A stretch of 50,217 nucleotides of DNA from Acidobacteriota bacterium (GTDB lineage Bacteria > Acidobacteriota > Terriglobia > UBA7540), in contig CADDZJ010000018.1 of assembly GCA_902812415.1 (NCBI GenBank), positions 1 through 50,217 of the forward strand. The letters are read 5' to 3'. The notes under the pieces were generated by a model. The model searched no databases and was not told where the DNA came from. It saw only the letters and a list, made by a program, of their open reading frames with translations. Positions 1 through 50,217 of the stretch are shown here, one piece after another (positions within the stretch are counted from its first letter, which is position 1; each line of letters opens with the position of its first letter). Both the position numbers and the translations under genes were made by a program.

Positions 1-2
1 GC

Positions 3-77
3 CCCGACCGGCCGGGGGCGGGCGAGGGGGCGACATACTTGAGCGGACTTGCGAAATGCAGCATTAAGGAGAAGTGA
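3..77 (+). CDS. 3' end of an upstream CDS, possibly ccmE (partial)
   Basis: An open frame enters from the left edge and stops at a TGA (75-77) that overlaps the ATG of ccmF as TGATG. The last residues read GLAKCSIKEK. That loosely resembles the C-terminal tail of heme chaperone CcmE proteins, which often end in an AKCxSKYE-like segment, and ccmE commonly precedes ccmF. Only about 24 codons are visible and the first half is Gly/Pro/Arg-rich, so the identity is an inference from position and a weak match. A second frame ending at the TAA at 65-67 is also open, but it shows no recognisable motif. Confidence 0.35.
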   Translation, partial: PDRPGAGEGATYLSGLAKCSIKEK

Positions 78-2101
78 TGAATCAATTCGGCAGCGTCGGG
101 CTGATTGCCGCCATAGCTTTTGCGATTTATGCGGTGATTGCAGGCGTGGCGGGCGGGAAGCTTTCCAGCCTCAAGATCACCCGCAGCGCTGAGCGTGCCG
201 CGCTGGCCTTCTTCGTCATGATCACCCTGTCGGTGATCGCCTTGGAAATTTTGATCTTTACGAATAATTTCCACAACGCCTACGTTGCCACCCACTCCAA
301 TCGAGACCTTCCTTTCTATTACAAGTTTGCCGTGCTTTGGGGAGGGCAGGAGGGATCGCTTCTTTTCTGGACCTGGCTGCTCTCCATATATATAGCACTG
401 GCGGTGTTGCTTAACCGGCGCAAAAACCGGCAGTTAATGCCCTATATGATTGCTTTTATTATGGGCGTTGGCGTCTTCTTCTCTTCGATAACTTTTTTTG
501 TCGCCAATCCCTTCCAAGGCCTTGCGATGGCTTCCGGCGGCAATCTGACGCCTTTTACCCCGCCGGACGGCAACGGTTTGAACCCTTCCCTGCAATACCC
601 TTCCATGCTGATTCACCCCATCATGCTTTACCTGGGGTATGTTGGCATGGCGATTCCGTTCGCCTTTGGCATGGCGGCGCTGGTGACGAAGCAACTGGGC
701 GACAACTGGATTCGGATGACACGTCGGTGGACGATGGTGCCGTGGATGTTTCTGGGCGCGGGAATTCTGCTGGGCGGCCACTGGGCGTACAACGTGCTCG
801 GATGGGGCGGCTATTGGGCGTGGGACCCCGTGGAGAACGCTTCGTTGCTTCCCTGGCTGGCAGGAACGGCTTTTCTGCATTCCGTTATGGTGCAGGAAAA
901 GCGGGGGATGCTGAAGGTGTGGAACGTGGTCCTGGTCATTGTCACCTTCTGGTTGAGCATCTTCGGCACATTCCTGACGCGCAGCGGCATCATTCAATCC
1001 GTGCATGCCTTCGCTCAGTCAGATATTGGCCCTTACTTTGCGGTGTTTCTTGCTCTCATTGCGATCGTTTCTCTCACGCTTCTGTTTCTGCGTCTGGATT
1101 TTCTGAAGAGCGAGAATACGCTTGATTCGGTCGTTTCGCGGGAGAGCGGCTTCCTTTTTAATAATTGGATTTTGCTGGCGCTGGTTTTTGCCGTGCTCTG
1201 GGGAACAATCTTCCCGATTATCTCCAAAGCCGTCGAGGGGCGGACGGTGACGGTGGGGCCGCCCTTCTTCAATAAAGTTGCCGTCCCCATGGGACTGCTG
1301 CTGCTTTTCCTGACCGGGGCAGGTCCGCTTCTCGCTTGGCGCAAAACTTCGTTTGAGAGTCTGAAGCGTAATTTCACCATTCCGGTCATCATCGCCGTGG
1401 CGGCGGGCGTGATTTTATTCCTGGCCGGCTTGCGGAATCTTTATTCCTGGATGAGCATGTTTCTGGGGGCTTTTGTCGCAGCGTGCGTTTTGGGAGAATT
1501 TTACAAGGGCGCTCGCACCCGGCAGCGGGGCACGGGAGAGAATTTTTTTCATGCGCTTTATAGCCTGTCGGCTCGCAATACGCGGCGCTATGGCGGCTAC
1601 GTCGTTCACATCGGAATAGTCCTCATCTTCATTGGTCTGGCAGGGCTGGCGTTCAAGACTCATACCAAAACCCTGATGCAGGACGGCGACCTGATGCGCG
1701 CAGGCGACTATCTGATCCGCTGTGACAGCCTGAACGCGGGCGACACGCCTAACTACACGTATCAGAGCGCCGTGCTGACAGTCATCAAAGATGGAAAAGC
1801 TTACGCGACCATGGAGCCGCAGCGCAGGTTTTACAAAGCCAGCCAGCAGCCGATCAGCCACGTGGCTCTCCGCCGGTCGCTGGCAGAAGACCTTTATGTA
1901 GTGCTGGCCGGGCAGGACCCGGGCACCGGAAAGGCAGTGATCGAAGTCTTTGTAAATCCGCTGGTGGTCTGGGTATGGATAGGCGGCATCGTAATGGTGT
2001 TGGGAACCATCATTGCCTTGATCCCGAGCCGTGTGGAACGCGAGATGGCCCAGATCCGGCAGGCGCAGATGGAGGCGCTGGAAGAACGGAATGCCCTCTA
2101 G
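77..2101 (+). CDS. ccmF: Cytochrome c heme lyase subunit CcmF
   Basis: CcmF is the large inner-membrane subunit of the System I cytochrome c heme lyase. It receives heme from holo-CcmE and, with CcmH, attaches it to apocytochrome c in the periplasm. The protein is about 674 residues, normal for the family, and is mostly hydrophobic with many predicted membrane segments. The tryptophan-rich heme-handling WWD region is clear (WGGYWAWDPVENASLLPW, near residues 245-262). A periplasmic loop precedes the last membrane helix near the C terminus. ATG 77 is preferred over GTG 74 because the AAGGAG at 66-71 sits 5 nt before the ATG but only 2 nt before the GTG. The gene overlaps the next one by 11 nt, so the two are probably translationally coupled. 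It heads a ccm operon on the + strand. Confidence 0.95.
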   Translation: MNQFGSVGLIAAIAFAIYAVIAGVAGGKLSSLKITRSAERAALAFFVMITLSVIALEILIFTNNFHNAYVATHSNRDLPFYYKFAVLWGGQEGSLLFWTWLLSIYIALAVLLNRRKNRQLMPYMIAFIMGVGVFFSSITFFVANPFQGLAMASGGNLTPFTPPDGNGLNPSLQYPSMLIHPIMLYLGYVGMAIPFAFGMAALVTKQLGDNWIRMTRRWTMVPWMFLGAGILLGGHWAYNVLGWGGYWAWDPVENASLLPWLAGTAFLHSVMVQEKRGMLKVWNVVLVIVTFWLSIFGTFLTRSGIIQSVHAFAQSDIGPYFAVFLALIAIVSLTLLFLRLDFLKSENTLDSVVSRESGFLFNNWILLALVFAVLWGTIFPIISKAVEGRTVTVGPPFFNKVAVPMGLLLLFLTGAGPLLAWRKTSFESLKRNFTIPVIIAVAAGVILFLAGLRNLYSWMSMFLGAFVAACVLGEFYKGARTRQRGTGENFFHALYSLSARNTRRYGGYVVHIGIVLIFIGLAGLAFKTHTKTLMQDGDLMRAGDYLIRCDSLNAGDTPNYTYQSAVLTVIKDGKAYATMEPQRRFYKASQQPISHVALRRSLAEDLYVVLAGQDPGTGKAVIEVFVNPLVVWVWIGGIVMVLGTIIALIPSRVEREMAQIRQAQMEALEERNAL

Positions 2102-2600
2102 AAAGGCGCTTGGAAATTATTTGAGGATTCTTCTTCTGGGGCTTGTTGCTTGCCTGCAAACTGCGGCGTTGCCCATAGCGCAGACCACGGCCAAACCCAC
2201 GCTGGAGGAAGTAGGCAATCAGGTTTATTGCCTCTGTGGCTGTGTAACCACGCTCAATCGCTGCCCGCATTTGCCGTCTGAATGCGCAAGCCGAGCGCAG
2301 ATGCAGGACCTGATTCTGAAAGATATCGATCAGGGCAAGAGAGATGCGGCCATCCTCCAGGACCTGACCGCACGTTACGGTGTCCGCGTGCTGGCGTCGC
2401 CACCCGCTCAGGGTTTCGACCTGACCGTCTGGGTGCTGCCGGGCATCGGGCTGATTATCGGATTCATCATTGTGGTCCTGATTGTCCGTCGATGGTGGAG
2501 AAAACCGAAAACACCGCAGGCTTCATCTGTTGCGCTTGACCCCAAGATCATGGCGGAAGTGGAAGAAGAGATGAACAGGATGGAGTCATGGAAGGATTAA
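2091..2600 (+). CDS. ccmH: Cytochrome c maturation protein CcmH (CxCGC variant)
   Basis: This is a CcmH/CycL-type thiol-disulfide protein that keeps apocytochrome CXXCH cysteines reduced for heme ligation by CcmF. ATG 2091 gives 169 residues: an N-terminal signal/anchor (about residues 9-28), a small periplasmic helical domain, one membrane helix (about 110-132) and a short acidic cytoplasmic tail. The usual LRCPxCQ active site is replaced by VYCLCGCVTTLNRC followed by PHLPSEC, a Cys-rich variant that I associate from memory with acidobacterial and deltaproteobacterial CcmH. The start lies inside the end of ccmF, and a GGAAGA stretch precedes it at 2079-2084. The longer open frame from 2031 is only the shadow of ccmF. 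The identity is firm; the exact redox chemistry of the variant motif is not known from sequence. Confidence 0.9.
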   Translation: MPSRKALGNYLRILLLGLVACLQTAALPIAQTTAKPTLEEVGNQVYCLCGCVTTLNRCPHLPSECASRAQMQDLILKDIDQGKRDAAILQDLTARYGVRVLASPPAQGFDLTVWVLPGIGLIIGFIIVVLIVRRWWRKPKTPQASSVALDPKIMAEVEEEMNRMESWKD

Positions 2601-2726
2601 TCCATTGGGTCATTGAATCATTGTGATTGTTCACTCTCGCAGATCCGCCGTCGGCTGGAAGAGTGTCAGGGACTGGATGCAAGGGATGGTGATTCAAAAA
2701 CACAATCGCTCAATGAATAGGTTCCC

Positions 2727-3173
2727 ATGCTTTTAGGTTTGATTTTTCTTTTTGCAATCGGCCTGGCGTTGTTTGTGATTTACCCCATGCTCTCCTCCCG
2801 GGATGAAGAGAAGTCCACCCTTCCGGTGGATGTGACTCCGGCGGCGGACCTGAAGCGGCGCCGGATGGTGGTGTACGAAAACCTTCAGGACCTGGAGTTT
2901 GAATATCAGGCCAGGAAGATTGCTCCCAAGGATTATGAAGCCTTGCGCGAAAACTATCGGGCCGAGGCCGCGCGGCTTATGGTGGCCTCGCGGGAACTTG
3001 ACCGGGGCACTGCCGAGGACCGGTTTATTGAGAAGGAAGTTGCGGCGCGTCGCGCAAGGCTGAGGGACCGGGCGGCTGAAAGCTATGTCTGCAAGAAGTG
3101 CGGGTTTAATAATCCTGTGCCGGTAAAATTCTGTGGCAATTGCGGATCTCCCATCTCAAATCCCCGCGCCTGA
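2727..3173 (+). CDS. CcmI-like membrane protein with C-terminal zinc ribbon
   Basis: A 148-residue protein with three parts. It has one N-terminal membrane helix (residues 1-22), then a charged helical region containing the CcmI-type segment LQDLEFEYQARKIAPKDYEA (about 52-71). It ends in a zinc ribbon, CKKC-x10-CGNC (about 125-142). CcmI proteins start with a membrane helix and a comparable L-x-D-L-E-x-E-y-x-x-G-K-I/L segment, and they present apocytochrome c to the heme lyase. The cytosolic zinc ribbon replaces the periplasmic TPR domain of classical CcmI. The gene sits 126 nt after ccmH and before ccmA, supporting a role in cytochrome c assembly, but the partner and substrate are unknown. 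Its end overlaps the open frame, though probably not the true start, of the next gene. Confidence 0.75.
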   Translation: MLLGLIFLFAIGLALFVIYPMLSSRDEEKSTLPVDVTPAADLKRRRMVVYENLQDLEFEYQARKIAPKDYEALRENYRAEAARLMVASRELDRGTAEDRFIEKEVAARRARLRDRAAESYVCKKCGFNNPVPVKFCGNCGSPISNPRA

Positions 3174-3198
3174 AAAGTTTCTGCTAAGATTCACGGTA

Positions 3199-4455
3199 GT
3201 GAAAGTCTCCTGCCTAAAATCCGGTGGTGTGATGGCGGCGTTGGTTTTGGTGGTAGCCCTCTTCGCGCCTCTTCCGCTTCGGGCTGCTGCAGGTCGGATT
3301 GAGGGCCAGATTGTGAATGGTACAACGAACCAGCCGGTGTCTAACCAGGCGGTGGAGCTTCTCCAGCCTGGCAACAACGGGATGCGCCGGGTCGCTGAAA
3401 CCCGCTCCGACGCTGCCGGTCGGTTCATGTTTGCAAGCGACGACATCCAGTCCAACACTTTCTATCTGCTCCAGGCTACCTACGAGGGCGTTGACTATCA
3501 TGCTCCGGTGCGGCTGGGAGAAAATCCTTCAGCCAGACTGAATTTCAAGATTTACGATTCCACCCCGGCGCCCTGGCATTTTCATGTCAGTTCAGCGCGA
3601 TTCCTGGTGCGCGCCCAGGGCGATAAAATTCGGGTGGAGGAACTATTCGCTATCCGGAATGACAGCCGGCCTGCTGTCTCTTTCGTCAATCCCAATGGCA
3701 CATTCTTTTTCAATCTCGCCAAAGACGCAGGGCAGCCTTCCGTGGCCGTGGCAGGCGAGATGAACATGCCTCTGCCGCAGGAAGCGCAGGCGGGGAAGTC
3801 GCCGGGCCAATACTTCATCCAATATCCACTGAAACCGGGCCTCACCGTGGTGATGGTCGAATACGAAGCGGACTATTCTTCCGAAAGCTTTCGTCTTGCA
3901 GACAGCGTTCCCTACCCGATTGACCAGATCGAGTTGGATGTGGTGCCGGCGGCGCTGGCCGTGAAATCCGCCATTTTCAAGCCTGCGGGCACGGATGCCG
4001 ATACAGGCGGTCAGAAGCTGTTGGCTGAGAATTTGAAGCCGGACACAGCCCTTGAAGCCAGCTTTCAGGGCGCGGCTTCCGGGGGAACGGCGCCCCAAAA
4101 CAGCGGCGACCAGGATGTGAAGGAGCTTCCCAATGCCATGACGCGCCTGGGTGTTCCGCTCCTGGGGTGCTTCCTGCTGGTCTTGTTATGGGCGATGGGA
4201 GTTCGGGTTTCCAAGGAATGGTCGAAACGCGATCTGGGTCGCGCGGGCAGCCCGGCGCAAAAAGAGCTGGAAGCCAAGCTTGAAAAGTTTCTGGATTCAC
4301 TGGCCAATCTGGACGAGTTGTTTGACGCCGGCAAAATTCCGGAAAAGAAATATTGGCGAGAGCGCCTGGACTTGAAGGCGAAATTGGTGGTTCTGCTTAA
4401 GAAAAGCCCTCCGGCATTTCTCGAATCCTATGCCACCCGACACAACCCACACTGA
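3199..4455 (+). CDS. Secreted/membrane-anchored protein with carboxypeptidase-regulatory-like domain, ccm-linked
   Basis: A protein of about 418 residues with an N-terminal signal peptide (KVSCLKSG then a hydrophobic stretch ending PLRA). Next comes a beta-rich region starting GRIEGQIVNGTTNQPVSNQ, typical of carboxypeptidase regulatory-like / transthyretin-like folds, then a long extracytoplasmic domain. A membrane helix (LLGCFLLVLLWAMGV) and a cytosolic tail follow. The tail contains LANLDELFDAGKIPEKKYWR, similar to the short helical segment of the CcmI-like protein upstream. GTG 3199 is chosen because it gives lysines ahead of the hydrophobic core; GTG 3229 or ATG 3232 are alternatives. The 3' end overlaps ccmA by 26 nt, so it belongs to the ccm operon. 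Function is unknown; a scaffold or sensor for cytochrome maturation is an inference from context. Confidence 0.75.
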   Translation: MKVSCLKSGGVMAALVLVVALFAPLPLRAAAGRIEGQIVNGTTNQPVSNQAVELLQPGNNGMRRVAETRSDAAGRFMFASDDIQSNTFYLLQATYEGVDYHAPVRLGENPSARLNFKIYDSTPAPWHFHVSSARFLVRAQGDKIRVEELFAIRNDSRPAVSFVNPNGTFFFNLAKDAGQPSVAVAGEMNMPLPQEAQAGKSPGQYFIQYPLKPGLTVVMVEYEADYSSESFRLADSVPYPIDQIELDVVPAALAVKSAIFKPAGTDADTGGQKLLAENLKPDTALEASFQGAASGGTAPQNSGDQDVKELPNAMTRLGVPLLGCFLLVLLWAMGVRVSKEWSKRDLGRAGSPAQKELEAKLEKFLDSLANLDELFDAGKIPEKKYWRERLDLKAKLVVLLKKSPPAFLESYATRHNPH

Positions 4456-5173
4456 GCCTGCTCTCGAACTCCGCGGCATATCCAAATATTTCGGGGACTT
4501 GGCGGCGCTGAGAGGCGTCACGCTGCGCATCGCGCGGGGCGAGTCCGTGCTGATTTACGGCCCGAATGGCGCCGGCAAGACGACGCTACTGCGGACGCTG
4601 GCTTCGCTGGCGCAACCGACCGAAGGCGAGATTTGGATGGATGGGCGGCGGATGGATCGTTATCCGGCGACCTGCAAAGCGAAAATCGGATTCGTTTCGC
4701 ATGCCACGTTCCTTTACAACGATCTGACGGTTCGGGAGAATCTAGCGCTCGCGGGCAGGCTGTTTGGCCTCCGGGGCGTGGAGAAGAGAGTGGAGAGGGC
4801 GCTTGAGCTCTTTATGCTGCGCGAGCGCGCCGGTTTTCTTGTCCGCAATCTCTCGCGTGGATTGCAGCAGCGGGTGACGCTGGCACGAGCCTTGCTTCAT
4901 GATCCGGATTTTCTGTTGCTGGATGAGCCTTTCACCGGGCTCGACGCTGAATCGACCGCCAACCTCGAAAATCTTCTGCGGAAATTGCCTGAGCGAGGGA
5001 AAGCGCTGGTCTTCTCGACGCATCGTTTTGCCCAGGGTGCTTCGATGGCGCAACGGCTGGTGGCGCTCGAAAAAGGCAGAATCAGCTATGATGGCCCTTT
5101 GACTCAAGCGTCCTTATCGTCGCTGCGCATTGAGCCGGAGGCGGCGGCGATCGAGAACAAGGTCCGTTTGTGA
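4430..5173 (+). CDS. ccmA: Heme exporter ATP-binding protein CcmA
   Basis: ABC-transporter ATPase of the CcmABCD complex, which uses ATP hydrolysis to release holo-CcmE from CcmC/CcmD. The 247 residues hold a complete nucleotide-binding domain: Walker A GPNGAGKTT near residue 44, signature LSRGLQQR near 141, Walker B LLLDEP near 162, and a switch His in STHR. The length is somewhat above the E. coli protein, as is usual for many non-enteric CcmA. ATG 4430 lies within the preceding gene (26-nt overlap), indicating coupling. ccmB and ccmC follow, which distinguishes this from a generic ABC ATPase. The C-terminal 25 residues are less conserved. Confidence 0.93.
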   Translation: MPPDTTHTEPALELRGISKYFGDLAALRGVTLRIARGESVLIYGPNGAGKTTLLRTLASLAQPTEGEIWMDGRRMDRYPATCKAKIGFVSHATFLYNDLTVRENLALAGRLFGLRGVEKRVERALELFMLRERAGFLVRNLSRGLQQRVTLARALLHDPDFLLLDEPFTGLDAESTANLENLLRKLPERGKALVFSTHRFAQGASMAQRLVALEKGRISYDGPLTQASLSSLRIEPEAAAIENKVRL

Positions 5174-5294
5174 GAATGCAGCATCTCCGGCTTCTTTCCT
5201 GGAACTTCCCAGGCAGCCGCGTTCAGGTGCGAACGTCAAGCGTTATGAGCTTTCATAAAGCCACTCACCATGCCGCGGGCATCTTTCTCTTCCG

Positions 5295-5975
5295 ATGATG
5301 CATAGTCTTGAAATCATCTGGATTTTGTTTTTGAAGGATCTGCGCTTGGAATGGCGCCGGCGCGAAACGCTGGCTTCCATCTGCGTGTTCGGCATCTTGG
5401 TGGTGTTTCTGCTCGACTTTGCCTTCCAACCCGCCGGCGAGGAATCGCTGCGACTTTTGCCCGGAGTGTTGTGGATTGCCTTTGCGTTCGCAGGCATTCT
5501 GGGATTCAACCATTCCTTCGTCGCGGAGCGAGAGAACGCTTGCTTGGAAGGGTTGAGGCTGGCGCCGATTGATGCCGGATTGATTTACCTCGCCAAGCTG
5601 CTGGCCAATTTTCTCTTCCTGGCCGTCGCCGAAGCAGTGATCGTTTTTGCGGCCTCGCTCTGGTATAACTTCTCGTTTCTTCCTGCTTTCAAGTGGTTTG
5701 TGGTGATTGTCGCCTTCGGGACGCTGGGCTATGTGGCGGTCGGCGTCATGTTTGGCGCCGTGGCTTCGAACACGCGCATGCGCGAAGTGATGCTTCCCGT
5801 CTTGCAGTTTCCCGTGATTGTCCCCATCTTCATCGGCGCCATTGAGGCCACCACAAGCGCGCTGAAAGGCGACGCGCCAGGGCAGTTCGCAAGCTGGGTG
5901 AGGTTGCTGATCGCCTTCAGCGTGATCTTTATCGTGCTGTCGTTTTTGCTTTTTGAATACGTTCTGGAAGAATAG
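5295..5975 (+). CDS. ccmB: Heme exporter membrane subunit CcmB
   Basis: CcmB is the membrane permease-like partner of CcmA in the CcmABCD complex. The 226 residues begin with a cytosolic segment FLKDLRLEWRRRE, characteristic of CcmB, followed by six hydrophobic segments. No shine-dalgarno of note is visible; ATG 5295 is followed directly by ATG 5298, and either could be used. The gene is 121 nt downstream of ccmA and 4 nt upstream of the preferred ccmC start. The 121-nt gap contains no open gene. Assignment rests on hydropathy, the N-terminal motif and operon position. Confidence 0.92.
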   Translation: MMHSLEIIWILFLKDLRLEWRRRETLASICVFGILVVFLLDFAFQPAGEESLRLLPGVLWIAFAFAGILGFNHSFVAERENACLEGLRLAPIDAGLIYLAKLLANFLFLAVAEAVIVFAASLWYNFSFLPAFKWFVVIVAFGTLGYVAVGVMFGAVASNTRMREVMLPVLQFPVIVPIFIGAIEATTSALKGDAPGQFASWVRLLIAFSVIFIVLSFLLFEYVLEE

Positions 5976-5979
5976 CTTC

Positions 5980-6666
5980 GTGATAAGAAAACACTCCTCC
6001 ATGACGGCGCATGCCATCCTGACGCTGGCCTGGCTTCTGGTGGCGCTTTACATGATCTTCATTTACGCGCCGTCCGATGTGAATCAGGGGAACGTCTATC
6101 GCATCATGTACGTTCACGTCTCCTCAGGCTGGACGGCGATGATCGCCTATTTCCTGGTCTTCGTTGGGAGCGTCTGGTATGTCTGGAAACGTTCGCCGTT
6201 TGCGGATGACGTGGCCTGTGCCTCCGCAGAGGTGGGATTCATTTTCTGTAGTTGCCTGTTGATAACCGGGCCGCTGTGGGCGAAGCCCATCTGGGGCATC
6301 TGGTGGACGTGGGATGCGCGCCTGACGCTCACCTTCGTCCTTTGGCTGCTTTTCGTGGCTTACCTGCTGGTGCGCAGCTTCTTTATCAATCCCGGCCGGG
6401 CGGCGTTGTTAAGCGCCGTGGTGGGCATTATCGGTTTCGTGGATGTCCCGATCGACTACATGGCCATCCGCTGGTGGCGGACGCAGCACCCGCAGCCCGT
6501 GATTATGGGCGGACCTAATTCCGGTCTTCCGCCTTCAATGGAGGCTACGCTTTTTGTCAGCGCGGGAGCGTTTCTCTGTCTGTTCTTCTATCTGCTTCGT
6601 CAGGGATTGAGGCTTGCCGAAGCGCGGCGGGAAATCGGGCAGCTTCGCCGGCTACTCAGCGAATAG
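5980..6666 (+). CDS. ccmC: Heme exporter/heme-handling protein CcmC
   Basis: CcmC is a six-helix membrane protein that loads heme onto the periplasmic chaperone CcmE. The heme-handling WWD motif is present (WGIWWTWDARLT, near residue 110), as is the family segment YRIMYVHVSSGW near residue 37 with its conserved His. GTG 5980 is preferred: a GGAAG lies 10 nt upstream and the start adds positive residues before the first helix. ATG 6001 is the alternative. A TTG at 5953 inside ccmB is less likely. The gene is followed at 29 nt by the ccmD-like gene, completing ccmABCD. About 228 residues is normal for the family. Confidence 0.93.
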   Translation: MIRKHSSMTAHAILTLAWLLVALYMIFIYAPSDVNQGNVYRIMYVHVSSGWTAMIAYFLVFVGSVWYVWKRSPFADDVACASAEVGFIFCSCLLITGPLWAKPIWGIWWTWDARLTLTFVLWLLFVAYLLVRSFFINPGRAALLSAVVGIIGFVDVPIDYMAIRWWRTQHPQPVIMGGPNSGLPPSMEATLFVSAGAFLCLFFYLLRQGLRLAEARREIGQLRRLLSE

Positions 6667-6695
6667 GCATTCCGATTCCATTCAGGTGATTCAAA

Positions 6696-6866
6696 ATGTC
6701 TGACCCCAACAACAAGTTCTTATTCATCGCTTACAGCCTGGTCTGGATTGTCTTCATGCTCTATGCCTGGAGCCTTGCCCGACGTCAGTCGAAGTTAAGG
6801 CGCGATTTGGAAGAGCTCAAAAGCAGGACAGCGCTTAGGGATATCCCTCCTCCGCGCGAGCCCTGA
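6696..6866 (+). CDS. ccmD: CcmD-like small membrane protein
   Basis: A 56-codon gene with an AGGTGA ribosome-binding site (6684-6689) 6 nt before its ATG. The product has a short polar N terminus and one membrane helix (FIAYSLVWIVFMLYAW, residues 10-25). A basic, helical cytosolic tail (ARRQSKLRRDLEEL) follows. This is the classic CcmD pattern: a tiny single-pass protein with Tyr in the helix and a charged coil, encoded right after ccmC. CcmD stabilises the CcmC:CcmE:heme adduct and is needed to release holo-CcmE. Sequence conservation in CcmD is low, so the call depends on topology and position. Confidence 0.8.
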   Translation: MSDPNNKFLFIAYSLVWIVFMLYAWSLARRQSKLRRDLEELKSRTALRDIPPPREP

Positions 6867-7037
6867 AGTCATGGAATGAAGTTTCAGTCCCTCGCCGCCT
6901 GGGACATTTTCGTAAGTAAGTCTTTGGCCTTGTCCGCCCGCTTATACATACAAATGATTAAGTGAACTCTCCAGTAAATCCTACGGGTTGCAGCCGATTG
7001 CATCGGCTTCGAGCGATGTGAAACAGTGGAAGCTTGT

Positions 7038-7065
7038 TCCCAAGCGCTGGTTATCCCGCTTGGGA
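7038..7065. terminator. 9-bp hairpin followed by TTTT between the ccm operon and a response regulator gene
   Basis: Arms TCCCAAGCG (7038-7046) and CGCTTGGGA (7057-7065) pair perfectly around a 10-nt loop and are followed by TTTTG. It could terminate transcription reading out of the ccm operon, although the U-run is short. It lies 57 nt before the response regulator ATG, so an operator or 5'-leader structure is also possible. The rest of 6867-7122 shows no gene. Confidence 0.4.
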
Positions 7066-7122
7066 TTTTGATTTCATCCGGATTGCGCGCGGAAAGCTTT
7101 GAAGCGGAAGTGAGGCGGTTTT

Positions 7123-7815
7123 ATGGGCTGTGCTGATCTGAGGTTGCATGATGAGAATAAACAGCGGAAGCTGCGGATTCTGATTGCTGACGATCATGAC
7201 GTGGTGCGCCAGGGGTTGCGCGTCCTGTTTGAGGCTGAGCCTGGGAAATACGAAGTAACTGCGGAAGCGAGAACCGGTCGGGAGGCGGTCGAGCAGGCCA
7301 TTCAACTGAAGCCGGATGTGGTTATTCTGGATGTCAGCATGCCGGAGATGAACGGCATTGAGGCTACTCGCCAGATTCGCGCAGCGGCGCCGAAGGTCGA
7401 AGTCCTCATCCTCACCATGCATCAGTCGGAATCGATGGTCGAGGAGTTGCTGGAAGCCGGGGCGCGAGGATATATCCTTAAGACCGATGCTTCGCGCGAC
7501 GTTCTCGAGGCCGTCGAATCGCTAAGCCGAAGCAGACCGTTTTTCACCCCATCGGTTGCCGGCATGGTGCTTGAAGGTTTTCTGAGCATACCGAACGCGC
7601 GGCATCCTCACAGCATTCAGGCGCTGACGGCAAGAGAGCGCGAGACTTTGCAGTTGCTCGCCGAGGGCCGCTCCAATAAAGAAGTGGCTTCGCTGTTCGG
7701 AGTTAGCATCAAGACCATCGAGACGCATCGGAACAACATCAAACGCAAGCTCAGGCTGAGATCGATATCCGATCTGGTTCACTATGCGGTGCGCGAGCAT
7801 ATTATCCAGGCTTGA
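7123..7815 (+). CDS. NarL/FixJ-type response regulator
   Basis: A 230-residue two-domain response regulator. The receiver domain (about residues 17-135) has the acidic pair in IADDHD, the phosphoacceptor Asp in VVILDVSMPEMNG (near residue 70), and the conserved Lys in YILKTD. A LuxR/GerE-type helix-turn-helix follows (about 165-228: LTARERETLQLLAEGRSNKEVA, then SIKTIETHRNNIKRKL). It should bind DNA as a phosphorylation-dependent dimer. A GAGG at 7112-7115 is 7 nt before the ATG. No histidine kinase is adjacent; the NarX-like kinases at 11905 and 14418 are candidate partners by type only. Its closest relative in the window is the regulator at 10564. Confidence 0.92.
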   Translation: MGCADLRLHDENKQRKLRILIADDHDVVRQGLRVLFEAEPGKYEVTAEARTGREAVEQAIQLKPDVVILDVSMPEMNGIEATRQIRAAAPKVEVLILTMHQSESMVEELLEAGARGYILKTDASRDVLEAVESLSRSRPFFTPSVAGMVLEGFLSIPNARHPHSIQALTARERETLQLLAEGRSNKEVASLFGVSIKTIETHRNNIKRKLRLRSISDLVHYAVREHIIQA

Positions 7816-8154
7816 GCGTTTGCAGAAACAGCCGCTGAACCCTGGGCTGCGCTGAAACCATCCCTTGCGATCACTCCCGCGCCAGCGGAGGACTTCCGGA
7901 TTGCAAATCCTGCCACGAATTCCGTTTAACAACAATCCAATCCCTATGAGGCGCTCGGATAGCGAGCGGCTCGCCCAGGCCAAAGGGGATTGGCAGGAGG
8001 AATCAAGGATTGGCTGCAGGGAGAGCCGCTCTGAACGGTGACAGAATGACACAGCGCAATCCTGTTCGCTATCAGGTACGCTACGGGTTTTGTGTTGAAA
8101 GTTACTGTAGACTGGGCCTGAAAATGGTGATTCACTCCTACCGCGCAGTTCCCA
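7816..8154. other. Intergenic region without a recognised gene
   Basis: This 339-nt stretch lies between the convergent response regulator and the small Cys-rich gene. The open frames here (for example on the minus strand from 8052 into the regulator) have no recognisable motif and overlap the real gene. I see no clear terminator, only a short G/C-rich palindrome just after the regulator stop codon. Confidence 0.5.
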
Positions 8155-8331
8155 TCAATCTGCAGGCGCGAGCTCGTGCTCTTCTTCCGCGTGTCCGCAG
8201 CGCGAACAGAAAGCCTTCAGTTCAGGCGCGTCGCCTTCCAGAAACTCGTCAGTCTGATCGTAATTCCTCATTTCCATCGCGTACCCTGGGCAGTTGCAAC
8301 CTGGCGCAAGACACCGGCGTTTTATCGGCAT
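8155..8331 (-). CDS. Small Cys/His-rich putative zinc-binding protein
   Basis: A 58-codon gene whose start is fixed by an AAGGAG box 7 nt upstream of ATG 8331. The acidic product has five cysteines and two histidines arranged as two clusters: C7-x4-C-x-C near the N terminus and FCSRCGHAEEEH near the C terminus (C42, C45, H47, H52). That pattern strongly suggests one structural zinc site. It lies 119 nt downstream of the flavoprotein gene on the same strand. I do not recognise the family and assign no function. A longer frame from 8553 is the antisense shadow of the flavoprotein gene and is not used. Confidence 0.75.
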   Translation of the reverse strand: MPIKRRCLAPGCNCPGYAMEMRNYDQTDEFLEGDAPELKAFCSRCGHAEEEHELAPAD

Positions 8332-8450
8332 TTTCACACTCCTTGTGACGGACGGCTTTTCGGGGTTTGGATAAGAGCATGGTATGCGGTAAAGCGCCCG
8401 GCAGTCCATCAGGGATATTCCTGATGCCGGCAGGAACTTGGGAGTAGACC

Positions 8451-9878
8451 TTATCGGCTCGACATCAACCCCCGATCTCGAAGCGCGCGTCGCGCGGCGT
8501 AATAGCCGCACATTCCGTGGACTCCGCCGCCGGGCGGAGTCGAAGAGGAGCACAGATACAGGCCCTTGGCCGGAGTCGAATAGAGCCGGTAAGTAGGCCG
8601 CAAGAGCATCTGCCGAAAGTCGTGAACGCCTCCGTTAATACTGCCGCCGACGAGGTTGGCGTTATGCCGCTCCAGATCCTTAGGGCTCATCATGTGCCGG
8701 GCCAGCGCCCGCTGGCGGAAGCCGGGTGCAAACCGCTCGATCTGGCCCTCGATGGCCTCAACCATCGGCCCGTGAAATCCGTTGGGCACATGGCAATAAG
8801 CCCACGCGGTGTGCTTGCCTTCCGGCGCGCGGCTAGGGTCAAACAGGCTCGGCTGCGCGAGAATGACAAACGGCCTGGCATTGACTTCGTTGCGCCATAC
8901 GGCGCTTTCCGATCGCGCAATTTCTTCCAGGGAGCCGCCCAAGTGAACTGTTCCGGCGGTCGCGCACTCCGAAGCGCGCCAGGGAATGGGGCCGTCGAGC
9001 GCCCAATCCATTTTGTAGATTCCGGGACCGTATCGATAACGCGTCAAGCTGCGGCGGAAAGGCTCCGGAAATCTCTGGCCGGCGATGGCAAGAAGCTGCC
9101 GCGGGGTGACATCGAGAAGCGCCAGGGCGCTGCCCGATATCTGGTCGATGGAGTCCACGCGCGCGCCCGTCTGGATTTGGCCGCCCAGCAACTGCAAATA
9201 ACCCGCTAGGGCGCTTGCGATCTGTCCGGAGCCGCCGCGCGGAATGGGCCACCCCACCGCATGCGCCGCAGCGGCAAGAACCAGCGCGAAGGCGGCGCTG
9301 GGCTTCTGTTCAAGCGGCAGCATCGAATGCGCCGCAAGGCCGGCGAACAATGCGCGAGCCCGCTCGCCGCGAAACAGGCTTTCTGCCGCGCTTTTCGCGT
9401 CGCGCCAAGCGATCCATCCAAATCGGGCCCAAGCCCAGGGATGGCGCGGAAACCGCGGCGGTGCCAGAAGATCGCGCGCGAGAAGGGGCCATCGCTCAAC
9501 CAGCGGCTGCATGAGTTTACGGTAAGCGGCGCCATCCGCGCCGAGCGAATCGCAAGTCGCTTGAAGCGAAGGCTGCAGGAGCACGGCTGTGCCGTCATCC
9601 AGAGGATGGGCTAGCGCAGCCGGCGGATCAATCCATTCCAGGCCGTGCTCGCGCAAGGGGAGCCGACTGAAGAAGGGCGAAGAGACGGCCAGCGGATGGA
9701 CGGCGGAACAAACATCGTGGACGAAGCCCGGCAAGGTGAATTCCCGGCACTGAGCGCCCCCGCCCATCGTTGCCTGCGCTTCCATCACCAGGACCGAGAG
9801 GCCTGCGCGCGCGAGTTCGATGGCCGCCGCAAGCCCGTTCGGCCCCGATCCGACTACCGTCGCTTCATAACGCTGCAT
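8451..9878 (-). CDS. Phytoene desaturase-like FAD/NAD(P)-dependent oxidoreductase
   Basis: A 475-residue flavoprotein with an N-terminal Rossmann dinucleotide site, VVGSGPNGLAAAIELARAG (residues 8-26). The acidic residue at the end of the second strand is in VMEAQ. A GGAQCREF segment follows. The C-terminal FAD motif of the CrtI/PYROXD2-type family is seen as LYLCSSSTPPGGGVHGMCGYYAA (quoted in part: SSSTPPGGGVHGMCG, about residues 445-460). Family members are carotenoid desaturases and related oxidoreductases. No other carotenoid gene (crtB, crtY) is nearby, so the substrate cannot be predicted. ATG 9878 is the natural start; an AGGAG lies rather far upstream (about 14 nt). Confidence 0.85.
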   Translation of the reverse strand: MQRYEATVVGSGPNGLAAAIELARAGLSVLVMEAQATMGGGAQCREFTLPGFVHDVCSAVHPLAVSSPFFSRLPLREHGLEWIDPPAALAHPLDDGTAVLLQPSLQATCDSLGADGAAYRKLMQPLVERWPLLARDLLAPPRFPRHPWAWARFGWIAWRDAKSAAESLFRGERARALFAGLAAHSMLPLEQKPSAAFALVLAAAAHAVGWPIPRGGSGQIASALAGYLQLLGGQIQTGARVDSIDQISGSALALLDVTPRQLLAIAGQRFPEPFRRSLTRYRYGPGIYKMDWALDGPIPWRASECATAGTVHLGGSLEEIARSESAVWRNEVNARPFVILAQPSLFDPSRAPEGKHTAWAYCHVPNGFHGPMVEAIEGQIERFAPGFRQRALARHMMSPKDLERHNANLVGGSINGGVHDFRQMLLRPTYRLYSTPAKGLYLCSSSTPPGGGVHGMCGYYAARRALRDRGLMSSR

Positions 9879-10563
9879 TGTTTTCTACCGCTGCTCCTGC
9901 AAGGATATGCCCACGATTCTATCGGACTGGCATCCGTCGTCCGTCATGTTGAGACTTCGGGTTGTCATCCTGAATTCTCCCCCTGTCATTACTGAGCGAC
10001 AGCGAAGAATCCCCGTGTTTGTTTGCGTCTTTTAATATAGGGATTTTTCGCTGCGCTACGCTTAGAATGATAGGTTTCGGCTTGGGATAAACTCCCCGAA
10101 GCAAGCCAGTCCAAATTAACTTCCACTACATATTTCATAATATGAAAAATATGAGTGTAAAACTTATATAGTTAGGGTTCGTTCCGCAAAAACTATTTGC
10201 AATGTGTCCCTGCCAAGTCCATGCCCGCTTGGCGAGCTAGAGTGCCATGCCAAAACATGATCTGTTGATTCCAAAGACTGATTAAGGTTCGTTGAAAGAA
10301 TTTTAGTCTTCGCCTGCCCTCCAATACCTTGAGCGCTGTCTGCCCGGGTGCGCTGACTGCCCGCTCGATAATCCTTTTCTCGCTCCTTGTAGTGGAAGGT
10401 CTTATCATGCTTGCCGCAAAATTTTTTCCGGGGCTGGTTCGGTGAAAACCGACGCGCGCGATCCCATGGATAGTCTACATTTATAGCCTATTCTGGTCAA
10501 GGTCTGAATGGTTTTGTGTGGAGTCGGCCGTGGCAGGACGAGCGCAGGGAGAAGCGCAGGGGG
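9879..10563. other. Gene-free spacer with a repeat and an A/T-rich segment
   Basis: This 685-nt region contains one copy of the GTCATTCTGAG palindromic repeat (9963-10074). It also holds an A/T-rich segment (about 10110-10190) with an imperfect palindrome around 10131-10155 (CATATTTCAT and ATGAAAAATATG). The 71-codon open frame at 10193-10408 (minus) has no recognisable domain or ribosome-binding site, and I do not call it a gene. Confidence 0.5.
9963..10074. repeat. GTCATTCTGAG palindromic repeat, copy 1
   Basis: Degenerate inverted repeat. The left arm (TGTCATTACTGAGCGACAGC, then GAAGAATCCCCG) and the right arm (GGGATTTTTCGCTGCGCTAC, then TTAGAATGATAGG) are separated by a short A/T-rich centre. 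It matches the family found at a dozen other places in the window. Confidence 0.75.
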
Positions 10564-11211
10564 TCAAGCATCCACGATGCCTTGCCGTACAGCGTAGCGG
10601 ACGAGTTCGCTGAAGCTTTGGAGGTTGAGCCTGGACATGATCTGGGTGCGATGCGCCTCCACGGTCTTCACCGAAATGCCCAGCGCCGCCGCCACTTCTT
10701 TGTTGGTTTTGCCTAAAGCGAGAAGGCGAACCACGGTGCGCTGCCGCGCGGTGAGGGGCGACCGGCCATCTGTGGGCCGCGAGGAGTCCTTGAGATATCC
10801 TTCGATGAGCATTTCCGTCAGGGTGGAACTGAGGAACGTCTTGTGCTGGGTGAGCGATTCGATGGCCGCGAGCAGATTGCGATCGAGGTCGGATTTCAGG
10901 ACAAAAGCGCGCGCGCCCGCTTTCATGACCTCTCGCGCCATTTCTTCAGATTCATGCATGCTGAGGACGACCACCTCGCATTCCGGCATGGCGCCCCGGA
11001 TATAGCGCGTGGCTTCCAGCCCGTTCATCTCGGGCATGGAAATATCCATCACAATCGTGTCCGGCTTCAGCCGCTTGGCCTGCTCGATGGCTTCCTTCCC
11101 GTTCACGGCTTCACCGCACACGTGCCACCCCGGACGGCTTTCCAGAAGCGCCCGCACGCCCCTCCGGACAAGGCTGTGATCGTCTGCAATCAGGATGCGC
11201 AGTGGTTTCAT
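10564..11211 (-). CDS. NarL-type response regulator
   Basis: A 215-residue response regulator: receiver domain (about residues 4-120) with ADDHS, phosphoacceptor Asp in VMDISMPEMNG and Lys in FVLKSD, followed by a LuxR-type helix-turn-helix (LTARQRTVVRLLALGKTNKEVA, quoted in part; SVKTVEAHRTQIMSRL). The start is ATG 11211, since an AGGAG sits 6 nt upstream; a TTG at 11217 is too close to that box. It is divergent from the GAF-PAS kinase gene at 11905, across a 693-nt spacer full of repeats, which makes that kinase the most likely partner. It is clearly paralogous to the regulator at 7123. Confidence 0.92.
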   Translation of the reverse strand: MKPLRILIADDHSLVRRGVRALLESRPGWHVCGEAVNGKEAIEQAKRLKPDTIVMDISMPEMNGLEATRYIRGAMPECEVVVLSMHESEEMAREVMKAGARAFVLKSDLDRNLLAAIESLTQHKTFLSSTLTEMLIEGYLKDSSRPTDGRSPLTARQRTVVRLLALGKTNKEVAAALGISVKTVEAHRTQIMSRLNLQSFSELVRYAVRQGIVDA

Positions 11212-11349
11212 AGTCAACTCCTGCCAGACTATTGGTGGCCCACCGGTTCTTAAGTGCCCTCTATTTTACTGGCAATCGAACGAGATAGCGATGACCTTTC
11301 TTTGACCGTTGCTGAAAACCTTGCATCTGCCATTCCCCTGTCTTTGTCT

Positions 11350-11368
11350 GTCATTCTGAGGAGCCGAA
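11350..11368. repeat. GTCATTCTGAG repeat, single half-arm
   Basis: GTCATTCTGAGGAGCCGAA is the outer part of the GAGGAGCC-type arm seen in full copies at 18550, 18882 and 32588. No matching right arm follows. Confidence 0.6.
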
Positions 11369-11464
11369 AAACCAGTGATCAGTGACAAGTAATGAGCAAA
11401 GAATCAATCTGAGGTTCTGGTTGCTTTTTCTCGTCACTCGTCCGGAGCTGTGAAAAAATCTCGC

Positions 11465-11531
11465 TGTAGCGGCGGTCTGTGATCGCCGGGTTTTGGTTTT
11501 CAAAAACTTCGGCGAACATAGTTCGCCGCTA
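11465..11531. repeat. Inverted repeat with GTAGCGGCG / CGCCGCTAC ends
   Basis: The ends (GTAGCGGCG and CGCCGCTAC) are complementary, and inner ATCGCCGG / CGGCGA segments partly pair, giving a nested stem around a T-rich then A-rich centre. A related CCGCTACAA fragment occurs near 14393. This looks like another small dispersed repeat family. Confidence 0.5.
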
Positions 11532-11671
11532 CAACTGCGCGGATTATTCGAGCCCTGCCAAAGCATATTGTCCGCCAAATGCCCGGCGGAAGGAATCAGG
11601 CAAACTTTGGAGAGGGCAGGGAAAATGGCCCGATGCGCGGCAGGGCGACGGGGTTGATTTCCGACGCGTGG

Positions 11672-11691
11672 ATTCCCGCTTGCGCGGGAAT
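11672..11691. repeat. dRS3-like palindrome ATTCCC-N8-GGGAAT
   Basis: The 20-bp sequence is ATTCCC, GCTTGCGC, GGGAAT. It fits the dRS3 consensus known from Neisseria (ATTCCC-N8-GGGAAT) and folds into an 8-bp stem with a 4-nt loop. It is followed by TGACC as in similar repeats elsewhere. Whether it is a phage-type integration site here is unknown. Confidence 0.7.
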
Positions 11692-11904
11692 GACCGTTAC
11701 AGGATTTCAGCAACGTGGCGGGTTTTCTGTGCACCAGCGCCGGGCGGTTTCCAGGTCTAACGCCAGCGTCTGTTGCTCGGCTTGATGGTGCACAACTATA
11801 ATAATGGAGGTTTGTCAGGGAGTTATCAGGGGCGACGAAGAACCCTGCATTTTTCCATAAATTTCCGGTCGTGTATTCATCGCATCGAAAGTTGGGAGAA
11901 GCCC

Positions 11905-13617
11905 ATGAGCGCCAGTCACTCGTCGCAGGATGTCAGTTCTGTCGAAGATATTCTGATTACGCCACAGCTTTTCTCCCGGAATTCCCGACCGCCTGATCTA
12001 ACCGGGGAAAACCGAGCCCTGGTGGCTCTTGCGCACGAAGCCGCCCAAAATCCCAAATCCTTAATTCAAAAACTGGTGGAGATCACCGCCGAGCTTTGTC
12101 ATGCGGGGAGCGCCGGCATCAGTTTGCTGGAAAATTCTCCCACCGGCACGGTCTTCCGTTGGCGCGCCGTGGCCGGCCAGCTTGCGGCCTATCAGGGAAC
12201 GTCCACCCCGCGCGACGCCTGTTCCTGCGGCGTCTGTCTCGATCGCCGATCCCCTCAGCTTTTTTACCGCCCGGGGCGGTACTTCAATTATTTCGAGAGA
12301 GTCGAACCTTCGATCCATGAGGCGCTGGTGGTGCCCATTTCGAGCGGACGGAATTTTTTAGGCACTCTCTGGGCGGCGACTCACGACGAAGAGCACAAGT
12401 TTGACGCTGAGGATTTGCGCCTGATGAGCCACCTGGCCGAATTCAGCGGCGCCGCACTGCAACTCCTGCGGTCGATCCAAAGCGTATCCCAGGCCAAAAG
12501 GGAACTCGAGGACCGCATCCAGCAAAGAACTCTTGCCCTGTATAACGAGAAGAGGTTCAACGAGGATCTGATCAACTGCATCCTGGATGGGGTTTTTGCT
12601 TTCGACCTCGAGTGCCGCTGCACGATATGGAATCCCGCCATGAAAAAAATCCTGCGCGTTTCCCGAGATGAGATCCTGGGCAAGAACGTTTTTGAGGTGT
12701 TTCCATTCCTGAAAGAAACCGGCGAGGAGGCGTATTTTCATAAGGCGCTTTGCGGCGAAAGCGCTATTGCCAAAGGCCGGGTGTTTGAAATTCCAGAAAC
12801 CGGCGAGCAGCGATTCTTTGACGTGCATTATTGCCCCATCTGGCGGGAGACCGAATTGGGAAAGGGCGAACGTCAGATCATCGGCGGGCTGGGATTGGTG
12901 AAGGACATCACCGAACGGAAGCTTGCGGAGGATTCCTTGCGCGAACTTTCCGGGCGGCTTCTGCAGTTGCAGGATGAAGAGCGGCGGCGAATCGCCCGCG
13001 ACCTGCACGACAGCACCTCTCAAACCATCGCCGCGTTGATGCTGCAATTGAAGGCCTTGCAGAATTCCCTGCGCCTGCGCGACTCCCAAAAGCAGGGCGC
13101 TCTCGAGGAGTGCATGCGCCTGGCGGAGCAGTGCGGATCGGAAATCCGCACCGTTTCCTATCTTCTGCATCCGCCCATGCTCGACGAGGCGGGCCTCAAT
13201 TCGGCCCTGCGCTGGTACGTGCGAGGCTTTGCGGAAAGAAGCGGCATTGACGTGAGTATCCACGTGGCGCCTGAACTCCAGCGGCTGCCGCAGGAGATTG
13301 AGATTGCTCTTTTCCGAGTCATCCAGGAAGCTCTGGCCAACATTCACCGGCATTCCGGAAGCCCGACGGCGGATATCCGCATTGCGCTGACCTCCAAAGA
13401 ACTGGTGCTTGAGATCAAAGATCAGGGCCGCGGGATGCCCCCGGAGGTGGCGCAACAGAAGGGCGGGCGGCTGGGCGTGGGGATTCGGGGAATGCGGGAG
13501 CGAGTGCGGCAACTGGGCGGAGAACTTTATATCTGTTCGGGCCGGGAAGGGGCGACCGTCCGCGTGAACCTGCCGCTGGCGCCTGAAAAGGCGCGCGCCG
13601 CTTCCGAGAGCGCGTGA
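11905..13617 (+). CDS. GAF-PAS sensor histidine kinase, NarX-like (HisKA_3)
   Basis: A soluble sensor kinase of about 570 residues with no membrane segment. Domains in order: GAF (about 45-195), a short coiled coil, PAS (about 210-345, ending in the PAC-like LVKDITERKLAE), HisKA_3 dimerisation domain with the phospho-His in RRRIARDLHDST (about 360-375), and HATPase_c with N-box NIHRHSGS and glycine box GVGIRGMRER. Kinases of this class phosphorylate NarL-type regulators; one is encoded divergently at 10564-11211. ATG 11905 is chosen because GGGAGAA lies just upstream and the longer frame from 11773 adds unrelated residues. Ligand and signal are unknown; the Cys-rich part of GAF (DACSCGVCLD) could bind a metal, cluster or cofactor. 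Confidence 0.9.
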   Translation: MSASHSSQDVSSVEDILITPQLFSRNSRPPDLTGENRALVALAHEAAQNPKSLIQKLVEITAELCHAGSAGISLLENSPTGTVFRWRAVAGQLAAYQGTSTPRDACSCGVCLDRRSPQLFYRPGRYFNYFERVEPSIHEALVVPISSGRNFLGTLWAATHDEEHKFDAEDLRLMSHLAEFSGAALQLLRSIQSVSQAKRELEDRIQQRTLALYNEKRFNEDLINCILDGVFAFDLECRCTIWNPAMKKILRVSRDEILGKNVFEVFPFLKETGEEAYFHKALCGESAIAKGRVFEIPETGEQRFFDVHYCPIWRETELGKGERQIIGGLGLVKDITERKLAEDSLRELSGRLLQLQDEERRRIARDLHDSTSQTIAALMLQLKALQNSLRLRDSQKQGALEECMRLAEQCGSEIRTVSYLLHPPMLDEAGLNSALRWYVRGFAERSGIDVSIHVAPELQRLPQEIEIALFRVIQEALANIHRHSGSPTADIRIALTSKELVLEIKDQGRGMPPEVAQQKGGRLGVGIRGMRERVRQLGGELYICSGREGATVRVNLPLAPEKARAASESA

Positions 13618-13658
13618 ACATCTGGCAGGCTGACCTGTCTTTCTGTGTCCTGCCACTC

Positions 13659-13798
13659 CGTCATTCTGAGTGAAACGCAACGAAGCGAAGAATCCCCGTA
13701 TTTCGGCTTTGAGCAAACTCCGCGAAGCATCTCCATTCGCTGAAAAACAAAATACAGGGATTCTTCCGCCTCGCTTCGCTCGGCGTCAGAATGACAGA
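13659..13798. repeat. GTCATTCTGAG palindromic repeat, copy 2
   Basis: Full inverted repeat: left arm GTCATTCTGAGTGAAACG, then GAAGAATCCCCGTATTTC; right arm AATACAGGGATTCTTCC, then GTCAGAATGACAG. The central part contains an ACTCCGCGAAGCATCTCC segment that partly recurs near 14310 and 19979. Confidence 0.8.
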
Positions 13799-13867
13799 GT
13801 GGAGGCTCTGTGCTCGGAATGGAGGGCGTTGCTCAGCGTTACAATCTGAAGGTGAGACCCTTCCCCC

Positions 13868-13910
13868 TGTCATTCTGAGCGAGCGCAGCACAGCGAAGAA
13901 TCACCGTATT
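13868..13910. repeat. GTCATTCTGAG repeat, left arm only, abutting a GIY-YIG gene
   Basis: One arm (TGTCATTCTGAGCGAGCGCA, then GCGAAGAATCACCGTATT). Its inner end overlaps the stop codon of the GIY-YIG gene at 13909-13911. The usual right arm is absent; the nuclease gene occupies the place where the centre of the palindrome would be. Confidence 0.75.
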
Positions 13911-14208
13911 ACTTTTTATCGAACCAATCCTCACTTAAGTCCCGCCAGGTGGGATTCTGCGAAACGATCAGAGCCGCTTTCCTGGCACGAAGCCAACCCT
14001 TGATTTGTTTCTCTCGCTGAATCGCAGCGCGAACTTCGCCGAACGTCTCAAAATAGACCAGCCGGTTCAGGTTGTACTGACTCGTAAATCCTGGAAGCAG
14101 CTTGCGCTGATGCTGAAGTACTCGTCGCTCAAGATTATAGGTGCCTCCGGTGTACAGAGTTCGGAACTTGCCGGCCATGATGTAGACATAGAAGGTCTTC
14201 ATGGGCAT
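13909..14208 (-). CDS. GIY-YIG nuclease domain protein (UPF0213/YhbQ type)
   Basis: A protein of about 99 residues consisting of a single GIY-YIG nuclease domain. The first strand pair reads YVYIM and YTGGT, in place of GIY and YIG. A conserved Arg follows in NLERRV, and the metal-binding Glu is in REKQIKGW. Family members are small stand-alone nucleases or relatives of homing endonucleases. ATG 14208 or 14202 can start it; no strong ribosome-binding site is visible. The gene lies in a repeat cluster: a single palindrome arm touches its stop codon and a full palindrome begins 26 nt upstream of its start. I infer an association with the repeat family, in the way RAYT transposases accompany REP sequences, but this is untested. 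Confidence 0.82.
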   Translation of the reverse strand: MPMKTFYVYIMAGKFRTLYTGGTYNLERRVLQHQRKLLPGFTSQYNLNRLVYFETFGEVRAAIQREKQIKGWLRARKAALIVSQNPTWRDLSEDWFDKK

Positions 14209-14233
14209 CACACTCAGTCGCTGAGCCTTTCAT

Positions 14234-14366
14234 CTGTCATTCCAAATTCTCCCCGCGTAGCGAAGAATCCCCGTATTTGCATTGTTCTGTAAAGGCATAA
14301 ATGCTTCGCGGATTTTACCAAAATATCGGGATTCTTCGCTTCGCTGCGCTCGCTCAGAATGACAGA
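14234..14366. repeat. GTCATTCTGAG palindromic repeat, copy 3
   Basis: Full inverted repeat with left arm TGTCATTCCAAATTCTCCC, then GAAGAATCCCCGTATTTGC, and right arm ATCGGGATTCTTCGCTTCGC, then GCTCAGAATGACAG. It begins just upstream of the GIY-YIG start codon. A CCGCTACAA fragment of another repeat follows at about 14391, before the kinase stop codon at 14418. Confidence 0.8.
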
Positions 14367-14417
14367 ATGAGGGCGCTTCACTTGAAATGGCCGCTACAAC
14401 GCGGGGGGCGAGGGCCT

Positions 14418-17400
14418 TCAGGCTTTTGCGCCTGACAAAGGCAGGGTGGCCTTAATGGTTGTGCCGCGCGGGCCGGACTTAACAACAAGCTGCCCTCCCA
14501 GTTTTCTCACTCGCTCGCGCATTCCTGTGATGCCAACCCCGGCGCCGGGCCGTTCAGTCTGGCGGTCGTTCCAACTGCTTTGCGGCATGCCTTTGCCCTG
14601 ATCCTGCACTTCCATCTCGACATGGTTTTTGTCGCGGGTGATTTTGATGGCGGCGGTCGGGCTGCCGGAATGAAGATGAATGTTGGTGAGGCTTTCCTGA
14701 ACCAGGCGGTAGATGGCGGTTTCGACTTCAGCCGGCATGCGCCCCAGATCGTTGGGCGCATCCAGATCCACCTGAATGCCGCTGCGCTTGACAAAGCCTT
14801 CCACCAGCCATCGGATGGCCGGTCTCAGGCCCAGCTCATCGAGCAAGGGCGGGTGGAGCAAATAGGAAAGGGTTCGGACTTCGTTGGAACATTGCTTGGC
14901 GAACTCAATGCTTTCGGCGAGCGCTTTGCGAGCCGGGGGCTTCAAAGACCCCGCCGCTTTATGGACCACCGCGAGATTGGCCAGCAGCCCGGTCAGGCTG
15001 GAGCCGGTTGAATCGTGCAACTCGCGGGCAATCCGCTGCCGCTCTTCATCCTGCAACTGCACCAGCCGGGCGGAAAACTCCTGCAGCGACCGCTCGGCCT
15101 GTTTTCTCTCCGAGATATCGAGGACCACGTGTTCAAGGAAGGCCGCCTCGGCGCCGGGTAAATCGACCAGAATGGTATTCAGCAAGACCTCCATCGGCCT
15201 GCCATCCTTGCGGCGAAACCGCACTTCATAATCCGCCAGGCTGCCTCGGGATTGCAGTTGGGAGAGCATGTTTTCCCGCTCCGCCGCATCGAAGTGGAAG
15301 TCTGCCGCATTCAGGCGCATCACCTCTTCCGGTGAGTCATATCCCAGCATCCGGGCCATGGCCGGATTGCAGTCGAGGATCACGCCTTCGAGCGTCACGC
15401 GGCAGATGCCCGCCAGATTGCGCTCAAACAGGAGGCGATAACGGTTTTCGAGCGCCTTGGCCGCTTCCTCCGCGATCTTGCGCTTGGTGACGTCCTGAAT
15501 CGCAAGCAGAATCAATTCCGTGGCATGATCCTGGCGGATCTGACGGGCGTTCAAACGCATCATGCGGCGCCCGATGTTCGGGAAGTCGTGCTCCACTTCA
15601 AAGTCTTCGATCTCAGTCGCCTTCGGGAGGATATCTTCAAGGAGAGAGCGAAGCCGAGGGATGTTCCACTGCCCGTTGCCGAGTTCATAGATGAAGCGAT
15701 TCTCGGTTTCTTCCGGCGAGACCTGGAAAGTCTGGTAGAAGGCGGGATTCGCGCTCTTGACCCGGAGTTCGGCGTCCAGCACCAGGATGCTTTCCGGAAC
15801 GGTCTCGATAATGGCCTCCGCGTACCGGCGCGACCTGGAAACCTGCGATTTAAAGGCATCGATATTGGTCCAGGTCATCACCGCGCCATCGATTCGGTTG
15901 TCCGCCGTTTTATACGGGCGGATGCGCATCAGGTGCCAACGCCCCTGGCCATCCTGCACCTCCTGTTCTTTAACGGTGACGCTGTTGATCGCATCGAGGA
16001 TCAGCCGGTGCAGATCGGGGATGTTGAGGTTGATCTTGATGTCCGTGATGGGCCGCCCCACGTCGGTAGGGATCAGGTTGAGGATCTTTTCGACCAGGGG
16101 CGTGAAGCGCCGGATGCGAAGATCGTTGTCCAGCATGACAATGGGAATGTCCACGGCGCTCAGCAGGTTGACGAGGTCGTTGTTGGCGACGCTCAATTCC
16201 AGGTTGCGGTTCTGCAATTCTTCATTGAGCGTGGTGAGCTCTTCATTGGTGGACTGGAGTTCTTCCTTGGCCGTCTCCATCTCTTCATTGGTGCTTTGCA
16301 GTTCCTCGTTGCTCGAGAGAATTTCCTCATTGGCGGAGCGCAACTCTTCGTTGGTGGTCTCCTGCTTCTCGATAATGGACTGAAGGTGGGCCTTGGTCTG
16401 GGCCAGTTCCTGCTGCAATTGCCGGATGAGCTTTGCCTGGGCGTTGTCTTTCGCGGCCTTTCGCCCACGATCTGGTGCGAGCTCGGAGGGGGCAGGCCGC
16501 GTGGTGTCGTAGAAGAGAACCAGGAAGTAGGATCGCTTGGATCCCGGACCGTGCAGGGGCGCCACCTCAATGGCGGCCTCTCGCAGACTTCCATTGTGCC
16601 GGAACTGGATTCCCTCCTTGCGGATGGGAGTTCCTTCCGACTTCGCTTTATGGAGGGCGGCCCGCAACTCGAGGATAAGGCCCTCGCGAGCCATTTTGAG
16701 CAGGCTCAGGCTGGCCTGGCCGGGCGCAGGCTCCAGAAACGTTCCGGTGTGTCCCCGGAACTGGAGAATCTCAAAATCTTCGTTCACGATTACGCCAGCA
16801 GGCGTGTATTTGGAAAGAAGGAGCCGGTCGGCTTCTTTGAGAACGTCGAATCCGTTGGCCGATTCCTCATCTCTCCGAGCTGCGCCCCGCCCCCTTCCCA
16901 CCGGAAACTCGCTGCCAAACTCGAGCGGCCAGGGCGCCGAGGAGACGGACTTTTTTGCATAGATTTTGTGCTTCTTGTCGATCAAAGTGAAATGTTCCGA
17001 AAATCCGCCGATGGTTTCCGAGCTTCCCAGAATGAGGGTTCCGCCCGGCTTCAACGCGTAATGAAAAACAGAAATGACCTTCTTCTGCAGAATCGGCCCG
17101 AGATAGATCAATAAATTGCGGCAACTGATCAGATCGAGCTTGGAGAAGGGAGGATCTTTGGTGACATCCTGCCGGGCGAACACGCACATTTCGCGGATCG
17201 ACTTGCCAATCTGATAGCCTCGATCCACCTTGATGAAAAATCGCCGGAGGCGCTCCGGCGAGACTTCAGCCCGGATATTTTCCAGATAAACGCCCGCGCG
17301 AGCTTTCTCAACGGCCTGCTCGCTGATATCCGTGGCAAAGATCTGGATGGGAACGTGGAGAGAAGACTCGCCGAGAAATTCCAGCAGGCTGATGGCGATG

Positions 17401-18446
17401 GAGTAGACTTCTTCGCCCGTGGAGCAGCCCGGAACCCAGATTCGGATCGACAGGTCAGGGGGGTGATCGTGGGTGATGGAGGGGAAAACCTTCTTCTTGA
17501 GGAAATCGAAGAGTTCAGGGTCGCGGAAAAAACCGGTGACGTGGATGAGGATGTCCTGGTAAAGCGCGTCCAGTTCGGCGGGATTTTCCTGCAGGTAGCG
17601 CAGGTAATCCTTGAGGCTTTCAATTTTGTTGAGCGCCATGCGACGGTTGATGCGCCGGCGGACGGTGGTCTGCTTGTAATAGGTGAAATCGACGCCGCTG
17701 GATTTGCGGAGCAGCAGGAAGATCCTGTTCAGCTCGTTATCGCCCTCGGGGAGAAAGTCAGGAATTTCAAGGGCTTTGGACTGGATAACATACGGATGCC
17801 GGCCAAGGCTCATTAATTCCCGGGCAATCATCTCGGGCGGCAGGATAAAATCCACGCAGCCTGCCGCGACAGCATGGCGCGGCATATCCGGATATTTCGC
17901 CGACTTTTCATCCTGCGCGAAGGTAATGCCGCCCTCCGCCTTGATGGCTTTCATCCCGATCGTGCCGTCGTAGGCGGTGCCCGATAGAATAACTCCTATG
18001 GCTTTGGTCTTGAGATCCTCCGCCAGCGAACGGAAGAAAAAATCAATGGGCATGTGCTGCTCGGAGGCTGCGCGGCGAACCAGATGCAGCTTTGCATCTG
18101 AAATCGTCATGTTGGTGTCGGGGGGAATCACATAGACGTGATCCGGCTCCACTTGCATTCCATCTTTCACCTCGGCGATCGGGATGCGGGTGGCCCGCGC
18201 CAGCAGGTCGGGCAGCGCGCTCTTGTGCTTCGGCGCCAGATGCTGCACCAGGACGAACGCCATTCCGGTTTGCGCCGGCAAGTGGCTTAGAAGCTGTGTG
18301 AAAGCCTCCAGCCCGCCGGCTGACGCTCCGATGCCCACGACGGGAAAAGATTTCGTGACGGCTGATTTCGCGGGCTTGAAGCGCGAGGCGGTGGACATGG
18401 TTTTTGCCCCGTTCCTTCTGCGGCGCGAAGGCGACTTTGTGTTCAT
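14418..18446 (-). CDS. CheB-CheR fusion sensor kinase (PAS domains, HisKA_3 kinase)
   Basis: A 1342-residue soluble multidomain protein. Domains: CheB-type methylesterase (about 34-215) with catalytic Ser in GIGASAGG (S42), His in VQHLAP (H69) and Asp in GTAYDGTIGM (D160); CheR-type methyltransferase (about 235-505) with SAM-binding GCSTGEEVYS; a long coiled coil of repeated NEEL/SxNEE units (about 680-750); three PAS/PAC regions; then HisKA_3 with phospho-His in RIARELHDST and HATPase_c ending with GVGITGMRERVRKLGG. CheB-CheR-PAS fusions are known in many soil bacteria. Here the output is a NarX-like kinase, so the partner should be a NarL-type regulator. There is no receiver domain on CheB. 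ATG 18446 is used; ATG 18398 is possible. A 529-codon antisense frame over it is a shadow. Confidence 0.9.
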   Translation of the reverse strand: MNTKSPSRRRRNGAKTMSTASRFKPAKSAVTKSFPVVGIGASAGGLEAFTQLLSHLPAQTGMAFVLVQHLAPKHKSALPDLLARATRIPIAEVKDGMQVEPDHVYVIPPDTNMTISDAKLHLVRRAASEQHMPIDFFFRSLAEDLKTKAIGVILSGTAYDGTIGMKAIKAEGGITFAQDEKSAKYPDMPRHAVAAGCVDFILPPEMIARELMSLGRHPYVIQSKALEIPDFLPEGDNELNRIFLLLRKSSGVDFTYYKQTTVRRRINRRMALNKIESLKDYLRYLQENPAELDALYQDILIHVTGFFRDPELFDFLKKKVFPSITHDHPPDLSIRIWVPGCSTGEEVYSIAISLLEFLGESSLHVPIQIFATDISEQAVEKARAGVYLENIRAEVSPERLRRFFIKVDRGYQIGKSIREMCVFARQDVTKDPPFSKLDLISCRNLLIYLGPILQKKVISVFHYALKPGGTLILGSSETIGGFSEHFTLIDKKHKIYAKKSVSSAPWPLEFGSEFPVGRGRGAARRDEESANGFDVLKEADRLLLSKYTPAGVIVNEDFEILQFRGHTGTFLEPAPGQASLSLLKMAREGLILELRAALHKAKSEGTPIRKEGIQFRHNGSLREAAIEVAPLHGPGSKRSYFLVLFYDTTRPAPSELAPDRGRKAAKDNAQAKLIRQLQQELAQTKAHLQSIIEKQETTNEELRSANEEILSSNEELQSTNEEMETAKEELQSTNEELTTLNEELQNRNLELSVANNDLVNLLSAVDIPIVMLDNDLRIRRFTPLVEKILNLIPTDVGRPITDIKINLNIPDLHRLILDAINSVTVKEQEVQDGQGRWHLMRIRPYKTADNRIDGAVMTWTNIDAFKSQVSRSRRYAEAIIETVPESILVLDAELRVKSANPAFYQTFQVSPEETENRFIYELGNGQWNIPRLRSLLEDILPKATEIEDFEVEHDFPNIGRRMMRLNARQIRQDHATELILLAIQDVTKRKIAEEAAKALENRYRLLFERNLAGICRVTLEGVILDCNPAMARMLGYDSPEEVMRLNAADFHFDAAERENMLSQLQSRGSLADYEVRFRRKDGRPMEVLLNTILVDLPGAEAAFLEHVVLDISERKQAERSLQEFSARLVQLQDEERQRIARELHDSTGSSLTGLLANLAVVHKAAGSLKPPARKALAESIEFAKQCSNEVRTLSYLLHPPLLDELGLRPAIRWLVEGFVKRSGIQVDLDAPNDLGRMPAEVETAIYRLVQESLTNIHLHSGSPTAAIKITRDKNHVEMEVQDQGKGMPQSSWNDRQTERPGAGVGITGMRERVRKLGGQLVVKSGPRGTTIKATLPLSGAKA

Positions 18447-18549
18447 GGCGTGGACTCAAGGGTGAGGGAGATGGAGGTCTCCGTTTTCAGGGAGGCCGTG
18501 CCGGCAATCGGCCCTCCAACCTGCCATTCTGAGCGACGCGCCCTCACAC

Positions 18550-18691
18550 CGTCATCCTGAGGAGCCGCAGGCGGTCCTGAGTGAAACGAAGGAAGAATCC
18601 CTGCATTTGGGTGTTCTGCAAATACAGGGACGCTCCGCTAAGTTTACCCTGCGCTGAAATGCGGGGATTCTTCGCTCCGCTCAGAATGACA
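18550..18691. repeat. GTCATTCTGAG palindromic repeat, copy 4
   Basis: Left arm GTCATCCTGAGGAGCCGCAG, then GTGAAACGAAGGAAGAATCC; right arm AATGCGGGGATTCTTCGCTC, then CTCAGAATGACA. The outer flank at 18521-18537 carries a second, partial CATTCTGAGCGACGCG arm. Confidence 0.8.
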
Positions 18692-18881
18692 AGTGAAGAA
18701 TTTCTCATAATGACAGGCTGCACGAGTTTTTCGGCAACCTGCTGGCGCTCCCACCTTCGGCGCAACAACTACTCCTTAATGCAGTCCATCCCGCGTGTCA
18801 AGCGCAAAGCGCCTTTGTGCGCACACCTTCATTCCGAACGGCAGTCTTTCCACCCTTTCATTGTGAGCGCAGCCTCTCACA

Positions 18882-18998
18882 CGGTCATTCTGGGGAGCCG
18901 AAGGCGGTCCTGAGTGAAACGAAGGAAGAATCCCTGTATTGGGTCGCCCTGCAAATGCGGGGATTCTTCGCTTCGCTGCGCTCGCTCAGAATGACAGG
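18882..18998. repeat. GTCATTCTGAG palindromic repeat, copy 5
   Basis: Left arm GTCATTCTGGGGAGCCGAAG, then GAAGGAAGAATCCCTGTATT; right arm AATGCGGGGATTCTTCGC, then GCTCGCTCAGAATGACAGG. The two arms belong to different arm subtypes (GAGGAGCC and GAGCGAGC). Confidence 0.8.
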
Positions 18999-19015
18999 AT
19001 GGACGATGGTAGTGG

Positions 19016-19102
19016 TGGCCACGGTAGACGCTTTTCCAACCGTGGGCTTTTTTCTTGTGGACAAGCCCACGGTAAACTCAAATTGCGGGTTAACCGTGGC
19101 TA
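19016..19102. repeat. Nested palindrome built on CCACGGT / ACCGTGG
   Basis: Outer arms TGGCCACGGT (19016-19025) and ACCGTGGCTA (19093-19102) enclose a perfect 11-bp hairpin, ACCGTGGGCTT (19039-19049) with AAGCCCACGGT (19063-19073). The result is a double-stemmed structure, distinct from the GTCATTCTGAG family. Confidence 0.7.
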
Positions 19103-19286
19103 CCCAAATATTCTGCACAATTGCGCCGACGATCTTCTGGGGTCAACTCCTGAGCCATCTCCTACGGTAACTTCATCCACAGGTTACAGATTTCACTGGA
19201 TTGCCTCTCTTTCCGCCAGACGTTAATCTGCGCTTGAACGCTTGGCAAAGTCATCAGTTTGAGTCTAAAAGAACGAGGTGAAATGG

Positions 19287-19916
19287 ATGGCAGCTCATCT
19301 GGCAAATGAAACCACGCTCTTGAATCAAGCGCGGGTGGGTGACAGCGAGGCTTTTGGACTTTTAGTGCAGCAATACTATCAAAACGTCTACCGGCTAGCT
19401 TTTAGAATCACCCGCAATCGGGAGGACGCTGAGGATGCGCTTCAAGAAGCCGTTCTGAAAGCTCAATGTAACCTGTGCAAATTTCAGGGGAATTCGCGCT
19501 TTTCCACCTGGCTTGCCCGCATCGCGATCAATGAGGCGCTCATCCGGTTGCGCTCACGGCGAACCCAACGCGAGGTCTCATGGGACGAACTGGCCTGGTC
19601 TGACGGAGTAAGATGGGCTCCTCTCGAAGCTCGATCCGAAATAAGCAATCCGGAGAAACGCTATGCCGAGGTGGAACTCAATGAACGGCTTGGAAAGGCG
19701 CTTGACAGCCTCGGGCCGCACTTAAAAACCGTCTTCATTCTCCGCAATATCGATGGTTTCTCGACGGCTGAGTTGGCGCAAATGCTGGGACTTTCTCTGG
19801 CCGCCATCAAGTCGCGGCTGCTGCGGGCAAGATTAAAGCTGCGCGGACGCTTTAGGAAAGTGCTCAAACCGCAATCCGATGAAACCGCTCTGCTGGCAAG
19901 GCAGGCATCGGCGTGA
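19287..19916 (+). CDS. ECF-type RNA polymerase sigma factor
   Basis: An extracytoplasmic-function sigma factor of 209 residues. Region 2 (about residues 20-90) contains the -10 binding segment YRLAFRITRNREDAEDALQE and FSTWLARIAINEAL; region 4 (about 130-190) ends with the helix-turn-helix LAQMLGLSLAAIKSRLLRAR. There is no region 1.1 or 3. ATG 19287 is preferred over GTG 19278 because GAGGTG (19275-19280) lies 6 nt before it. No anti-sigma factor is encoded next to it: downstream are repeats and then the fumarase gene on the other strand. The target regulon is therefore unknown. Confidence 0.92.
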   Translation: MAAHLANETTLLNQARVGDSEAFGLLVQQYYQNVYRLAFRITRNREDAEDALQEAVLKAQCNLCKFQGNSRFSTWLARIAINEALIRLRSRRTQREVSWDELAWSDGVRWAPLEARSEISNPEKRYAEVELNERLGKALDSLGPHLKTVFILRNIDGFSTAELAQMLGLSLAAIKSRLLRARLKLRGRFRKVLKPQSDETALLARQASA

Positions 19917-19918
19917 AA

Positions 19919-19975
19919 CTGTCATTCGGAGCGGAGCGCAGCGAAGCGAAGAACCCCCGTATTTCGGCGTAAGAC
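19919..19975. repeat. GTCATTCTGAG repeat, single left arm after the sigma factor gene
   Basis: CTGTCATTCGGAGCGGAGCG, then GCGAAGAACCCCCGTATTTC, starts 3 nt after the sigma factor stop codon. No right arm follows. The ACTCCGCAAGGAATCTC stretch after it is shared with the centre of copy 2. Confidence 0.65.
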
Positions 19976-20011
19976 AAACTCCGCAAGGAATCTCAAAGGC
20001 AGTGTGAGTGG

Positions 20012-20196
20012 AAAGTGACGAGTGATGAGCAAAATCAACTCGTATGTCACATAAAGACCTCGGCTGAATCCACGGGCGGGACGCCCGTGCCACCGTTGTG
20101 GCATGGCCATCTTGGCCATGACCACCCAGGGTCCAGAAACGTTAGTGACCCATGACGAGGACCTCAGATTGATTTCTGCTCATCACTCGTCACTTT
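20012..20196. repeat. 185-bp inverted repeat with AGTGACGAGTGATGAGC ends and two internal perfect hairpins
   Basis: The arms at 20012-20038 and 20169-20196 are reverse complements over about 27 nt with a single 1-nt difference in length. Inside are two perfect hairpins: CACGGGCG-GGA-CGCCCGTG (20071-20089) and CATGGCCA-TCT-TGGCCATG (20102-20120). A related AGTGA..ATGAGC..CAATCTGAGGT segment lies near 11380-11420. The whole fills the space between the convergent sigma factor and fumarase genes. Confidence 0.75.
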
Positions 20197-20217
20197 CTTT
20201 TGCGGCTCCTCAGAAGG

Positions 20218-21675
20218 TCAGCGCTTACCGGGCAAGCCGGGTTTCGTGAGTTGTTCTGGAACTACTGCGCGGTCGTATAACTCTTCATCAACGCCGCTCC
20301 GAAGGGCAGCTTCTTTCAGCGTGAGGTCTTCCTGAACGGCCCGATGCGCGATTTCAGCCGCCTTATCATAGCCAATCACCGGGCTGAGCGCAGTGACCAT
20401 CATGATGGAACGGCTGACGTTGTGTTGAAGCTGCTTCTCGTTGATTTCGACGCCCTCCACCAGAAATTTCCGAAAGTGATCGCAGGCATCCCCCAGAAGC
20501 TGGATCGACCGCAGCGTGTGATCGATGACCAGCGGCCGGAAAGTGTTCAATTCGAAATTGCCCTCGGCGGCGGCCATCGCAACGGCGGCATCGAGGCCGA
20601 TCACCTTGATGCAAATCATCAGCATGATCTCAGCCTGAGTCGGATTTACCTTGCCGGGCATAATGGATGATCCCGGCTCATTGGCGGGCAGGATGATCTC
20701 CTGAAGCCCGCAGCGCGGCCCTGAGCCAAGCCAGCGCATGTCGTTGGCGAATTTGAACAGCGCAACAGCCAGGCCTCGCAACGCGCCCGAAGCGCGCGCC
20801 AGGGCGTCGAGCGAGGCTTGTGCCGCGAATTTGTTGGGCGCAGTCACGAAAGGGTAGCCGGTGAGTTCAGCAATGACTCTCGCGGTTTCTTCGCCGAAGC
20901 CGTCTGGGGCATTGATCCCCGTGCCCACTGCCGTGCCGCCTATTGCCAGGCGATAGAGACTCGGCAAAGCGCCTCGAATGCCCTCCATCGCATCTTCCAA
21001 CTGCGCCGCGTAACCCGACCATTCCTGGCCCACCGTGAGCGGCGTGGCATCCTGGAGATGGGTGCGCCCGATTTTTACCACGCGACTCCATTTCTCCGAT
21101 TTCTCCGCCGCTGATTTCTGAAGCCTTTCGACGCTCGGCAGAAGATGCTCGCACAGGGCTTTCACTGACGCCACGTGCATAGCCGTTGGAAACGTGTCGT
21201 TCGAGGATTGGCTCATATTGACGTGATCGTTGGGATGAACCGGCTGCTTGCTCCCAATCTTTCCCCCGGCAAGCTGAATGGCGCGGTTTGAGATCACCTC
21301 GTTGACGTTCATGTTCGATTGAGTCCCCGATCCGGCCTGCCAGAGGCCCAGCGGGAACTCATCGTCAAGCTTGCCCGCGATGACTTCATCGGCCACCTTT
21401 GAAATCAAGTCTGCCTTCCATTGTGGCAAACCCCCAAGGCGGGCGTTGACGATGGCAGCGGCTTTCTTGATGTATCCATAAGCGTGATAAATGGGCTTGG
21501 GCATCCTGTCGCTGCCGATATTGAAGTGAATGAGAGCCCGCTGTGTCTGCGCCCCCCAATAGCGCTCCGCCGGCACTTCAATCGCGCCCATTGAGTCTGA
21601 TTCCTTTCGCCAGCCGGTTTGTCCGGTGCCGATTGGCAGGTCGAGGATTTCGGGCTCTTGATCTGGGATGTCCAT
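20218..21675 (-). CDS. fumC: Fumarate hydratase class II (fumarase C)
   Basis: Class II fumarase: reversible hydration of fumarate to malate in the TCA cycle, an iron-independent cytosolic homotetramer. The 485 residues include the family signatures GSGTQSNMNVNEV (about 114-126), the HPNDHVNMSQSSND region and the catalytic loop GSSIMPGKVNPTQ (about 333-345). The start is fixed by a strong AAGGAGGT box 4 nt before ATG 21675. The N terminus has about 28 extra residues before the usual conserved MGAIEVPAERYWGAQT start. It is monocistronic: repeats flank both sides. Class II is distinguished from aspartase/argininosuccinate lyase by overall match to the FumC motifs, but aspartase cannot be strictly excluded by eye. 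Confidence 0.93.
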   Translation of the reverse strand: MDIPDQEPEILDLPIGTGQTGWRKESDSMGAIEVPAERYWGAQTQRALIHFNIGSDRMPKPIYHAYGYIKKAAAIVNARLGGLPQWKADLISKVADEVIAGKLDDEFPLGLWQAGSGTQSNMNVNEVISNRAIQLAGGKIGSKQPVHPNDHVNMSQSSNDTFPTAMHVASVKALCEHLLPSVERLQKSAAEKSEKWSRVVKIGRTHLQDATPLTVGQEWSGYAAQLEDAMEGIRGALPSLYRLAIGGTAVGTGINAPDGFGEETARVIAELTGYPFVTAPNKFAAQASLDALARASGALRGLAVALFKFANDMRWLGSGPRCGLQEIILPANEPGSSIMPGKVNPTQAEIMLMICIKVIGLDAAVAMAAAEGNFELNTFRPLVIDHTLRSIQLLGDACDHFRKFLVEGVEINEKQLQHNVSRSIMMVTALSPVIGYDKAAEIAHRAVQEDLTLKEAALRSGVDEELYDRAVVPEQLTKPGLPGKR

Positions 21676-21750
21676 GAGGACCTCCTTTTCTAGGGTGGAG
21701 GGACGGAAGGATTTGTGTACCGTATGAGAAATTGCGGGCCTGAAGCGTCG

Positions 21751-21935
21751 CCCGACAGGTTACTGAAAAGCTTTTGTAGCCTGGGTCATTCTGAGCGAGC
21801 GCAGCGAAGCGAAGAATCTCTGTATTTGCAAGAAATAAGGCAAGTAAATGCCGGGATTCTTCCTTCGTTTCACTCAGGACCACCTTCGGCTACTCAGAAT
21901 GACAGGGTACAAAAGCTTTTCAGCAACCTGTCGGG
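21751..21935. mobile_element. MITE-like element: full-length GTCATTCTGAG palindrome with 28-nt terminal inverted repeats
   Basis: The 185-bp element has outer arms at 21751-21778 (starting CCCGACAGGTTACTGAAAAG) and 21908-21935 (ending CAGCAACCTGTCGGG), complementary at 27 of 28 positions. Within them lie the usual inner arms, GTCATTCTGAGCGAGCGC and CTCAGAATGACAGGG. There is no coding capacity and I cannot see a target-site duplication. Weaker versions of the outer arms flank the copies near 18700 and 45650, so this looks like the ancestral full form of the repeat family. Confidence 0.7.
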
Positions 21936-21969
21936 GCGGTATGCCGGGCGTAAAGCCCGGCGCAGGAAG

Positions 21970-22698
21970 TCAGGCGCGCAGCAACGGGATTCTTCCTCGA
22001 AAACCCAGTTCGTCCAGGTGATGCATCAAATCGGCGGGGTCCTGGTAGACGCGAAACGCTCCCGCGCGCTCAAGCTCCTCCTGCCCATATCCGCCTGAGA
22101 GCAATCCCACTCCCAAAGTATGCGCTCGCTGCGCGGCCAGCATGTCCCAGACGCTATCGCCAATCACAATGCAGTTCATGATGGGCGCTTTCAAACGATC
22201 GGCCGCCGCGAGGAAAAGGTCAGGGTTGGGCTTGGCGTATTGCACTTGATCGCGGGTGAGCACCGGAACTTCAGGCCCGATGGAGAGGCCGGCAAGCGAC
22301 TCGCGGGCAGTCTCCATGCGGCCGCTGGTTGCAATCGCGTAAGGGACGCCGGAACCGGAAAGCAGTTTGAGAAGCTCGCGAGCCCCGGGCAGAGGGCGGA
22401 CGTCCTTCAATCGCCGGATGTAGGCCCTGGCATGAAGTTCTTGCAGGCGCTTGACCACCTGCGGGCTGATTTCGCGGCGCGTCTCCCTGAGGAGCGCATT
22501 CACAAACAGTCCGCCGCTCATCCCGATGCGGCGGTGAATTCTCCACACCGAAAGCTCAATGCCGCTCTGTTCGAGCGCTTCGCGCCAGGCCAGCACGTGC
22601 TGATACACGCTGTCGATGAGGGTTCCGTCCAAATCGAAAAGGAAGGCTGGACATCCGTGCGGCGTCGGATTTTGGGCTCTTTCCGCCGAAGTCTTCAT
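21970..22698 (-). CDS. HAD-superfamily phosphatase (phosphoglycolate phosphatase / beta-phosphoglucomutase-like)
   Basis: A 242-residue HAD hydrolase. Motif I is FLFDLDGTLIDS (nucleophile D22, acid/base D24), motif II is IATSGR, motif III Lys is in YAKPNPDLF, and motif IV is VIGDSVWDM. An alpha-helical type-1 cap sits between motifs I and II. Such enzymes dephosphorylate small phosphometabolites; without close comparison the substrate (phosphoglycolate, sugar phosphate or other) cannot be named. The C-terminal DPADLMHHLDELG helix is typical of the PGPase-like branch. It lies between the MITE-like element and the DUF6328-type gene on the same strand. Confidence 0.88.
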   Translation of the reverse strand: MKTSAERAQNPTPHGCPAFLFDLDGTLIDSVYQHVLAWREALEQSGIELSVWRIHRRIGMSGGLFVNALLRETRREISPQVVKRLQELHARAYIRRLKDVRPLPGARELLKLLSGSGVPYAIATSGRMETARESLAGLSIGPEVPVLTRDQVQYAKPNPDLFLAAADRLKAPIMNCIVIGDSVWDMLAAQRAHTLGVGLLSGGYGQEELERAGAFRVYQDPADLMHHLDELGFRGRIPLLRA

Positions 22699-22742
22699 GG
22701 GCTGCTTTCACAGATCACTTGCCGGCTTTGAGATCGTGGGGA

Positions 22743-23180
22743 TCAGGAAGCGTGACTCGCACCGCCGCGACGAATGGCCCATGCGAACCATAGCGTATAT
22801 GAAAAGATCAGCAACGCGAACGCCGCCCCCAGAGAAAAGGCAACGGAATGGACCGCCTTTTCCGTCAGGATGAAGAACTCCGTGGCGATTCCCGGTTCGA
22901 CCAATGCCAGCGCTCCTAATATAATCCAACTGGCAAAGCGATAAAAAGCCTCTGTGCGCTCTTCGCTTCGCGCAAGACGGTGATAGGCGGGAGGAGGCAT
23001 GAGCAAAATGGTCGCCATCGTGACGAAAGCGAAACTCAAGAGGTGAGGCTGCCGGCTGAGGAGCGGCAACTTACCAAAGCCCTTGAGCCAGATCATGATG
23101 AATTGGAATCCCAGCAACGCCTGAGCGCCGTGCAAAACCATTCGAGCCTCGGTGAGGACATGATTGATCTTTGCCTTCAA
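22743..23180 (-). CDS. DUF6328-like four-helix membrane protein
   Basis: A membrane protein of about 145 residues with the N-terminal segment LTEARMVLHGAQALLGFQF and four hydrophobic helices. This resembles DUF6328 family proteins as I remember them; no function is known. No ATG begins this frame: the first usable codon is TTG 23180. An ATG at about 23204 lies in the +1 frame and would join the protein only through a frameshift, so the true N terminus is uncertain. No good ribosome-binding site is visible for the TTG. Confidence 0.7.
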   Translation of the reverse strand: MKAKINHVLTEARMVLHGAQALLGFQFIMIWLKGFGKLPLLSRQPHLLSFAFVTMATILLMPPPAYHRLARSEERTEAFYRFASWIILGALALVEPGIATEFFILTEKAVHSVAFSLGAAFALLIFSYTLWFAWAIRRGGASHAS

Positions 23181-23256
23181 TTCCAGCGCCGGGATCAGGC
23201 ATATGGATGAGTCACAATGAAAAGGGGCGCTGCAGCGATGCCCTCCAAAGGCAACG

Positions 23257-23466
23257 CTAAGACGTTGCGCGAAGCATAGTCCGGGGCGGGAAGGGGTTCG
23301 CCTCCTCGGAAAGCTGCGGGGAGCGCTGCTGAACCAATTCCTCAGATTCGGTCTGGGAAGGCGCGCATTTCCTCTCGTGATAGCGCAATTGGATGATCGT
23401 TGCGAATGCTTTATGGCAATGATTGCACAAGTATCGGCCGGTCCTCTTCGGATGGTGGTCCTTCAT
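23257..23466 (-). CDS. Small protein with a single C2HC (C2H2-like) zinc finger
   Basis: A 69-codon gene. The start is fixed by an AAAGGAGGT box 8 nt upstream of ATG 23466. The product has one classical finger, YLCNHCHKAFATIIQLRYH then ERKC: C14-x2-C17-x12-H30-x3-C34, with the aromatic (F21) and Leu (L27) core positions of C2H2 fingers and a TGR-like linker before it. The C-terminal half is polar and probably disordered. Such fingers are common in eukaryotes but unusual in bacteria outside the Ros/MucR family, which this does not resemble in length. DNA or protein binding is an inference. Confidence 0.75.
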   Translation of the reverse strand: MKDHHPKRTGRYLCNHCHKAFATIIQLRYHERKCAPSQTESEELVQQRSPQLSEEANPFPPRTMLRATS

Positions 23467-23635
23467 AAAATGCGACCTCCTTTCATCAGCTTCCGGGTGG
23501 AATGAATTCCAATGCTGCAACTAAAAAGTGTACTTTTCCGTGGGCCGCCGAGCTATCGGGTAAAAACTGGATTAAGGTGGGGAAAACATCCCACTTTCAT
23601 CTTCGGGCCTATTTTGTTTTCGGAATCCTGCCGAC

Positions 23636-23666
23636 AATGGAGCGAGCGCCGGGCGTCCGCTCCATT
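23636..23666. terminator. Hairpin downstream of the DUF5818-type gene
   Basis: AATGGAGCG (23636-23644) pairs perfectly with CGCTCCATT (23658-23666) around a 13-nt loop. It starts 11 nt past the stop of the minus-strand gene at 23677. No U-run follows, so it is either a weak terminator or a dispersed palindrome. The remainder of 23467-23676 has no gene. Confidence 0.4.
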
Positions 23667-23676
23667 CTACGGCTGA

Positions 23677-24048
23677 TTAAGAGGCGCCGGCATTGCCGGA
23701 TAAGATAAGCTGGATTTTGGAGACGTGAATCGTGTTGGTTGTCGTATCCAGGGTGCCGATCACTTTCACGTGATAGCCGTTAAAACGCCTGGCCTCCGGC
23801 TGGTCGGTGAGCCTGTACGTAACCTGGGCGGAGGTGTCGTGCAGCACATACTTCCCTTTACGCTTTTCGATCTTACCGGTAAAGGCTCGCTCCATCTGTC
23901 CGGTTCCTGTCTCCGGTCCGGCGGGCTCGGCTGTCTGCCGGGCGGTGACTGACGGATGCGATCTCCAGGCGGCGGCTGGACTGACCGGCGCCATCCATGC
24001 GAGAAGACTTGCAAAAGCCGCGACGGTTAAAAGGTTGAGTTTTCTCAT
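23677..24048 (-). CDS. DUF5818-like secreted protein
   Basis: A 123-residue protein with an N-terminal signal peptide (MRKLNLLTVAAFASLLAW, then cleavage near AAAW). A small beta-rich domain follows (about residues 55-115): FTGKIEKRKGKYVLHD, TYRLTDQ, VKVIGTLDTTTNTIHVSKI. This pattern matches DUF5818 proteins, small exported OB-like domains I associate mainly with Acidobacteriota. The start is fixed by a GGAGGT box 6 nt before ATG 24048; the longer frame from 24213 lacks a signal peptide. Function is unknown. Confidence 0.8.
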   Translation of the reverse strand: MRKLNLLTVAAFASLLAWMAPVSPAAAWRSHPSVTARQTAEPAGPETGTGQMERAFTGKIEKRKGKYVLHDTSAQVTYRLTDQPEARRFNGYHVKVIGTLDTTTNTIHVSKIQLILSGNAGAS

Positions 24049-24340
24049 TTCCTGACCTCCATGAACAGGCGAATTCTCTCCATGAACGGCGTTCCTCTTA
24101 TTTTCGTTTACGCACAGAGAACTGCCTTCGTTTTGAGATACCCAGCAACTGAGGCTCCGAACGGCTGTGCTCCCAGGATTTTTCACGCCGGGATCAGGTG
24201 AATGGTGTAGCAATGCGGCCCGCTAACCATTTATGATGGTTGGGAATTCGAAAAATGCAGCGACTGTTTGCATCGCCTGAAGCATGAATTTGTGACGTAG
24301 GCGAGGTAAATTTTCCCAAGAGGGAGAAGTGGGTCTTTCC

Positions 24341-24952
24341 ATGAAGTTAACCGAGGAATTCATGTTGATCGAGCCGGTGATTCTGGAGGGCCGCCAAGTG
24401 CGGCTTGAGCCGCTCACCCTGGAACACCTGGATGCCCTTTGCGCGTTCAGCCTCGGCGAAGACCTTTGGCGCTGGATGCCCTATGCGGTCCGCACGCCGC
24501 AAGAGATGCGCGATTACGTTCAATTCGTTCTGAAGGCGCAGGCCGAGGGCACATCGCTGCCTTTCGCCACGCGCGAGCGCGCTTCGAACTCGGTTGTGGG
24601 ATCCACTCGCTTTATGAATATTGACCGAGCGAACCGCCGCGTGGAAATCGGCGGAACGTTCATTGCGCCCCGCTGGCAGCGAACTTTTGTCAATACCGAG
24701 GCTAAATACCTGATGCTGCGGCACGCTTTTGAGAAGTGGGGATGTATTCGTGTGGAGTTCAAGACCGACTCGCTCAATGAACGCTCGCGCAAGGCCATCC
24801 TGCGTCTTGGCGCTAAGGAAGAGGGCACGTTCCGCAATCATATGGTCATGCCGGATGGGCGTTTCCGGCACAGCGTCTATTACAGCATTCTTGATTCGGA
24901 ATGGCCGGAGGTCAGAAGAAATCTGGAAGCCAAGCTCTCGCGTGCTGATTGA
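24341..24952 (+). CDS. GNAT-family N-acetyltransferase (RimJ/RimL type)
   Basis: A GNAT acetyltransferase of about 203 residues of the RimJ/RimL-like group. It starts with VILEGRQVRLEPLTLEHLDAL, contains the beta-sheet core VVGSTRFMNID and VEIGGTFIAPRWQRT, and ends with EFKTDSLNERSRKAILRLGAKEEG, the acetyl-CoA-contacting C-terminal part. The substrate is unknown: RimJ/RimL relatives act on ribosomal protein N termini, amino acids or antibiotics. ATG 24341 is used; GTG 24329 sits almost on the GGGAGAA box, and ATG 24362 is a further possibility. The 292-nt space upstream has no gene. Confidence 0.85.
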   Translation: MKLTEEFMLIEPVILEGRQVRLEPLTLEHLDALCAFSLGEDLWRWMPYAVRTPQEMRDYVQFVLKAQAEGTSLPFATRERASNSVVGSTRFMNIDRANRRVEIGGTFIAPRWQRTFVNTEAKYLMLRHAFEKWGCIRVEFKTDSLNERSRKAILRLGAKEEGTFRNHMVMPDGRFRHSVYYSILDSEWPEVRRNLEAKLSRAD

Positions 24953-25158
24953 AAAGAAAAACGAATCACTGTTTGAAAGCTGATAAGGGTTAATTTTGTC
25001 CGCGTATATCTTGTCGTTGTTGTCATCCCGAGCAAGCGGGGCGCTACGCCTTCCGCTTTCCGCCTTCTGATTCTTCACCCCCCATGCTGCTGACCAGAGA
25101 TGCAACATGGATAATCCCGCTTGAAAGTCCTTCTGAAGCGATTTCCGGTTGCGCGCTC

Positions 25159-25217
25159 AAAATTAGGAAAAATTAATCAAAAAAATTCTTGACACTGTCA
25201 TACGGTCACGTTAGAGT
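25159..25217 (+). promoter_or_regulatory. Main dcw-cluster promoter (mraZ promoter)
   Basis: The -35 TTGACA is at 25189-25194 and the -10 TAGAGT at 25212-25217, with an ideal 17-nt spacer. A very A/T-rich stretch (25159-25188) just upstream could act as an UP element. Transcription would start near 25224, immediately in front of the AAAGTGG repeats. Confidence 0.75.
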
Positions 25218-25225
25218 TGGGGACG

Positions 25226-25252
25226 AAAGTGGCTTAAAGTAGCTAAAAGTGG
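25226..25252 (+). promoter_or_regulatory. Three AAAGTGG-type MraZ boxes at 10-bp intervals
   Basis: AAAGTGG (25226-25232), AAAGTAG (25236-25242) and AAAGTGG (25246-25252) are spaced exactly 10 bp apart. MraZ in other bacteria, notably mollicutes, binds closely similar AAAGTG repeats in its own promoter region. Their position at the expected transcription start predicts autoregulation of the dcw cluster by the MraZ encoded just downstream. Confidence 0.75.
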
Positions 25253-25303
25253 TTGTCAAGGGTTGCCAAAGACAAAACTCGACGAGGTTTTCGGGATTCA
25301 ACA

Positions 25304-25744
25304 ATGTTACGAGGCAGGCATGCGGCGAGTGTCGATGCAAAGGGACGCCTGAAGATTCCGACTGCCTTCAAGACAATCATGGACGAAAAGTACGGCCCCG
25401 AATTTTATGTGACCAGCCTGGATGGGCAATACGTGCGCATTTACCCCTTCGCGGAATGGCGAAGGATCGAGGAGAAGCTGGCGGCTCTTCCCTCGATGAA
25501 CAAAGCCAAAAAAAAGTTTCTCGACCGCACCAACTATTGGGGACAGATGGCGCGAATGGACGGGCAGGGCAGAATTCTGATTCCTTCCCAGTTGCGCGAA
25601 TCGGCCGCGATGCGCGGGGAAGTGGCGGTGCTCGGATATCTGGAATATCTGGACGTGTGGAATCCGCAGCGATTCGATGAGCACCTGGAGCAGAATCCGA
25701 TCACCGAAGAGGACGAAAAGGCTTTGAGCGACCTCAACATTTAG
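25304..25744 (+). CDS. mraZ: Transcriptional regulator MraZ
   Basis: MraZ has two SpoVT-AbrB-like swapped-hairpin domains, forms ring-shaped oligomers and represses or tunes the dcw operon. The 146 residues from ATG 25304 begin LRGRHAASVDAKGRLKIP (first domain, DAKGRxKxP signature). They repeat the fold at RMDGQGRILIPSQLRE (second domain, DGQGRxLIP). The longer frame from TTG 25253 would include the operator repeats and is rejected. The ribosome-binding site is weak. It is the first gene of the dcw cluster, with rsmH starting 27 nt downstream. Confidence 0.95.
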   Translation: MLRGRHAASVDAKGRLKIPTAFKTIMDEKYGPEFYVTSLDGQYVRIYPFAEWRRIEEKLAALPSMNKAKKKFLDRTNYWGQMARMDGQGRILIPSQLRESAAMRGEVAVLGYLEYLDVWNPQRFDEHLEQNPITEEDEKALSDLNI

Positions 25745-25771
25745 CTGTTTGGCGGGCGCATAAGCGACTCG

Positions 25772-26650
25772 ATGAGTCATATTCCGGTTTTGCTTCAGGA
25801 AACGCTTGATTTATTGGACGTCCGGCCCGACGGCATTTACATTGACGCCACTGTTGGCAGCGGCGGCCATGCAGAGGCCATTTTGCGGAAACTGGAAGGC
25901 GGAAAGCTTCTGGGCATCGATCGCGATCCTGAGGCGCTGGCCCAGGCGAGCGCCCGCTTGCGGGAGTTTGGGGAAAAGGTTGTGTTACGGCGGGGGAACT
26001 TTGCGGAAATTGACGCGCTCCATGCGGCCAGCGGCTTGCCTCCGGCCAACGGAATGCTGGCTGACCTGGGCATGAGTTCGTTGCAACTGGAAGACGCCTC
26101 TCGCGGATTCAGTTTCGAGCGTTCTGGCCCCCTCGATATGCGCATGGACCCGGACAGCCCTTTGACGGCTGCCGATCTGGTCAATCGAAGCAGGGAGCGC
26201 GATCTGGCGGATTTGATCTTTCGTTTAGGGGAGGAGCGCCACTCGCGCCGTATTGCGCGAGCCATTGTGAAGGCCCGTCCGATTCAAACGACCACCACAC
26301 TGGCGCTGGTGGTAATGCGAGCAATCCCTTCCCGGACGGGCCTTCGCCACCTTCATCCTGCCACGCGGACGTTCATGGCCTTGCGGATGGCGGTGAATGA
26401 GGAATTGGAAAATCTGGAGAAGTTCTTGAGCCGCGCGCTTTCGGTGCTTGCGCCGAGCGGGCGACTGGCGATCCTCAGCTTTCATTCGCTGGAGGATCGG
26501 ATCGTTAAGCGGACATTTTATCAGTGGCACCGCGAGGGCAGAACGCAGTTGCTCACTCGTAAGATTGTCCGGCCCACTGAGGAGGAATCCCGCAACAATC
26601 CGCGATCGCGAAGCGCCAAATTGCGCGTGGTTGAGAAGCTGGCGACTTAA
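25772..26650 (+). CDS. rsmH: 16S rRNA (cytosine-1402-N4)-methyltransferase RsmH
   Basis: RsmH (MraW) methylates N4 of C1402 in 16S rRNA using SAM. The 292-residue protein begins HIPVLLQETLDLL, carries the SAM-binding motif ATVGSGGHAEAIL (about residues 26-38) followed by IDRDPEAL, and has the family-specific LADLGMSSLQLED, SRGFSF, PLDMRMD and ILSFHSLEDRIVK motifs. Length is slightly below the E. coli protein. The ATG is preceded by no obvious Shine-Dalgarno. As in most bacteria it directly follows mraZ. Confidence 0.96.
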   Translation: MSHIPVLLQETLDLLDVRPDGIYIDATVGSGGHAEAILRKLEGGKLLGIDRDPEALAQASARLREFGEKVVLRRGNFAEIDALHAASGLPPANGMLADLGMSSLQLEDASRGFSFERSGPLDMRMDPDSPLTAADLVNRSRERDLADLIFRLGEERHSRRIARAIVKARPIQTTTTLALVVMRAIPSRTGLRHLHPATRTFMALRMAVNEELENLEKFLSRALSVLAPSGRLAILSFHSLEDRIVKRTFYQWHREGRTQLLTRKIVRPTEEESRNNPRSRSAKLRVVEKLAT

Positions 26651-26704
26651 GCGGAAAAACTTCTTTCCACTGGTTCAGGTCTGGTTACAAGACGAGGAAG
26701 CATT

Positions 26705-27214
26705 ATGGCTACTGCACCTATTCTGGTTCCTGAGATTCAGAAACGCCCGCGCTGCTCGGCGCTCCACATTGTGGGCCGATCCTATCGCCCTGACGTGTTT
26801 TTCCCCAAGGCGATTGACAATTCCCACTTAGTCCGCGAAATCGACCCAGTCAAGCGACGCCAGTGCTACGCTTTGCTTCGCATCGGCGCGGTGGTGTTTC
26901 TATTCATTTTCTGCTTCGCCTTGCAGCACTTTGAGTGCATGCGATACGGCTACCAGATTGAGCAGTTGAAGTCTGAGCGGGCGGCCCTGCGGGTGGCGAA
27001 TCAGAAACTGCGCTTGGAGCAGGCCCTGCTTGCTGACCCTCAGCGCATCGACAAGCTTGCGCGCGCCGATCTCGGGCTGGCATCGCCTGAACCGCAGCAG
27101 GTGGTCCGGCTTGATGGAGCGGACTCGCAATCCTTGCAGCCCGGCGTTCCTGTTTTTGCCCGGAATTTTGAGGCGCTCGCGCCCATGAATCGAGGAATTC
27201 CGCGGGAGCCTTAG
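26705..27214 (+). CDS. ftsL: FtsL-like cell division protein
   Basis: A bitopic protein of 169 residues with a long cytoplasmic N terminus (about 58 residues). One membrane helix follows (IGAVVFLFIFCFALQHF, about 60-76), then a short coiled coil (YQIEQLKSERAALRVANQKLRLEQ) and the ARADLGLASPEPQQVV segment typical of FtsL/DivIC proteins. FtsL forms the FtsQLB subcomplex that activates FtsWI. The gene lies between rsmH and the transpeptidase gene, as ftsL normally does; sequence conservation is low, so position carries much of the weight. A GAGGAA box precedes the ATG. The stop codon abuts the ftsI start. Confidence 0.82.
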   Translation: MATAPILVPEIQKRPRCSALHIVGRSYRPDVFFPKAIDNSHLVREIDPVKRRQCYALLRIGAVVFLFIFCFALQHFECMRYGYQIEQLKSERAALRVANQKLRLEQALLADPQRIDKLARADLGLASPEPQQVVRLDGADSQSLQPGVPVFARNFEALAPMNRGIPREP

Positions 27215-29293
27215 ATGCCCCGGCTAGAGGTTCCTTACCCACCCACGAAGAAGCCTGAGAGATCGGTAATGCTCCGCCGTGGCCTGATGCTTGCGGCGGC
27301 ATTTGCGCTCTGGATGTTTCTGATCTTCGGCCGCCTTTATTACCTTCAAGTTATTAAATATGTGCACTGGTTCGAGCGCGCTCAGCGGCAGCAGCAGCGC
27401 ACCATCGTACTGGCCCCTCAGCGCGGCGCTATCTATGACTGTCGCCTTCATCCGCTGGCAATGAGCCTGCCGGTGGATTCCATCTACGCCGTTCCTTCGC
27501 ACATTGAGAATCCCGGGAGAGCCGCTCGGCTGCTTGCCTCCATTTTAGAGCTCGATCCCCAGGAACTGGAGGCTCGCTTTGAGGCGTCCCGGACTTTCTG
27601 CTGGGTAAAACGCAAGGTTTCGGCGGGCGAGTCCGAACGCGTGAAAGCTTTAGGGCTAAAGGGGATTTACTTCCAGAAAGAAATGAAGCGCTTTTACCCT
27701 CTGGGCGATCTGGCCTCAGCGATCCTCGGCTATGTCGGGATGGATGACCGCGGGCTGGCAGGCGTCGAGTATTCACTGAACTCGGAGATTGAGGGACAAC
27801 CCGGGCATGCTCTGGTGATGGAGGATGCGCGGCGGCAAACGTTCGGCTCCAGGGATGATCCGGGCAAGCCCGGGATGAACGCGCAGTTGACGCTCGATGC
27901 CGGGATTCAATATATCGCCGAAAGCGTCCTTGACGCGGACGTCGAGAAGTGGCACGCCAAGGGCGGAGTGGCCATCGTGCAGAATCCTTATACCGGCGCA
28001 ATTCTGGCTATGGCGAGCTACCCCACGTTCAATCCCAATAAGTATGCCGCAAGCCCTCCTCAAGACCGCATCGACCGGGGCGTCTCGTGGATTTTTGAGC
28101 CTGGCTCAACATTCAAATCGATCACCATTTCTTCCGCCATTGATGAGCATCTGGCGAAACCCACCGACCTGATCGATTGCCAGATGGGGGCGATCGTCCT
28201 GGGAGGTCGCACGATTCATGATGTTCGGGAAGTCATCCGGCACGAGCTTGCCGGCCCACTGACGCTAAGCCAGGTGCTGGCCTATTCGAGCGACGTGGGG
28301 GCGGTCAAGATAGCGCTGCGACTGGGTGAAGACCGCTTCTACGATCATGTTGTTAAATTCGGCTTCGGGGCGAAGACGAATATCGGCTTGCCGGGCGAGG
28401 AAGCTGGCCTGCTGATGCCGCCCAGCCGCTGGTCCGGGGTTTCCATCGGCGAAATTGCCATCGGGCAGGGAATCGGCGTCACGCCGCTTCAACTGGTGGA
28501 TGCTTATTCCGTCATCGCCAACGGCGGCATGCTGATTCAGCCGCGCATTGTGCGGGATATTTTCAGCGGAAACACCCACGATCCCGTCCCGCCAGAGTCC
28601 AGGCGCCGGGTGTTGAGCGAGCAGACGGCTGCAACAATGCGCCGGATGCTGGAAGGCGTGGTCGAGTTCGGCACAGGCACGGCGGCTCAGCTTGACGGCT
28701 ACTCGGCGGGCGGCAAAACCGGTACGGCGCAAAAGGTGGAGAACGGCCATTATTCCCACACGCATTACGTGGCCTCCTTCATCGGAATTGCGCCCATCCA
28801 TCATCCTGCGCTCACGATTCTGGTTTCCATTGATACTCCTGTCGGCGGCATTTATGGCGCTGAAGTGGCTGCGCCGGCGTGGAAGCAACTGGCGCAGCAG
28901 GCTCTGAGCTATCTCAATGTGCCGCGCGACGAGCCGGTGAAGTCGCCGCTTCAGATGGCCTCTAGTGCGAAAACTAGCCGCGCGGTCGCCCTGCGGAGGG
29001 AAGCTGCCAATCCTGCCATTCCTCCGCTTCCACCTCATGACGCAGGATTAAAGCCGGTTTCCTATACTCCACCGGACGGCAGCGCTGGCCACGGGACAGT
29101 GATGATTAACAACGGGCCGATGGTGACGGTTCCGGACTTCACAGGTTTGAATGAAAGGAAAGTAGCGGACGAGTGCCAGGAACTTGATTTAGCCCTGAGC
29201 CTGGCAGGCAGCGGCCTGGCGGTTCAGCAGGACCCTGCGCCCGGCTCGAAAGTGCCGGAACGCTCGCTGATTAAGGTGGTCTTCGCGCGTTGA
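27215..29293 (+). CDS. ftsI: Division-specific transpeptidase FtsI (PBP3/PBP2x-type, with PASTA domain)
   Basis: Class B penicillin-binding protein that cross-links septal peptidoglycan with FtsW. The 692 residues comprise a short cytosolic tail, one membrane helix (about 25-43), the pedestal dimerisation domain, the transpeptidase domain (about 230-575) and a C-terminal PASTA domain (about 632-692, VTVPDFTGLNERKVADECQ). Active-site motifs are S298-TFK (EPGSTFKS), S358-S-D (a Ser-Ser-Asp in place of the usual SxN) and K501-TG. The ATG follows the ftsL stop codon with no gap. PASTA on a division PBP is typical of Gram-positives and also found in acidobacterial/deltaproteobacterial FtsI. Confidence 0.94.
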   Translation: MPRLEVPYPPTKKPERSVMLRRGLMLAAAFALWMFLIFGRLYYLQVIKYVHWFERAQRQQQRTIVLAPQRGAIYDCRLHPLAMSLPVDSIYAVPSHIENPGRAARLLASILELDPQELEARFEASRTFCWVKRKVSAGESERVKALGLKGIYFQKEMKRFYPLGDLASAILGYVGMDDRGLAGVEYSLNSEIEGQPGHALVMEDARRQTFGSRDDPGKPGMNAQLTLDAGIQYIAESVLDADVEKWHAKGGVAIVQNPYTGAILAMASYPTFNPNKYAASPPQDRIDRGVSWIFEPGSTFKSITISSAIDEHLAKPTDLIDCQMGAIVLGGRTIHDVREVIRHELAGPLTLSQVLAYSSDVGAVKIALRLGEDRFYDHVVKFGFGAKTNIGLPGEEAGLLMPPSRWSGVSIGEIAIGQGIGVTPLQLVDAYSVIANGGMLIQPRIVRDIFSGNTHDPVPPESRRRVLSEQTAATMRRMLEGVVEFGTGTAAQLDGYSAGGKTGTAQKVENGHYSHTHYVASFIGIAPIHHPALTILVSIDTPVGGIYGAEVAAPAWKQLAQQALSYLNVPRDEPVKSPLQMASSAKTSRAVALRREAANPAIPPLPPHDAGLKPVSYTPPDGSAGHGTVMINNGPMVTVPDFTGLNERKVADECQELDLALSLAGSGLAVQQDPAPGSKVPERSLIKVVFAR

Positions 29294-29397
29294 AGGGGAG
29301 GACTGGCTGAGAGCCGTCACACATATTGATGCGCGCTCCTGAAGCGGCGAGGGAAGTGGTTAAGGGTTAAGACACGCGCGCAAAAGGCTGTATACTG

Positions 29398-30882
29398 GTG
29401 TCAAAGATGATTTTGAGGGAGTTGTTGCGATCCGCGGCCGTGCTGGGCGTTGAAGGCGACCTGGGCCGTGACATTCGCTCGCTCGCCTACGACTCTCGTC
29501 AGATTCAACCAGAAAGTCTCTTTTTTGCGATTCAAGGTGAACGCGCGGACGGGCATCAGTTCATCAAGCAGGCCCTCGAAAAAGGAGCGGCTGGAATCGT
29601 CAGCGAGCGCGCCGCACCGTCCGATTTTGCGTCCACCTGGATTCGCGTTCCGCACATTCGGCGGGCTCTCTCGGAAATCAGCCGAACGTTTTACGACCAT
29701 CCGGAATCCAAACTGAAATTGGTAGGCATTACCGGCACGAACGGCAAGACGACCACGGCCTACCTTATTCGTTCCATCCTCGAAGCGGCTGGAATGAAAA
29801 CCGGCCTTTTGGGCACCATCGAATATTCGATTGGAGACCGGACAATTCCGGCGCTGCACACTACGCCAGAGTCTCTCGATCTCGCAGGATATCTTGCCGA
29901 ACTGGTTCAGGCAGGGGGGCAAGCGGCCGTGATGGAGGTTTCATCCCACGCGCTGGCGCAGGGACGCACGTGCGGATTTCCTTTTCAGACGGCGGTTTTC
30001 ACCAACCTGACCGGCGATCACCTGGATTATCACAAGGATATGGAGAGCTATTTTGCCGCCAAGCGGCGGCTTTTCGAGGGCGATGGGACGCCTCCGCCGG
30101 AGTTGGGAGTGATCAATCTGGATGATCCCTGGGGCGCCCGCCTGCTCAAAGTGGAGCAGCCCCGCCAGATTACCTATGGGATTGAGTCCGACGCGCAGGT
30201 AAAGGTCAAGCATTCAAGCCTCAAGCCGGACGGGGTTCAGGCCACGCTTTTGACGCCAGAGGGCAAGCTGGATATCGAATCGCCTCTGCTGGGCCGGGCC
30301 AATCTGGAGAACATCCTGGCGGCGGTTGCCGCCACGGAGGGCATGGGCGTTTCCAAAGAGTCTATCCAGAAGGGCGTCGCAGCCGTGCGTCAAGTGCCGG
30401 GGCGTTTTGAGCGGGTCGACGAGGGCCAGCCCTTCACGGTTCTTGTGGATTACGCTCACACTCACGATGCCTTGCGAAACGCCCTGAAAACCGCGCGCGA
30501 GCTTACCCGCGACCAACTGATCGTGCTTTTTGGCTGTGGAGGAGATCGCGACCGCACCAAGCGCCCGCTGATGGGTGAGGCGGCGGGTAATCTGAGTGAC
30601 AGGGTGGTATTGACTTCAGATAATCCGCGGAGCGAAGACCCGATCCTGATCATGAATGACGTGATGGTGGGACTTCAGAAGTCAGGGAAATCGTATATTG
30701 CAGAGGTAGACCGCGAGGCGGCGATCCGGAAAGCGCTGGAACAGGCTCATGAGGGGGACTTGGTCCTGCTGGCAGGCAAAGGGCACGAGACTTATCAGGT
30801 TCTCAAGGACCGCTCCATTCCTTTCGATGATCGCGAGGTTGCAAGGAGGATTTTGCGCGAAATGGGCTTCCGCAGAACTTAA
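29398..30882 (+). CDS. murE: UDP-MurNAc-L-Ala-D-Glu:meso-diaminopimelate ligase MurE
   Basis: Mur ligase adding the third stem residue. The 494 residues show the N-terminal UDP-binding domain, the ATP-binding P-loop ITGTNGKTTTAYL (about residues 113-125) and the central HTTPESLDL and FTNLTGDHLDYH motifs. The C-terminal LTSDNPRSEDP follows; DNPR is the hallmark of meso-diaminopimelate-specific MurE, as opposed to lysine-adding enzymes. GTG 29398 is used because AAAGG lies 10 nt upstream; ATG 29407 would be three codons shorter. It is 104 nt after ftsI. Unusually, a repeat lies between it and murF. Confidence 0.95.
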   Translation: MSKMILRELLRSAAVLGVEGDLGRDIRSLAYDSRQIQPESLFFAIQGERADGHQFIKQALEKGAAGIVSERAAPSDFASTWIRVPHIRRALSEISRTFYDHPESKLKLVGITGTNGKTTTAYLIRSILEAAGMKTGLLGTIEYSIGDRTIPALHTTPESLDLAGYLAELVQAGGQAAVMEVSSHALAQGRTCGFPFQTAVFTNLTGDHLDYHKDMESYFAAKRRLFEGDGTPPPELGVINLDDPWGARLLKVEQPRQITYGIESDAQVKVKHSSLKPDGVQATLLTPEGKLDIESPLLGRANLENILAAVAATEGMGVSKESIQKGVAAVRQVPGRFERVDEGQPFTVLVDYAHTHDALRNALKTARELTRDQLIVLFGCGGDRDRTKRPLMGEAAGNLSDRVVLTSDNPRSEDPILIMNDVMVGLQKSGKSYIAEVDREAAIRKALEQAHEGDLVLLAGKGHETYQVLKDRSIPFDDREVARRILREMGFRRT

Positions 30883-30973
30883 CGTGTCAGGCTATCGAGA
30901 AGCGGATATGGAGTGTGCGCATCTGTCAGGTTGCCCAAAACTCCTGCAACCTCTCTGAGGAGCCGTTCCAGGC

Positions 30974-31048
30974 CGTCATTCTGAAGGGCCAAAGGCGATG
31001 AATCATTCTTGTATTTGATTGATTTTGAGATACAGGGATTCTTCGCCC
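30974..31048. repeat. GTCATTCTGAG repeat (degenerate) between murE and murF
   Basis: CGTCATTCTGAAGGGCCAAAG, quoted here as CGTCATTCTGAAGGGCC, begins a left arm; GATACAGGGATTCTTCGCC ends a truncated right arm. The outer end of the right arm is missing. It fills most of the 222-nt murE-murF gap. Confidence 0.65.
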
Positions 31049-31104
31049 ATACATCGAGGGCCTGGTATTCTTTCCCGGAGCAACGCTAAAAAAGGGAAAT
31101 CCTG

Positions 31105-32538
31105 ATGCAGCTTTCGTTGAATGAAATCGCTGCGGTTTTAAACTCGCAATGGCACGGGTCGGATGGGACTGTCAGCGGTTATTCCATTGACTCCCGGTCG
31201 CTTGAAGCCGGAGACCTTTTCTTCGCCATCCGAGGTCCCCGCCACGATGGTCATAATTTCATTGAACAAGTTATTACGAAGGGTGCGAAAGCGGCGGTGG
31301 TTTCAAACGACTACCATTCGCCGAAATCTGACTGGGCCTCGCTATTGATTCCCGTGCCGGATACTACGAAGGCTCTGCAACAACTTGCGCGCGCGGCGCG
31401 ACGCAAGTGGCCGGGCCAGGTTATCGGCATTACTGGCAGCACCGGCAAGACCACCACCAAGGAAATGATCGCAGCGGTCCTGGCACAGCGCTTCAGCGTG
31501 CTCAAGACCTCCGGAAACCTGAACAATCATTATGGAGTGCCTCTCACGCTGCTCCGGCTTGAGCCTCATCACCAGGTTGCGGTGATTGAGATGGCGATGT
31601 CAGGTCCCGGAGAGATTGACTTGCTGGCTTCATTGGCGGAGCCGCAGGTGGGAGTGGTCACCAATGTGGCCCCGGTTCATCTTGAATTCTTCGATTCCAT
31701 TGACTCTATCGCGCGCGCCAAGCGCGAGCTGATCGAGCGTCTCGAAGCGCCCGGCATTGCAGTTTTGAACCACGATGACCAGCGCGTTCGCGGCTTTTCC
31801 GCGGGCTTCCAGGGACGGGTGGTGACTTATGGCTTCACGGCAGGAGCAGCTTACCAGGGGCTGAATATCCGCCCTTCGGCCCTGGACGGAAGCGGCAATT
31901 TCGTGACGGAATTTGAAGTGCAGGCGGAAGCTTTGTCAGGGAAATTCACCATTCCGCTTCCGGGCCGTCATAACGTTGAAAATGCCCTGGCTGCCATCGC
32001 AACAGCCGGCTTGTTTGGTTTATCGAAAGAGGAAGTGGGAGCGGGGCTTCGATCCTTCAAGGCTCCCGGACAGAGGACCGAGATTTTGCAGTTGCCGGGT
32101 GATGGATGGATGATCAACGATGCCTACAATTCCAATCCGCATGCGATGCGGAAGATGCTTGAGATGCTGGCATCGTGGCCAGGAGCCAAGAGGCGAATTG
32201 TGATGGCAGGTGAAATGCTGGAGCTCGGGCCTTCTTCGCCGGATTGGCATCGGAGAATCGGTGAAAGGTGCGTGGAAGCTGGGATTGATTGGTTGCTTGC
32301 CGTCCAGGGCGATGCGCAATTTTTTCTGGAAGGTGCAAAAAATGCTGGATTCGCGCCCGATCGGGCCAGGTTCTTTTCGGACGCTGAACAGGCGGGCCGG
32401 TTTTATCTGGAGATGACGCAGCCCGGAGACATCGTCCTGATAAAAGGCTCACGAGGCGTGCGGCTGGAGAGGGCGATTGCTGTGATTCTCAATGGCCTGA
32501 ATGCCCAAAAGGCGCAAGAGCCGGTCAAGAAGGATTGA
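31105..32538 (+). CDS. murF: UDP-MurNAc-tripeptide:D-Ala-D-Ala ligase MurF
   Basis: MurF adds D-Ala-D-Ala to complete the UDP-MurNAc-pentapeptide. The 477-residue protein has the N-terminal substrate domain (GYSIDSRSLEAGDLFFAIRG), the P-loop ITGSTGKTTTKEM (about residues 109-121), the NLNNHYGVPLTLLRL and EMAMSGPGEI segments specific for MurF, and a C-terminal domain with NDAYNSNPHAM and MLELG. A purine-rich AAAAAAGGGAAA precedes the ATG. It is separated from murE and mraY by repeat-containing gaps, so it may have its own transcription signals. Confidence 0.95.
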   Translation: MQLSLNEIAAVLNSQWHGSDGTVSGYSIDSRSLEAGDLFFAIRGPRHDGHNFIEQVITKGAKAAVVSNDYHSPKSDWASLLIPVPDTTKALQQLARAARRKWPGQVIGITGSTGKTTTKEMIAAVLAQRFSVLKTSGNLNNHYGVPLTLLRLEPHHQVAVIEMAMSGPGEIDLLASLAEPQVGVVTNVAPVHLEFFDSIDSIARAKRELIERLEAPGIAVLNHDDQRVRGFSAGFQGRVVTYGFTAGAAYQGLNIRPSALDGSGNFVTEFEVQAEALSGKFTIPLPGRHNVENALAAIATAGLFGLSKEEVGAGLRSFKAPGQRTEILQLPGDGWMINDAYNSNPHAMRKMLEMLASWPGAKRRIVMAGEMLELGPSSPDWHRRIGERCVEAGIDWLLAVQGDAQFFLEGAKNAGFAPDRARFFSDAEQAGRFYLEMTQPGDIVLIKGSRGVRLERAIAVILNGLNAQKAQEPVKKD

Positions 32539-32890
32539 CTGGACAGGTGAGAAACTCATCCGTCCTGCTATGGGGAGCTGTTCCAACTGTCATTCTGAGG
32601 AGCCGAAGGCGGTTCCTTCGCTGTGCTCAGGACAGGCTCTGAGTGAAACGAAGGAAGAATCCCTGCATCGAATGGGTTCCGCAATACGGGGATTTTTGCT
32701 ATCGCTCAGAGTGACAACCGAAGGACTTTAGGTCAACGTGCCCAAAGGGTTTTTCATCAACCTCTTATGAAAGGCCGAACCAGGGCTATAAGGCGTTTTC
32801 AAAATCCATGGAGACTCGATGGGGAAATGAACTCGAAACTTAATGGAAAGGGAAGCCTCAACGTTGAGGGCTGCGAACGACTGACCGCGA
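32539..32890. other. murF-mraY gap
   Basis: This 352-nt gap inside the dcw cluster contains one full GTCATTCTGAG palindrome (32588-32716). The following 170 nt include a TTTTTCATCAACCTCTTATGA segment like the outer arm of the long repeat at 21751-21935 (quoted in part: TTTTTCATCAACCT). I see no gene and no clear promoter. Confidence 0.5.
32588..32716. repeat. GTCATTCTGAG palindromic repeat, copy 6, between murF and mraY
   Basis: Left arm TGTCATTCTGAGGAGCCGAA, then GTGAAACGAAGGAAGAATCC; right arm AATACGGGGATTTTTGC, then CGCTCAGAGTGACA. The left arm contains an extra insertion of about 20 nt (CTTCGCTGTGCTCAGGACAG). Confidence 0.8.
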
Positions 32891-34021
32891 ATGTTCTATT
32901 TTCTTTACCTTAAATTTTACAGCCATTTTCATGTTCTGAATCTCTTCCGCTATATTACTTTCCGCACGGCATATTCCAGCCTTACGGCGCTTCTGCTTTC
33001 CTTGCTCTTGGGTCCGTGGTTGATTGAAAAGCTCAAGAAATTTCAGATCGGGCAATATATTCGTGAAGAAGGCCCATCGTCTCACATGGCAAAAGCCGGC
33101 ACGCCGACCATGGGCGGCGTGCTGATCGATCTCTGCATTGTTGTGCCGACCCTGCTTTGGGCTGACCTCAGCAATATCTTTGTATGGCTGGCTTTGGGAG
33201 TGACGGTAGCCTTTGGCGCCATCGGTTTCTGGGATGATTACCTGAAACTCCGGCGCAAGCATAATCTGGGACTCCGAGCGCGCTCCAAGTTATCCCTTCA
33301 GATTTTGATCGCGGTGCTCCTGGCGGCGGCTTTAGGGGTGCTTTCTGAGCGCGGTCTTTATTCCACGAAGCTTACTTTCCCCTTTTTCAAGAATCTCCGC
33401 CCAGACTTCCTTATCCACGCCTTTCTGCGCCATAGCTGGGTGTATCCGCTGGCCTTTTTACCCTTTGTGGGCCTGGTCATTCTGGTGGTGGTGGGATCCT
33501 CAAACGCGGTCAATCTCACCGACGGTTTGGATGGGCTGGCCATCGGATGTGTGATCATCGCGGCCTCGGCGTTGACGGTGCTCACCTACGTGGCTGGAAA
33601 CCTGGTTTGGGCCACCTATTTGGACCTGGAGCACTTGCCGAAATCAGGGGAATTGACGATCTTTTGCGGCGCCATGGTGGGTTCAAGCCTTGGTTTCCTG
33701 TGGTACAACGCCTATCCGGCGGAAATCTTCATGGGGGATGTGGGTTCGCTCTCGCTCGGCGCGGCCATTGCCGCCGTAGCCGTCATTATCAAGCAGGAAC
33801 TCTTGCTGCCGTTTTTCGGGGGTATCTTCGTGGTGGAGGCTCTCTCGGTGATCCTTCAGGTGGGGTCTTACAAGCTCCGGCATAAGCGGGTGCTGCGCAT
33901 GGCTCCCATCCACCATCATTTTGAGCTGCTGGGATGGAAGGAGTCGAAGATTATCGCCCGCTTCTGGATTGCGGCGCTCGTTTTCGCCCTTTTCGCCCTG
34001 ACCACGCTGAAGTTGCGGTGA
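32891..34021 (+). CDS. mraY: Phospho-N-acetylmuramoyl-pentapeptide transferase MraY
   Basis: MraY transfers phospho-MurNAc-pentapeptide to undecaprenyl phosphate, giving lipid I. The 376-residue polytopic membrane protein (about ten helices) contains the conserved GTPTMGGVLI, FWDDYLKL (Asp pair), NAVNLTDGLDGLA and FMGDVGSLSLG motifs. The C-terminal IHHHFELLGWKESKII loop, with its His triad, is also complete. No strong Shine-Dalgarno is visible before ATG 32891. It is followed by a 151-nt gap that holds an internal promoter and operator-like palindrome. Confidence 0.96.
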   Translation: MFYFLYLKFYSHFHVLNLFRYITFRTAYSSLTALLLSLLLGPWLIEKLKKFQIGQYIREEGPSSHMAKAGTPTMGGVLIDLCIVVPTLLWADLSNIFVWLALGVTVAFGAIGFWDDYLKLRRKHNLGLRARSKLSLQILIAVLLAAALGVLSERGLYSTKLTFPFFKNLRPDFLIHAFLRHSWVYPLAFLPFVGLVILVVVGSSNAVNLTDGLDGLAIGCVIIAASALTVLTYVAGNLVWATYLDLEHLPKSGELTIFCGAMVGSSLGFLWYNAYPAEIFMGDVGSLSLGAAIAAVAVIIKQELLLPFFGGIFVVEALSVILQVGSYKLRHKRVLRMAPIHHHFELLGWKESKIIARFWIAALVFALFALTTLKLR

Positions 34022-34048
34022 TGGGCGGGCGCCGCCATAAAGAAAACG

Positions 34049-34078
34049 TTGACGGATCGAAATTAGTGCGCATAAAAT
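34049..34078 (+). promoter_or_regulatory. Internal dcw promoter upstream of the ribbon-helix-helix gene
   Basis: TTGACG (34049-34054) and TAAAAT (34073-34078), 18-nt spacer, form a good sigma-70-type promoter between mraY and the ribbon-helix-helix gene. The predicted start near 34086 leaves a leader of about 87 nt. The perfect palindrome 34062-34088 covers the spacer end, the -10 and the start site. Confidence 0.6.
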
Positions 34079-34088
34079 ACGCACTAAT
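34062..34088. promoter_or_regulatory. Operator-like perfect palindrome across the internal promoter
   Basis: ATTAGTGCG (34062-34070) and CGCACTAAT (34080-34088) are exact reverse complements, separated by the 9-nt centre CATAAAATA that includes most of the -10 box. The location is typical of a repressor operator. The nearest candidate ligand is the ribbon-helix-helix protein encoded 85 nt downstream; many such proteins bind palindromes in their own promoters. Confidence 0.65.
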
Positions 34089-34172
34089 GCGCGATGAGCG
34101 CTGAGGTGGTCGAAACCGTTACAAAGAGCCTTTCGGCCGAGATATAGCCCAAAGCGCGCAGGATGGAACGCG

Positions 34173-34355
34173 ATGGCAAGGCCTAAATCCTTCCGCAATC
34201 CGACGCGGGTAAGCCTCACCTTGAACCGTGAGACGGTGGCGAGGGCCCGGCGGCTGGCGCGCGAAAATCGCCGCTCCCTCTCGGAACTGGTGTCTGAAAT
34301 CCTGGACGGGTATTTCCGCAAGAACGGCCACCCGCGAAAGAGGAACACGGCATGA
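34173..34355 (+). CDS. Ribbon-helix-helix DNA-binding protein inside the dcw cluster
   Basis: A 60-residue basic protein with the CopG/Arc-type fold. The beta strand is TRVSLTLN (about 11-18), helix A is RETVARARRLARENR (19-33), and the turn and helix B are SLSELVSEILDGYF (35-48). Basic ends follow. The conserved hydrophobic and polar alternation in the strand should present R12, S14 and T16 to the DNA major groove. An AGGA lies about 10 nt before ATG 34173. The stop overlaps the murD start as ATGA, so the two are translationally coupled. It is not part of the canonical dcw set. I infer an autoregulator acting on the palindrome at 34062-34088; an antitoxin role is less likely because no toxin gene follows. 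Confidence 0.85.
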   Translation: MARPKSFRNPTRVSLTLNRETVARARRLARENRRSLSELVSEILDGYFRKNGHPRKRNTA

Positions 34356-36226
34356 TCGAATTGCGCAACAAGCGTGTTCTGGTGGTCGGCCTGGCCCGCA
34401 CCGGTCAGGCGGTCGCCTTCCGGCTGGCCCGCGAGGGGGCGATCGTCACCGTCACCGATCTGCGTCCGCCGTCCGCTTTTGGCGCCATGCTCCATGAGCT
34501 GATGGATCGGAAGATCGGCATGGAGCTTGGAGTTCACCGCGAGGAGACCTTCCTGAAACAGGACCTGATCGTGGTCAGCCCCGGCGTTCCCTGGGATTTG
34601 CCTCAGCTTGAAGCGGCGCGGCGGCGAAAGATCCTGATTGTGCCGGAGGTGGAAGCCGCCAGTTGGTTTTTTCAGGGAACCCTTGTAGGCATTACGGGCA
34701 CGAACGGGAAAACCACCACCACTGCGCTGCTGGGTAAAATGCTCGAAGCCTCCGGCTACACCACCTTCGCCGTGGGGAACATCGGCATTCCCCTGATTTC
34801 CGCCGTAGACCTGTTCTCCGTCGACTCGATTGTGGTGGCGGAGCTGAGCAGCTTTCAACTTGAAGCGATCCAGAAATTCCGGCCTCATATCGCGGCGCTG
34901 CTGAACATTACGGAAAATCATCTCGACCGGCACCGCACTTTCGACGCTTACGTCAGCGCCAAGGCCCAGATCTTCCGCAATCAGCAGGCCGACGACTACG
35001 CCATTCTGAACGCGGATGACCCCACGGTGGTGGGCCTTGCGCCCGCCATCGCCAGCCGCAAGGTCTTCTTCAGCGCCAGCCAGGATTTGCCCGAAGGCGT
35101 GCTGCTTTCGCGGGGGCGCATTCTCTACCGCGTGGGGCACCTGGAGCGCATGCTGATGGAAGAGCGGGAAATCAAATTGCGCGGCAAATTCAACGCGCAG
35201 AACGTCATGGCGGCTGCGGCTGCGGCGTGCGTTCTGGGCGCCGATTTTAAATCCATCCGCAGCGCCGCGCGCGAGTTCACCGGCGTCGAGCACCGGCTGG
35301 AATACGTTCAGACCCTGCGCGGCGTGGATTTCTACAATGACTCCAAGGCGACCAGCGTGGATGCCGCCGCGAAGGCGCTTTCCACTTTTGAGCGCGGTGT
35401 TCACCTGATTCTGGGCGGGAAGGATAAAGGCGCGCCTTACACGCCGCTCAAGCCGCTCATTGACCAACGCGTCAAGTCCGTTTACCTGATCGGCGCCGCG
35501 GCTGAAAAGATCGCCGCCGATTTGCAGGGCGTGGATTTGCAATATGCCGGCGATTTGGAGAAAGCGGTGGAGATGGCTTTTGCGCGGGCGGTTTCCGGCG
35601 ACACCGTCCTTTTGTCTCCGGCTTGCGCCAGCTATGACCAGTTTCGGGACTTCGAGGAGCGCGGGCGAGCCTTTAAAGAGATCGTGCATCGTCTGGCTGC
35701 GGAACCGCGCGCGATGCAGGCATGGGCTCCGCCTTCGGCTTCCCAGGCATCTCCGCTGGAACCGGAGGCTGGAGAATCCAAACCTTCCTCCGGGAGCGAG
35801 CTCGACGCTGGGAATTCTTCTGCCCTTCAATCGGTTCGGAGCGAGTCTCTGAGTCCTGCTCCGAACGACGCCGAAAATGAACCTTTCGATCACGCTTTCC
35901 AGGCTGCGCCTGCGAGGTCATTCGGAGCAATAGTAGAAGCAAGTCCGTCTGAAGCGCCCTCCGAGACGCCGGCGCCTCATGAGCCGGCCTATATCTACGA
36001 AGTTGGCGGCGGGGAAATAATCTCTTCGGGAGAAGACTACGTTCAACCGGAGTTTGATGAATCCGGCGATTCCGGAAAAGCTCTCCCATTGCGGCCCCTG
36101 GAAGCGGATTCGGAACCCATATCGCCTTATGAAGTGACGGGGAGTTTGGAGGGCGACGCAGGAAAGTCTGCGGGAGCGAGTGAGGAAGGCATCACCAGGG
36201 AGAAGGCTTCTTCAACGAAATTGTAA
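34352..36226 (+). CDS. murD: UDP-MurNAc-L-Ala:D-Glu ligase MurD with a long C-terminal extension
   Basis: MurD adds D-Glu to UDP-MurNAc-L-Ala. Residues 1-450 form a normal MurD: Rossmann-like N terminus (VVGLARTGQAVAFRLA), P-loop ITGTNGKTTTT (about 114-124), ITENHLDRH, FNAQNVMAAAAA, HRLEYVQ and NDSKATSVDAAAKAL, and ending in EERGRAFKEIVHRL. The usual family length is about 450, but this protein has 624 residues. The extra 170 or so are Pro/Ser/Glu/Ala-rich, acidic and probably disordered, with one more ordered patch (AYIYEVGGGEIISSGEDYV). ATG 34352 overlaps the stop of the ribbon-helix-helix gene. The tail is continuous in frame without a frameshift, so it is likely real. Confidence 0.94.
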   Translation: MIELRNKRVLVVGLARTGQAVAFRLAREGAIVTVTDLRPPSAFGAMLHELMDRKIGMELGVHREETFLKQDLIVVSPGVPWDLPQLEAARRRKILIVPEVEAASWFFQGTLVGITGTNGKTTTTALLGKMLEASGYTTFAVGNIGIPLISAVDLFSVDSIVVAELSSFQLEAIQKFRPHIAALLNITENHLDRHRTFDAYVSAKAQIFRNQQADDYAILNADDPTVVGLAPAIASRKVFFSASQDLPEGVLLSRGRILYRVGHLERMLMEEREIKLRGKFNAQNVMAAAAAACVLGADFKSIRSAAREFTGVEHRLEYVQTLRGVDFYNDSKATSVDAAAKALSTFERGVHLILGGKDKGAPYTPLKPLIDQRVKSVYLIGAAAEKIAADLQGVDLQYAGDLEKAVEMAFARAVSGDTVLLSPACASYDQFRDFEERGRAFKEIVHRLAAEPRAMQAWAPPSASQASPLEPEAGESKPSSGSELDAGNSSALQSVRSESLSPAPNDAENEPFDHAFQAAPARSFGAIVEASPSEAPSETPAPHEPAYIYEVGGGEIISSGEDYVQPEFDESGDSGKALPLRPLEADSEPISPYEVTGSLEGDAGKSAGASEEGITREKASSTKL

Positions 36227-36268
36227 AACACAGCATTAGCAATTCAGCTTTGCGCGGTTAGAGCGAAA

Positions 36269-37372
36269 ATGGCTCGCAAACTTGAATCTGATCTCATCCT
36301 GTTCGGCGCCATCCTGGTGCTGGTGATTTTCGGGCTCGTCATGGTTTTCAGCGCGTCCGCGGTGATGGCTTCCGAGCGCTATGGCTCCAGCTACTATTTC
36401 CTGCTTCGACAGGGAATCTGGGCTGCGCTGGGCATTCTGGCGATGGTCGCCGTCATGAACATAGATTATCGCCAGTGGCGCAATCCGCGATTCATCTTCC
36501 CGGCCCTGGCGTTGTTGTGGATCTTGCTGGTGGCCGTGTATCTGACGCCGCGATGGCACGAAACGCATCGCTGGTTCCATATGGGGCCGCTCAATTTCCA
36601 GCCTTCGGAGCTGGCGAAGATTCTGATCGTGATCTTCTTCGCTTACTTTCTCGACCGACGCCGGAATTCGGTGAACGATATCCGCCACACCTTGCTGCCC
36701 CTGGGGCTTGTAACTGGTTTGACGGTGGTCCTCATCCTGAAGGAGCCAGACCTGGGCACTTCGCTGGCCATCTGTCTGATCTGTGCGGCCATGCTCTTTG
36801 CCGCCGGTCTTCACCTGCGTTACTTTGCGGGCGCGACGGCCGCCGCCGTTCCGCTGCTTTACGTGGTGATTTTTCATGTGGCTTACCGGCATAATCGCTT
36901 GCTCGGGTTCCTGCATCCGGAAAGCGACCCCTTGGGAAAAGGGTTCCAGATGCTGCAATCGCTGATTGCTGTCGGTTCAGGCGGCATTCTTGGCGCCGGG
37001 CTGATGGAAGGGCATCAGAAGCTTTTCTTCCTGCCGGAGCCGCAGACCGACTTCATTTATGCCGTGATCAGCGAGGAATGGGGATTCATCGGCGCGGCCC
37101 TGGTGCTGGTCGTTTTTGCCGTGATTCTCTGGCGAGGCTTGAGGGCGGCAATCTGTTGCAGCGATCACTTCGGGAAGCTTCTGGCGGTCGGCATCACGGT
37201 GTTGCTGGTCGGGCAGGCGCTGGTGAATATGAGCGTGGTTATCGGGCTGCTTCCCACCAAGGGAATTCCGTTGCCGTTCATCAGCTATGGCGGCTCTTCG
37301 CTGCTGATGAACCTGATTGCCGCCGGGGTTTTGTTGAATATATCCCAGCACGCGACCGGAGTCGTGTTCTAG
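36269..37372 (+). CDS. ftsW: Septal peptidoglycan glycosyltransferase FtsW
   Basis: SEDS-family polymerase that works with FtsI to make septal peptidoglycan from lipid II. The 367-residue membrane protein (about ten helices) has the family signatures FSASAVMASERYG, FQPSELAKI, LKEPDLGTSL (with the catalytic-region Asp) and the C-terminal LPTKGIPLPFISYGGSSLLM. It follows murD by 42 nt and precedes murG, the order that identifies it as FtsW rather than the rod-shape homologue RodA. The N terminus is short, as in most non-proteobacterial FtsW. Confidence 0.94.
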   Translation: MARKLESDLILFGAILVLVIFGLVMVFSASAVMASERYGSSYYFLLRQGIWAALGILAMVAVMNIDYRQWRNPRFIFPALALLWILLVAVYLTPRWHETHRWFHMGPLNFQPSELAKILIVIFFAYFLDRRRNSVNDIRHTLLPLGLVTGLTVVLILKEPDLGTSLAICLICAAMLFAAGLHLRYFAGATAAAVPLLYVVIFHVAYRHNRLLGFLHPESDPLGKGFQMLQSLIAVGSGGILGAGLMEGHQKLFFLPEPQTDFIYAVISEEWGFIGAALVLVVFAVILWRGLRAAICCSDHFGKLLAVGITVLLVGQALVNMSVVIGLLPTKGIPLPFISYGGSSLLMNLIAAGVLLNISQHATGVVF

Positions 37373-37427
37373 CGAGTTGCGCGAGCGGCAATCTTCAAAA
37401 CAGCAGGGCGGCGGCATGTGAACGGTG

Positions 37428-38621
37428 ATGAGAGTGGCGAAGCCCGTGAGTCAGCCTGATTCCCGCGCCTCCCTGCGAGTCCTCATGGCGGCGGGAGGAA
37501 CCGGCGGTCACATCTTCCCGGCTCTGGCGGTGGCTCGGGAATTGCAAGCGCGAGCAAAAGAGCGGCGTGACCCGGAGGGTAAAGAGCCGGGTTGCGCGAT
37601 CGAGTTTGTCGGCGCGGGTCGTGAGCTTGAGAAGCGGGCCATCTCCCAGGCTGGCTTTCCGTTGCACACGGTAGCCGCCGCAGGATTGAAAGGGATTGGC
37701 GGCCTGCGAAGAATCCGGAACTTTCTGGTTCTGCCACGCAGCTTTTGGGACACGGGGAAGCTTTTGCGGGAGTTTCGGCCCCATGTCGTTGCTGGCGTCG
37801 GAGGATACATCGCCGGGCCGGTGATGCTTGAAGCCGCGCTTGGCTGCATTCCCACTTTGTTGATCGAACCGAACGCGGTTCCGGGATTCACCAACCGTGT
37901 TCTGGCGCGCTTCATCGATCGAGCAGCGCTGGGTTTTGAGGAAGCGAGGTCTTTTTATGGCGAGAAGGCGCGTCTCACCGGGCATCCGGTGCGGAGTGAC
38001 TTCTATCAAATCGCTTCGAGACGCCCCGCTCCGCCCTTTTGCATTTTGATTCTGGGAGGAAGTCAGGGATCGGGAGCCATCAATGACGCGATGGTTTTCG
38101 CTCTCCCGCGCCTTGCCTGCCAGGCTGAGCGGTTCAGAATTATTCATCAGGCGGGTGAGCGGGATTTTGAGCGCGTAAGCCAGGCGTACCAGCTCCAGCC
38201 GATCTCGGCGGAGGTTTATGCTTTTATCGAGGATGTTCCGCGCGCTCTGGAACAGGCTGACCTTGTGGTCAGCCGCGCGGGAGCTTCGACCGTGGCGGAG
38301 CTTGCAGCCGCCGGGAAGCCTGCGCTTTTGATTCCTTTTCCGCATGCCACGGATCAGCATCAGTTGGCGAATGCGCGGGCCATGGAGCGCGCCGGCGGCG
38401 CAAAGGTTCTGGAGCAGCGCGAACTCACGCCGGAAAGGCTCTATGCAGAGGTGACAGCAGCGGTGAATGATCCTGAAAAGCTGATGGAGATGGGTCGCCG
38501 CGCGCGCCTGCTGGCCCATCCGCAGGCCGCTGCGCAGATCGCCGATTTGATTGAAGAGTTAGCGCAAGGCGCGAAGCGTCGCATTGGGTTCTTTTGCTGG
38601 GATAGGCGAGGCGTGGAGTAA
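37428..38621 (+). CDS. murG: UDP-GlcNAc:lipid I transferase MurG
   Basis: MurG adds GlcNAc to lipid I, yielding lipid II, at the cytoplasmic face of the membrane. The product has 397 residues, slightly longer than E. coli MurG, due to an N-terminal extension (about 16 residues) and a small insertion (RRDPEGKEPG). GT-B motifs: AAGGTGGHIFPALAVA (about 21-36), GVGGYIAGPVMLEA, ILGGSQGS and the C-terminal SRAGASTVAELAAAGKPALLIPFP (quoted in part: SRAGASTVAELAAAG), which holds the UDP-GlcNAc-binding region, followed by DQHQLANA. ATG 37428 is preferred to GTG 37425, which is only one codon upstream. Confidence 0.95.
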   Translation: MRVAKPVSQPDSRASLRVLMAAGGTGGHIFPALAVARELQARAKERRDPEGKEPGCAIEFVGAGRELEKRAISQAGFPLHTVAAAGLKGIGGLRRIRNFLVLPRSFWDTGKLLREFRPHVVAGVGGYIAGPVMLEAALGCIPTLLIEPNAVPGFTNRVLARFIDRAALGFEEARSFYGEKARLTGHPVRSDFYQIASRRPAPPFCILILGGSQGSGAINDAMVFALPRLACQAERFRIIHQAGERDFERVSQAYQLQPISAEVYAFIEDVPRALEQADLVVSRAGASTVAELAAAGKPALLIPFPHATDQHQLANARAMERAGGAKVLEQRELTPERLYAEVTAAVNDPEKLMEMGRRARLLAHPQAAAQIADLIEELAQGAKRRIGFFCWDRRGVE

Positions 38622-38646
38622 CGGCGCGCGGCGCCGAGGTGATTGG

Positions 38647-40044
38647 ATGCTGGGTAAGATTCGGAAAATTCATTTTGTAGGCATCGGCGGCATCGGCATG
38701 AGCGGCATCGCCGAATTGCTGCTGAATCTGGGATTCACCGTCTCAGGATCGGATTTGAAACAGACCCCGATCACCGAGCGGCTGGCGCGCCTGGGAGCCA
38801 AGGTCTACATCGGCCATGAGGCGTCGCACGCGCAGGGCGCGCAAGTGGTGGTGGTCTCGTCAGCCGTTCCATCCCGGAATCCCGAGATTGCTGAAGCTGA
38901 GCGCTTGCAGATTCCTGTCATCCCCCGAGCGGAGATGCTTGCCGAGTTGATGCGGCTGAAGTTCAGTGTGGCGGTGGCGGGCGCGCACGGGAAAACCACG
39001 ACCACTTCCATGATCGCCATCATGCTGACCGAGGCGGGCCTGGACCCCACAGCGGTGATTGGCGGGCGGCTGGATGTTTTCGGATCAAGCGCGCGCCTGG
39101 GTAAGGGAGAGCTGATGGTGGTGGAAGCAGATGAGAGCGACCGTTCGTTCCTCCTTCTGCTGCCTTCGATCGCGGTGGTCACCAATATCGACCGTGAGCA
39201 CCTCGATCACTATCGGGATTTCAATGAGATCATCGAGGCTTTTGTTTCTTTCATGAATAAGACGCCGTTCTACGGCGCTGTCATCGCCTGCGCCGACCTG
39301 CCTTGGCGTGAAACCCTTGAGTTGGTTCGGCCCCGGCTGCGGAGAAGGCTTCGGACGTATGGTCTCGAAGCGGGGTCGGATGTTACGGCTGCCCGTATCG
39401 AATGCCATCGAGGTGGGTCTTCCTTTCGGGTTTACGATTCCGGCAAGCACCTGCTTGATCTGAACCTTGCGGTTCCCGGCCGCCACAACGTGCAGAATGC
39501 CCTGGCGGCGGTGGGTGTAGGGCTTGAGTTAGGGCTGAGCGCCAGCCAGATCAGGCAAGGGCTTGAGCAATTCCACGGCGCTGACCGGCGGTTCCAGGTT
39601 AAAGCTGAAGTGGATGGCATCACCCTGGTGGATGATTACGGCCATCACCCGGCGGAGATTCGCGCCACACTGGAGGCGGCGCGCGCGCAGGGGGCGGGCC
39701 GCATCTGGGCCATCTTTCAACCGCATCGTTACACACGCACCCGGTTTCTGATGGACGATTTTGCGGGCGCATTCGATGGCTGTGAGCGCGTCTACGTGCT
39801 GGATATCTATCCCGCCGGCGAGGAGCCGATTCCGGGCATCACCTCCGGGCGGCTGGTCGAGCGGATGCGCGCATTGGGTTGCCGCACGGCGCGCTATGCG
39901 CCCTCGGAAGCCGATCTGATTGCTGAAATTCTGAGAGAAGTGGAATCAGGAGTATTGATCCTGACGATTGGAGCAGGGAGCGTTTGGAAGGTCGGCGAAG
40001 CCCTGGTGGAAGGGCTTGAGAAGACGGTGATGAGCGACCAGTGA
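38647..40044 (+). CDS. murC: UDP-MurNAc:L-alanine ligase MurC
   Basis: MurC adds the first stem residue, L-Ala, to UDP-MurNAc. The 465-residue protein starts LGKIRKIHFVGIGGIGMSGI (nucleotide-binding fold), has the P-loop AGAHGKTTTTSM (about 110-121), ADESDRSF, TNIDREHLDHY, PGRHNVQNALAA, and the C-terminal VDDYGHHPAEIRATL with FQPHRYTRT. All are diagnostic of MurC. ATG 38647 is chosen because GAGGTG lies 6-8 nt upstream and the motif-bearing N terminus begins there; the frame open from 38584 overlaps murG. It is 25 nt after murG. There is no murB or ddl after it. Confidence 0.95.
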   Translation: MLGKIRKIHFVGIGGIGMSGIAELLLNLGFTVSGSDLKQTPITERLARLGAKVYIGHEASHAQGAQVVVVSSAVPSRNPEIAEAERLQIPVIPRAEMLAELMRLKFSVAVAGAHGKTTTTSMIAIMLTEAGLDPTAVIGGRLDVFGSSARLGKGELMVVEADESDRSFLLLLPSIAVVTNIDREHLDHYRDFNEIIEAFVSFMNKTPFYGAVIACADLPWRETLELVRPRLRRRLRTYGLEAGSDVTAARIECHRGGSSFRVYDSGKHLLDLNLAVPGRHNVQNALAAVGVGLELGLSASQIRQGLEQFHGADRRFQVKAEVDGITLVDDYGHHPAEIRATLEAARAQGAGRIWAIFQPHRYTRTRFLMDDFAGAFDGCERVYVLDIYPAGEEPIPGITSGRLVERMRALGCRTARYAPSEADLIAEILREVESGVLILTIGAGSVWKVGEALVEGLEKTVMSDQ

Positions 40045-40087
40045 CGAGCGGCAAGAGGCTTGAATCACCTTTCAGAAAGGGCTCGTC

Positions 40088-41014
40088 TTGAGTTCCCCGG
40101 AGCAAATCCCGTTGCTGGACGAAGTGGTCGCGGAAGAGCTCTCTCCCGACCGCCAGAAGCGGAGAGTGGCAGGCGCGCGACGCGGCCGGACGGGACTGGG
40201 CGCGCGTTTCCTGAAGGCAGCGACATTCGGGATTCTGCTGCCATTGGTCCTGGCCTTCGGAGCTTACTGGATTGCGATGCGGGCCATCGCCTCCGAGCGC
40301 CTGGTCTTTCGGCCGGATCGTGATCTCGTGGTGAAGGGGAATCATTACGTCACGCGCCAGGACCTGCTTGCAGCGCTGGGCTTCAGCGATTCTGGAGTTG
40401 AGCAGTCGTTCAACATTTTCCGGCTGAACCTTGCGTCGGAACAGAAGCGCGTGGAAGCCATCCCCTGGATCAAGTCGGCGACCATCGCGCGGATTTTCCC
40501 TGACCGGCTCATCGTGAACGTGAAAGAGCGCGCGCCGCTCGCTTTCGCGCAGGTAGACGGTCGCCTGGAATTGGTGGATGAGGATGGTGTGTTTCTGCCC
40601 ATGCCGGGAAAAGCGTCTTTCGATTTCCCTGTTCTGTCGGGCCTGGATTCCGTCGCCAGCATCGATGAGCGCAAGGCGCTGTTGATCCCTTACATTGACT
40701 TTGTGAACGAGACTCGCAACGAGGTTGCGCGCTCAGGCTGGCTGATTTCCGAGGCGAATGTGAGTGATCCGAATGATCTCAGGGCGCTTCTAGTCGAGGG
40801 TCGCGAGACCGTCCTGGTACATTTTGGAAACCAGGATTTCGAGCAGCGATTCAAGACCTTTGCGACGCTCGCTCCGAAGGTGCTTGCCAGCAATCCGAGG
40901 ATCGATTCCATCGATCTGCGTTATCGCAACGAGGTGGTGGTAGACCCCTTCGAGGCGGCATCGCCTCCAGGCGCTGGCAGCGGGGTTTCCGGCAAGCCGG
41001 CGGGGAAGCCGTAA
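40088..41014 (+). CDS. ftsQ: Cell division protein FtsQ
   Basis: FtsQ/DivIB is a bitopic divisome protein that recruits and controls FtsL/FtsB and FtsWI. The 308 residues have a basic cytoplasmic N terminus, one membrane helix (about 47-66), then a POTRA domain (about 74-145: LVVKGNHYVTRQDLLAALG, quoted in part as VKGNHYVTRQDLL; IPWIKSATIARIFPDRLIVN). The beta domain carries VKERAPLAFAQVDGRLELVD and ends RIDSIDLRYRNEVVV. The start is TTG 40088, supported by an AAAGGG box 6 nt upstream; no in-frame ATG exists near it. The last 20 residues are Pro/Gly-rich. Confidence 0.92.
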   Translation: MSSPEQIPLLDEVVAEELSPDRQKRRVAGARRGRTGLGARFLKAATFGILLPLVLAFGAYWIAMRAIASERLVFRPDRDLVVKGNHYVTRQDLLAALGFSDSGVEQSFNIFRLNLASEQKRVEAIPWIKSATIARIFPDRLIVNVKERAPLAFAQVDGRLELVDEDGVFLPMPGKASFDFPVLSGLDSVASIDERKALLIPYIDFVNETRNEVARSGWLISEANVSDPNDLRALLVEGRETVLVHFGNQDFEQRFKTFATLAPKVLASNPRIDSIDLRYRNEVVVDPFEAASPPGAGSGVSGKPAGKP

Positions 41015-41060
41015 CGTTTCGGGTTTTCTCAACAGCCCGTGTCTTCCACAATCAGACTGA

Positions 41061-42284
41061 ATGGCATTGAAGGATTCCTACATTGCGGCGTTGGACCTGG
41101 GCAGCGCGAAGACCTGCGCCCTGGTGTGCGAGCCCGTGGAGAACGGCCGACTGCGGATGGCGGGGTTTGGAGTCGCCGAATCCAGGGGTTGGCGGCGCGG
41201 CACCATCGTGAACCTGGACTCGGCATTGCTTTCCATCAAGAAGGCTGTGGAGACGGCTGAAGACGCTGCGGGTGTGCCCATTGATAATGCCTATCTCGGA
41301 GTCGGCGGCCCTCACATCCAGGGTATCAATTCCAGGGGAGGCCTCAATCTGGAAAAGTCGCCTCAGGCGGCGCGCGAGGTGACGCATGAGGACGTGCGCA
41401 GGGTCTTTGAGGCGGCGCAGGCAGTGAGTTTGCCGCCAGACCGGAAAGTGATCTATGCCGAGAGGCAGGAATATCTGCTCGACTCGCAGAACGGTATCCG
41501 AAATCCCGTAGGCATGGTCGGCTCGCGGCTGGAAGTGAGCGTTCATCTTGTGACGGCCTCCACAGTGGCCCACGAGAATGCGGTGGCGGCGGTGAACCGC
41601 GTGGGCATCATGGTGAATGAGACGATCTTTGAGGCTTTGGCTGCGGCTGACGCCTGCCTGACGCCCGATGAGCGCGAACTGGGCGTGGCGCTGATCGATA
41701 TTGGAGGCGGAAGTTCGAACCTCATTATCTATCATGAAGGCAGCGTCTGGTCGAGCAGCGTCATTCCCATTGGCGGGGATCATTTCACCAATGACATTGC
41801 GGTGGGTCTGCGCACGCCGATTCCGGAAGCCGAGAAGATGAAAGTGGCCTGGGGGCGGCGCGATCCCTCGGAATCGGACGAAGCGCCGCTTGAGGTGGCG
41901 AGCGTTGGGGAGCGCCCGTCGCGCACGGTCAACTATGCGATGCTGCGGGAGATTATCGAACCTCGAATCCAGGAACTCCTGGAGTTGATTGCGAAGGAGT
42001 TGGAAAATTCTGGTTTACAAAGACAGTTGGGTGGCGGTATTGTCCTGACAGGCGGCGGCGGAAAGCTGGGAGGATTGGTGAGCGCGGCGGAGCGAGCGTT
42101 GGATTTGCCGGTGCGGCTTGGCCAGCCCTATGGCCTCGAAGCCATGGGCGATACGCTTCCTGATGCGGCGTATTCCACGGTGGTGGGCCTTGCGATTCAG
42201 GGCTATCGCCTGCGCATGCTCCATGGCTCGCGCAGCGCGGGGCTGACGGGCAGGCTTTGGGGCATCTTTCGAGGGAAGGGGTAG
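41061..42284 (+). CDS. ftsA: Cell division protein FtsA
   Basis: Actin-like ATPase that anchors FtsZ filaments to the membrane. The 407-residue protein begins [16 protein letters not shown] (phosphate 1 motif), has the 1C domain (about 85-165), the [14 protein letters not shown] phosphate 2 motif, and the adenosine motif [13 protein letters not shown]. It ends in a short amphipathic basic helix ([12 protein letters not shown]) suitable for membrane targeting. FtsA and FtsZ lie 22 nt apart in the usual order. The 1C domain distinguishes it from MreB and EutJ-like proteins. Confidence 0.95.
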
Positions 42285-42306
42285 ACACCCGTTTGGAGGA
42301 CCCAGC

Positions 42307-43491
42307 ATGGCGAATGAAAACGGCAGCGGGAATCTGAGAGTGGATTTCTCCGACGAATTGCGTCGCGGCGCGAAGATCAAGGTGATCGGCGTCGGCGGGG
42401 GCGGCGGTAATGCGGTGAATCGCATGATCGACGCCAAGGTGGAAGGCGTTGAATTCTGCGTGGCCAATACCGACCTTCAGGCTTTGAGCGTCTCGATGGC
42501 GCCCATCAAGATTCAACTGGGCGCCAAGCTGACCAAGGGATTGGGAGCGGGAGCGAATCCTGAGATCGGGCGCCAGGCCGCGTTGGAAGATACCGACAAG
42601 ATCCTCGACGTGCTGGACGGCGCCGACATGGTCTTCATCACCGCCGGTCTCGGCGGCGGCACGGGCACCGGAGGCGCGCCGATTGTGGCCGGCCTCGCCC
42701 GCGAGTTGAACGCGCTGACGGTGGCGGTGGTGACCAAGCCCTTTGCCTTTGAGGGCAAGCGCCGCATGGCCCAGGCGGAAATGGGGCTCGCCGAACTCGG
42801 CGAGGCGGTGGATACGGTCATCTGCATTCCCAACGAGCGCCTGATGCAGTTTGTGGATAAGAACACCAGCTTCTTTGAGGCGTTTCGCATTGCGGATGAC
42901 ATCCTGCGCCAGGGCGTTCAGGGCATCTCCGACATCATCACCATCACCGGCATCATCAACCGCGACTTCGCTGACATCAAGACGATCATGCAGGGCATGG
43001 GATATGCGGTGATGGGTACGGCGTCGGCGAGCGGCGAGAACCGCGCGGTGGAGGCCACGAATCGCGCTATTTCAAGCCCCCTGCTCGAAGACGCCTCGAT
43101 CAACGGCGCGCAAGGCATTCTGTTGAATATCACCGGCTCCAGCAAGCTGACTCTGCACGAAGTCCACGCGGCTTCGACCATCGTTCAGCAGGCTGCGGCG
43201 GAGAACGCCAACATCATCTTCGGCGCGGTGCACGACGAAGCGATGGGCCATGAGGTGAAAGTCACCGTGATCGCCACGGGCATCAAGAGCGATCGCCTCA
43301 CTTCGCTGCCCCGGCCGGCGGTTTCGAACGCTGCGAGCGCTGCGCAACACCAGACGCTGAAGGCCGCGGCGCCGAAGAGGGACAAGCTGCCCATCGAGGC
43401 CGACGCCCGGGGGATGGCGCACGAATTGCCGGCGGATGATTATGAGGTGCCGGCGTTCATGCGCCGCAAGAAGGTGGAAACCTCCCAGTAA
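42307..43491 (+). CDS. ftsZ: Cell division GTPase FtsZ
   Basis: Tubulin-like GTPase forming the Z ring. The 394 residues include the GTP-binding [14 protein letters not shown] (about 27-40) and the tubulin signature [10 protein letters not shown] (about 117-126). The T7 loop [11 protein letters not shown] follows, with the catalytic Asp residues, then a variable linker and the C-terminal conserved peptide [13 protein letters not shown] that binds FtsA. A good GGAGG box lies about 8 nt upstream of ATG 42307. The stop codon TAA shares its last A with the ATG of the next gene (TAATG), so a JAMM peptidase is translationally coupled to ftsZ. Confidence 0.97.
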
Positions 43492-43898
43492 TGGCCGGGC
43501 GGGTCAGGGTGCGCGCCGCCGTCCTCGATGCGATGCTCGCGCAGGCGCGCGCCGAGCGGCCCCGCGAGTGTTGCGGCCTGCTTGCGGGCGCGCAGGGCGT
43601 CATTTCGGAAATCCTTCCCGCTTCCAATCAACTCAAGTCCGAGACCGAGTATTTCATTCCCCCGCAGGAATTGATCGCCGCGTTGCGCTCCATCCGCGAG
43701 CGCCGCCTTGCTCATCTGGGGATTTATCACTCTCATCCCCGCAGCGAGAACATCCCTTCCCACCGCGATATTCAGGAAGCCAACTATCCTTCGTGCGTCT
43801 ATTTCATCATTTCACCGCATGCCGCAGCGCGCGCCATTCGAGCCTTTGAGATTCGCAACGGTGAGGCAAGAGAAGTTGAAATTGAGGCGGTGAAATAG
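43491..43898 (+). CDS. M67-family metallopeptidase (JAMM/MPN+ domain) coupled to ftsZ
   Basis: A 135-residue stand-alone JAMM protein with all catalytic residues: Glu in RPRECCGLL (about residue 23), HSHP (about 78-81) and S-x2-D in SHRD (about 88-91), giving the E...HxHx7Sx2D zinc site. Bacterial M67 peptidases of this size remove C-terminal tails from ubiquitin-like sulfur carriers such as ThiS-related proteins, and are usually next to cysteine or molybdopterin genes. Here no such gene is nearby; instead its ATG overlaps the ftsZ stop (TAATG). A role linked to division is an inference from this coupling alone. No ubiquitin-like protein is seen in the window. Confidence 0.9.
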   Translation: MAGRVRVRAAVLDAMLAQARAERPRECCGLLAGAQGVISEILPASNQLKSETEYFIPPQELIAALRSIRERRLAHLGIYHSHPRSENIPSHRDIQEANYPSCVYFIISPHAAARAIRAFEIRNGEAREVEIEAVK

Positions 43899-43913
43899 GT
43901 TGAGTCCTCCGCC

Positions 43914-43943
43914 AATCATTCTGAGCGATGGCTAAGAACCGCT
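43914..43943. repeat. GTCATTCTGAG repeat remnant after the dcw cluster
   Basis: CATTCTGAGCGATGGCTAAG followed by AACCGCT is a short degenerate left arm. No right arm is visible. Confidence 0.4.
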
Positions 43944-43964
43944 GTTGGGATTAGCCACCCTGAT

Positions 43965-43995
43965 CGCATACATCGCAAGAAGCGCGATGTATGCG
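43965..43995. terminator. 12-bp perfect hairpin between the convergent dcw cluster and Fe-ADH gene
   Basis: CGCATACATCGC (43965-43976) pairs perfectly with GCGATGTATGCG (43984-43995) around a 7-nt loop. The site lies between two convergent genes, where a bidirectional terminator is expected, but there is no U-run on either side. Factor-assisted termination or another palindrome role remains possible. Confidence 0.5.
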
Positions 43996-44011
43996 CTGCC
44001 CATGGCGATCT

Positions 44012-45175
44012 TCAACAACCTCCGATGGCCCCCACCAGCATTTCGCTCATTTCATCAGGCGTCAGTTCGACAGGATTTCCCCGCGTGCTGCTGGCTCGGA
44101 TAGCCTTCTCGACCAGCCCGGGAACATCCTTGAGGGTCATGCCGTATGCGGCGAGCGGCGGGGTCTGGAGCTCACGGCACAGATCCCTCACCCATTCGAC
44201 GCCATCCTCCGCTTGAGCATCCGGTTTGCCGGTCAGAATGCTTGCGATTACCTGATAACGACCGAGCACCTCGCTCTCAGGATTCCGGGCGCGCAATGCC
44301 TTGATGTTGGCCTGCATTCCAGAAGGCAGCAGGGCTGCGCAAAGAGCGCCGTGCGGAGCGTCGAACATTCCCCCGATCGGGCCGGCAAACCCATGCACAA
44401 TGCCGAGGCCGGCATTGGCGAGCGAGAGCCCGCCCAGCAGGGCGGCCAGCGACATATCGGTTCTCGCCTCTGCGCTCGCGCCGTCGTGGTAGGCGCGGCG
44501 GAGCGAGCGGCCAACGCGGCGAAGCCCTTCCAGGCAATATCCATCCGTCAGAGGATTGGCGCGCGAGGAGACGTAAGGCTCAATCAACTGGCTCAGGGCA
44601 TCGCACCCGCTGCTCGCGGTTGCGGCGGGCGGCAGGCCGGAGGTCAACTCGGGATCGACGATCGCGAGCCTGGGCAGCATGTGCGGACTTCGCAAGCTCA
44701 CCTTCACCCGATGTTCGCGCGAGGCCAGAACGGCGTTGCGAGTGACCTCGGAACCCGTGCCCGCCGTGGTCGGAATGGCGATGAAAGGCGCAGACGCTGC
44801 CCGCAAAGGCTGGCCCTTGCCGATCACTTCGAGATAATCCATCAACTCGCCCGGATTTGTGAGCAGCGCGGCAATCGCCTTGCCTGCATCGATCACGCTC
44901 CCTCCGCCGAAGCTCACGACAAAATCGCGCGCCTCTCGCCGCGCCGCTTCAAGGCCGCGGGCGATCATTTCCAGCGTGGGTTCGGATTCAACCGAGAACA
45001 ACGCGCAGCTCACGCCTGTGGCATTGAGCGCTTTCGCCAGCGATTGCGCGCGGTCAGGCGAGCGCCCGGTCACGAGCAGCGCTCGCCGGCCGAACTCTTT
45101 GGCTGCAGGCGCGGCCTGCTTTGTGGTTCCCGCGCCGAAGAGAATGCGACCGGCCGTGGCGAATTCAAATTGCAT
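44012..45175 (-). CDS. Iron-containing alcohol dehydrogenase family protein
   Basis: A 387-residue group III (Fe-type) dehydrogenase: N-terminal NAD(P)-binding domain with VSFGGGSVIDAGKA (about 89-102) and PTTAGTGSEVT (about 134-144), then the helical metal-binding domain. The metal site is atypical. The canonical D-A-x-x-H reads GCDALSQLIEPYV, with Gln in place of the first His, and VHGFAGPIGGMFDAPHG keeps two His but has Gly where many members have a third. So either a subfamily with a different metal environment or altered chemistry is likely. An AAGGAG touches the ATG. It starts 4 nt after the stop of the monooxygenase gene, forming a two-gene operon. Substrate unknown. Confidence 0.88.
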   Translation of the reverse strand: MQFEFATAGRILFGAGTTKQAAPAAKEFGRRALLVTGRSPDRAQSLAKALNATGVSCALFSVESEPTLEMIARGLEAARREARDFVVSFGGGSVIDAGKAIAALLTNPGELMDYLEVIGKGQPLRAASAPFIAIPTTAGTGSEVTRNAVLASREHRVKVSLRSPHMLPRLAIVDPELTSGLPPAATASSGCDALSQLIEPYVSSRANPLTDGYCLEGLRRVGRSLRRAYHDGASAEARTDMSLAALLGGLSLANAGLGIVHGFAGPIGGMFDAPHGALCAALLPSGMQANIKALRARNPESEVLGRYQVIASILTGKPDAQAEDGVEWVRDLCRELQTPPLAAYGMTLKDVPGLVEKAIRASSTRGNPVELTPDEMSEMLVGAIGGC

Positions 45176-45179
45176 CTCC

Positions 45180-45485
45180 TTACCAGCCTTCGTCTGCGGG
45201 GAAGATATTCGTGTACTGAACCCGCGTCCGCTCTTCCGCCATCATGGGAGCAGCGCGATCCTTCCAGGCGTTATAGTGGGCGGTCTCTTTGTGCGCGGCG
45301 GGCGCCCGGCTGTTGCGGTAGACCTCGACGAGTACAAAACGAGTGGGATCGTCGGCCTGCTGCACCACGTCAAAGCGCGCGATTCCCGGCTCCTTCACGC
45401 TGTTGCGGGCATTCTCAATCGTTACCCGCTTGAACTCCTCCACGAACTCAGGTCTCACCCGAACGTGGACATGAACGATATGCAT
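45180..45485 (-). CDS. Antibiotic biosynthesis monooxygenase (ABM) domain protein
   Basis: A 101-residue dimeric alpha-beta barrel protein of the ABM/LsrG-like family: [20 protein letters not shown] (first strand and helix), [21 protein letters not shown] (quoted in part: [14 protein letters not shown]), then [12 protein letters not shown]. Members are cofactor-free quinol monooxygenases, LsrG-type isomerases or heme-degrading enzymes. A GAGGG box lies 6 nt before ATG 45485, and this start removes 14 unrelated residues of the longer frame. Its partner in the operon is the Fe-ADH 4 nt downstream, a combination suggesting oxidation and reduction steps on one small aldehyde, ketone or quinone, which cannot be named. 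Confidence 0.85.
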
Positions 45486-45615
45486 GGTGTTCCCTCGTCT
45501 TCGTTGTAAGATAGCGCGCCGCAGCATCCGGTCTTCGGCTGCCCGATCCGCATTGGCATTGCCAACCCTCCGGGATTATGGCAGATTGCCTTGTTGCGGA
45601 AAACACTCGCGGCCT

Positions 45616-45692
45616 GTCATTCGGAGCGCAGAATCCCTGCGTTTATCAAGGCGTGAAATGCCGGGATGCTTCGCTACGCTCAGAATGACAGG
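45616..45692. repeat. GTCATTCTGAG palindromic repeat, copy 7 (short form)
   Basis: Left arm TGTCATTCGGAGCGCAGAAT, right arm GGATGCTTCGCTACGCTCAG with AATGACAGG. Outside it, GTTGCGGAAAACACTCGCGG (45585 region) and GACGGGTCTTTCAGCAAC (45697 region) are weak complements, which resemble the outer arms of the long copy at 21751-21935. Confidence 0.75.
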
Positions 45693-45729
45693 CTGGACGG
45701 GTCTTTCAGCAACCGCACCGGCTCAAGCT

Positions 45730-46398
45730 ATGTCCGCTCAGGAAGCTCCAAACCCGCCCAAGACCCGCCCGCGTTTGATCCGGCAAGCCGTCAAGCGCGC
45801 GGCGATCGCGGCGCTCTTCACCGTGATTCTGATGATTCCGCGCCTTCGCCGCCTGCGGAGAAACGTTCGCGCCTGGACCGTCATTCGCATCTGCGCGCTG
45901 GGGCTTGGGGCGTGGCTCACGGGCTGCTTCATCTTCGCGCAGAAGAATGTAGACATTCTACTTCCAGGAATCTTCCTGCTGGCGTTCGGAGCGCTCGTTC
46001 GCGCGCGACCGGAAAAGCGGTCGGTGGATGCCGTCGCTCGGGAGTTTGGCGCTTTGGTGGTGCTGAATGGCGGAGCCTTCATGAACCCTCCCGAGGGCAA
46101 GCTTCTTTCTCACGTGAGCCTCGCCGTGAGTTCCGAGCGGCTGACGATTCTTGGCCCGGACGAAAGGCGGCTTCTGGAGATTCCCATCAGCCGTGTGCGT
46201 GAAATCGTTGCGGCTCCGGCATCCGCCCAGCCTGCCACACCCGTGGATGCCTGGGAGTTCCAAATTCACTGGGATTCCCATGAGGGCCATACGGCGCGCT
46301 TCCGCTATGAGGGTTTTTTTGCGGAGCATCTGGCGCGAATTGCCGAGAGGACGCTGCGCAGCGTATGGAAGAAGGAATTGCCCATTATGAAAGTCTGA
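45730..46398 (+). CDS. Membrane protein of unknown function
   Basis: A 222-residue protein. Its N terminus is polar and basic, followed by three hydrophobic segments (about residues 27-41, 53-73 and 78-93). A soluble C-terminal domain (about 105-220) follows, with alternating beta strands such as HVSLAVSSERLTILG and RRLLEIPISRVREIV. The soluble part is reminiscent of PH-like or GRAM-like membrane-protein domains, but I do not recognise a family. ATG 45730 is used because the longer frame runs through a repeat; no clear ribosome-binding site is present. It is isolated from neighbours by repeats. Confidence 0.65.
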   Translation: MSAQEAPNPPKTRPRLIRQAVKRAAIAALFTVILMIPRLRRLRRNVRAWTVIRICALGLGAWLTGCFIFAQKNVDILLPGIFLLAFGALVRARPEKRSVDAVAREFGALVVLNGGAFMNPPEGKLLSHVSLAVSSERLTILGPDERRLLEIPISRVREIVAAPASAQPATPVDAWEFQIHWDSHEGHTARFRYEGFFAEHLARIAERTLRSVWKKELPIMKV

Positions 46399-46748
46399 AA
46401 GCTTGAATCCTGGGGCCGGCTTCGGCCGTCTTCACGCATTCCCTCTCTTTCACCACTGAGCGCAAAAGCAGGGCGCAGCCGCAAGTCAAGCCAGATTTCA
46501 GATTTCAGATTCCAGATAACCGCCTTCACAAAAACAAGGGCATATGGCTCGCATCACGAAGAATCTTTGCGACGCGAGAAGAAATTTCTCTTGTGGGATG
46601 TCGCTTGTTTTCGTGAGTACTGCTTCTGGAATCTGAAATTTGAAATCTGACTTTGGTTGCGGCGCAGCCGCGCGGCGTCCTCTGTGCTCTCTGTGGTAAA
46701 TCCCCATGATGCCGAACCTGCCGCCCTGAAGAGCGGCGTTCCTTTCCG
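46399..46748. other. Gene-free spacer with an inverted repeat
   Basis: This 350-nt spacer between two convergent genes holds a 25-nt inverted repeat (46492-46516 and 46625-46650), described separately. It ends with a CTCTGTGCTCTCTGTGGTAA segment before the radical SAM stop codon. No gene is seen. Confidence 0.5.
46492..46650. repeat. Inverted repeat with CAGATTTCAGATT-type arms
   Basis: The arms at 46492-46516 (CAGATTTCAGATTTCAGATT then CCAGA) and 46625-46650 (TCTGGAATCTGAAATTTGAA then ATCTGA) are complementary at 24 of 25 positions. GCGCAGCCGC motifs lie outside both arms. The 108-nt centre contains no open frame of note. It resembles a small non-coding mobile element or a long hairpin. Confidence 0.65.
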
Positions 46749-47810
46749 CTAGCGAATGCTATCGCCGGCGAGTCCCCAGAAATCCTTGACGTAATACGAC
46801 GAAATCACGTTCCCGAAGAGGTAGCAGATGCCTTTGCAGTCCGGAATATCCCCATAAAGTTTCCGGCCGCGCGCGAAAACTTTCCTGAAGGAGCCTTCGC
46901 GCAGAAGGTTGCCGCCGATTTTCTTCAAAGGCTCGCAGGGATAGAAAACGTCGCCGTTCGGATAAACGCGGGGGAACATCGTGGGAAAGCACTGGAAATC
47001 GCCGAATTCAAGCAAAGTTCGCAACAGCTTGGGCGTGCCGTTAATGGGCTGCGCCGAGGCGCGGCGACGCTCGATGATTTTTTTCACCAGGGCCTGATAT
47101 TCAGGGTTCTGCCGCAGGCGCAGGTTCGGCATTTTTTCATGCAGGGCCGTCTGCGTGGAAAAGACAAATCCCTGCTCGCGGCAAAATTCCAGAATGCGAT
47201 CAATCTCCCGGATATTCCATTCTTCAATCACTGAGCTGATGGTGATGGACCGCGGGCTGGGCATCCGCGATTTTGCGAGTTCGAGATTCTCCAGCACGCG
47301 CGGAACCACGCCGGATTTTGAGAGCGGAATCTCAGGTTCCGGCGTCAGCGAGTCGAGGCTCACAATCAGGCCGTCGAGCGCTTCAAGCAACCGCTGCCGC
47401 TTATGCAGCAGCGTGCCATTGGTCACCAACAGGACCGAGCGAAACCCGATTTCGCGCTTGGCGGCTTCGACCAGTTCCTGAATATCCACGCGCAACAGAG
47501 GCTCGCCGCCGGTGAAGAGAATGGAATCCGTTTCACGGCGGATGATCCTGAGCAGCCGGATGGTCTGATCGGTGGGCAGTTCCTGGCTAAAAACGTCCGG
47601 CTCCTTCTGAGTGCAATACTTGCATTCCAGGTTGCACTTGTGCGTGGTGTAAAAGACCGCGGCATAAGGCGCCACAATGTTAGTGCGCCGGACCTCGCGA
47701 CGATAAAGATTCTGGAAGTAGTGCCGGAAGTTTTTCCAGACAAACGGATATTGGCGCAGGAGTCCGCGCAGAAGCTGAAGGCCGGAAGGATTTTGGGCCG
47801 AGCTACTCAT
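46749..47810 (-). CDS. Radical SAM protein
   Basis: A 353-residue radical SAM enzyme. The [4Fe-4S] SAM cluster motif C59-NLE-C63-KY-C66 (THKCNLECKYCTQKEP) is followed by the SAM-contacting LFTGGEPLLR and VTNGTLL motifs of the TIM barrel. A C-terminal region with four more Cys (QCFPTMFPRVYPNGDVFYPC and PDCKGICYLFG) looks like a shortened SPASM-type auxiliary-cluster domain. The N terminus has an extra helical segment of about 45 residues. SPASM-type enzymes modify peptides or cofactors; no precursor peptide or obvious substrate gene lies next to it. An AAGGGG lies 15 nt upstream of ATG 47810. Confidence 0.88.
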   Translation of the reverse strand: MSSSAQNPSGLQLLRGLLRQYPFVWKNFRHYFQNLYRREVRRTNIVAPYAAVFYTTHKCNLECKYCTQKEPDVFSQELPTDQTIRLLRIIRRETDSILFTGGEPLLRVDIQELVEAAKREIGFRSVLLVTNGTLLHKRQRLLEALDGLIVSLDSLTPEPEIPLSKSGVVPRVLENLELAKSRMPSPRSITISSVIEEWNIREIDRILEFCREQGFVFSTQTALHEKMPNLRLRQNPEYQALVKKIIERRRASAQPINGTPKLLRTLLEFGDFQCFPTMFPRVYPNGDVFYPCEPLKKIGGNLLREGSFRKVFARGRKLYGDIPDCKGICYLFGNVISSYYVKDFWGLAGDSIR

Positions 47811-48330
47811 TGCATGAATGCCCCTTGCAGGCCGCCGAAAGACTCATCCAGTCTGTCATTCGCAGCCCTTCATCGGTCATCTGGAACTCTTCCCTTGTCA
47901 TTCTGAGCGGAGCGCAGCGAAGCAAAGAATCCCAGTATTGTTTTGAAGGGAATGCAGGAATTCTTCCTTCGTTTCACTCAGGCCCGCCTCCGGCTCCTCA
48001 GAATGACTGACGAAGGGCTCGCTCACAATGACAACATCCGGAATTCTGCAGCAACATCCCAGCAGCTAGAGTATCCGAGCAGAATCTCGGAAGCAAGATG
48101 TTCACCTCCATCGGGCGGTATGAGGGGCGGAAGGGTGATCCCAGCCCGTCGCAGGGGTGCATAAGGCGGCCTGAATCCCTGGCTTAACGATTGATTCTAA
48201 AGCCTGGTTAGGGTTCGATCGGAAACTTTCTTCCCCTCCCCGGTGCGGGGAAGCCCTCGCCGAGGGGCAGGCGGCGGGCGGCGCGGGCGCCATCTCTCCG
48301 GCCTCGGCCGGGGCGGGCGAGGGCGCGGTT
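47811..48330. other. Gene-free region between the radical SAM gene and a remnant ORF
   Basis: It contains a GTCATTCTGAG palindrome (47895-48008) with an outer CTGTCATTCGCAGCCC half-arm at about 47853. A GCAGCAACATCCCAGCAG segment is near 48050, and a G/C-rich stretch rich in GGCGGG repeats lies at 48230-48320. No gene is convincing. Confidence 0.5.
47895..48008. repeat. GTCATTCTGAG palindromic repeat, copy 8
   Basis: Left arm TTGTCATTCTGAGCGGAGCG, then AAGAATCCCAGTATTG; right arm AATGCAGGAATTCTTCCTTC, then CTCCTCAGAATGACTGA. The arms are of different subtypes (GAGCGGAGC and GAGGAGCC). Confidence 0.8.
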
Positions 48331-48561
48331 TCAGCAGGCTCCGCTGTCTGGGAGGGCTGGGCAGCCTTGGCCGCCGCCGAGGCTGCCCAGCCGCAGCAGC
48401 AGCCGAATTTTGGCGTTGATCTGGCGATCCAGCCGCTCCAGTTGCCGGAGCGTCTCCTGCCAGGTCTCGCTGAGCGGATCCATCGGATTCTCCGGCTCGT
48501 CGAGTTCCATCTGCTGCTCGCGCTCAAAGAGCGCCGCTTCCTCGTCGAGCGCCGCGCGCTC
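48331..48561 (-). pseudogene. Probable gene remnant (fragment without start)
   Basis: A 76-codon frame that begins directly after a TAG (48562-48564) and has no start codon or ribosome-binding site at its 5' end. It encodes a strongly amphipathic, Glu-rich helix (ERAALDEEAALFEREQQMEL) followed by RQLERLDRQINAKIRLLLRL. This clean coding-like pattern disappears into low-complexity Gly/Pro-rich sequence at the 3' end. It looks like the middle of a degraded helical gene. An internal Met (about codon 18) could start a short peptide. The overlapping 167-codon frame on the same strand has Arg/Ser-rich, shadow-like composition. Confidence 0.4.
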
Positions 48562-48601
48562 CTACAGTTTGGGCCTTCAGCCTGCCCTATAAGGAGTCGC
48601 G

Positions 48602-50020
48602 TCATGCGAATTGGATTTTACTTTCGATCTCTTTCAACCGGCTATCCAGCAGGCTGATATCAGCCGTCAACTGCTTGACTTGAGCGTAGGTGAGACTAAT
48701 TTGCTGCCATAGCTTACCCACATTGGCATCCCAGTTATGTTTGAGCTTATTATTATCGCCATTCAGCATATTCCTAAATCCTTCTGCGTCGCCCCTTTCC
48801 TCCGCCATCTCGCCAATGAGCCCCTGGATGATGCCCTTGAAATCTTCCGCCATTTTTTTCAGGGCCTTGCCTTTTGCAGCCTGATGAAACTTTTCGACAT
48901 CCGCCTTGAACGTCTCAAGCATATTGGTGAGATTGCGAAGGATAATAATCGTTCCTTCGAGAGCCTTTTGGGAAACGTGCAGTTCATAACTCTCATTAAA
49001 CTTCAGAAACAGGGCCGTATTGTCCTCAGACCGGTGAGTGTGCTTCAACGCCTGGAAAAGCTTTTGAAGTTCCTGAAAGCCCTTGAAGCCGGTGCCAATG
49101 CCAGAGCCTGCCTCGGGATGGGGCGTAACGGCCGCATCGCCGAGGATGACTGCCGGATATTTATCGCTGTAAAATTGCTTGGCGCGCACAACCGCAATCT
49201 TGAAGACCGCAAGATTCTTCTGCACCTGCTTAATCTCATTCAAAACTGCCGTGCCCACCGTTTTCCCCACAGCCAGCAAAAGCTCTTTCAGTTTTTCGCT
49301 ATTAGCTTGCAAATACTTGAAGTCTGACTTGGTGCATCCCGCCAGTGTCACCAAGAGATAGTTATGATCGGGCGTGGAAAACCCGATTTTCCCCGATTGA
49401 GGAACGATTGACTTCGTGATGCCGGCCACCTGAGTCTTCAGAGCCAGATCAGTCTGGGAACCACCCGGCGGGTCAGGGTTGAAGATGCCAAAGGCCCCGT
49501 AATTCTTGGCCTTCAATTTTTCAAAAGTGAAGCCCAGCTTCTGAAGCACCGGATCGGAAGCCGCGCCGCCTCCCGAAGCGACCACCAGAAGATCGCAATC
49601 GAGCGTCTTGCCTTTCCCGTATTTGGGAGACGCCTTCGCCTTATCGTCCCATTCCTTCAGAACCAGCGTCATCGATTTATAAAAACCGTCGGGCCTGGGG
49701 TCCCTGCCGATCAGCCCTTCAATCACATAGCCGCGCTCCATCCTTACCCCAATTTGTTGCGCCTTGTCCCAGAGGGCCTTCTCGATTCTAAAAAAAGCCA
49801 CGGAGTCGCCCGCTTGCCGCCCGGCCCATAACGTGTCTTTCAACCCCAAATCCTTCAGGTGCTTGACGATTTCATTCTGCAATTGCGGCACGTTCGTGCG
49901 GGTGTAAGCCTGGCGCTTTTCGACGATGGTCACTTTCTTGACAAAATTCTGCTTCGCTTCGATGGCGCACATCAGCCCGATCGGGCCGCCGCCCAGTACA
50001 ACGACTGATTTGAAGGACAT
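48602..50020 (-). CDS. MICAL-like FAD-dependent monooxygenase with C-terminal helical domain
   Basis: A 472-residue flavoprotein. The N-terminal FAD site is VVVLGGGPIGLMCAIEAKQN (about 6-25), followed by EKRQAYTRTNVPQLQ (34-48) and VAFFRIEKALWDKAQQIG, a layout close to the monooxygenase domain of eukaryotic MICAL proteins. The second FAD motif, ILGDAAVTPHPEAGSGIGTG, lies near residue 300. The last 130 or so residues are helical and Lys-rich, with coiled-coil potential. Start and expression are clear: AAAGGGGG 7 nt before ATG 50020 and a consensus promoter upstream. Lys-rich composition and lower GC than its neighbours suggest transfer. Substrate unknown; MICAL oxidises actin methionines. Confidence 0.82.
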   Translation of the reverse strand: MSFKSVVVLGGGPIGLMCAIEAKQNFVKKVTIVEKRQAYTRTNVPQLQNEIVKHLKDLGLKDTLWAGRQAGDSVAFFRIEKALWDKAQQIGVRMERGYVIEGLIGRDPRPDGFYKSMTLVLKEWDDKAKASPKYGKGKTLDCDLLVVASGGGAASDPVLQKLGFTFEKLKAKNYGAFGIFNPDPPGGSQTDLALKTQVAGITKSIVPQSGKIGFSTPDHNYLLVTLAGCTKSDFKYLQANSEKLKELLLAVGKTVGTAVLNEIKQVQKNLAVFKIAVVRAKQFYSDKYPAVILGDAAVTPHPEAGSGIGTGFKGFQELQKLFQALKHTHRSEDNTALFLKFNESYELHVSQKALEGTIIILRNLTNMLETFKADVEKFHQAAKGKALKKMAEDFKGIIQGLIGEMAEERGDAEGFRNMLNGDNNKLKHNWDANVGKLWQQISLTYAQVKQLTADISLLDSRLKEIESKIQFA

Positions 50021-50049
50021 AGGAATTCCCCCTTTTTGACGGATAGGAA

Positions 50050-50078
50050 TTTATAAAAGGGTTATATCTATCTGTCAA
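50050..50078 (-). promoter_or_regulatory. Consensus sigma-70 promoter of the MICAL-like flavoprotein gene
   Basis: On the minus strand, TTGACA (50078-50073) and TATAAA (50055-50050) are separated by exactly 17 nt. Transcription would start about 20 nt before ATG 50020. This is the best match to the canonical consensus in the window and predicts strong constitutive expression. Confidence 0.8.
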
Positions 50079-50217
50079 GGGGGGTATCGCCTTGCCATCC
50101 CCCAGTTTGAGCATGGCGCCGCCCGGCCCGGCCTCAGAGGCGGAGGGGATGAGCGTTTGCTCCCCGGTGCTCCGGGTGAGTGTTCATAGAAGCCTTCACG
50201 CTGGCCGGGATTAAGCG

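Follow-up and report, generated by a model that had tools for sequence, protein, structure and literature searches.

A family of small GIY-YIG nuclease genes bracketed by inverted REP hairpins: a probable enzyme partner of the CGTC/TGTC repeats

Few non-coding elements are as common in bacterial genomes as short palindromic repeats, and for those REPs that carry a GTAG tag the enzyme is known. GIY-YIG nucleases are classic homing enzymes, and Slx1, which has the same fold, is a nuclease of branched DNA. Another group of REPs was described by Di Nocera et al. in 2013: tagged CGTC or TGTC, with stems starting in AT and a CCA tail, they are found mostly as head-head dimers and comprise the classes CGTC-1 to -4, including dRS3 of Neisseria and RPE-4 and RPE-6 of Rickettsia (PMC3733652). 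According to that survey, these repeats "apparently lack a dedicated transposase", what moves them is posed as a question, no tyrosine-transposase gene flanked by CGTC repeats is recorded, and the term GIY-YIG is absent (PMC3733652). In searches of the open PMC library, no report tying a GIY-YIG enzyme to bacterial REPs was found, and GIY-YIG is absent from the texts of PMC12306157 and PMC6006769.

The locus analysed here is carried by a stretch of 50,217 nucleotides (the window), which is contig C18 of the 4.84-Mb draft genome, in 261 contigs, of an Acidobacteriota bacterium (the source genome, G000). As in REP/RAYT systems (REPtrons, REPINs), one short nuclease gene lies between inverted REP hairpins, gene-less REP dimers are numerous, the gene is low-copy and sometimes inherited in place, and the arm sequence is genome-specific. 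The working is REP/RAYT-like, but two defining features fail: in place of the Y1 HuH transposase TnpA-REP there is a GIY-YIG enzyme, unrelated to it in fold and chemistry, and the tag is TGTC/CGTC instead of GTAG. The repeats themselves fit the known CGTC REP superfamily, and what is new is the link to an enzyme. The GIY-YIG family is probably the enzyme partner that spreads the CGTC/TGTC REPs, a counterpart of REP/RAYT built on an unrelated nuclease.

The locus and its repeat family in the source genome

The window contains a single GIY-YIG gene, which is also the only copy in the source genome and for whose product no NCBIfam model was matched. The gene and the members of the repeat family in the window are:

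13909-14211, minus strand: GIY-YIG nuclease gene, an ORF of 100 aa encoding a stand-alone domain (Pfam PF01541, E 6e-11)
13866-13910, plus strand: the unit's left arm, with its structural core at 13869-13903; it overlaps the stop codon of the GIY-YIG gene
14321-14366, minus strand: the unit's right arm, with its structural core at 14329-14363; of all arms it pairs best with the left one
13866-14366: whole arm-GIY-YIG-arm unit, about 500 bp
14233-14278, plus strand: degenerate extra half-arm, nested between the start of the GIY-YIG gene and the right arm
13660-13795: neighbouring gene-less dimer of the same repeat family, arms at 13660-13695 (plus) and 13758-13795 (minus)
18884-18995: gene-less dimer of the same family, arms at 18884-18933 (plus) and 18961-18995 (minus)
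21785-21903: gene-less dimer of the same family, arms at 21785-21819 (plus) and 21854-21903 (minus)
47897-48007: gene-less dimer of the same family, mismatched on one inner side
32589-32662, plus strand: single arm with a long loop

The arms of the unit have TGTCATTCTGAG at the outer end and GAAGAATCCC at the inner end and are identical at 55 of 65 aligned bases, outer flanks included. Because the arm at 13866-13910 pairs best with that at 14321-14366 across the gene, the GIY-YIG gene is placed inside a palindrome. An earlier, sequence-only reading of this DNA had noticed that a repeat arm ends on the stop codon, and the TTA at 13909-13911 (plus strand) does fall within the left arm; its three repeat units inside 700 bp were also recovered, over about 700 bp. 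The same reading described the stop-codon arm as lacking a right arm, which is wrong: the orphan arm was rejected once its partner had been found beyond the gene. It further took 14233-14278 as the left half of another full palindrome, but that half-arm is the poorer match to the right arm (37 of 49 bases). Its statement that the gene is embedded in repeats proved too modest, the gene being enclosed by a matched inverted pair of arms. When slots of 303 bp were stepped along the window, 49 of the 7,031 had inward-facing arms on both sides within 250 bp, these slots overlapping one another and including the surroundings of the GIY-YIG gene itself. The pairing of arms around this gene is not due to chance.

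In the source genome, the hairpin repeat is present in high copy and frequently as inverted dimers. The arm pattern TGTCATYCTGAG was found at 202 sites and the reversed pattern at one. Gene-less dimers that fit GAAGAATC-N16-46-GATTCTTC numbered at least 33, against 0 in the control. Each arm can be written as TGTC, stem, GAG..loop..GA, stem and CTC/CCC, a REP-like hairpin.

The unit and the neighbouring dimer are flanked by two kinase genes, which from their translations alone were read as a PAS/GAF-type sensor kinase (11773-13617) and a large CheB/CheR-PAS hybrid kinase (14418-18446); the kinase ends of these genes are alike in inverted orientation (107 nt, 74%).

Recurrence of the unit and covariation of arms with proteins

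Among 61 genomes (the source and 60 relatives), the window protein was matched in 21, and at six loci (L007, L009, L012, L017, L026 and L027) the order arm, gene, inverted arm was read directly. An alignment of window-type proteins was then used to scan 84,980 species genomes, and the best 80 of 564 matches, a choice favouring close relatives, yielded 79 loci from Acidobacteria, Chloroflexi, Deltaproteobacteria, Cyanobacteria, Planctomycetes, Zixibacteria, Latescibacterota, Cloacimonadota, Omnitrophota and others. Flanking symmetry was scored by local alignment between the 200 bp that precede the gene and the reverse complement of the 200 bp that follow it, a motif-free score that was not tuned on known arms. 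It exceeded the 99th percentile of 2,370 random control positions within the same loci in 45 of the 79 loci, and the 99th percentile in 36 of 60 loci of a second, mostly pseudomonadotal set. For non-redundant GIY-YIG genes compared with 291 ORF controls from the same loci, 131 of 179 lay above the 95th percentile and 71 of 179 above the 99th (Mann-Whitney 7e-49).

A structural detector, strict in that inward-facing arms are demanded on both sides within 250 bp, found such arms around 95 of the 179 non-redundant GIY-YIG genes and 5 of 284 control ORFs (Fisher 1e-41); this rate is descriptive, since the detector was written after the arms had been seen. Removal of duplicates by gene sequence had reduced 202 genes to 182 for this count, which left out loci L170-L207 (RAYT and empty-site loci) and 3 genes with less than 120 bp of flank. 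Both measures support the proposal of the sequence-only reading that homologous GIY-YIG genes should have an excess of adjacent repeats and form a REP/RAYT-like pair with them; the excess is very large and persists across phyla and with genome-specific arm sequences. The 84 genes without strict arms on both sides may reflect decay, contig ends, the strictness of the detector, or genes that are genuinely not associated. The median length of 97 homologous units is 449 bp. A phage origin was rejected, as tblastn against 50,697 phage records gave zero matches.

These controls also bear on another explanation, in which the arms are regulatory or structural parts of the gene (a terminator or an autoregulatory hairpin), or small intergenic genes simply tend to gather REPs, enzyme and repeat being unrelated. 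The arms frequently overlap the stop codon, in the window as elsewhere, and the 2013 survey states that REPs favour the 3' ends of genes (PMC3733652), both of which fit such a role. However, paired arms were found at 5/284 control ORFs and at none of 30 Y1_Tnp genes, the arms occur elsewhere in hundreds of copies, and the units move with the gene, so that this explanation is highly improbable.

Across the collection, the arms keep a general plan consisting of a tag (TGTC/CGTC), a stem, a loop that is frequently a hairpin in its own right, the reverse-complement stem, and a tail CTC, CCC or CCA. Both sides of the stem change together: ATTCT/AGAAT, ATCCT/AGGAT, ATGCT/AGCAT, ACCCT/AGGGT, ATTCC/GGAAT, ATCCC/GGGAT, ATTGC/GCAAT and others were found, making 31 different 5-nt stems, some of them single chance hits, and most of the commonest types begin with AT or AC. 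The two arms of one gene have the same stem in 59 of 97 genes, compared with a mean of 16 and a maximum of 27 in 2,000 shuffles. By tail, 59 genes are of the CC type, 70 of the CT type and 1 of another; CCA-type tails occur in Pseudomonadota, and CTC/CCC in Acidobacteriota and others. On a tree of 182 proteins, which was built from 94 columns and has few well-supported forks, the arm class (all classes) changes 17 times, versus 54.5 times in shuffles. The arm class follows the protein tree, and the two are co-inherited. One relative (G025) has the gene and zero standard arm sites; its arms are of the CGTCATTCCGAG variant.

To relate the arms to described repeats, plasmid records were searched by tblastn with a proteobacterial-type protein, and 34 records matched, including Azospirillum lipoferum, Neisseria gonorrhoeae, Sinorhizobium meliloti and Novosphingobium aromaticivorans. 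A. lipoferum, S. meliloti, N. aromaticivorans and Neisseria are named as CGTC-REP hosts in the 2013 survey (PMC3733652). Inverted CGTC-type REPs bracket the gene in all four, with scores of 48.9 in A. lipoferum, 28.2 in N. gonorrhoeae, 30.4 in S. meliloti (arm tag CCTC) and 32.0 in N. aromaticivorans. The pseudomonadotal arms are CGTC-tagged REPs: they share the CGTC/TGTC tag, the stem starting in AT and the head-head dimers, and their tails are of the CCA type. The acidobacterial arms differ from these in their CTC/CCC tail and long variable loops, and the distribution found here is wider than the five phyla given in the 2013 survey (PMC3733652).

Repeat number, candidate enzymes and movement of the unit

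Repeat number is tied to the presence of the gene. With presence defined as a match at E<1e-15 and weaker matches counted as absent, the 61 genomes have a median of 57.5 arm sites with the gene (n=18) and 1 without it (n=43; p 1.4e-6), and the relation holds when only members of the same family are compared (p 1.2e-4). Among 299 Pseudomonadota genomes, where presence meant E<1e-12 and the count pattern covers one CGTC REP class only, 20 of 72 with the gene had at least 10 CGTC-1 REPs, versus 10 of 227 without it (p 1.8e-7). The sequence-only reading had held that genomes with abundant repeats but without any such gene would refute it. Genomes of this kind do occur, but as a minority: 10/227 in Pseudomonadota and 4/43 among the relatives, namely G005, G027, G042 and G057, which are gene-less at E<1e-15 and have 44-85 sites, i.e. 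at least 40. REPs outliving a lost enzyme would give this pattern, and some of the many-REP genomes without the gene are incomplete assemblies or hold gene fragments. One pseudomonadotal genome (G159) has 707 CGTC-1 REPs and a fragmented GIY-YIG gene, in two adjoining pieces on contig C87; the REPs may have outlasted their enzyme there, or the gene may have been lost recently.

Genes of the Y1_Tnp type (RAYT superfamily) were found in 52 of the same 61 genomes, 3 of them in the source genome, and their number rises weakly with that of the arms (Spearman 0.29, p 0.02). Both observations would suit a mobilisation of the REPs in trans by RAYT/IS200-type (Y1, HuH) transposases, with the GIY-YIG gene as a hitch-hiker. 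However, none of 30 Y1_Tnp loci in these genomes had adjacent arms (at L186 one arm lies more than 1 kb away), and RAYT was rejected as the arm partner on this count. Moreover, one genome (G060) has 156 arm sites and 4 GIY matches with zero Y1_Tnp, another (G059) has 36 Y1_Tnp matches with 1 arm site, and in the 2013 survey CGTC repeats flank no tyrosine-transposase gene (PMC3733652). Mobilisation in trans by such transposases is highly improbable.

Several copies of an arm-gene-arm unit of about 505 bp were found in G125 and G241, two genomes of one alphaproteobacterial genus. The copies L211, L212, L214, L215 and L216 are 86-91% alike, and the similarity is lost outside the ends CTTCGTC and GACGAAG; in L212 a portion of the right arm is missing, L214 and L215 have some flank in common, and L213, a further copy in G125, is about 76% alike to the other units. 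A unit with terminal inverted repeats is found at several places with unrelated flanks (L211, L212, L214-L216), as for an insertion sequence or transposon. Its REP occurs in 234 copies in G125 and 113 in G241, and 30 REP places fetched from these genomes included units of 358, 379 and 488 bp in which the gene is decaying, as well as gene-less dimers of about 180 bp. The dimers form a homogeneous class with the same inner tails and are derivatives of the unit that have no gene. L014 and L025, which come from two genomes of a single genus, align from tag to tag and little further. By this comparison, the whole unit has moved or been copied in some genomes.

Sites with and without the gene were compared in several genera. 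The gene of Azospirillum lipoferum 4B stands between sufB and sufC and is accompanied on either side by a REP dimer, whereas the same place lacks both the gene and any REP in three relatives of about 95% identity (A. ramasamyi, A. oryzae and strain B510). In Sphingobium, the arm-gene-arm unit separates fnrL from a response-regulator gene on seven plasmids; at this site a palindrome stands alone in two strains (L204 and L203, strains TomTYG64 and TomTYG74), and two have nothing similar. S. meliloti Ak57 and Sinorhizobium M103 agree in the position of the gene, which has REP dimers to its left and right in both; the position being the same in two species, the gene was inherited there and did not hop, which speaks against frequent hopping. 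In an alphaproteobacterial genus of 61 genomes, the unit lies upstream of mdh in G241, and G409, G379 and G393 (gene-less and aligned right across) and the other inspected flanks are without it, G409 keeping a short REP remnant. The right flank of L216 in G241 and its congeners is a dispersed intergenic repeat in its own right: query bases about 500-585 match many other sites in the genus. No target-site duplication was apparent at the inspected junctions; the empty sites examined were too diverged to fix the exact junction, and in Azospirillum, Sphingobium, Sinorhizobium and the 61-genome genus the flanks were too variable for the exact target site to be read. For L138, L139 and L135, no clean close empty site was found.

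The main rival explanation is of the homing type: a free-standing GIY-YIG gene would have invaded REP dimers that already existed, the enzyme cutting gene-less dimers and being copied in by recombination through the arms, and the REPs would be spread by something else. It is unlikely, yet several observations accord with it. Homing is the classic activity of GIY-YIG nucleases, the gene occupies the position of the dimer loop, gene-less dimers are plentiful in the same genomes, and the lone Sphingobium palindrome stands in two strains where seven carry the full unit. That palindrome, however, could equally have arisen by deletion between direct 8-mers in the two arms. Homing also predicts many occupied dimers, whereas the source genome contains a single gene and no fewer than 33 empty dimers, and the relatives of A. 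lipoferum have no REP at the empty site. Finally, arms and proteins covary in a genome-specific manner and REP number is tied to the presence of the gene, which suggests that the enzyme matters for the REPs, and not solely the reverse. Homing endonucleases of the I-TevI type resemble the present genes in their catalytic domain and in being selfish and patchy; unlike them, the present units have neither an intron or intein nor a separate DNA-binding domain (about 95 aa in all) and are flanked by hairpin repeats.

The protein, a possible mechanism and other GIY-YIG clades

An AlphaFold2 model made from 37 aligned proteins has a mean pLDDT of 90.4 and a pTM of 0.83. Its nearest solved fold is UPF0213 BH0048 (1zg2, E 1.4e-4), followed by Slx1-Slx4 and, further down, the UvrC N-domain. 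UPF0213, Slx1 and UvrC share the fold; they are cellular proteins and are not known to have such arms. In 49 members Y10, G22, T24, R30, H34, E67 and N86 are invariant, and we take Y10, G22, R30, H34, E67 and N86 to be catalytic-type residues of GIY-YIG enzymes. The PF01541 domain, these conserved residues and the fold place the protein in the GIY-YIG superfamily, and the invariant residues are consistent with an active enzyme.

We infer that the GIY-YIG enzyme cuts or spreads the palindromes, and consider it quite probable that the whole forms a GIY-YIG/REP element in which the nuclease mobilises both its own unit and the gene-less dimers. The autonomous form would be a unit of 0.4-0.5 kb made of a REP-like arm, the gene for a GIY-YIG protein of about 95 aa and an inverted second arm. 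The nuclease would recognise its own arm class, i.e. the TGTC/CGTC tag beside the covarying stem-loop, and would nick or cut at the tag/hairpin in single-stranded or cruciform DNA. The nick is expected to depend on structure and to fall at the arm ends, because the fold is closest to UPF0213 and Slx1 and because the protein has no room for a separate transposase domain. Host replication or repair would then copy the unit, or a gene-less dimer, elsewhere; the host must be invoked because a nuclease alone leaves the joining unexplained. The gene-less dimers would then be non-autonomous, REPIN/MITE-like partners. For the question of what moves CGTC REPs, the pairing provides a small, expressible protein and a defined DNA substrate in each genome. 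If true, this mechanism would represent a new role for the GIY-YIG fold, and it would explain small GIY-YIG genes whose annotation at present goes no further than "GIY-YIG nuclease family protein", "excinuclease ABC subunit C" or "hypothetical protein".

The association with GTC arms is not general in the superfamily. Paired GTC arms were found at none of 25 divergent GIY-YIG genes used as a specificity control, and the idea that such arms are a property of all GIY-YIG genes was rejected. Another clade has a palindrome of its own: 14 of 17 ERRIKGWSRAKKEALI-GDW genes are bracketed by a different inverted repeat with a score above 15.3, measured against 28 local controls only (maximum 14). Its palindromes, e.g. 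CATCCTGAGCTTGTCGAAGGA or CTCATCCTGAGGTGC..GCCTCGAAGGACGAG, score up to 65.8, and its genes form one clade with a support of 99. This suggests that the pairing of a GIY-YIG clade with a hairpin class is wider than the family studied here. On a broad reading, which we favour with modest confidence, an entire branch of small GIY-YIG proteins may be REP-specific nucleases that act as transposases, with each clade reading its own hairpin class, and together these enzymes may have made most of the non-GTAG short palindromes of bacterial genomes. The classes would be CGTC..CCA in Pseudomonadota, TGTC..CTC in Acidobacteriota, Chloroflexota, Cyanobacteria and others, and the ERRIKGWSRAKKEALI-type clade with its TGAGCTTGTCGA-type hairpin. 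If true, the REP/REPIN system would have been invented twice independently, the second time around an unrelated enzyme.

At the pseudomonadotal loci L308-L325, genes of the ERRIKGWSRAKKEALI-GDW clade are flanked by inverted palindromes of the ATCCTGAGCTTGTCGAAGGA / CCTGAGGTGC..GCCTCGAAGG kind. A further group of divergent GIY-YIG genes (L019/L030, L020, L021 and L029), without TGTC arms, lies against tRNA genes with the tRNA 3' halves repeated on both sides, and these genes look inserted at tRNA ends.

Follow-up and report, generated by a model that had tools for sequence, protein, structure and literature searches.

A candidate ribbon-helix-helix autorepressor and its promoter between mraY and murD in the dcw cluster of a soil acidobacterial family

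Introduction

Does the distal half of the dcw cluster have a promoter and a repressor of its own in some acidobacteria? Little is understood of how dcw genes are controlled from within the operon. The cluster usually encodes MraZ as its regulator, an AbrB-like protein that represses the first dcw promoter (PMC7761207). The window studied here, a stretch of 50,217 nucleotides of Acidobacteriota DNA, contains a full dcw cluster according to Pfam matches, with the gene order mraZ, rsmH (mraW), ftsL, ftsI, murE, murF, mraY, a small ribbon-helix-helix (RHH) gene, murD, ftsW, murG, murC, ftsQ, ftsA and ftsZ. An earlier note, made from the letters of the window, had proposed that the small gene and a palindrome upstream of it form an autorepressor and operator module, and had named the joint conservation of gene and palindrome in relatives as its test. 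The comparison with related genomes makes a dedicated RHH autorepressor of an internal dcw promoter quite probable in our judgement.

Results

Position of the small gene

The mraY stop codon ends at 34021 and murD starts at 34352. We found the 60-codon RHH gene between them as the earlier note had described it, including the stop codon that overlaps the murD start (ATGA). The coordinates of all features are given in Table 1. On the + strand no terminator-like site was detected between mraY and murD, so transcription from upstream also passes through the RHH gene. The MraZ-type boxes upstream of mraZ are a separate and known control point, apart from the new site.

Table 1. Features of the RHH locus and of the surrounding dcw cluster, in window coordinates.
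Feature	Position	Strand	Basis
MraZ-type boxes AAAGTGG/AAAGTAG/AAAGTGG in 10-bp steps, upstream of mraZ	25226-25252	+	Sequence; mraZ by Pfam
-35 element TTGACG (family consensus TTTGAC)	34049-34054	+	Alignment of 22 genomes, TTTGAC 91-100% per position
Putative operator ATTAG-TGCGCA-TAAAA-TACGCA-CTAAT, dyad centre 34075	34062-34088	.	Sequence and 22-genome alignment
-10 element TAAAAT, centre of the dyad	34073-34078	+	Invariant in 22 genomes
Predicted transcription start region, about 7 nt past the -10	34085-34086	+	Inferred from promoter geometry
84-nt leader in this species	34089-34172	+	Sequence
RHH protein gene, 60 aa, Pfam DUF6364, proposed autorepressor	34173-34355	+	Pfam match, purifying selection
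murD; its ATG overlaps the stop codon of the RHH gene (ATGA)	34352-36226	+	Open reading frame; NTGA at the RHH stop in 21/22 genomes
ftsW, murG, murC, ftsQ, ftsA and ftsZ, downstream, would be co-transcribed	36269-43491	+	Pfam; co-transcription inferred

Three further characteristics of the cluster were observed. The 624-aa MurD ends in a Ser/Pro/Glu-rich tail of ~170 residues, beginning after about residue 450, that has no Pfam match and is probably disordered; proteins of similar length from the relatives L027 and L028 align with this long MurD. A Prok-JAB (JAB/MPN metalloprotease-like) gene at 43491-43898 begins exactly on the last base of the ftsZ stop codon and may be translationally coupled to ftsZ. 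On the 3' side of the dcw cluster there is a 480-aa open frame (43991-45433) with no Pfam match at 1e-5.

The RHH protein

By sequence profile the protein belongs to the RHH superfamily: Pfam DUF6364 matched with 30.4 bits, which is over the cut-off of 27.3, RHH_1 reached 18.7 bits, just below its cut-off of 20.5, and there were profile matches to CopG and Arc-like repressors. The structure predicted with AlphaFold was weak (pLDDT 62) and showed helices at residues 19-32 and 36-50 and no strand; the ribbon forms only in the dimer. Pfam gave no match to the MraZ domain in the 60-aa protein and the AAAGTGG boxes are located at mraZ instead, hence the protein is not a member of the MraZ/AbrB family. 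The most invariant part is the basic N-terminal arm together with the ribbon (MxRPKSFRNPTRVSLTL), which is the DNA-contacting part of RHH proteins, and the SLS at the inter-helix turn is also invariant. With an omega of about 0.13 and third codon positions changing 3-4 times more often, the gene is under purifying selection.

In the cases examined, homologues outside the orthologue group were RHH antitoxins beside PIN-domain genes. Elsewhere in the window's own genome we encountered a PIN-domain toxin/RHH antitoxin pair (L002, G000:C8:68426-68554), and its antitoxin was the only other homologue found in that genome, with 40% identity. The protein could accordingly be a solitary antitoxin that lost its toxin and was lodged by chance between mraY and murD, where it would repress its own promoter with an incidental effect on the division genes, or neutralise PIN toxins elsewhere. 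This would agree with the closest homologues both in and outside the family, which are RHH antitoxins beside PIN-domain toxins, and with autorepression being usual in toxin-antitoxin systems (PMC2812701). However, the antitoxin homologues are 86-109 aa long and have a C-terminal tail of 30-40 residues, whereas the 60-aa protein ends about 8-10 variable residues past the second helix. No adjacent toxin gene, PIN or other, was found at the locus, where the only neighbours are mraY and murD, and the fixed place and the overlap with murD have been kept across many genera under purifying selection. The protein thus has neither the adjacent toxin nor the C-terminal toxin-neutralising tail of a type II antitoxin, and we regard a stranded antitoxin as improbable. 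The origin of the protein is probably an antitoxin-like DNA-binding domain.

Promoter and inverted repeat in the window

The promoter proposed in the earlier note, TTGACG and TAAAAT with an 18-nt spacer, is present and matches the consensus at 10 of 12 positions. Its -10 lies inside the inverted repeat ATTAGTGCG/CGCACTAAT, the perfect 9+9 palindrome of that note, which becomes 12+12 with one mismatch when extended. Beside the predicted start, the A's at 34086-34087 are invariant in relatives. We counted six distinct palindromes of this quality in the window compared to 1-4 hits in Markov simulations, and seven promoter-like matches in 18 kb compared to a mean of 5.3 after shuffling. By itself the palindrome is not beyond chance in 50 kb, and since palindrome and promoter match are both near chance level when taken alone, comparative evidence was needed. 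We also observed that the 84-nt leader holds a 17-codon open frame (34094-34147, ATG AGC GCT ... TAG) in a frame other than that of the RHH gene.

Conservation across relatives

Among 39 genomes of the family, which are soil acidobacteria, 22 have the RHH gene at the mraY-murD site. In other families no such protein was detected at E 0.001 among the 151 relatives searched; a profile search found only five weak matches outside the family when run on 399 genomes of the class, and no match at E 1e-6 in 396 genomes of the phylum. Wherever the neighbourhood was readable the order was mraY-rhh-murD (the contig of G020 ends before mraY, so that its neighbourhood was read on one side only). The RHH stop codon reads NTGA and could overlap the murD start in 21 of the 22 genomes, although a CTG start is needed in two of these.

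We then aligned the upstream DNA of the 22 genomes and obtained TTTGAC-N8-NNNTTTNTGCGCATAAAATGCGCANTAA; every gene copy shares the promoter/operator TTTGAC...TTTNTGCGCATAAAATGCGCANTAA. Within the core 13 of 17 positions are invariant, and the best dyad centre in the alignment coincides with the -10. The conserved core TGCGCATAAAATGCGCA with outer TTT/TAA differs from the arms given in the earlier note, whose perfect palindrome in the window is a local version of this family core. The mean pairwise difference is 5.7% for the core and 13% for the -35, compared to 64-74% for the spacer and the flanks. With at most one mismatch the core occurs at the RHH locus in all 22 genomes, and exact copies were found at no other place; in the window's own genome the operator was found at the RHH locus only. 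The palindrome stands out from chance because it sits on the -10 and is conserved in 22/22 gene-keeping genomes. The gap between core and ATG is 6-10 nt in 16 of the 22 genomes, and the transcripts of those relatives would be nearly leaderless. Six genomes, including that of the window, have leaders of 64-120 nt with sequences unlike one another, and the distance to the gene therefore varies. For L017, L018, L013 and L010 we observed long imperfect inverted or tandem repeats in the mraY-rhh spacer 5' of the operator, e.g. GAAAGTCGAAC / GTTCGACTTTC. They are absent from the window and are possibly repeated extragenic elements.

The inverted repeat could instead form an RNA hairpin for processing or pausing in read-through mRNA. 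The consensus could fold into a stem of 7 bp and a loop of 3 nt, but a C-A mismatch falls into the stem in 8 of the 22 genomes, the loop is fully conserved, and the conservation reaches to the -35 at the right distance. No terminator was called on the + strand either, and Rfam had no match at the locus (PADLOC likewise returned nothing); we consider a hairpin function extremely unlikely.

Joint loss of gene and operator

In 15 genomes of the family the mraY-murD junction could be read and contains no intact gene, and the operator is gone or degraded in all 15. Decayed remnants of the gene persist in two of them: in G013, the sister of the intact G026, the gene has an internal deletion and there are several changes within the core of the promoter region, and in G031 the reading frame is decayed and the promoter is missing. 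In G024, which belongs to a clade whose other members carry the module, the junction is clean and measures about 34 bp. Read on a tree of mraY and murD, some nodes of which are weakly supported, this pattern would fit a single gain, once the earliest branches of the family had split off, followed by four or more losses. The module is not essential, because it was lost several times. As none of the 15 gene-negative junctions has an operator, the operator is kept only while the protein is, and gene, promoter and operator appear to be under selection and inherited as one unit. The test named in the earlier note, co-conservation of palindrome and gene, therefore turned out positive, which argues for the proposed autorepressor and operator module.

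This joint loss also bears on another explanation, in which the RHH protein acts elsewhere and the dyad is either bound by a different regulator or simply part of a strong sigma-70 promoter whose discriminator is GC-rich and of the stringent type. The GCGC directly past the -10 resembles the discriminators of stringently controlled promoters, and the -35 and -10 are strongly conserved themselves. The GC-rich stretch may itself be a feature of growth-rate control, which counts against the autorepressor. However, the conservation is symmetrical and extends to the TGCG 5' of the -10, which is dispensable for a promoter, and a site that is unique to the locus and vanishes with the gene is unexpected for a global regulator. 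We find such an explanation very unlikely.

For a wider regulon we searched with the core at one mismatch and also with TGCGCA-N5-TGCGCA. The off-locus matches share no gene and no AT core, and there was no other good site. Of the 21 matches examined 20 fall in open frames 190 codons or longer, the expectation for chance matches, although an open frame is weak evidence in GC-rich DNA; the window's own operator site is also within an open frame, on the other strand.

Discussion

An operator-like dyad that lies over the promoter of its own gene and is conserved together with it is the arrangement of an RHH autorepressor. The alignments are best read as an autorepressor with one target, which would have arisen from an antitoxin-like domain and would control an internal promoter for its own gene and murD onward. 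As TGCGCA is self-complementary, the site consists of two symmetric hexamers with centres 11 bp, or one helical turn, apart. Two RHH dimers could bind there on the same face of the DNA with their beta ribbons in the major grooves of both hexamers; over TGCGCA-TAAAA-TGCGCA they would cover the -10 completely and keep RNA polymerase from binding. This repression step is well supported by the comparison of genomes. A transcript from the internal promoter would carry the repressor gene first and continue via the ATGA overlap into murD, and probably on to ftsZ. For the distal half of the cluster such control is suggested by the gene order, the overlap and the lack of a detected terminator before murD, and an effect on murD-ftsZ would follow from these.

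Read-through from the upstream, MraZ-controlled promoter would cross the repressor gene as well. With no + strand terminator detected between mraY and murD, read-through would raise the repressor, and its level would report read-through: high transcription from upstream would shut the internal promoter and falling transcription would open it, so that the module might buffer the expression of murD-ftsZ. The buffering is the least certain step of the proposed mechanism.

A gene and a promoter with a probable binding site that are kept or lost together suggest a previously undescribed second control point for the division genes, and would show how essential genes can come under the control of an antitoxin-like DNA-binding domain. 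The module, which was apparently gained a single time and lost several times, offers a natural experiment, as division-gene expression and cell size can be compared between sister species with and without it.

The kind of protein has well-known relatives. CopG controls a plasmid copy-number gene and Arc a phage promoter. The 6-bp subsites recognised by E. coli RelB are occupied by dimers that sit on the same side of the helix, and close phasing is required (PMC2812701). Like these three, the protein would act as RHH dimers on paired short subsites on one DNA face, over its own promoter; in contrast, its gene is linked to genes for the cell wall and for division, with TGCGCA as the subsite, and RelB has a toxin partner and a tail. 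The nearest sequence relatives outside the orthologue group, PIN (VapBC-like) RHH antitoxins of the same phylum, differ by the C-terminal tail and the adjacent PIN toxin, both missing here. With MraZ the RHH protein would share a gene inside the dcw cluster, the binding of DNA and the repression of its own promoter, from which transcription enters division genes; MraZ, however, has another fold, uses AAAGTGG repeats as boxes and is encoded by the first gene of the cluster and not between mraY and murD.

In the open-access literature we found no report of an RHH regulator within a bacterial dcw cluster and no paper on DUF6364. The RHH autorepressor is a known kind of regulator; its setting, operator and lineage appear to be new as far as literature searches reach. 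The closest functional parallel, a resemblance by size and setting only, is CdrS of haloarchaea, a 55-aa RHH protein of the cdrS-ftsZ2 operon (PMC7439475). Both would be tiny single-domain RHH regulators with conserved synteny, and CdrS is co-transcribed with a division gene. Unlike the protein described here, CdrS is archaeal and a reported activator of ftsZ2, its operon is under a second RHH protein, CdrL, and there is no dyad on a bacterial -10. We offer it as a tentative idea, which may well prove wrong, that the acidobacterial protein is a bacterial counterpart of CdrS that arose separately: a second dedicated dcw regulator, made from an antitoxin-like domain, that would sense read-through from the MraZ promoter and keep the supply of the proteins from MurD to FtsZ constant.
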